From positions 1 to 22,588 of the IMG/VR virus record IMGVR_UViG_3300018041_000968: a stretch of DNA of 22,588 nt, one strand, 5' to 3'. Under the pieces are notes generated by a model that saw only the letters and a program-made list of their open reading frames with translations, searched no databases and was not told where the DNA came from. Shown here piece after piece: positions 1 to 22,588 of this stretch (within the stretch, counting starts at the first letter, position 1; each line of letters begins with the position of its first letter). The position numbers and the translations under genes were made by a program. Source of the stretch: a virus.

Positions 1-843
1 AATAAGTCCATTTTGACCATGTTGTATGATTTCTGGAATCATACAGTTAGCAGTAGAAACAATTGCACAACCGCAAGCCATAGCCTCTAAAAGCACGCTT
101 GGGACAGGAGAGTGTAGCGAAGTATTGTAAAAAATCTTTGACTTTTGATAGATAGTTCTTAAATGCTCTGTAGAATCTGCCACCACAGAAAAGCCGGGAC
201 TTTTTCCATATACCCTCACCGGCAGTCCGTTAGATGTCTGTCTCCATAAATTAAATCCGCAGCACCAATCTCTGTTTGGCCAATCGTTAACTACCGAAAG
301 GCAAACATTGTCTCTTTCTTCGTTTCCGTCTGTCCAAAAGTCTGTATCTACTCCATGTTCGATCACCACTGAGTTGTTTTGACTAAAGCCCCACTCCCCT
401 CTGGAATAGTCAGAAATAAATGAATAAACATCCACTATTGGATTGACTGAAGCTTGTTTCTGCTGTTGTATATCATATCTAACATCTGGCAGCACATGGT
501 TATGCCTTAAAATTGGAATATATGTTTTGTTTGACGATCCGATTCTAGATCCAGATAGGTGCTGATATGCGGTAGCAAGTCTTTCACAATCCGTGTGAGC
601 TAGAATCAAATCAAAATCAATATAGTCAGGTATAGCGTCTATCATATAATAATTATCTGGGATTTTAGCATAGTCAGTGTCCCATTTTTTACCAAATGAT
701 AATGAGTAAAAGTTATGACCAGTCCTAGCTAGGTTTTGCTCATATCTTTCATGCGTTGGAAATGTTAAGATATTTAGCTTCTTCTGCGGCCTAGCGCTTC
801 TTACAATGTTTCGTACTGCTCTTGGCGTAGCATTAGCTGGCAT
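1..843 (-). CDS. GT4-like glycosyltransferase, C-terminus cut by window edge
   Basis: I translated this frame from the ATG at 843; it stays open to base 1, giving 281 residues and no stop. It looks like a GT-B fold glycosyltransferase of the GT4 group, which transfers a sugar from a nucleotide-sugar donor. The middle has the typical phrase VIEHGVDTDFW (residues 160-170). The donor-binding region reads PSVLLEAMACGCAIVST (about 248-264), then an IPEII..GQNGLI segment at the edge. The first Glu of the usual EX7E motif is replaced (HSPVPSVLLE), which may alter donor use. The start is secure: AGGAGA lies 8 bases upstream, and the codon just before the ATG is an in-frame TAA. It overlaps the end of the preceding glycosyltransferase gene by 11 bases, so the two are probably translated together. 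The acceptor is unknown. Confidence 0.85.
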   Translation of the reverse strand, partial: MPANATPRAVRNIVRSARPQKKLNILTFPTHERYEQNLARTGHNFYSLSFGKKWDTDYAKIPDNYYMIDAIPDYIDFDLILAHTDCERLATAYQHLSGSRIGSSNKTYIPILRHNHVLPDVRYDIQQQKQASVNPIVDVYSFISDYSRGEWGFSQNNSVVIEHGVDTDFWTDGNEERDNVCLSVVNDWPNRDWCCGFNLWRQTSNGLPVRVYGKSPGFSVVADSTEHLRTIYQKSKIFYNTSLHSPVPSVLLEAMACGCAIVSTANCMIPEIIQHGQNGLI

Positions 844-1918
844 TTAAAATCTCCTTTATCTTTTGTCCTACATTTTTATGATCGTATTGTTGAGCCTTAA
901 AGATTCTAGCTTTCTTATCCTGATCTGGATCGCGTTTCCAAGCCTCAAAAGAAGCCCGCATAGATTTAGCAAGCGAGTAGACATCAATTTCGAGCCATTG
1001 GTTCTTTGCGGTGTAAAGATTTCTTAATGTAGAAACTCCCCCAAAGCATGGCGTTGGTTTAGACTCTACAGGCTTATCTGATTCTACTGCAAAGTCTTCT
1101 ACACCAATACCATCAGTATAAATCAACTCAAGCCCCATAGACATCGCTTCTAGCGCAGGAATACAAAATGCTTCGCCTCTACTTGGCATTACAAACGAAT
1201 GGCACTGAGATAGTGTCGAGATGTAGTCTGCTTTGTCTAGCCTTCCACAGATAACAATTTCTTCCTTATAGTTTTCAGACACCTTTAGTCCTTTTCTGAT
1301 TTGCTCGCAAAAGTTTTGCACATATGAAAGCTCTGCGCCGGAGGTCTTGATATATAGATTCACATTCTCATAATTTCTAAATTCCGTATGAAAAGCCTTA
1401 ATAAGTGCAGCGATATTCTTTCTCTCGATAAACTCGCCAATAAAGACAAAGTTAAAACTATTTAACAAATTATCTATCTTTTGTCCGTCTTGTGGATTTT
1501 GGTATTCGTCCATATTTAGAGAATGAGGGACAACATGTATGGGCTTCTTGACCTCTAGAGAATCTTTACAGGCTTGACTCGGAACCCATAATTCATCCAT
1601 AATCGAAGCGTAATTATTCCAGCTACTAAATTTTAGGTCTAACGTTTCTGTCGCCAAGAATCCGATATTTTTCTTAAAGCTTGAGTCATAGTGATACAGA
1701 TGCGGCAGCGTGTGTTGAACACATACATCGCAGTCGTGAGCGCTTTGACGTTCTAGCTCTAAGATTCTTTGATTGCTAAAATCGTTTTTTTCTTTGTATG
1801 TTATACATCTAGGAACAACATCTATTCCAACAGCATCCATAGCCAGAATATTGTTTAATGCGGCGTTTCCCCACCCAGTTCCGTCTTTATAGTTTCCAAT
1901 ATAGAGTACTTTTGTCAT
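833..1918 (-). CDS. GT4-family glycosyltransferase
   Basis: A 361-residue protein with the two-domain layout of GT4 retaining glycosyltransferases. The N-terminal Rossmann half begins KVLYIGNYKDGTGWG. The C-terminal donor half starts near residue 157 with FVFIGEFIERKN and carries the EX7E motif E249-AFCIPAL-E257, followed by EAMSMGLELIYTDG. These residues normally hold the nucleotide-sugar donor. There is no signal peptide or membrane segment, so it should be cytoplasmic. It is the second of three successive glycosyltransferase genes and lies 5 bases after the previous one. A moderate AAGG ribosome binding site precedes the ATG at 1918. The sugar and acceptor cannot be read from the sequence; modified phage DNA bases or a cell-surface glycan are both possible. 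Confidence 0.88.
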   Translation of the reverse strand: MTKVLYIGNYKDGTGWGNAALNNILAMDAVGIDVVPRCITYKEKNDFSNQRILELERQSAHDCDVCVQHTLPHLYHYDSSFKKNIGFLATETLDLKFSSWNNYASIMDELWVPSQACKDSLEVKKPIHVVPHSLNMDEYQNPQDGQKIDNLLNSFNFVFIGEFIERKNIAALIKAFHTEFRNYENVNLYIKTSGAELSYVQNFCEQIRKGLKVSENYKEEIVICGRLDKADYISTLSQCHSFVMPSRGEAFCIPALEAMSMGLELIYTDGIGVEDFAVESDKPVESKPTPCFGGVSTLRNLYTAKNQWLEIDVYSLAKSMRASFEAWKRDPDQDKKARIFKAQQYDHKNVGQKIKEILNAS

Positions 1919-1923
1919 TATAT

Positions 1924-3555
1924 TTACCTTGCGATCTTTCCTCTAGCTTCTTCCCATTGATTTATTTGATTTCTTAGATTATAAAGCTCTCGGTGAGCAT
2001 CTTGAAAAGAAAATATTTCTGTATCCTTAACTGATCTTACATGACTTTCATTATAATAATATTCTGGATCTGAGCTAGACCTTCTGAATCCAAAAGTCAA
2101 ATCTTTCAAGATTTTTCTCCATAAGAACCCACCCTTCATTTCCGGTTTATGTAAAACATAATCGAACAGATAATCAACCTTCTGTGTCGGTATTAGATTT
2201 TCTGGTAAGCTCTTGCTAGGAATCTTGATATCTAAAGGACTGTGCCAAGTCTCGCTATAATCTTTTAATTCAATTTCATTGATCTTATTTTCCCAAATCT
2301 TAGCGGTAGAATCCCAACTATATTTAGCCAAAGACTTTTTTCTTTGCTTCTCGCCCTGCTCTTTAAGGCAAACATTATCCTTGTTGGTAATGTAGCAAAG
2401 TAAATTTACGAGCGCTTCATTATCTGGAATCGCCCTATTGCATCCAGTTTCACATTCTATACTTAGAGTTAGTGGATCAATTCCCCACGCCCCAATGCTG
2501 TCGATAATGGATTCCATAGCAGAATAGCGAACAGAGACAACTGGAATACCACAGTTTGCCGCTTCGAGTTGCGGCATACCAAACCCTTCGCTATTTGCAT
2601 ACTGAACATATAGATCAAAAATATTGTATATCTTTGCCAGCTCTTCTTCGTCAATAGGATTATTGACACCAACCAAATGATTATTGAACGACCGGCACTT
2701 ATTGCAAAACTTCATAGAGTTTTGGAATGTCTCTACAGATATATTATTGCAAGATCTGCACTTATATGTCATGGTAACACGGCCAGACAATCCATACTGC
2801 TGAATAAGTCCGGGAATATCCCAGCCAGAATCTGGATAGTATGTGTGACAATGCAAAAACAGGTTATTATTTTTAGTGGTATCTAGAGTTTTTCTAAAAC
2901 ATTTAAACAAGTCTGGATAAAGTTTTCTTCTTTGGTTTCTCATGACCGTACCAATAATGGTGACATCTTTAGAAATACCGAAAGATTCTTTGTGAGCGTC
3001 TTTATCTTCTACAGGCTTAAAGTGATGACTAGCAGACGGAGGAGCTATATCGACAAAGTTTAATTCTTCGCACTGAGAAAGAAGCACATCTCTACCAAAC
3101 TCACTATAGCTAAACACAGAGTCCGCAGAAGCGTATGTGTTCATCCATTGATCATTCTGTGGAAAGGCGTCAACAGTAGGCATAATCGCCCAGTGAAAAA
3201 ACTTTCTAAATGGCGAACGTTGTTCAAACTCACACATCCACCAGTCACGAATATCCATAACAAAATCTGGCTTAAAATCTAAACAAGCCTGATTAAATAT
3301 CATGTCTCCAAATTGTAAAGTTGGACTATTTTGGTATTTCTGATAAGTGTCGTCGCTTTTAAGAGGTTTATTTGCGTAAGCTTTCCAAGGTCTTTGATTA
3401 TTTTTTAGACTTTCAACATCTGCAAAACAACTAATTTCAGCAACTTCTATTCCTTCAACATCATTAAGTCTAGATAATACCTCTTTGGTATAAACAGAAT
3501 AGCCAGTCGGAAGCCAAGAGGCTTCTGATACGAATAGCACTCTCTTATTTCTCAT
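1924..3555 (-). CDS. GT4-family glycosyltransferase with an inserted zinc ribbon
   Basis: A 543-residue GT-B type glycosyltransferase. The N-terminal domain starts KRVLFVSEASWLPTGYS, and the C-terminal domain carries the EX7E motif E323-GFGMPQL-E331 followed by EAANCGIPVVSV. Between the start of the donor domain and this motif lie two CxxC pairs (C266/C269 and C284/C287), a likely zinc-binding insert that ordinary GT4 enzymes lack. A further C-terminal extension of about 110 residues (from about 430) is not recognisable to me. GAAGGA stands 7 bases before the ATG at 3555. The gene follows the SSB-like gene by 4 bases and is the first of the run of three glycosyltransferases, so this cluster is co-transcribed with the replication genes. 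The acceptor is unknown. Confidence 0.87.
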   Translation of the reverse strand: MRNKRVLFVSEASWLPTGYSVYTKEVLSRLNDVEGIEVAEISCFADVESLKNNQRPWKAYANKPLKSDDTYQKYQNSPTLQFGDMIFNQACLDFKPDFVMDIRDWWMCEFEQRSPFRKFFHWAIMPTVDAFPQNDQWMNTYASADSVFSYSEFGRDVLLSQCEELNFVDIAPPSASHHFKPVEDKDAHKESFGISKDVTIIGTVMRNQRRKLYPDLFKCFRKTLDTTKNNNLFLHCHTYYPDSGWDIPGLIQQYGLSGRVTMTYKCRSCNNISVETFQNSMKFCNKCRSFNNHLVGVNNPIDEEELAKIYNIFDLYVQYANSEGFGMPQLEAANCGIPVVSVRYSAMESIIDSIGAWGIDPLTLSIECETGCNRAIPDNEALVNLLCYITNKDNVCLKEQGEKQRKKSLAKYSWDSTAKIWENKINEIELKDYSETWHSPLDIKIPSKSLPENLIPTQKVDYLFDYVLHKPEMKGGFLWRKILKDLTFGFRRSSSDPEYYYNESHVRSVKDTEIFSFQDAHRELYNLRNQINQWEEARGKIAR

Positions 3556-3559
3556 TCAT

Positions 3560-3868
3560 TTATCCTTCGTTGAATATCTTAAAACTTTCTACTCTGAAAT
3601 AGGTCTCATCGTTTGGTCCTACGCCTTGTCTAGCCTCACACTCGACTAGAATTAAAGAATGTGGTTTTAAACGCTCCTTAATAGAGATGGCGGCAGTGTG
3701 CCAAGCTTCAAATAATAAAGAATGTACACTCCTGCTTTTTTTTCCAGATTTACTGGTTCTGAACGATTCAATTTCTAAAGCAAATTCTGCTACATCAATA
3801 TTATCACACTTATATACAGAAACAACACCGTCTTCTGGTAATTTTCCTAAAAAATAACAACTATTCAT
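3560..3868 (-). CDS. Probable SSB-like OB-fold single-stranded DNA-binding protein
   Basis: A 102-residue protein whose strand pattern resembles bacterial SSB: NSCYFLGKLPEDG at the start (compare MNKVILIGRLGKDP), AEFALEIESF, then LLFEAWHTAAISIKERLKPH in the place of SSB's HRVVVFGKLAEIA..YLKKG, then LILVECEARQ and YFRVESFKIF. The acidic, flexible C-terminal tail used by E. coli SSB to recruit partners is missing apart from a short NEG ending. The start is set at ATG 3868, because GAGGTG sits just upstream and matches the SSB N-terminus; a GTG at 3874 is the only in-frame alternative. Its place directly after the DnaE C-terminal gene (7-base gap) fits a role at the phage replication fork. The assignment rests on pattern similarity only. 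Confidence 0.55.
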   Translation of the reverse strand: MNSCYFLGKLPEDGVVSVYKCDNIDVAEFALEIESFRTSKSGKKSRSVHSLLFEAWHTAAISIKERLKPHSLILVECEARQGVGPNDETYFRVESFKIFNEG

Positions 3869-3871
3869 ATT

Positions 3872-3877
3872 CACCTC
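3872..3877 (-). promoter_or_regulatory. Ribosome binding site choosing the SSB-like start
   Basis: GAGGTG on the minus strand, with GAGG 5 bases before the ATG at 3868. It overlaps the TGA stop of the DnaE C-terminal gene, suggesting translational coupling, and favours ATG 3868 over the GTG at 3874. Confidence 0.65.
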
Positions 3878-5435
3878 AAATTTGTATTACTTTATTTACG
3901 ATTACTGAACCCTTATCTTTTTTGGAGGGTTCACACATTAGCATCACAGTATTTCCTTCAAGCAAGAAACTTTTATTCTTTTCATAAGTTTCTGGAAAAA
4001 CTGTAATAGAGTCAAGTTCTCCACTACTATCTTCAACACACATGAAAGCCATTTCTTGTCCCGGAGTCTTGCCCTTTTTCGTTCTGATAACACGAATTGA
4101 TGTTATCACGACCGCTAGATTGACTTTCTTTTTTATGATACCGTTAGCTACGTCGTTACAAAAATCTGTAGCTATTTGCGTATCATCAACTTTACTGCAA
4201 GTCAAAGCACAGCCCATAAACTTTGTTTCTTGATCTGCTATACTAGAAGCGTGATCGTCTAAATTATAGAATGGTTTGACCAATGACTGCATGATGTTTT
4301 CTACGCTTTCAATTCTTCTAGAATTAATTTTAGTGTTAGACATCATTACTTTTATCGCTTCAGGCAGGGTTCTCACTCGCAACGAAGGATCTTTTTGGTT
4401 GTCTACAATAGAGCTTTGCTCTCTAGCCGATAATTGTTTCCAACTATCAAATTCGTAAAGCATCTTCTGTCGGGTCTCTGTATTATTCTTTCCATTAAAA
4501 GCTCCTACAGAAATCAATGCGATTACTGCTCTTTTGTTTAGTTTTAGTTTATGAATAATATTGATAAGACAGTCTAACCAATTATATTCAGAAACATCGC
4601 CTAGTTCTTCTATCTTCTCGCACTCTTTTTGACCAACACCTTTAATGTGGCGCAAGCCAAAATATATTTGTCTCTTTGGTTCATCTATTTGAAAATTTGT
4701 GTAGAGCCTATTAAGTCTTGGTGGATATGTTTCTATACCTACAGACTTAGCATCCATAACAAGCTGCTTGATCTCAATCTCTGATTTAGGCTTTCTGTCA
4801 GATCTGTTGAGGGAGCTTTGGTAGAATCTCAAAATTCTATGAGTCTTACAGTAAGCGGACCAATAAGCATTAATCGCGTAAGCAACAGCATGTGACTTAT
4901 TGAAGGCGTATCTACTAGACTTTTCAATCCAAGAAAAAATTTCCTCTGCCGCCTTTTGACTTACGGTGCCCTGCTTTTTAGCCCCATCTACAAACTTCTG
5001 CTTGATCTCTTCCATTAGGTCGGCCTTCTTTTTACCGATAGCCTTTCTAAGATCGTCCGCTTCTTTAAGATTAAAGCCAGCAAGTCTTTGTGCAATCATC
5101 ATAGATTGCTCTTGATAAACCAATACCCCATAAGTTTCTTTAAGAATAGGCTCTAAAGATTCATGCAAATATTCTACAGGATAATCTGGATTACCTGCTT
5201 TTCTATATGCATAAATTTGAGTCATGCTCTTTTTGGTTTTCTCATCTTGTGCTTTGAGCGTTCCCGGTCTAATAAGAGATATTGTAGCAGCAAGTTCGCT
5301 AATGTTTCTTGGCTGAACTTCTTTAGCCCAATGCTTGCCAAGACTAGATTCAAGCTGAAACACGCCCTTTGTACGACCTTCGCAAATCAAATCCCAAACT
5401 TCTTCATCTTCAAAATTATTAATATCAAACGTCAT
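3876..5435 (-). CDS. dnaE: DNA polymerase III alpha subunit, C-terminal half (fingers to OB fold)
   Basis: 519 residues matching the second half of bacterial DnaE. It begins just before the conserved GVFQLES (24-30) and continues with TYGVLVYQEQ (101-110), RKAIGKKK (130-137), FNKSHAVAYA (178-187), a helix-hairpin-helix GLRHIKGVGQKECEKI (about 260-275) and a terminal OB-fold region (about 437-519). It supplies the fingers, which bind the incoming nucleotide, and the downstream DNA-binding parts. It has none of the three catalytic aspartates, which are all in the other gene at 6672-8285. The tau-binding domain that ends E. coli DnaE is absent, and I see no obvious clamp-binding motif. ATG 5435 shares ATGA with the stop of the HNH gene, with GAGA as ribosome binding site. 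The protein must work together with the N-terminal half. Confidence 0.93.
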   Translation of the reverse strand: MTFDINNFEDEEVWDLICEGRTKGVFQLESSLGKHWAKEVQPRNISELAATISLIRPGTLKAQDEKTKKSMTQIYAYRKAGNPDYPVEYLHESLEPILKETYGVLVYQEQSMMIAQRLAGFNLKEADDLRKAIGKKKADLMEEIKQKFVDGAKKQGTVSQKAAEEIFSWIEKSSRYAFNKSHAVAYAINAYWSAYCKTHRILRFYQSSLNRSDRKPKSEIEIKQLVMDAKSVGIETYPPRLNRLYTNFQIDEPKRQIYFGLRHIKGVGQKECEKIEELGDVSEYNWLDCLINIIHKLKLNKRAVIALISVGAFNGKNNTETRQKMLYEFDSWKQLSAREQSSIVDNQKDPSLRVRTLPEAIKVMMSNTKINSRRIESVENIMQSLVKPFYNLDDHASSIADQETKFMGCALTCSKVDDTQIATDFCNDVANGIIKKKVNLAVVITSIRVIRTKKGKTPGQEMAFMCVEDSSGELDSITVFPETYEKNKSFLLEGNTVMLMCEPSKKDKGSVIVNKVIQI

Positions 5436-5776
5436 TTTTGTCTCAAATAGTTAATTGCCTTTTGTAATACTTCAATATCATCATCAAATCTACCTAAAGC
5501 GCTGTTGCAGTTATTGCAAAGATAACCCCTGAACTCATCTGTTTCATGGTCGTGATCCAGAACCAGTTTTCTGTCAGTCCGCTCACAAATTGCGCAGGTG
5601 CCACATTCTGGCTTATGGTTTACTTTTCTCAACTTGTTTCTAATTTTAGCAAGTTTACTATTACACGCCTTACAGCTATTTTTACGTCCCGCATCTTTTG
5701 TTGAAAAGTGAGGAAAGTCTGTCTCAACCTTAGATTCTCCACATTTTATACATGTCTTATACGTAAGTATTTCCAT
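5432..5776 (-). CDS. Endonuclease VII-like HNH nuclease with extra N-terminal zinc ribbon
   Basis: A 114-residue protein of the recombination endonuclease VII family (T4 gp49-like). The core reads CAIC (C61/C64), LVLDHDHETDEFRGYLCNNCN (D74 H75 D76 H77, C87/C90, N91) and ALGRF, matching the zinc-and-metal-binding fold that cuts branched DNA or specific sites. Upstream is another pair of CxxC motifs (C9/C12 and C35/C38), which the classical protein does not have there. I chose ATG 5776 because AAAAGG lies 9 bases upstream; a TTG at 5794 would add six residues. It overlaps the exonuclease gene by 20 bases and shares ATGA with the DnaE C-terminal gene. It may resolve recombination or packaging branches, or be a homing-type nuclease related to the DnaE split. 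Confidence 0.85.
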   Translation of the reverse strand: MEILTYKTCIKCGESKVETDFPHFSTKDAGRKNSCKACNSKLAKIRNKLRKVNHKPECGTCAICERTDRKLVLDHDHETDEFRGYLCNNCNSALGRFDDDIEVLQKAINYLRQK

Positions 5777-6449
5777 CTGCAAAAGCCTTTTCAAATCTTG
5801 TCTTTTCGATTAATGTTCTTTGAAACTTCATAAACTTAATCATAATATTTGCGGTATCTTTTACATCTTGCAGAGCGTCATGAGCGTTATCTTTACTGGC
5901 TTGACTCATGCCAAAGTAATCACGCATGTAATCCATACCATAGCCTTTTACATCTTGATTATTCTCAAACCAACAATAGATATGCTGCATTACATCAATA
6001 GTAAAAATAGGATTAAAAATCCCCTGTCTTCCACGCTTAGAATCTACAGGGCCATATTGTTGACACATGCGCTCGACAATAGGCATATCATAACCATTGA
6101 TATTATAACCAGCAGCGATTGGAGCATAGTAGCTAGTCTTTTTGAAGTTATATTTATCACAAAATTGAGCAAACTTATTCCAGACGGTTTTAGGTAGTGG
6201 AGCTTTTGCTAGCGCGTCTCTCGTTTTTCTAGTAACCTTTAACGCCTCATCTTCTAACGGATCAACTCCAGCCTTAATAGCTTCTTCATCATCAATGATT
6301 GGTCTAATTTCACTGTTAAAAATGCCGCCCGGCTGAAGTTCGAGCTTTCTAGCATGAATTGCCACAGCAGCGATTTGGGTCGGTTGACACCTGTATGGGT
6401 CTCTGCCGCCGGTCTCAAAGTCGAAAACAATAATATCCCTATAATTCAT
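5757..6449 (-). CDS. DnaQ-like DEDDh 3'-5' exonuclease, probable proofreading subunit
   Basis: 230 residues with all DEDDh exonuclease motifs: Exo I FDFETGG (D10, E12), Exo II GYNINGYDMPIVE (D121) and Exo III NAHDALQDVKDT (H190, D195). Such enzymes remove mismatched 3' ends. In bacteria the epsilon subunit DnaQ binds the PHP domain of DnaE, and here the gene lies between the two DnaE halves. The PHP domain of this DnaE appears to have lost metal ligands, which makes proofreading in trans plausible. An alternative is a DexA-like phage exonuclease that degrades DNA. It starts 1 base after the preceding 74-residue gene, with GAG near the ATG as a modest ribosome binding site. Confidence 0.87.
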   Translation of the reverse strand: MNYRDIIVFDFETGGRDPYRCQPTQIAAVAIHARKLELQPGGIFNSEIRPIIDDEEAIKAGVDPLEDEALKVTRKTRDALAKAPLPKTVWNKFAQFCDKYNFKKTSYYAPIAAGYNINGYDMPIVERMCQQYGPVDSKRGRQGIFNPIFTIDVMQHIYCWFENNQDVKGYGMDYMRDYFGMSQASKDNAHDALQDVKDTANIMIKFMKFQRTLIEKTRFEKAFADGNTYV

Positions 6450-6450
6450 G

Positions 6451-6675
6451 TTATACTCTACCCTTTTTATTTTTTAGTTCAATAAATTTATTTACAGCAT
6501 CATCTATATTTTTAAATAAGTGATATTCGTTTTGTCTATCTGACCATACCTGATACTCGTTAGATCTAACGACTCTTCTGTAATAATTAGATAGATTACA
6601 AATAGAGACATCCATATATTCTATAGAGCATCCAGAAAATATTACCGATTTATACTCTTCTTTAGTTGCGTTCAT
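6451..6675 (-). CDS. Small protein of unknown function between DnaE-N and exonuclease
   Basis: A 74-residue protein I do not recognise. It is hydrophilic with several aromatic residues (YYRRVVRSNEYQVWSDR) and a probable helix at the end (NIDDAVNKFIELKNKKG); no cysteine clusters, signal peptide or membrane segment are seen. The start is ATG 6675, which shares ATGA with the stop of the DnaE N-terminal gene and has a perfect GGAGG 7 bases upstream. Its constant neighbours, a polymerase half and a proofreading exonuclease, make a small polymerase accessory subunit (comparable in position only to theta) a reasonable guess, but nothing in the sequence proves it. Confidence 0.75.
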   Translation of the reverse strand: MNATKEEYKSVIFSGCSIEYMDVSICNLSNYYRRVVRSNEYQVWSDRQNEYHLFKNIDDAVNKFIELKNKKGRV

Positions 6676-8285
6676 TCGCAAACCTCCATAATTTTACTTA
6701 ATAGGTCAATGCCCAAGATATCGAATTTAACATGCCCCTGAGATTCTAGGGCGACCATTTCAAACTGAACAATCTTCTTACCGCTTTTATCTGTGACCAT
6801 TGGGCAAATATCTTTCAGTTTGTGTTTTGAAATAATGACTCCTGCCGGATGCTTACCTTGGGACTTGTTTGTTCCCTCGATTTTGATCGCCTGCTCGAAT
6901 AGGTCAGACATAGGTCCAGATAATTTATCATCGTCGTCTAGATAGCACCATTTCTTCAGCTTGCTTGACTCATTGATTAGCGCCCATCTGATAATTGACC
7001 TATCTTCTTTATCCATCAGCTCAAGCTGGTCAGAAATTTGAGCTTCGTCAGGAATACAATCTGTAATCTCATTCATTTCGGAAAATGACACACTATCATT
7101 AATTCTCATTACTTCTTTTAGGGCGGATCTACCCTGAAGTCTACCATATGTTACCATCTGAGAAACATTATCGCTTCCGTATTTTTCTTTGATGTCATCA
7201 ATCACTTCATCTCTATGTTCTGCCGGAACATCAACATCAATATCGGGCAAGGATATATGATCTTCTGTATTTCTACCCTCGTTGTAAAACCTTTCAAAAA
7301 TTAGACCATGCTCAATAGGGTCAACCTCTGTAATTCCAAGCAGATAAGAAACCAGACATCCTGCGGCAGAACCACGTCCCGGACCAGCCAACCATCCACG
7401 CTTTTTAACACTGTTAACGATGTCTTGAACAATTAAGAAATATCCACTAAGTTGAGCCTTGAAGATAACTTCCAGTTCAGTCTTGACTCTTTCTAGATAT
7501 TCATTTTTATCTGCCTCAGTAGCAACCTTTTTCGCTGGTACAAGTTTAGATTTCCATCCATCTCTACATAGCTGCTTCAAGTACTCGTCTTCACTAAAAC
7601 CTTCTGGACACTCAAATGTTGGAAGCATAGGTTTACCCGTGACTTCATAATCTTCACACATATCACAAATCTTTTGTACAAGATCATGCTCTTTTTTAGA
7701 CTTTGTAGTTTGAGGAATGTGATAAGAAGAAGAAATAAAGTAATGTTTGTTTTCAAATTCTTCTTCCTTTGAAATTTTAGACATAATTTTTGGTAATGTT
7801 GTCTTCATTCCTGAGCACAATACTACACGATGGGCTTCTGCTTCGTCTTTAGACACATAAAGAACTTCTCGTTTTTTGTAATCGTATTTAAAAATAGAAG
7901 ACTTGTTTTTTACAATCTTATCCCAAGCCTTTGATATTGTATCACAGTTGGTAACGCATATAAGGTTTCCGCTTTTAGCGACAGTTAAAACATCAATAAT
8001 GTTGACAGACTCTTCGACGATTCCCACTATCTGCATTAACTCTATCCATCCCTGTTTATTTTTTGCAAACAAACAAAAATCTCCGTAATCGCATCCAATG
8101 ACTGGCTTAACGCCGTTTTGGACACATGCTGAGTGGAATTCGATAGCTCCAGATACGGTTTTATAATCAGCGATTCCGCAGGCTGGTATTTTTAGATGCG
8201 CGCATTTGGCGGCAAGTTTTTCTGGTTTACAAAAAGCTTTCAAAAGACTATAGTGAGTCTTGCAATTTAGCGGTATTAAATTCAT
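6672..8285 (-). CDS. dnaE: DNA polymerase III alpha subunit, N-terminal half (PHP and palm)
   Basis: 537 residues matching the first half of bacterial DnaE. A PHP-like domain comes first (about 1-200), but its first motif reads KTHYSLLKA where active PHP domains have HxHxxYSxxDG, so metal binding is probably lost. The palm follows: GPGRGSAAG (301-309), LPDIDVDVP with catalytic D350 and D352, GKHPAGVIIS, and KFDILG with the third catalytic D522. The protein ends 15 residues after D522, and the fingers are encoded by 3876-5435. The joined halves total about 1056 residues, close to a DnaE without its tau-binding tail, and almost nothing is missing at the break. I see no intein sequence. ATG 8285 was chosen over TTG 8288; its ribosome binding site is weak and it overlaps the GT47 gene by 38 bases. 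Confidence 0.94.
   Translation of the reverse strand: MNLIPLNCKTHYSLLKAFCKPEKLAAKCAHLKIPACGIADYKTVSGAIEFHSACVQNGVKPVIGCDYGDFCLFAKNKQGWIELMQIVGIVEESVNIIDVLTVAKSGNLICVTNCDTISKAWDKIVKNKSSIFKYDYKKREVLYVSKDEAEAHRVVLCSGMKTTLPKIMSKISKEEEFENKHYFISSSYHIPQTTKSKKEHDLVQKICDMCEDYEVTGKPMLPTFECPEGFSEDEYLKQLCRDGWKSKLVPAKKVATEADKNEYLERVKTELEVIFKAQLSGYFLIVQDIVNSVKKRGWLAGPGRGSAAGCLVSYLLGITEVDPIEHGLIFERFYNEGRNTEDHISLPDIDVDVPAEHRDEVIDDIKEKYGSDNVSQMVTYGRLQGRSALKEVMRINDSVSFSEMNEITDCIPDEAQISDQLELMDKEDRSIIRWALINESSKLKKWCYLDDDDKLSGPMSDLFEQAIKIEGTNKSQGKHPAGVIISKHKLKDICPMVTDKSGKKIVQFEMVALESQGHVKFDILGIDLLSKIMEVCE
6683..6687 (-). promoter_or_regulatory. GGAGG ribosome binding site inside the end of DnaE-N
   Basis: A perfect GGAGG lies in the last codons of the DnaE N-terminal gene, 7 bases before ATG 6675. 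It selects that start over an in-frame TTG at 6681 and couples translation of the 74-residue protein to the polymerase half. Confidence 0.8.
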
Positions 8286-9108
8286 CAATTTTAGACTTCA
8301 AAATTAGTGACAAATGTTTAGGGTCCAATACTGTCATATTATATCTTGCTAGAGACATAAATACAGCTTTATTCTTAGGATTATGTAAAAAATTTAACGT
8401 CTGGTTGATAGTATGATCTAAAAATTCCCATCTACCAGTAAAAAATGGAGCGTTCAAGTAGTACCAAAACTTAGGTAGCCTTTCTAACACCGGGAAGCAT
8501 CCCATTTTTAGCGCCTCAAAAAACCGGAAAGTCTCCTCGCTAGTCGCTCCAGTTGGGCAAAGACACAGCTTTGAGTTAGATAACAACTCAAGATACTCTT
8601 TACCTTTTAACCCTCTGGCGAATCCGTCCGTATAAACTACTTTATATTTAAAGCTATGTCCAGAACTTTCTAGAAATTTGTCTAAACACTTCTTGAATTT
8701 ATCTCTGGTTCCGGTGTGTGGTATTTGCCCAATGAAAACAAAATCATATTCTCTTTCTAGAATCGTTTTTATATTTATTGATTCGTCATCATCTAAAAAT
8801 GTACCAATAGGCATCGGAAAAACTTTAGGACTTTCTACAGGATGGCCCCACATATCTAGTTCTGCATAATTGTGAAAAACGTAATGCACCCTTGGATCAT
8901 GAAGGTCTTCTGGCGGCAAATGAACTTCTCTAGATAGTGAAAAAATGATATTTTTCTTATCGTCGTTAGGAATATCGAGTGGTCCCAAGTCGTACTTAAC
9001 AACCACTCTGTATGAGTCGTCTAGCATGTCGGCCAAACATTTTGCTACATCTATAGAAAATCTGTTACCTTTATCAAAGTCTAATTTTAAGTCTATTAAT
9101 TCACACAT
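8248..9108 (-). CDS. Exostosin-type (GT47-like) glycosyltransferase
   Basis: 286 residues with the C-terminal signature of the exostosin family: LCLCPTGATSEETFRFFEAL (181-200) followed by KMGCFPVL. In known members this region, containing S/D..RF.EAL..GC.PV, binds the nucleotide sugar. The first half is less conserved, with IPHTGTRDKF (about 129-138) at the domain junction. There is no membrane anchor, so it should act in the cytoplasm. It is unrelated in family to the three GT4 genes at the left end, although all four belong to the same transcription unit. It starts 1 base after the GIY-YIG gene, with a weak ribosome binding site. The substrate is unknown. Confidence 0.82.
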   Translation of the reverse strand: MCELIDLKLDFDKGNRFSIDVAKCLADMLDDSYRVVVKYDLGPLDIPNDDKKNIIFSLSREVHLPPEDLHDPRVHYVFHNYAELDMWGHPVESPKVFPMPIGTFLDDDESINIKTILEREYDFVFIGQIPHTGTRDKFKKCLDKFLESSGHSFKYKVVYTDGFARGLKGKEYLELLSNSKLCLCPTGATSEETFRFFEALKMGCFPVLERLPKFWYYLNAPFFTGRWEFLDHTINQTLNFLHNPKNKAVFMSLARYNMTVLDPKHLSLILKSKIDEFNTAKLQDSL

Positions 9109-9109
9109 C

Positions 9110-9943
9110 TCAATTTTCTACAATATGTTTTAGGTCTTGAATAATTTCATTATTTAAAGCAGGTTCATAGGCAAAAATATAAAACGCTTCATACTGGTGC
9201 AGCTTCGACTTAGGAAACTCTATCCAAGAGACTAAATCTTTTGATTTAATTTTATGATGTTTATACATTCTTACTTTAAGGTTGTTAGCCTTGCCAACAT
9301 ATAAAATCTCTGCCCCGTCCCAGCAAAAATAAACGGCTGGAATGTCCAGATCATCGTCTTTAGATATTTCTGAACATGTTTTTTCTGGCGCGGGAGGATT
9401 AGGCATGTTATGTTTTTGACAAATCTTTTTTTGGCTTTCTAGCTTCAATAGCTCTATCATTTTTCTTTCAACATACATCTCTTCTTGGATTTGGGCAAGA
9501 GCGTCTTCTTTATATTTTATTATATTAGAATCAATAGAATCTAATATCTTATCTAAGGCTCCCACTAAATCTTTTCCAACCTCATACACCTTTTCTATTT
9601 GACTAAAATCGTGATAACTAATATTGGTTTTAGGTGATACTGCTCTTTTTGCATCGGCGGCAGTAGCATTGGTGGATCTAATCAGTCTCGCCATATTAGA
9701 CATCTGTGAAACCACTTTATTCACTTCTTCTGCCGACATAATGTGGTGATCAGAATACTGGGGATTCACATATTTCCAGCTAGGTGCATTTTTTTCTAAA
9801 AAGTTGTATACGGCGTCTGGATCTCGATTCATTTCAGCGGCCATATTTATTGGTGTTTTTATATGAGCGTTCTCAAGTATGAACGCTCTTTCACCTCTAG
9901 ATAGTCTTCCCTGCTTCTTGGTTTCGTTTCTATTATTATTCAT
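9110..9943 (-). CDS. Helix-turn-helix / GIY-YIG nuclease fusion protein
   Basis: 277 residues. The N-terminus (about 10-50) is a predicted helix-turn-helix of the pattern GxLSxxExxFxxENxxxxT. A long, probably helical linker follows (about 70-175). The C-terminus is a GIY-YIG nuclease: VYF (204-206), ILYVGKANNL (213-222), the catalytic-type R225, H229/H230, E252 in YEAFYI and the ALNN ending (262-265). These are the residues used by UvrC, homing enzymes and Slx1-type nucleases. It could be a homing endonuclease with its own DNA-recognition domain or a branch-specific repair nuclease. The N-terminal domain aligns without gaps with the protein at 17492-17833. Its ATG lies 1 base after an upstream stop-sharing junction, and its end abuts the GT47 gene. 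Confidence 0.83.
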   Translation of the reverse strand: MNNNRNETKKQGRLSRGERAFILENAHIKTPINMAAEMNRDPDAVYNFLEKNAPSWKYVNPQYSDHHIMSAEEVNKVVSQMSNMARLIRSTNATAADAKRAVSPKTNISYHDFSQIEKVYEVGKDLVGALDKILDSIDSNIIKYKEDALAQIQEEMYVERKMIELLKLESQKKICQKHNMPNPPAPEKTCSEISKDDDLDIPAVYFCWDGAEILYVGKANNLKVRMYKHHKIKSKDLVSWIEFPKSKLHQYEAFYIFAYEPALNNEIIQDLKHIVEN

Positions 9944-10962
9944 CCCGGCGCCTCATAATATCCTATATTGAATCCATCTTTAGTACATTCCTTTACGGCT
10001 TCCTTATATCCTATTGTATGAATTTTATTTTCTACATATTCACACATGGTAGTATTAGTTCCCGGCCAATTATTTTTATAAAAATGGCAAAGTCTTTGAC
10101 ATCTAAAATCTAATCTTTTTTCAGATATTGGCTTGGGTTTTATATTTGCCTTGATCTCCTCAAACCTTTTTCTTAACATCTCCAAGAAAGATTCTTGATC
10201 AGCAGAATCAAAGCACATGCTAAAAGGTCCACCATCTCTAGTGAAAAATATTGACATGATAGCCTGTTCGTAGTTTGGATAAAGTTTTGATATTGCATAA
10301 TTATATAAAAGTAGTTGAGGGTCTTTTTGTAATTTGTTATAGTCTTTTACTTCGCCTGTTGCCCAATTTTTTCTTTGTCCTGTTTTCCAGTCAATGACTT
10401 CAATAATGTCGTCTGCAACGCTCGTAACTAAGTCAATAGTTCCCTTGATTGCAAGTCTGCCATTAATAATTTCACCATTAGGCATTTCGTATTGATATTT
10501 TGCCCAATCTTGTTCGATTGGTATATCAAATGTTGGCTCTGTGTCTACAATAGTTCTGTTTCTAGGATCAAACTGTCCATCATTAAAAGTTATCGCCGTT
10601 TCTACCTGATCTTGACAAAATCTAAAATCGGCAGGATAATATTTGTGATTGTCCATAGATGTATAGTGTTCGTAACTACGATCAAGCAGATCTTTTACAA
10701 ACTTTTTAGTGTAGAGTTTTTTGGGCGTAAACTCCACTTCGCCTATCGCGTCATCAACGATTATTAGTTTTTTATCATCTGGCTTCTGCTGCAACTCTTT
10801 TTTGCAGGCAGCTAAACACTCCATAACCTTGTGGCAGGCGGTGCCTTGTTGGGCCTTTTTCCCTGAATCAGACCTGTGTCCTAAAACATAAGTCATAAAG
10901 TATTGCATTTGGCAAAACTCATAGTTGCCATAGCTGGAAGATCTTATATATGTTACTATCAT
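9940..10962 (-). CDS. RecB/Cas4-like PD-(D/E)XK nuclease, possible iron-sulfur protein
   Basis: 340 residues of the PDDEXK_1 type. Visible motifs: the N-terminal helix RSSSYGNYEFCQMQYF, GTACHKVMECL with H44, GTIDLV with D177, VIDWKTG with D191 and K193, and the QxxxY motif Q216-LLL-Y220. This is the catalytic set of RecB-family nucleases, which cut single strands with two metal ions. Four cysteines (C17, and C288, C292, C307 near the end) bracket the domain in the way seen in Cas4 and AddB, where they hold a 4Fe-4S cluster; the spacing here is not the classical one. It shares ATGA with the GIY-YIG gene and follows the kinase gene by 1 base. It probably trims DNA ends for recombination or replication. 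Confidence 0.87.
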   Translation of the reverse strand: MIVTYIRSSSYGNYEFCQMQYFMTYVLGHRSDSGKKAQQGTACHKVMECLAACKKELQQKPDDKKLIIVDDAIGEVEFTPKKLYTKKFVKDLLDRSYEHYTSMDNHKYYPADFRFCQDQVETAITFNDGQFDPRNRTIVDTEPTFDIPIEQDWAKYQYEMPNGEIINGRLAIKGTIDLVTSVADDIIEVIDWKTGQRKNWATGEVKDYNKLQKDPQLLLYNYAISKLYPNYEQAIMSIFFTRDGGPFSMCFDSADQESFLEMLRKRFEEIKANIKPKPISEKRLDFRCQRLCHFYKNNWPGTNTTMCEYVENKIHTIGYKEAVKECTKDGFNIGYYEAPG

Positions 10963-10963
10963 A

Positions 10964-11740
10964 TCAGCCCTTTATTTCATGTAGTTTTGATTTCTTTTCT
11001 GCTACAATTTCTTCTCCTAACCAATTGAACCCACTTAGAATAGAAACAATCTCATTGTTTACACCCTTAATACTCATGTCAGAATTATCTATAACAGAAT
11101 CCGCATTTTCTAGTACTCCGTCTAGACTTTCGCTAGAATGGGAGTCTTGTAAAATGTTTCTTGTTAGCCCGACAACCTTTCCGTCAACCTTTTGAACTTC
11201 TTTGAGTTCGTTTTCAAATCTAAGATCATCTATGACCGCTAGTAGCGGCTGCTCTCTTTGTATTTTTCTTACGCATGATTCAGCCCATACCGGCTCATAT
11301 ATTTTACGCATCACATCTGTTCCGAGATACTGCATAAATTCTCTAGCAGTCATTACGCCTTTCCTTTTTGACTCAGGCATGTTCTGCCACTTTAAATGTT
11401 TAATTTTTGTATTCTTTTGTTCCTCGGTTCCGTATGCACATTCATAAGGTATATTAAACAAATTCACGCACATATCTTTTAGTTCAGATGCGAACGAATA
11501 TTTTTTAATAAATGGATACATATGGTAACTCGCCCATTGTACAAACTCTATATCTTTTCTAGAAACGTCTAATTTCGTCAACTGTGTTTCGTCGCCAGTA
11601 TCCACATATAGATCGCCCTCTTCTGTTAAAACGAAATCTTTGATTACATTAAAACATCTAAGCTGATACCCATGAAGAAAGTTGCACAGAGTGCTTTTAC
11701 CAGCTTGCTTTCTTCCTGCGATTGCTAAAATCCTCGTCAT
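10964..11740 (-). CDS. Deoxynucleoside monophosphate kinase (T4 gp1-like)
   Basis: 258 residues with a P-loop GRKQAGKS (9-16), a YSFASELKDMC segment (81-91), and VIDDLRFENE (169-178) followed by VVGLTR. This arrangement is that of phage dNMP kinases, which convert dNMPs, including modified ones in some phages, to dNDPs using ATP. With NrdJ and dUTPase in the same unit it would feed the polymerase. Phage enzymes of this family often accept hypermodified nucleotides, which is relevant given the four glycosyltransferases, but specificity cannot be read here. ATG 11740 shares ATGA with the primase stop. Confidence 0.83.
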   Translation of the reverse strand: MTRILAIAGRKQAGKSTLCNFLHGYQLRCFNVIKDFVLTEEGDLYVDTGDETQLTKLDVSRKDIEFVQWASYHMYPFIKKYSFASELKDMCVNLFNIPYECAYGTEEQKNTKIKHLKWQNMPESKRKGVMTAREFMQYLGTDVMRKIYEPVWAESCVRKIQREQPLLAVIDDLRFENELKEVQKVDGKVVGLTRNILQDSHSSESLDGVLENADSVIDNSDMSIKGVNNEIVSILSGFNWLGEEIVAEKKSKLHEIKG

Positions 11741-12834
11741 TTTTTAAACCTTTCTAATTGTGGATCTAGTTCATCTTTTAATTGTTCTATTGATAGATCT
11801 CCCGGATCTTTGGCAGATATCTGTGGTCTAAGATAATTAAATCTTCTGCCGCATATCTTCACGATCTGGTCTGCCGCCTTGTTGCCAGCGTCGTCATAAT
11901 CTGTCATCACGACAAGATTCATTACTCCAACCTCTTCGAGAATAACAAGCTGGTCGTCGCTCAACGATGCACCAAATATACTTACAGAATTTTTATAACC
12001 GGCCTCATACATTCTCCATACGTCGCCTTGACCCTCCAATATAAATAATGTAGGGTTTTTAAACAATTTTGACATATGGTTTTTTGCTATGTTGATGCCA
12101 TATAATGAATTTTTCTTAAATCCTTTACTATGAAGCCATTTAGGAGAAAACTTATCGTTTGTCGCTCTACCAACACAACCAATAAAATTGCTGCCGATAT
12201 CATAGATAGGAACAACGGCTCGACCATTCATAGGTTTTCCAGCCTCTCTACAGTCTCCAACGTCGAAGATGTCTAATGTCTCGGCCTGATATCCTCGATC
12301 TAAATAGTATTGAGAAGGAATTATGAGCTTGTTTCTAATATCTTCTCTGGACATTGTTTTTTCTGGAGCGGAATAAGCCTTTTGAAAAACATCTAGCAGC
12401 TTGGTCTGCTTGTTTGTTGGCTTAAATGGTTTATGTTCTATTTCATTTTTACCCAAGAAGGAAAGACAATAATCAAACGTTTGATTCATAGTCAAATCCC
12501 TTCCTTCTTTAGCAGAGAGAACACCTCTTACAAATCCAAAAAGACTTTGATTATATTCTTCTTCACAGTGCTTTGTCCAGCATTGCCAGTTACCAACAGA
12601 CGAATCTCCATCTGTGAAAATTGTGCAGCCCTCTGGACTGTCGCCGCTATGAACTGGACATGGAAATGAATACCTATTAGGATATTCTACAAATTCTACA
12701 CCTAAAGCGTGTAATAGATCTTCTAGTCTTTCAGACAGAAGTTCACACATCTCCACCAACTCAGCCTGAGAAAGGCGCTTCTTGGTTTTCTTCTGGCTCA
12801 TCTGTTTCAAATCCTTGACTTCTAGATCTTGCAT
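11737..12834 (-). CDS. DnaG-type primase
   Basis: 365 residues from the first ATG. A CHC2-like zinc site comes first: FPCPVHSGDSP (C59, H62) and WQCWTKHC (C85, H89/C90). A central region follows, with RAVVPIYD..NFIGCVGR, and then a TOPRIM domain: FILEGQGDVW (E267, D271), VVMTDYDDAG (D312, D314) and AKDPGDLS. The enzyme should make RNA primers at the fork. It is shorter than bacterial DnaG and lacks the C-terminal helicase-binding domain, as in many phage primases. It overlaps the helicase gene by 74 bases from this start. A second in-frame ATG at 12801 has AAGGA 10 bases upstream and may be the true start, giving 354 residues. Confidence 0.9.
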   Translation of the reverse strand: MQDLEVKDLKQMSQKKTKKRLSQAELVEMCELLSERLEDLLHALGVEFVEYPNRYSFPCPVHSGDSPEGCTIFTDGDSSVGNWQCWTKHCEEEYNQSLFGFVRGVLSAKEGRDLTMNQTFDYCLSFLGKNEIEHKPFKPTNKQTKLLDVFQKAYSAPEKTMSREDIRNKLIIPSQYYLDRGYQAETLDIFDVGDCREAGKPMNGRAVVPIYDIGSNFIGCVGRATNDKFSPKWLHSKGFKKNSLYGINIAKNHMSKLFKNPTLFILEGQGDVWRMYEAGYKNSVSIFGASLSDDQLVILEEVGVMNLVVMTDYDDAGNKAADQIVKICGRRFNYLRPQISAKDPGDLSIEQLKDELDPQLERFKK

Positions 12835-14221
12835 TATTATGAATCTCGTCTCTTGTAAAACCTTCTTCTATTCTACCTATCGAACCAAACATTTTTATAC
12901 TTACATAGTTTCCATCCTGCATCCCTTCTCCATGCCTAGTCTCTACCGTAACCAACTTTCTATCGCCGTTTCTTATGTTATCCTCGGCAATTTCTTCGTC
13001 TGATTTCCTCTTGAAGATAGAGAAGCTAGTACACAGCCATACAAGCCTGTCAGAACCAGAGATAACATCTGTACTTTCTTTTGTTATGCCGTCACGATTC
13101 AACTGAACAAATGCCAAACATGGAACATCGTACTTAACCATAAAGTTGTGAAGCTTTGTAATTTGAAAGCCTAGAACCTGATACTCTTGCACATTTGCTT
13201 TAATAGAGCTAGAGTCCATAAGTTTTAGATAGTCATAAATAATTACGCAATCATTGGTTTCACCATTCTCATCAAAGCCAACATGTTGATATAACCACTT
13301 TCTGATGATCCCAAGAATGTTCTCGAACGGTTGTCCAGAAATATTGATATAATGATAAGGTATACTTTTCAACTCTTCGGCAGCCTTATATACCTTTTCT
13401 CTTTGTAATTCATTCTCTGTGAATTTACCTGTAGAGATTTCCTTGGTGCCAACTCCACTCAGGCAAGCCAACATTCTATTCCAGTGGTCTTTCTTAGACA
13501 TTTCTGTGTCTAGAACTAGAACGGGTATGTTTTTACGAGCAACATTCATAGCTACCGCATCTCCAAACATAGACTTACCGACCTTTGGTCTAGCAGCAAT
13601 AAGGTCTACACACTTGCGCCGCAAGCCTCCTCCGATTGCTTCGTCGTATCTGTCGAACCCCGTTGGAATCCCTACAAAGTCAGAAACGTTTTCTGACAAA
13701 TATTCCATGTATTCATCAATCTCGTCACCGATAAGTTCGGTTTTGTTGCCAGAGGATTGATATACTTCAGATGTCGCATCTAGAATAGGAGACTCAACCT
13801 TAGATATAAGATCCATAACATCTTCTTCTCCCGTTACGGAGTTAAGATCTTTATCGCACAACGATAATGTTTTCTTAAAGTCTCTTGCAAGCTTTAGCTT
13901 GGCTAATTTTGATGCGTGAGCTTGGCAGTTCTCTTTAGAAATAGGAAAGTTGAACAAAGATCTTATGAAAGATATTTCTTCTTTGCTATTTACTATGTCT
14001 CCAACGCCTAAGCTATTGGCAGCAGAAAGAATAGAAGATAGTTCAACCTTCATATTCTCTGATACTGTTTTGTAAATACAGCTAAAGATAAGTTGGTTCA
14101 TTTCATCGGTGAAGTGATTTTCATCAATGAAGTCTACTTCTAAGTAAGCGTCTAGACCAAACTGACACAAGCAAGAAAGAACAGCCCTTTCAGAAGCAAG
14201 ATCCTGTAGTTTGTTTTTCAT
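12761..14221 (-). CDS. DnaB-type replicative DNA helicase
   Basis: 486 residues. The N-terminal DnaB domain begins DLASERAVLSCLCQFG; the linker is followed by the RecA-like core with GIPTGFDRYDEAIGGG, Walker A ARPKVGKS (210-217), DTEMS (238-242), Walker B IIYDYLKLM (327-335), and VPCLAFVQLNRD with GSDRLVW near the end. It should form a ring hexamer that unwinds DNA 5'-3' and work with the primase encoded just downstream, as these two are separate here. I used ATG 14221 because AAGGAGA stands a few bases before it; the upstream in-frame ATG at 14266 has no such support and would overlap the previous gene. Confidence 0.93.
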   Translation of the reverse strand: MKNKLQDLASERAVLSCLCQFGLDAYLEVDFIDENHFTDEMNQLIFSCIYKTVSENMKVELSSILSAANSLGVGDIVNSKEEISFIRSLFNFPISKENCQAHASKLAKLKLARDFKKTLSLCDKDLNSVTGEEDVMDLISKVESPILDATSEVYQSSGNKTELIGDEIDEYMEYLSENVSDFVGIPTGFDRYDEAIGGGLRRKCVDLIAARPKVGKSMFGDAVAMNVARKNIPVLVLDTEMSKKDHWNRMLACLSGVGTKEISTGKFTENELQREKVYKAAEELKSIPYHYINISGQPFENILGIIRKWLYQHVGFDENGETNDCVIIYDYLKLMDSSSIKANVQEYQVLGFQITKLHNFMVKYDVPCLAFVQLNRDGITKESTDVISGSDRLVWLCTSFSIFKRKSDEEIAEDNIRNGDRKLVTVETRHGEGMQDGNYVSIKMFGSIGRIEEGFTRDEIHNNARSRSQGFETDEPEENQEAPFSG

Positions 14222-14222
14222 G

Positions 14223-14663
14223 CTATCTCCTTGAGCATTTATCGCAAACGTAAAAATCTCTAACAAAACTCGGATGTACCAGCGTAGAACTATTGCATTT
14301 ATAGCACTCTTGCGCGACCTTCTTGAATTTGGGACGAGATCGCGGAGTAATTTCTACTTCTGGAGTAGAGTTTTCCTCATCTCTATGATCGCCATCATCT
14401 TCAAACTTGTTGAATTTAGGTTTTAAGTTTACAGGAGTATCTGCTGTAGATCTTTCTTGTTTTTGCGACTTACGCATAGAGAAGTCTGGAAGATCTTTCT
14501 GCTGTTTTTGAATTACCGCCGACTCTGTTTTTACAACACTTTTAATCTTTGGAGGCTCTACTCCAATCAAACTATTTAGCAGATCTTGAAGCAAGTCTAC
14601 TTTCTCATCGGTGGTCATGGCTTCTATCTTTTTCAATAGCTGATCAAACACTTCTTTGCTCAT
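14223..14663 (-). CDS. Unknown protein with C-terminal zinc ribbon
   Basis: 146 residues. The N-terminus (1-35) is an amphipathic helical segment (EVFDQLLKKIEAMTTDEKV). The middle is charged and probably disordered, and contains a repeated short motif KPKFNKF (81-87) and RPKFKKV (110-116). The C-terminus is a zinc ribbon with C120/C123 and C140/C143. I do not recognise the family. Its place directly before the helicase suggests a DNA- or protein-binding accessory, for example a loader or mediator, but this is only a guess from position. The ATG has an excellent GAGGAGA 5 bases upstream and shares one base with the stop of the previous gene. Confidence 0.72.
   Translation of the reverse strand: MSKEVFDQLLKKIEAMTTDEKVDLLQDLLNSLIGVEPPKIKSVVKTESAVIQKQQKDLPDFSMRKSQKQERSTADTPVNLKPKFNKFEDDGDHRDEENSTPEVEITPRSRPKFKKVAQECYKCNSSTLVHPSFVRDFYVCDKCSRR
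14226..14232 (-). promoter_or_regulatory. Ribosome binding site of the helicase
   Basis: AAGGAGA lies 4 bases before ATG 14221 and inside the end of the zinc-ribbon gene. It decides the helicase start, which removes 15 residues compared with the longest reading frame. Confidence 0.8.
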
Positions 14664-15124
14664 TACTTTCTCCTCGCCAAATTATTTAAAGTCTCTGCCA
14701 TTTTTATAATTCTATCACTCTTACCTTCTAGTAATCTTACCCTAGCTTCTGCATGATTCTTAATCACCAATATTTGTTTAGCTAGAGGGTTTTCTTCTAC
14801 CGCCGCAAAATACTTCTCTTGCCATTTAGCGTATTGTCCGCCATACTGACTAAGCTTAGGACTTATTATAAACCATATAGACGAATCTGACCAATGTAAA
14901 ATGTTTTTTTCTTTAGCTAATTCGCACTCTATATATTCAGCATAAGCGTAAAGCCTATAGGCAGAAGTATTGCACTTTTCTGAGTTCCATATGTTGATAT
15001 CTTCTGGTCTTGCATTAATTATTTCTCCAACATCATCTGGAGCATCAACTCTTGCCAAGTGTTTACAGTTCAACCAATTATCAACAGCTTCCAAGAAATC
15101 ATTTAATTTTTCTTCTCCACTCAT
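14663..15124 (-). CDS. Unknown helical protein, possible recombination mediator by position
   Basis: 153 residues that I cannot assign with confidence. The sequence looks mostly alpha-helical, with a central aromatic stretch (AYRLYAYAEYIECELAKEK, then WFIISPKLSQYGGQYAKWQEKYF) and a basic C-terminal helix ending NNLARRK. Size, a YxxYAEYIE..LAKEK segment and its place two genes after the RecA-like recombinase recall UvsY-type mediators, which load UvsX on SSB-coated DNA; I see no decisive motif. GAGGA precedes ATG 15124 at 5 bases. It overlaps the PD-(D/E)XK gene by 26 bases. Confidence 0.7.
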   Translation of the reverse strand: MSGEEKLNDFLEAVDNWLNCKHLARVDAPDDVGEIINARPEDINIWNSEKCNTSAYRLYAYAEYIECELAKEKNILHWSDSSIWFIISPKLSQYGGQYAKWQEKYFAAVEENPLAKQILVIKNHAEARVRLLEGKSDRIIKMAETLNNLARRK

Positions 15125-15494
15125 CTGCGTCCTCGTTGTAATTAAATTCTACAAGTCTTATTTCATTAATTTTGCACCACTCAGACTTATTTCTATCTCT
15201 GGCCTTGGCTTTAAAAAATGCAAGCTTGTCTCGATAATGGAAAGCATTAAATTTAAAATGCTGTTCGCCGTGAACCTCTACTATTAATAATCTATTCGGT
15301 ACGTAGAAATCTGCACGTAGACATTGATTCTTTAACGTCCTAGTTCCGGGAAGTGAAACCTCCTCCAGAATTGTATCATGTGGAAAGCAAAGGTCAAGCA
15401 CATCTCTAGCCTTTTGATGTAGCTTAGACCTTTTACCTCCGCCTTCTTTAGGGGTCCAACCGTATTCTAAACCGTCTAATCCTATAATCTTCAA
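15099..15494 (-). CDS. Small PD-(D/E)XK nuclease (Vsr/DUF559-like fold), TTG start
   Basis: About 131 residues. The core LRADFYVPNRLLIVEVHGEQ (D62, E73, H75, E77 from this start) matches the DFY...VE.DG..H motif of Vsr and DUF559-type endonucleases, followed by DRNKSEWCKINEIRLVEFNY, again typical (RD..K..WL...GI.VLR). It probably nicks or cuts DNA, in repair or as a mobile or selfish nuclease. The reading frame has no ATG, so it must use TTG (or another rare start). TTG 15494 forms a TTGA overlap with the RecA-like stop and has AGAGG 7 bases upstream; TTG 15497 is the only nearby alternative. Confidence 0.8.
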   Translation of the reverse strand: MKIIGLDGLEYGWTPKEGGGKRSKLHQKARDVLDLCFPHDTILEEVSLPGTRTLKNQCLRADFYVPNRLLIVEVHGEQHFKFNAFHYRDKLAFFKAKARDRNKSEWCKINEIRLVEFNYNEDADEWRRKIK

Positions 15495-16576
15495 CAAAGA
15501 GCCTCTTTTATTAGTCTCTGTAGGGTTGTAATAATCTCAGGATTATCTTTGATAAAATTGTACAACTTGTCCTGACCCTGAAATTTAAAAGCTTTTATAA
15601 TTGCTTCATCATTATCAGTATCAAGATCAGGCTTGATTTTTTTAGCTAATTCTTTCTCTATCTGAAAAAACGGACACGAGAACCAAGATGCGGACTTGTC
15701 TATGAATCCTAAGTCGGTTGCAAGCTCAAGGACTTCTTGCACGCTATCAATACCGTGACCATACCTGATGTAGCTTTGAACCTGTCCTCCGGGCGGCCCC
15801 ATAGAAGAACAAATAATCTTCCAGTTAACGACTTGACCAATTCTATTTTTGGCACTGTCTTCCCAAGCTTTAACGGCTGAAACCTTTTCTCCTCCAGCGA
15901 TTTCCATTCTAGTATCTGCTTGATATTGAATCTTGGTTCCTCCATCAGACAATTTTGCTTTTCCATATCCTGCCGTATTAGCAATATAATGAGTGATAGC
16001 TATTACTAATCCCCTTTGTCTTGGTAGAAGCTGTCCTATCTTCTTTGTGAAGATGGACAAAATTTTTGGAAGTCCAGCCCGTCCGGGGGTAAAGTCTCCA
16101 TCTAGTTCTTTTTGTGGAATAAGCGAAGAAATAGAGTCGATAATAAGTACCGCCCCATGATATTCTGGATCGCTCATAAGTTTATAAGCCATATCTAAAA
16201 GATCTTCTGCTGGTAGTGGTTTATCTTCTGGCCCAATAACCTCAATCTTTTCTGGATCAAAGTCTTCGACTTGAAAGTTCATGTCTTTCAAGCGTCCCTC
16301 TGCGTCCAAATAAATAATCGGCCTCCCCTCCTTTTGGCAATTTGAAGCAATCTGCATTGCTGTAGTCGTCTTTCCGCTCTTGGGGTCTCCGGTGAGTGTA
16401 AGCCAGCACCCCTCTCTGATACCACCGCCAAGAGCTATATCAATTGCGGGACTGATCGAGATAACCTTATAATCGCTTTTCTCTTTTAAGACCTCTGTGC
16501 CAGTTTTAATGATATTGCCGTACTTCTTGATGTGAGAATCAAGATATTCACGACCCTTCTTTTTTGTCTTTGCCAT
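15491..16576 (-). CDS. RecA/UvsX-like recombinase
   Basis: 361 residues with the RecA ATPase core: Walker A GDPKSGKT (63-70), YLDAEG (89-94) with the catalytic-type Glu, Walker B AVLIIDS (142-148), and a loop region THYIANTAGYGKAKLSDGG (195-213) followed by IQYQADTRMEI, in the position of RecA's DNA-binding L2 loop. It should form filaments on single-stranded DNA and drive strand exchange, in repair and recombination-dependent replication. The C-terminal part (from about 285) is divergent from bacterial RecA, as usual in phage. AAGGA precedes ATG 16576. It overlaps the preceding gene by 29 bases and is stop/start coupled to the small nuclease. Confidence 0.9.
   Translation of the reverse strand: MAKTKKKGREYLDSHIKKYGNIIKTGTEVLKEKSDYKVISISPAIDIALGGGIREGCWLTLTGDPKSGKTTTAMQIASNCQKEGRPIIYLDAEGRLKDMNFQVEDFDPEKIEVIGPEDKPLPAEDLLDMAYKLMSDPEYHGAVLIIDSISSLIPQKELDGDFTPGRAGLPKILSIFTKKIGQLLPRQRGLVIAITHYIANTAGYGKAKLSDGGTKIQYQADTRMEIAGGEKVSAVKAWEDSAKNRIGQVVNWKIICSSMGPPGGQVQSYIRYGHGIDSVQEVLELATDLGFIDKSASWFSCPFFQIEKELAKKIKPDLDTDNDEAIIKAFKFQGQDKLYNFIKDNPEIITTLQRLIKEALC
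15502..15506 (-). promoter_or_regulatory. Ribosome binding site supporting a TTG start
   Basis: AGAGG lies 7 bases before TTG 15494, inside the last codons of the RecA-like gene. Together with the TTGA stop/start overlap, it supports TTG initiation of a frame that has no ATG. Confidence 0.7.
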
Positions 16577-17036
16577 CTATATTCCTTAATTTTGAAAATA
16601 GAGTATTATTCTTCTTCTTTTGTTTCTTAGGTTTAAACACAAGCGGGCCTTTCTCTTCTACTTGCTTGATCTTTTCTGGCTGCTTTTGTAAATCTTCAAA
16701 ACATTTTTTCACACCCTCTTCGACAAAATCGAGCGGTAGAACAAACTTTTTAGATTTATGCAGAAACCCAAGTGAGTAGATATTCTTGCCGTTTGTTTTT
16801 AAGTATCGTAACAACGACTTCTCATCATATCTTTTAATGAGAAGATTGGCAACCCTAATATTGGTTTGGTACTGTTCTTTTTGAGATTTATTCCAAAACT
16901 TAAACTCAAGGCTGCCCTTATTTTCTCTTTCTCTTTTTCTAAGACATACAAGCTCTGCACAATATTGTGCAGCGTTACACGGTTGCCCCGTTGATAAACT
17001 CTTGTATTTTTGGATGCTTGATTTTTTCTGATTCAT
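16548..17036 (-). CDS. Unknown basic protein upstream of the RecA-like gene
   Basis: 162 residues, not recognised. Near the N-terminus is a distinctive stretch GQPCNAAQYCAELVCLRKRE (17-36), followed by FKFWNKSQKEQYQTNIRVAN, which looks like a compact helical domain. The C-terminus is strongly basic (KPKKQKKKNN), suggesting contact with nucleic acid. ATG 17036 has no clear ribosome binding site and lies 62 bases inside the preceding gene; the protein has no other methionine, so translation is probably coupled. It overlaps the RecA-like gene by 29 bases. Confidence 0.72.
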   Translation of the reverse strand: MNQKKSSIQKYKSLSTGQPCNAAQYCAELVCLRKRERENKGSLEFKFWNKSQKEQYQTNIRVANLLIKRYDEKSLLRYLKTNGKNIYSLGFLHKSKKFVLPLDFVEEGVKKCFEDLQKQPEKIKQVEEKGPLVFKPKKQKKKNNTLFSKLRNIDGKDKKEGS

Positions 17037-17490
17037 TTTTGAAAATCATGTATTCTACGTTTTGTTTTGTAACAGATCTTTTCTGATGAAACTCTTCAAA
17101 TTCATTGATCGGCCAAGTGTATTTCTTAACATCTATAGCAGAACAATCTTCATTTAGTAGACCTACGGTTAATGTTTGGTATGATTGCGTATGATCCCCA
17201 GCCATAGACTGTTCTTTTCCAACGCCTCTCATGACCATTATTCCATCCAGACCGTTTTCATCTTCAAAAAAAACAAGCTTTGGAGTACCAAGCATGTGGA
17301 GTTCAATCTTTCTGATGTTTGCTTTATTTTCCTTGCAATGCTTTCTTAGGCGATTCCAAGGATTGTCGTGATCGGGTCTCTCATAATCTCCGTAGACAAC
17401 AGTTCCATCAGTTAAAGTGATGATCCAGCTTATAGACAAGTCCTGCCTAATAAGCTTCTTCATATATTGATCTCTTTGTGTACAGATCAT
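16975..17490 (-). CDS. Protein of unknown function
   Basis: 171 residues, not recognised. It looks like a mixed alpha/beta soluble protein with ISWIITLTDGTVVYGDY (20-36) and KLVFFEDENGLDGIMVMRGVG (71-91), the second part with a beta-hairpin look; no cysteine clusters or membrane segments. ATG 17490 is backed by AGAGGA 5 bases upstream. A second ATG at 17463 has a weaker AGAGA. It follows the helix-turn-helix gene by 1 base. Confidence 0.72.
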   Translation of the reverse strand: MICTQRDQYMKKLIRQDLSISWIITLTDGTVVYGDYERPDHDNPWNRLRKHCKENKANIRKIELHMLGTPKLVFFEDENGLDGIMVMRGVGKEQSMAGDHTQSYQTLTVGLLNEDCSAIDVKKYTWPINEFEEFHQKRSVTKQNVEYMIFKNESEKIKHPKIQEFINGATV

Positions 17491-17491
17491 A

Positions 17492-17833
17492 TTAATCCTC
17501 TTTAATTGTGTGAATAATATTCCTATATCGTTTTGGTGGTCTAGGCTTAGACTTAGACTCGTCTCCTCTTGCGGAAGCCGCCTCTGTCATGATTGTTGCT
17601 CCACGCTCTTTGTTTCTTGCGAACATTTTTCCAGCACCAGAACTAGGCGCTGTTGAAGCAGGCTCGGTTTCAGTAACAGGTTCTTCTGACCTTTTAAAAC
17701 TTAGACCGGAGACATATTTTTGCACGATACTTTTAGATCTATCCATTTTGGCGCACAACTCTTTAACGGTCATGTCGAGATAGTTTTCTTGTACGAACTC
17801 TTTTTCTTTATTGGAAAGTGGACCCTTCTTCAT
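17492..17833 (-). CDS. Small helix-turn-helix protein
   Basis: 113 residues. The first 43 form a predicted helix-turn-helix (GPLSNKEKEFVQEN, then TVKELCAKMDRSKSIVQKYV), with the look of a sigma-like or resolvase-like DNA-recognition module. The rest is probably disordered and includes a peptide KMFARNKERGATIMTEAASA (69-88) and a basic proline-containing tail (KPRPPKRYRN). It has no nuclease domain but shares its N-terminal module with the GIY-YIG fusion at 9110-9943. It might be a transcription regulator or a DNA-binding accessory. GGAGA lies 5 bases before ATG 17833. Confidence 0.75.
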   Translation of the reverse strand: MKKGPLSNKEKEFVQENYLDMTVKELCAKMDRSKSIVQKYVSGLSFKRSEEPVTETEPASTAPSSGAGKMFARNKERGATIMTEAASARGDESKSKPRPPKRYRNIIHTIKED

Positions 17834-18199
17834 TTAATTCTCCATTGATAATCTTCGAGACCTAGTAAAATACAATCTGTTTTTAGTTTTTAGATACTTG
17901 ATATATCCTTCAAAGCAGTTCTTGCTTACTTTCTTTTCTTTAAACGCCGCCCTATTGAGACTGGAGATATTTTTATCAATCGCGTGAGGGTCAAGTAATT
18001 CCCCTCTATACATTCTGATATAGTAAAACGCTGTAGCTTCACCTCTCCGTTCATCGTAACACATTTTAGCTATTGACTTTGTTTCGTCTTGCGTGATTTG
18101 ACCATTCTTGTCATAGAAGTTTCTCAAGATTTTTTCCTCATAAACTTCTATATCCTTATTCATCTTAGAAATGAAAAGGTCTTCATTGTTCTTCGCCAT
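17834..18199 (-). CDS. Protein of unknown function
   Basis: 121 residues, not recognised. Helical, charged protein with a probable amphipathic N-terminus (FISKMNKDIEVYEEKILRNF) and a basic C-terminus (YLKTKNRLYFTRSRRLS). No cysteine pairs of note and no membrane segment. GGAGA stands 6 bases before ATG 18199. It abuts the helix-turn-helix gene with no gap and overlaps the preceding gene by 17 bases. Confidence 0.7.
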   Translation of the reverse strand: MAKNNEDLFISKMNKDIEVYEEKILRNFYDKNGQITQDETKSIAKMCYDERRGEATAFYYIRMYRGELLDPHAIDKNISSLNRAAFKEKKVSKNCFEGYIKYLKTKNRLYFTRSRRLSMEN

Positions 18200-18440
18200 T
18201 CATCTTCTCCAACATTTTAATTAAATTTTTTATACAGTCTGCTTCGGTTACGCCGGAAGTACATATCTGCAATTTGTTGCTAATACCATACTTGCCTAAA
18301 GCGTCATTTCCAAGAACCATGTTGTCTAGATATCCATTGTCTAACATTCTTCTAACGTCTATCTTCATGGTTACGGTTGCATGATGCGGACAACTAGATC
18401 TTGGTATACTATTTTGTTTAGCTGTTGTTAATATCTCCAT
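18183..18440 (-). CDS. Small protein of unknown function
   Basis: 85 residues, not recognised. The N-terminal quarter has CPHH (17-20) and may be unstructured; the rest (VTMKIDVRRMLDNG ... LQICTSGVTEADCIKNLIKM) looks like a small alpha/beta unit. The start ATG 18440 shares one base with the previous stop and has AGGATGG-like sequence upstream. Confidence 0.68.
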   Translation of the reverse strand: MEILTTAKQNSIPRSSCPHHATVTMKIDVRRMLDNGYLDNMVLGNDALGKYGISNKLQICTSGVTEADCIKNLIKMLEKMNGEEQ

Positions 18441-18781
18441 CAGTCACCATCCTTTATCCATTTGATTCTTTGCTGCTGTGTCATCTTGTTTATTCTATTT
18501 CTTTGAGCAGAGACTTGTTTGTTTTTCTTATGTAGTTCTACATTAGCGTCTCTGTCCCTATCTTGCTTTTCATACTTGCCCATTTTCTGAGTATTCCTGT
18601 CTGCTAAATGACCAATCGTTTTTGGTTCTCCGCGAATAGACACCATAGGACTGTTAATAAAAACCTTTTTCAATGTTTCTTGCTCACAGATAGGACACTG
18701 ATGAGTGTCTGGCTCATGAATATTCTGAAAAATTTCAGTATAATAAGCGCATGGTTCACATTCAAAATCGTAAGTCGGCAT
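18440..18781 (-). CDS. FmdB-like zinc-ribbon protein
   Basis: 113 residues. It begins MPTYDFECEPCAYYTEIFQN and has C8/C11 and C29/C32 followed by LKKVFINSP, the signature of FmdB-type zinc ribbons, a family of small regulatory or structural proteins without a well-defined activity. The remaining 70 residues are highly charged (KQDRDRDANVELHKKNKQ) and likely helical or disordered. The start is ATG 18781, which matches the family N-terminus and has GGAGA 5 bases upstream; the ATG at 18793 would add four residues that are not typical. It is the first gene after the 73-base gap containing a hairpin. Confidence 0.82.
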   Translation of the reverse strand: MPTYDFECEPCAYYTEIFQNIHEPDTHQCPICEQETLKKVFINSPMVSIRGEPKTIGHLADRNTQKMGKYEKQDRDRDANVELHKKNKQVSAQRNRINKMTQQQRIKWIKDGD

Positions 18782-18786
18782 CGTTT

Positions 18787-18791
18787 TCTCC
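18787..18791 (-). promoter_or_regulatory. Ribosome binding site of the FmdB-like gene
   Basis: GGAGA, 5 bases before ATG 18781. It decides the start in agreement with the conserved MPTYDF beginning of the family. Confidence 0.75.
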
Positions 18792-18805
18792 ATATAAGTA
18801 AAGAA

Positions 18806-18822
18806 GGCGGTAAGTTACCGCC
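18806..18822 (-). terminator. Hairpin in the 73-base gap, terminator or 5' stem-loop
   Basis: On the minus strand, GGCGGTAACTTACCGCC is a perfect 8-base inverted repeat around a single central base, most likely a 6-base GC-rich stem with a 5-base loop. It is followed by TTCTTTACTT, a weak U-tract. It could be a leaky terminator after the PhoH gene. Alternatively, as a possible -10 box lies just upstream, it could form the very 5' end of the next transcript. It is the only clear intergenic hairpin in the window. Confidence 0.5.
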
Positions 18823-18826
18823 CTCT

Positions 18827-18832
18827 ATTATA
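18827..18832 (-). promoter_or_regulatory. Possible -10 box TATAAT
   Basis: TATAAT, preceded by TGGA on the minus strand, in the gap between PhoH and the FmdB-like gene. No good -35 box is found 16-18 bases upstream, so this would be an extended or activator-dependent phage promoter if real. Transcription would begin near 18820, at the hairpin. Confidence 0.3.
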
Positions 18833-18854
18833 TCCAGTCTTATCTAAATGCGCA

Positions 18855-19529
18855 CTAATTTTCTAGAGCATTTAGTATTCTTCCTAATATTCCATTTCTT
18901 TGTATGTCGCTTCGGTCTAATTCGCACACCGCGACACCTTCTACGCCTCTTAATTTATGAATACATTCAGCAAGCCCGCTACTTCCTCTTATGTCTGTTT
19001 GTTTGATATCTCCATTTATAAGAACTTTCGAGTTCTCACCCATTCTGGTGATAAACATTTTGATCTGGTCTAGGCTACAATTTTGAGCTTCGTCCAAGAT
19101 CATATACGAATCGTTAAATGTGCTTCCTCTCATAACCTCTAGCGGTAAATACTTAATCCTATTTTCATTTTCATATTGACCATAATAAGCTCGCCCTAAG
19201 AAATGTTTCATGTTCTCTTTCATTGGCAGAAGATAGGGTGATATTTTTTCATTTAGCTCTCCCGGCAGCGATCCTATTTCTTTACCAGAACATACTAGAG
19301 GTCTAGTGATAATAATATTGTCTGTCTGTTCGTTGTGTAGCTTTTGTGCAGCTATACCAGAAGCAATGAAGGATTTGCCGCAGCCGCTAGGCCCCGTGCA
19401 AAATATTATGTCGTTCTCTATGATTGATCTGATATAGTTTAATTGATTATCCGTTTTTCCTTGTACTATCTTCACTCTTTCAGGTTGATTTTTTTTAGAT
19501 CTGTACTGATTTGAAGATTTGTTTTTCAT
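18855..19529 (-). CDS. phoH: PhoH-family ATPase
   Basis: 224 residues: Walker A GPSGCGKS (46-53), the family segment TRPLVCSGKEIGSLPG (75-90) and EKISPYLLPM, Walker B MILDEAQN (143-150), and INGDIKQTD with RSDIQRNG near the end. This is the single-domain PhoH ATPase common in large phages and bacteria, related to helicase superfamily 1 cores; its actual role, perhaps in RNA metabolism, is unsettled. The N-terminal 20 residues are basic. AAGGG lies 6 bases before ATG 19529. It lies 40 bases after the structural gene. Confidence 0.9.
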   Translation of the reverse strand: MKNKSSNQYRSKKNQPERVKIVQGKTDNQLNYIRSIIENDIIFCTGPSGCGKSFIASGIAAQKLHNEQTDNIIITRPLVCSGKEIGSLPGELNEKISPYLLPMKENMKHFLGRAYYGQYENENRIKYLPLEVMRGSTFNDSYMILDEAQNCSLDQIKMFITRMGENSKVLINGDIKQTDIRGSSGLAECIHKLRGVEGVAVCELDRSDIQRNGILGRILNALEN

Positions 19530-19569
19530 TTATGACCCTTAATAAGGAAGTGTTAGAGAGTCTACATAT

Positions 19570-21198
19570 TTAATAGATCTCCGTTGGAGTTGCAATATCG
19601 TGAACCGTATTCGATTTTGTTAATACCGCGTCATTAAAATTATTTTTATATCTTAAAGTAGCTTCTGCATGTGACCCAGACGTGTCACCTCCAGAATAAG
19701 ATATGTCTACCAAATGGTTTCTTTTTCCTAGATCCCAAACAAAAAATCTTTCCGTCTCGCTTCCAGAATTTAAATCTTTAGACTTGGCGACCAGCATTAT
19801 TTCTCTGTTTGAAAGCATTTGATTAGGCAAATCGCCACCTAGAGCCTCTGAGTAAATATTATCTTGATTGTTTAAAAAATTCTGACCCCCACTTAAAAAG
19901 TTTGCATAAGGAATACCCTGTCTTAAACGCCCGGTAAAACTGCATGTAATATCTACAGGTAGATTTAAATATTTCTGGTTATTTAAAAGCCGCTCTTTAC
20001 CCTTAACAGAACCTGACCACTGTCCAATATTTTCCAATTCTGTGTATTCAAAGCTTAGATCAATTTGTATAGAAGTTAAAGCCAACTCTTTATTTTTATG
20101 TAAATATTTATTATCTAAAACTGGTTCTATTGCTGGGTTTGCTTCCGAATGATCAAAAAGATTCCTGACTTCTAATGGTAAAAGGCTATAGCTATCAACA
20201 TCATCAAAAAGAAAATCAAAGTGATGCCTTCTGACAATAATAGACTCCTTTCCGTCGCTTTTTACTGGTAAGCCACCAAGACCGCTACCCCACTGAAAAC
20301 CAGTTACATTTCCGCCTCCGTCAGTAATGGCGTATTTTGTTTCGGTGTTTCCAGATGCATCTTCTCTTGTTTCAAAAAATGTTCTAGCTGGAGGATACGC
20401 AGTAATATCATCGTATGCATCGTTATGAACTAATATTTTTGAAATAAGTGTTGTTGTTTCTATCACTCCTCCGTTAATATTTATATCGTAACTAATGTTG
20501 GATATTAAACAATTTCTATAGGTGATCGAAATAACCTTGGTATCATCAGTGTTATCAGATGGTCCAGCAGGTTTAGCTGCGTCTACATAATATTCTAGCT
20601 CATGATTTGCCGGATCATCACCAGTCGGCCTGTCTCCATCGTAGTGCGGCTCGATATCATCTGACGAATTACCAGCATAGTAAAGCGTTCCTTCTGCTGG
20701 CCGATCTACGGCGCCGCCTAACTTACTAAACCTATCTGGTGAATATAGTATGGTTATATCGAAATTTCTTAAACAATTATTATCATAGTCTGGGTTTGGA
20801 ATACCCTTAGACCCAAAGTTGTCGGGCCTCAGTATGTGAGAACTTTGGTAATCTGAAGAATAATTACCTTCTTTAACAAAGTAGAACATATTATGGTCAA
20901 AATCTAAAACCCTTTCTATAACAATTTCAAATTCATTTTGCCCATATCTAATCAGCTGTTGCTGCTGTCTACCCTCGTCATATAAAGCGGTGGTTACATG
21001 GTTATTGGATAGACCTATAGATTGAACACCATGAAGAAACTTTATGCCTGTAGTTCCTAAAATAGGATCTGCTTCCACTATAGGATTATAGTTTTCATTA
21101 GATTCGGTTGGTATTTGTTCATTCTTTTGGTAAACATATACGGCTTGACAGTAGTAAGCTATTCTATCATTTGGTTTTGTAAAAAAAGAACCAGCCAT
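19570..21198 (-). CDS. Probable virion structural protein, tail-tube-like
   Basis: 542 residues, rich in Asn, Asp, Gly and Tyr and apparently mostly beta, without enzymatic motifs. Two segments recall phage tail-tube or related beta-barrel proteins: CLISNISYDININGGVIETT (with TLISKILV after it) and LTSIQIDLSFEYTELENIGQ, followed by KYLNLPVDITCSFTGR. These resemble the 'sisY.i..G...Et..' and 'sI.i.vs.....LG....yl.fPve.t' phrases of such proteins. The assignment is by pattern and is tentative. ATG 21198 was chosen because GGGGAG is 5 bases upstream; the longer frame to 21267 would overlap the dUTPase. It is the only likely structural gene among nucleotide and replication genes. Confidence 0.6.
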   Translation of the reverse strand: MAGSFFTKPNDRIAYYCQAVYVYQKNEQIPTESNENYNPIVEADPILGTTGIKFLHGVQSIGLSNNHVTTALYDEGRQQQQLIRYGQNEFEIVIERVLDFDHNMFYFVKEGNYSSDYQSSHILRPDNFGSKGIPNPDYDNNCLRNFDITILYSPDRFSKLGGAVDRPAEGTLYYAGNSSDDIEPHYDGDRPTGDDPANHELEYYVDAAKPAGPSDNTDDTKVISITYRNCLISNISYDININGGVIETTTLISKILVHNDAYDDITAYPPARTFFETREDASGNTETKYAITDGGGNVTGFQWGSGLGGLPVKSDGKESIIVRRHHFDFLFDDVDSYSLLPLEVRNLFDHSEANPAIEPVLDNKYLHKNKELALTSIQIDLSFEYTELENIGQWSGSVKGKERLLNNQKYLNLPVDITCSFTGRLRQGIPYANFLSGGQNFLNNQDNIYSEALGGDLPNQMLSNREIMLVAKSKDLNSGSETERFFVWDLGKRNHLVDISYSGGDTSGSHAEATLRYKNNFNDAVLTKSNTVHDIATPTEIY

Positions 21199-21199
21199 T

Positions 21200-21736
21200 T
21201 TAACTCCCCGTACTTCCGAATCCGCCTTCGCCCCTTTGGGAAGCATCAAGGTCGTCCACTTCAACAAGGTTAAAGGTTTTTACTTTTTGAAAAAGTATCT
21301 GTGCGATTCTGTCTCCCTTTTTTACTTGGTAATGATTATTAACTCTTGAGTTGTATAGAATGACTCCTACATCACCCCTATAGCCAGCGTCAATAACGCC
21401 AGCAAATACATCTAGCCCGCTTTTATAAGCGAGGCCGGAGCGCGGCCAGATAAGGCCAACATACCCTTCAGGAATCGCCATAGAAATACCAGTCTTAATC
21501 AACCTATGATTGATCGCCGGAATCTCTACATCTTCTAAGGCATATAGGTCATAGCCAGCATCTGTTTTGTTTGCCTTCGTTGGGATGATCGCTTCGGGAT
21601 CTAGTTTCTTTATCTTTAACTCAGGTCCTATGTACGGCTCCATACCCATTGGCAGGGAGGTCACTACTGGCTCATGTCTACAGCAGGAGTTTTGCCATAC
21701 TGGAAACGGTGGGCTTTTTATTTTATTTTCTTCCAT
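21200..21736 (-). CDS. dut: dUTPase (deoxyuridine triphosphatase)
   Basis: 178 residues with all five motifs of the trimeric dUTPase family: I AGYDLYA (60-66), II PRSGLA (98-103), III GVIDAGYRGDVGVIL (113-127, catalytic D116), IV GDRIAQILF (141-149) and V RGEGGFGSTG (168-177). It hydrolyses dUTP to dUMP and pyrophosphate, keeping uracil out of DNA and supplying dUMP. About 38 extra residues precede the usual N-terminus and include NSCCRHEP (16-23), which the core enzyme does not need. AAGGAG lies 5 bases before ATG 21736. An internal ATG at residue 30 or 32 could give a shorter form but has no clear ribosome binding site. Confidence 0.95.
   Translation of the reverse strand: MEENKIKSPPFPVWQNSCCRHEPVVTSLPMGMEPYIGPELKIKKLDPEAIIPTKANKTDAGYDLYALEDVEIPAINHRLIKTGISMAIPEGYVGLIWPRSGLAYKSGLDVFAGVIDAGYRGDVGVILYNSRVNNHYQVKKGDRIAQILFQKVKTFNLVEVDDLDASQRGEGGFGSTGS
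21204..21209 (-). promoter_or_regulatory. Ribosome binding site of the structural gene
   Basis: GGGGAG, 5 bases before ATG 21198 and within the last codons of the dUTPase. It shortens the structural protein by 23 residues relative to the longest frame. Confidence 0.75.
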
Positions 21737-21745
21737 CTCTACTCC

Positions 21746-22588
21746 TTATATGTCACACTTACCGCCAGCACAGGCGACTTGTTGAACAGGGTTTACATTA
21801 TTAGTTTCTTCGATGACGTTTGTAAAGTCTACATCTTGGTATTCTCTATTAAGATCAACCCACTCTTTCCAGTTGTACACATCCTTCATGCAGTATGTCA
21901 ACTGTTTTAGGTCTCCACCGAAGTATTTTTCCGCAAATCTTTCACAGCGCTCTTTCCATTCTTTCTTTCCGTTACCTTTGATCTTCTCGCCAAACCCAAG
22001 TAGACTGTCACACGCCGCCCAAAGGTTGTCCTCCCACAGAGTAAGTGCGACTTCGATAAGTCCGCTCACAAAGATAGAAGCATCGCCGTAGTGCGCGACT
22101 TGTTCGCTTGGTAGATAGACTGTAGTAAAGGGCGCTTGTGGGAAATCTTTATCACCAGAGATAGGAAGTAATGAAATACCACAAAAATATTTTCTATTCT
22201 TATAAATATATTTCTCTACTTCATCCCATTCATCTGGTTTAACATTAATAGTATTACTTACATTATGATTTAACCAAGGTTGAGTACATAATTCTGGATT
22301 TGTACCATTGAGAACCCAGCTTTGTTGTGTAGATTTTACATAGTCCAACAACTGTAGTGCGCTCACTTGGTTTTTAGTTTTGCCGCCGTCCTTAACTTCT
22401 ACACAGAAAGACACAACGTCATCACTATCATTATTACTCCAGACACTTTCTTCACATGCTCTTGGGTTTTGTGTTCTAAAATAATTATAAATGGGTTCCA
22501 TTTTGTTTGCTTGGACTCGGCGGATATATCGTTTCGCATGGTGCGGGTGAATACCACTAGATGTTCCAAGAATACAACTTGATGTTCC
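21746..22588 (-). CDS. nrdJ: Adenosylcobalamin-dependent ribonucleotide reductase (class II), C-terminal part
   Basis: The frame is open at the right edge, so only the last 280 residues are present; the ATG at 22501 is an internal methionine. The edge sequence reads SSGIHPHHAKRYIRRVQ, followed by ESVWSNN, SFCVEVKDGGKTKNQ, WLNHNVSNTINVKPDEWD, GISLLPISGDKDFPQAPFT, LWAACDSLLGFGE and the C-terminal redox tail CAGGKC. These match the monomeric B12-dependent reductase family. The enzyme reduces ribonucleotides to deoxyribonucleotides and needs no oxygen, but needs cobalamin from the host. The C-terminal cysteine pair re-reduces the active site; the catalytic cysteine lies outside the window. It is 9 bases upstream of the dUTPase gene. 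Confidence 0.93.
   Translation of the reverse strand, partial: GTSSCILGTSSGIHPHHAKRYIRRVQANKMEPIYNYFRTQNPRACEESVWSNNDSDDVVSFCVEVKDGGKTKNQVSALQLLDYVKSTQQSWVLNGTNPELCTQPWLNHNVSNTINVKPDEWDEVEKYIYKNRKYFCGISLLPISGDKDFPQAPFTTVYLPSEQVAHYGDASIFVSGLIEVALTLWEDNLWAACDSLLGFGEKIKGNGKKEWKERCERFAEKYFGGDLKQLTYCMKDVYNWKEWVDLNREYQDVDFTNVIEETNNVNPVQQVACAGGKCDI

Follow-up and report, generated by a model that had tools for sequence, protein, structure and literature searches.

Palm and fingers of a phage DNA polymerase III alpha subunit encoded by two separate genes

Almost every bacterial chromosome is replicated by a DNA polymerase of the C family, and these enzymes are, to our knowledge, otherwise made as one chain or as pieces spliced into one. 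A virus record (IMGVR_UViG_3300018041_000968) departs from this pattern. In the window, by which we mean the whole stretch of DNA analysed here, a 22.6 kb fragment of that record, the palm and the fingers of a DnaE-like polymerase lie in two genes, DnaE-N and DnaE-C (N and C below), with other genes between them. The question is whether these halves are rejoined at the RNA or protein level, are the remains of a broken gene, or work as two chains. Sequence comparisons strongly favour the last reading, under which the phage replicase would be a two-chain Pol III alpha subunit, held together non-covalently and co-expressed with a DnaQ-like exonuclease. Such a stable natural division would mean that palm and fingers can be separate chains, would offer a ready tool for tests of palm-fingers cooperation, and would mark a large uncultured phage group with a replicase plan of its own.

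The break at the palm/fingers border

The genes of the locus lie on the minus strand, in the order N, p76, EXO, HNH, C, SSB-like (Table 1). N starts with the ATG at 8285, with a TTG one codon upstream, and is 537–538 aa long; C encodes 519 aa and its start overlaps the HNH stop. N matches the Pfam models PHP and DNA_pol3_alpha (E 1e-72) and covers the whole palm/thumb model, while C matches DNA_pol3_finger (E 3e-43), HHH_6 (E 5e-12) and, weakly, an OB model, and has no tau-binding C-terminal domain. An AlphaFold2 model of C alone (mean pLDDT 80.7, pTM 0.56) found its best structural matches in Pol III alpha (4IQJ and 3E0D, E 1e-21 to 1e-19).

Table 1. Features of the split polymerase locus in the window
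Feature	Coordinates	Strand	Basis or remark
DnaE-N (degenerate PHP, palm and thumb)	6672..8285	-	PF02811, PF07733; GPGRGS, PDIDVD and KFD motifs
p76, small conserved protein	6451..6675	-	adjoins N in loci of the window's subclade
EXO, DnaQ/epsilon-like DEDDh 3'-5' exonuclease	5757..6449	-	RNase_T, phrog_192 (DNA polymerase exonuclease subunit)
HNH / Endonuclease VII-type free-standing endonuclease, between EXO and C	5432..5794	-	PF02945, E 2e-20
DnaE-C (fingers, HhH and OB of Pol III alpha)	3876..5435	-	PF17657, PF14579, weak PF01336
SSB-like OB protein, downstream of C	3560..3874	-	weak TIGR00621, E 0.06

A sequence-only reading of this locus had placed the end of N 15 residues after the third catalytic Asp and the start of C about 23 residues before GVFQLES, and the gene read-out confirmed both: N closes with KFD-ILGIDLLSKIMEVCE, its last residue 15 past that Asp, and 23 residues of C precede GVFQLES. 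That reading had also held that only a short linker is lost relative to E. coli DnaE, that the catalytic aspartates are all in one protein and the fingers all in the other, and that FNKSH is intact in C. Alignment to E. coli K-12 DnaE agrees, with N ending at residue 570 and C starting at about 583, so that only some 12 linker residues are missing and the break falls on the palm/fingers border. By the same alignment and the Pfam matches, the three catalytic aspartates (D401, D403 and D555) and GPGRGS belong to N and the fingers to C, where FNKSH runs uninterrupted at about residues 178–182. Among the features that define a C-family DNA polymerase, the carboxylates with GPGRGS and the fingers with HhH are present, and the single continuous polypeptide is not.

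Conservation, gene order and other polymerases

Relatives were gathered by scanning IMG/VR with N, with C, with an N alignment and then with a distant homologue, together with one GTDB genome scan. The 190 loci in which both halves were complete, some of them fetched twice, reduce to 117 distinct N/C pairs, with identities between pairs down to 35% for N and 34% for C. Every pair is encoded on one strand in the order N-exonuclease-C and none is fused; the only fused homologues met were cellular DnaEs and three genes of distant phages (L357, L358 and L360). In E. coli numbering, D401, D403, D555, K553, R362 and S364 are identical in all 117 N proteins, as are the fingers residues R709, K714 and K715 in all 117 C proteins. 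Identities of N and C are correlated (r=0.95). For the 41 pairs with dS < 1.5, median dN/dS is 0.039 in N and 0.046 in C, which indicates strong purifying selection on each half.

PHP metal-ligand positions are kept in a sister clade (L114, 926-2806) and lost in the window's clade (window, 6672-8285). A C-G-C-x-F element is conserved at the start of C in the sister clade (L114 and L256–L354) and absent from the window's clade; it may serve in docking or metal binding at the newly created terminus.

EXO lies between N and C in all 117 pairs. Its DEDDh residues (D10, E12, D121, H190 and D195) are aligned and conserved, with gaps in 3–5 sequences. With start codons assigned by script, the distance from the EXO stop to the C start lies between -11 and +25 bases in 88 of the 117 loci (exactly -4 in 26 and -8 in 32), and SD-like sites occur in 44 of 117, against a 9% background; this spacing is probably a sign of translational coupling. 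The position of the SSB-like gene is also conserved in relatives. In contrast, p76 is limited to the window's subclade and absent from L251, L253 and L114. Its AF2 model (pLDDT 82) gave no significant match in the PDB, on which ground we rejected assignment to a known fold, and its sequence matches only weakly to viral proteins of unknown function.

Since the window is only a fragment, the search for a second dnaE across a genome rests on its relatives. Long contigs (52–233 kb) carry one palm and one fingers region each; G016, G017 and G023 have an interrupted palm match, and no C was seen in G007, whose contig stops short of it. No family B polymerase (PF00136) and no family A polymerase was found in 13 long contigs by searches that did detect their positive controls. 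No bacterial beta clamp (PF02767) was found in these contigs either, and a search for a T4-type clamp left its controls without a match as well. The split DnaE is the only replicative polymerase detected in the long contigs of the clade; since each of these could be incomplete, a further polymerase may be encoded beyond their ends.

Splicing, decay or separate chains

Cyanobacterial DnaE is split at FNKSH through a split intein, and the halves described here might be rejoined by protein trans-splicing in the same manner, an idea to which we give virtually no credence. True split inteins do occur in the lineage, in the C gene at FNK/SHA of three members. The intein Pfam models, however, which detect Hint and Intein_splicing domains in intein-bearing relatives, match neither half in the window nor those of L114, in keeping with the earlier observation that neither end carries an intein-like tail. 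In the pairs examined, N ends within about 30 residues of the last Asp, C starts some 20–60 before GVFQLES, and no intein-like tail was present at the break, which sits in a poorly conserved linker rather than at a conserved motif. Joining at the RNA level by an intron, in cis or trans, is likewise very improbable. In L359, which is only distantly related, Rfam does detect a group I intron, and an ORF of LAGLIDADG type interrupts N in several others, but at a different place from the N/C break; the gap in the window is filled by the coding genes EXO and p76, abutting or overlapping both ends. No group I or II intron was found by Rfam in window positions 3000-9500, a scan of limited sensitivity, since the interruption in L303 also gave no match.

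A dnaE broken by an endonuclease and now decaying, or an assembly artefact, with the working polymerase elsewhere, is a third alternative; decaying copies beside a full-length dnaE elsewhere in the genome were one outcome that the sequence-only reading had set against its own proposal, intein HMM hits at either end being the other. The HNH gene between the halves of the window and a relative with a frameshifted N would fit it. The HNH gene, however, is an optional insertion, found in only about a dozen relatives, and most relatives have none and keep the same break, so we reject HNH insertion as the cause of the split; as a group, the split members do not show the mobile endonuclease at the break that marks a HEN-fractured gene. 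The 117 pairs, from many samples, retain break, gene order and the checked catalytic residues at dN/dS near 0.04, which argues against decay, and neither a second nor a full-length dnaE was found in 24 long related contigs (52–233 kb). This explanation can therefore be given very little weight. A further alternative is a three-part assembly in which EXO, with p76 where present, bridges alpha-N and alpha-C, the core being an obligate alphaN-epsilon-alphaC. The invariable place of EXO between the halves and the overlap or abutment of its stop with the start of C in most loci speak for such a bridge, which nevertheless seems rather unlikely: gene order alone does not establish contact, p76 is not universal, and EXO may bind only N, because epsilon of E. 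coli binds the PHP domain.

Two chains that assemble without splicing remain the preferred reading. N would supply PHP, the palm with all catalytic aspartates and the dNTP-phosphate loop, and the thumb; C would supply fingers, HhH and OB; and the active site would form only when C docks to N, using the palm-fingers contact that other DnaEs make within a single chain. Proofreading would fall to the DnaQ-like enzyme whose gene lies between the two. What the comparisons show is conservation and gene order; docking is the most likely mechanism, and polymerase activity and translational coupling are inferred along with it. Against two working chains we count the pTM of the C model, the beta clamp that was not found and the missing tau-binding domain, the last two bearing on how the enzyme would be made processive. 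A broader scenario, which we offer tentatively, has one ancient fission leading to an obligate alphaN-epsilon-alphaC as sole replicase of an uncultured clade with contigs of up to 233 kb, EXO serving as scaffold or co-translational partner.

Selfish elements have repeatedly entered the gene at other sites, and the old break stays free of them. The split inteins at FNK/SHA lie in L054 (10931-13787), L093 (6191-9023) and L221 (3530-6443), IntN of L054 being identified by HMM and the other two read directly. Their halves are separated by a free-standing nuclease gene, of DUF559 type in L054. As this intein adds to the palm/fingers break, DnaE spans three genes in such members, one junction presumably spliced and the palm/fingers junction apparently not. 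L049 (6138-7106) carries a cis intein with an HNH nuclease in the C gene after SLIRPG. The LAGLIDADG-type ORF (about 3396-4247), probably an intron, falls just before P-DIDIDIP in L303, L304, L307, L309, L311 and L312. Outside dnaE, a UvsX-like recombinase gene of 700 aa (L102, 11423-13525) resembles terminase and helicase families at its N-terminus, which suggests an intein. Several frameshifts or stops break N in L330 (3222-5113), in a 195 kb contig, reflecting either a pseudogene or an assembly error.

Known split enzymes and the origin of the break

The cyanobacterial DnaE shares with the present one its two genes, but here there are no IntN or IntC tails, the break lies between palm and fingers, and FNKSH is inside C. 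The E. coli Pol III core (DnaE and DnaQ) resembles it in domain content, catalytic residues and a separate DEDDh exonuclease, whereas E. coli DnaE is one chain with a tau-binding C-terminal domain, in place of two chains without it.

Of the reported systems the nearest comes from group 2.2 jumbo phages, whose split minimal Pol III alpha consists of two standalone proteins predicted to reconstitute the enzyme (Iyer et al. 2021, PMC7824862). There too the C-family catalytic core comes as two phage proteins, but the break parts the NTP-binding from the Mg2+/template-binding portion, the two genes lie far apart, the remaining Pol III domains are missing and a family B polymerase accompanies the split one (PMC7824862). 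Here the break follows the last Asp, all aspartates stay with GPGRGS in N, PHP, HhH and OB are kept, the genes cluster with EXO, and PolB was not found in the 13 long contigs. The PHROG families phrog_13169/7513 and phrog_12219 break just before PDIDVD and resemble the jumbo type.

Phage enzymes in two pieces that work unspliced are known from Aeromonas phage 25, whose split T4-like gp43A/43B co-purify and are active, and from Aeh1, whose split NrdA (NrdA-a/b) is fully functional (PMC2988022). These precedents count in favour of a two-chain polymerase here. Free-standing HEN genes lie nearby there as in the window. Those cases concern a family B polymerase or a reductase and are sporadic, tied to mobile endonucleases or spacers, whereas the present split is of the C family, old and clade-wide, with HNH not its cause. 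The two-piece polymerase precedents thus differ in polymerase family or in where the break falls, and mention of this arrangement elsewhere in the literature is possible.

One tree combined 38 diverse members of the split group and 18 fused DnaEs from phages and cells; a second covered the palm-to-fingers region, with one further fused relative added. The split members share one branch in each (SH-aLRT 100, and 100/100 for the palm-to-fingers tree); as far as sampled, this is an old split, fixed throughout its clade. Its probable origin is fission of the gene at the flexible linker between palm and fingers, perhaps together with insertion of the exonuclease gene there. A junction-spanning query of 239 residues, compared with 50,697 annotated phage records, was covered to at least 80% in one place in 1250 of the 1286 matching records, the other 36 being counted only. 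All 60 sampled rows were single-piece; 59 span the junction and the last is a C-side-only match ending a short record.

Several candidate relatives were rejected. The break in Bacillus phage Jayan precedes DIDTD; in Bacteroides phage DAC19 the neighbour of the EXO homologue is a terminase-like protein, not DnaE-C; and a 148 kb relative matches T4 and Rhodothermus RM378 only in NrdA/NrdB and one glycosyltransferase. Contig C141 of a Lokiarchaeota MAG, considered as the fused ancestor, forms a long branch and is not sister to the split clade. The Lokiarchaeota MAG JABXKB01 (L114, L370 and L371) includes two split-DnaE phage contigs and a third phage-like contig in which EXO lies beside a fused, PHP-less DnaE; this may be either a binning error or a hint of the host.

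Follow-up and report, generated by a model that had tools for sequence, protein, structure and literature searches.

A small homeodomain-like helix-turn-helix (HTH) domain occurs in two paralogous copies in one virus of a phage lineage known from metagenomes, once at the start of a 113-aa protein and once in front of a GIY-YIG nuclease; comparison of sequence profiles demonstrates the kinship of the two segments, and AlphaFold2 models agree on their fold. We consider it reasonably probable that these segments, together with a third copy found in relatives, represent a lineage-specific HTH family whose members serve as DNA-addressing domains, with effectors of their own and diverged targets. 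"The window" denotes the whole stretch of DNA analyzed, a virus record of 22,588 bases. The features of the two proteins and of the short gene neighborhood are collected in Table 1.

Table 1. Positions in the window of the two HTH proteins, their domains and the neighbors of the short gene
Feature	Position	Strand	Basis
Short HTH protein, 113 aa, ATG start	17492..17833	-	ORF
Three-helix HTH, residues 1-45 (H8-17, H23-30, H34-45)	17699..17833	-	AlphaFold2
Variable linker, residues 46-69, probably disordered	17627..17698	-	Block pLDDT about 47-68
Conserved C-terminal block, residues 70-113, possible docking motif	17495..17626	-	Conservation
171-aa gene adjoining the short HTH gene, probable co-translated partner	16975..17490	-	Synteny
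RecA-like gene (PF00154), syntenic marker of the short gene	15491..16576	-	Pfam E 1.6e-20
HTH / long helix / GIY-YIG fusion, 277 aa	9110..9943	-	ORF
Paralogous HTH, fusion residues 10-55 (H16-25, H31-38, H42-52)	9779..9916	-	AlphaFold2, hhalign
Long helix, fusion residues 113-177	9413..9607	-	AlphaFold2 model from four sequences
GIY-YIG domain, fusion residues 203-265	9149..9337	-	Pfam PF01541, motifs

Kinship of the two HTH segments

A gap-free match between residues 4-37 of the short protein and residues 12-45 of the fusion had been noticed in a preliminary description of this DNA, and was confirmed by BLASTP, by shuffling and by a profile built without fusions. The segment at 17705-17833 (minus strand) comprises codons 1-43 of the 113-aa ORF, in which G4-V37 pairs without gaps with G12-V45 of the 277-aa ORF at an offset of 8; the identities, in short-protein numbering, are K2, G4, L6, S7, E10, F13, E16, N17, T22, A28, M30, R32 and V37. 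BLASTP of the short protein against the fusion gave 13 identical residues of 40 (E=0.002), and none of 2000 shuffles of the short protein matched the ungapped score of 54, their best being 52. With scores corrected for length, the pair ranked second among the 378 protein pairs of the window, behind the DnaB/RecA-like pair. Some of the identities are poorly kept in the short family: T22 is found in 10 and E16 in 8 of 42 members, and A28 is variable, the common alanine being at position 27.

Relatives were collected from IMG/VR with the RecA-like and DnaB queries (best 80 of 133 and best 80 of 114), and the profile searches covered 8,600 ORFs from these loci and the window, several of the loci being overlapping pieces of one contig. 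The short protein family comprises 67 distinct sequences from 102 loci, the window counted in. A fusion-free profile of these 67 proteins retrieved the window fusion with E=2.5e-7 (the same protein is present in L004) and the fusions of L069 and L131 with 7e-6 and 2.4e-5, the next non-member being at 0.22. Since this profile reaches three distinct fusions, the likeness goes beyond chance. The profile-profile comparison of the two N-termini proposed in the preliminary description (hhalign, 42 short proteins against three fusions) resulted in E=5.9e-8 over 47 columns with no gaps, whereas the control comparisons of the short and fusion profiles with sigma-like proteins resulted in 0.37 and 0.44. 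Predicted structures of different fold, named there as an argument against kinship, were not obtained: both AlphaFold2 models contain the same three helices at the offset of 8, including a helix-turn-helix and with no wing, as expected of a homeodomain-like fold.

HTH domains are both short and abundant, the scores of Pfam HTH families are weak here, and any two trihelical HTHs may share a pattern with no specific common ancestry. We regard such a generic likeness as most improbable, because the specific signature G.LS..E..F..N...R extends ungapped over 46-47 columns, the profile E-values range from 1e-7 to 1e-11 while the sigma controls are flat, and D5 of phage T5, the sole other HTH compared, reached 0.014-2.9. 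A tree of 112 HTH segments placed the three fusions together (support 0.895) and the short proteins together (0.742); the third kind did not form one group under midpoint rooting, and two divergent sequences of that kind stood beside the fusions (0.814). The tree is weak because the segment has 46 residues; sequences without the start pattern (5 of the 67 short ones, 3 of the 50 of the third kind) were omitted from it.

Architecture and neighborhood of the short protein

The HTH of the short protein is modeled with pLDDT of about 93 in blocks 11-40. It is followed by a linker whose length differs among relatives and by a C-terminal block with the pattern L[FY]AR..RGVTVMTEAAS..DE...P.RY...IHKIKE. 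In alignment A2, which consists of 42 of the 44 representatives at 80% identity (L064 and L009 omitted), the conservation of this block at least equals that of the HTH: T83, S87, D91, I107, H108 and I110 are invariant in the block, and G4, L6, S7 and R32 in the HTH (42/42 members). The preliminary description had the module reused once alone and once carrying a nuclease; homologous copies with and without a nuclease are indeed present, but the short protein is more than the bare module, since it also has this conserved block. No dimerization domain was recognized in it.

Searched against 50,697 phage records, the short protein had a single match, which was insignificant (E 0.7), and tblastn with the 45-aa C-terminal block from L045 gave none among these records. 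No relative of the short protein turned up in prokaryotes when one genome per species (84,980 species) was scanned with two peptide patterns, which is consistent with the earlier suggestion of a phage-specific module. Single-sequence PDB searches returned nothing significant, and the short family had Tc3 transposase as a weak match in the PDB sequence search (0.0053). The solved neighbors of the short HTH listed by VIA-align are homeodomains, Tc3, paired domains and the HTH of the G20c/P74-26 small terminase, with Z about 5.5 and all under 8, as is typical of common three-helix arrangements; the domain type of the module is ordinary.

A relative of the 171-aa gene is present in the locus of 102 of 102 short genes, with a spacing of 2 nt in 56 of the 100 loci counted (L060, a fusion, and L074, above the length limit, were omitted), and in every one of these 100 loci the RecA-like gene is encoded on the strand of the short gene and at most 2 kb from it. 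Each of the 52 distinct RecA-like sequences preceded by 1,700 nt or more, the window counted in, has the short gene in its locus. In L060 (2077-2835), a single open frame spans the short HTH gene and the gene after it, through either a natural fusion or an assembly or sequencing error.

The short protein is probably a transcription regulator. Fixed in the replication/recombination cluster, it would bind phage DNA via its HTH, and its conserved C-terminal block would dock a partner, which may be RNA polymerase, the phage sigma-like protein or the 171-aa protein; it would thereby act on transcription.

All three copies match phrog_323 (transcriptional regulator, D5-like) with E-values from 4e-6 to 6e-3, including 4.2e-6 for the short protein and 8e-4 for the fusion, and 19 of 42 short members match it at 0.01. 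The short protein and the fusion match 49 and 60 of the 319 columns of this family, and T5 D5 matches columns 3-270. The T5 record annotates D5 as a DNA-binding protein needed for DNA replication as well as late transcription. Its gene adjoins the DnaB-type helicase gene D6, similar to the location of the short gene in a replication/recombination cluster; unlike the short protein, D5 has 255 aa and lacks the MTEAAS block. Direct kinship with T5 D5 was rejected, as our own profiles matched it with E of 0.014-2.9 (297 sequences, 35-kb T5 stretch). The weak profile match to D5 places the link at the superfamily level, and is a lead rather than membership. According to a preprint (PMC13405049), T5 D5 triggers retron-Kva2 through its HTH fold, and another report (PMC8624392) has a D5 protein among the virion-associated proteins of a T5-like Yersinia phage.

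The GIY-YIG fusion

The fusion model was built on an alignment of four sequences; its HTH has block pLDDT of about 71-83 and its GIY-YIG part pLDDT under 50. The Pfam model PF01541 matches the window fusion with E 0.011 and 16.5 bits, below the curated cut-off of 22.6 bits, and the L131 fusion with 7.6e-6 and 26.6 bits, above the cut-off. The motif residues of the window fusion, assigned by eye, are Y205, Y215, R225, E252 and N264/N265, and the motifs VYF and YVG together with R225, E252 and N264/265 align in the window and L131. Relatives of the fusion are present in L004 (the same protein), L131, L069 (where it ends at the contig end) and L154 (near L131).

The fusion is rare. Among the distinct PD-(D/E)XK nuclease gene sequences (PF12705 in Pfam) with 300 nt or more of downstream DNA, 3 of 43 are followed by the fusion (L154 is outside this set). 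The slot between the PD-(D/E)XK nuclease gene (9940-10962) and the DnaE gene (6672-8288) is variable among relatives, and is occupied elsewhere by a relative of GT47-type glycosyltransferases, by a 159-167 aa protein with the pattern MIEI.IT..MK.RAW or by other genes. In the proposed family, the fusion would function as a GIY-YIG nuclease directed to a site or a structure, with its gene in this variable slot.

With a lower probability, which still deserves some weight, the fusion may be a free-standing mobile (homing-type) endonuclease whose DNA-binding part is the captured phage HTH. Its sporadic occurrence (3/43) in a slot with other genes elsewhere and the preserved GIY-YIG catalytic motifs are in line with such an origin. 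However, all three fusions occupy one and the same position behind the PD-(D/E)XK nuclease gene and are grouped in the tree (support 0.895), both of which are also expected from vertical inheritance with loss, and the family searches detected no homing-associated DNA-binding domain.

Among named phages, seven records match the C-terminal part of the fusion only, within residues 182-267 at most. Three of these were inspected and rejected as fusion relatives: in Vibrio 234P9 the GIY-YIG domain is a separate 119-aa ORF, and in Sinorhizobium NV1.1.1 and Pseudomonas Clover the N-termini differ.

HTH-nuclease fusions, including those of a winged helix with GIY-YIG, are known already (PMC11037411, PMC1564403). 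According to the former, Ahi29725I and Apa233I likewise combine an HTH-superfamily domain with a GIY-YIG nuclease; theirs is a winged helix reading N6-methyladenine in bacterial type IV restriction, whereas the window fusion has a three-helix HTH with no wing in the model and a paralogue in the same phage. The Symbiobacterium protein in the latter, with a LuxR-type HTH before GIY-YIG, has the same N-terminal order, but its HTH is of another type and its host genome bacterial. No description of this fusion or lineage was found among the matches listed from open-licence papers, and the lineage-specific set of three paralogues appears new.

Third paralogue, terminase and sigma-like genes

A search for further copies, recommended in the preliminary description, added none within the window record, which holds two and no more, and revealed a third paralogue upstream of the large terminase gene (TerL) in relatives. 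The short family was searched for in 20 records (the window and 19 relatives): the short gene is present in 18 of them, the fusion in the window and G018, and G011 is without a match. The third copy, a protein of 265-279 aa that combines the same N-terminal HTH with a long part, is found in G001, G002 and G005, which are the 3 of 20 records with a large terminase by Pfam Terminase_6N. The hhalign comparison of the third copy resulted in 5.7e-11 with the short protein and 2.2e-9 with the fusion; the latter alignment covers the HTH and a doubtful short extension, and leaves common ancestry of the middle parts unsupported. As predicted from sequence, the long part is probably a coiled coil; the third-paralogue profile matches coiled-coil PDB chains weakly (best 0.0016). 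No third paralogue was found in named phages.

A separate scan identified 70 third-paralogue loci. In every one of the 44 loci that extend for 6 kb or more past the third paralogue, TerL is encoded downstream on the same strand, at a distance of 544-4,212 nt (median 2,759); with this median, the third copy is usually not adjacent to TerL. A sigma-like gene precedes it in 60 of 65 loci with at least 600 nt before it, and was not found in the other five. Around TerL in G001, PHROG matches include a head maturation protease and a major head protein. Given this context, the third copy is a candidate small terminase (TerS) or a candidate partner of the sigma-like protein, and would act as one or the other within the proposed family.

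The PHROG matches of seven third-paralogue members include no TerS. The HTH of the G20c/P74-26 small terminase (6ejq, 4xvn, 6v1i) superposes on the model of the short protein (6ejq: 1.9 A over 46 residues, Z 5.5); this TerS is outside the PDB sequence matches of the profiles, and its 137-aa chain is about half of the third paralogue. Homology to TerS by way of Bacillus phage Staley and Microcystis phage MaeS, two cultured phages found through TerL, was rejected, since their pre-terminase gene is unrelated (hhalign 0.24 and 0.33). Another MaeS ORF matches the third paralogue weakly along the helical part (E 7.6e-4 among 17 sequences).

The sigma-like proteins of L160 (996-1517), L163 (2395-2910) and L166 (1625-2173) have 171-182 aa. 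Sigma70_r2 is the only one among the Pfam sigma models that matches those of L160 and L166, and that of L163 has no PHROG match at 0.001. In L160 and L166, the sigma-like gene overlaps the start of the HTH and coiled-coil gene.

DNA targets of the copies

The residues shared by the short protein and the fusion are distributed unevenly: 4 of 10 in helix 1, 2 of 8 in helix 2 and 1 of 12 (V37) in the putative recognition helix. They belong mainly to the scaffold, which makes identical targets unlikely; since the putative recognition helices have diverged, separate sites are the most likely targets of the copies. The short family mostly keeps R32, S33, V37, K39 and Y40, and its positions 34, 35, 38 and 42 vary. 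A kept scaffold with a varied helix 3 is therefore found inside this one family too, so that target divergence between the paralogues is no more than likely.

The idea of the preliminary description that the two proteins could compete for the same sites is not supported by these data. Were both proteins to bind the same sites, the short protein would shield them from the nuclease, as protection or as a brake; homologous HTH domains do coexist in one genome, and the sample has the short form throughout but the fusion only sporadically, as expected of a protector. We nevertheless hold such competition to be quite unlikely, because the putative recognition helices have 1 of 12 residues in common, the exposed positions vary inside the short family, and relatives without the fusion keep the short protein. 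In the preferred reading, each copy would be a DNA-addressing domain with its own effector, and the copies would read different sites after divergence of the recognition helix. We infer DNA binding for the family, regulation for the short protein, packaging or sigma partnership for the third copy and cleavage for the fusion.

Candidate promoter elements

Three elements were derived from intergenic k-mers in 27 loci. When two mismatches at most are allowed and one end or both must be intact, the element TGACCTAACGTGTCA is found at 52 distinct sites in 19 of 73 packaging/early-region loci (815 kb, including three contigs twice), compared with 0 after shuffling; the 152 replication-region loci, the window among them (1.64 Mb), contain none, compared with 2 after shuffling. 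Across the 20 records it is found 10 times in 3 records, vs once for the reversed control. A [GT]ATAAT hexamer starts exactly 11 nt past TGACCTAACGTGTCA in 42 of the 52 occurrences, and none is present within 14 nt in the other 10. The near-palindromic TGACCTAACGTGTCA with [GT]ATAAT, seen in L196 (9472-16660), L258, L210, L222 and others, represents a candidate promoter class. The layout of a TGACCTAACGTGTCA box before a putative -10 element is comparable to T4 middle promoters. In a highly speculative scenario, one HTH module would address three machines (regulation, packaging and an optional nuclease), and its short form would activate a lineage-specific class of promoters in which TGACCTAACGTGTCA replaces the -35 box.

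The second element, TTTGTGTATA, occurs 25 times in 12 of the 20 records, vs 5 times for the reversed control. Its shorter form TGTGTATA is a candidate late promoter. Sites of TGTGTATA were listed for five loci; they are located before the sigma gene cluster and after TerL in L195 (5698, 13007, 18382) and L197 (5598, 8701, 10881, 17063), and one site in L123 falls in the helicase-primase region. In addition, repeated CGTAAGTC[CG]TT ... elements with G+C-rich inverted repeats were observed in several copies per locus in L196, L210, L221, L252 and L258.

Late co-activators of the T4 gp33 type bind the RNA polymerase flap and the sliding clamp. The short protein could similarly be a gp33-like or sigma-region-4-like co-activator of the sigma-like protein, its C-terminal block binding RNA polymerase or the clamp. 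This rather unlikely role is compatible with the presence of region 2 alone in the sigma-like proteins of L160 and L166 (Pfam), with a match of one of 42 short members to Sigma70_r4_2 at 6e-4 and with TTTGTGTATA as a possible late promoter. On the other hand, a generic HTH may yield one match in 42, the L163 sigma-like protein lacks a PHROG match at 0.001, and the short gene is located in the replication cluster, the copy beside sigma being the third paralogue.

Other genes of the window

The DNA polymerase III alpha subunit is split over two ORFs (3876-5435 and 6672-8288), with the PHP and NTPase domains in one ORF and the finger and HHH domains in the other according to Pfam. Between the two parts are an endonuclease VII-type ORF (5432-5794), an RNase_T-type exonuclease (5757-6449) and a 76-aa ORF; the gene order in L091 and L094 is DnaE part 1 followed by proteins of 71-72, 230-231 and 523 aa. 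At the end of the window, which stops inside the gene, 21746-22501 encodes the C-terminal part of a 742-aa protein that is whole in L002 (629-2857). This protein is presumably a ribonucleotide reductase; the piece in the window has no Pfam match at 0.001.

Conclusions

Bacterial viruses of a group known only from environmental DNA employ one small HTH in three proteins, probably to direct different jobs on their own DNA. The reconstruction presented here provides a testable DNA-binding family for a phage group with no close relative in the phage collection, where the RecA-like and TerL matches are about 25-28% identical among the matches listed. It also points to the candidate small terminase, the sigma-like factor and the candidate promoter classes of this lineage. 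If the three copies do read different sites, they would represent one HTH scaffold that diversifies in specificity within one genome.
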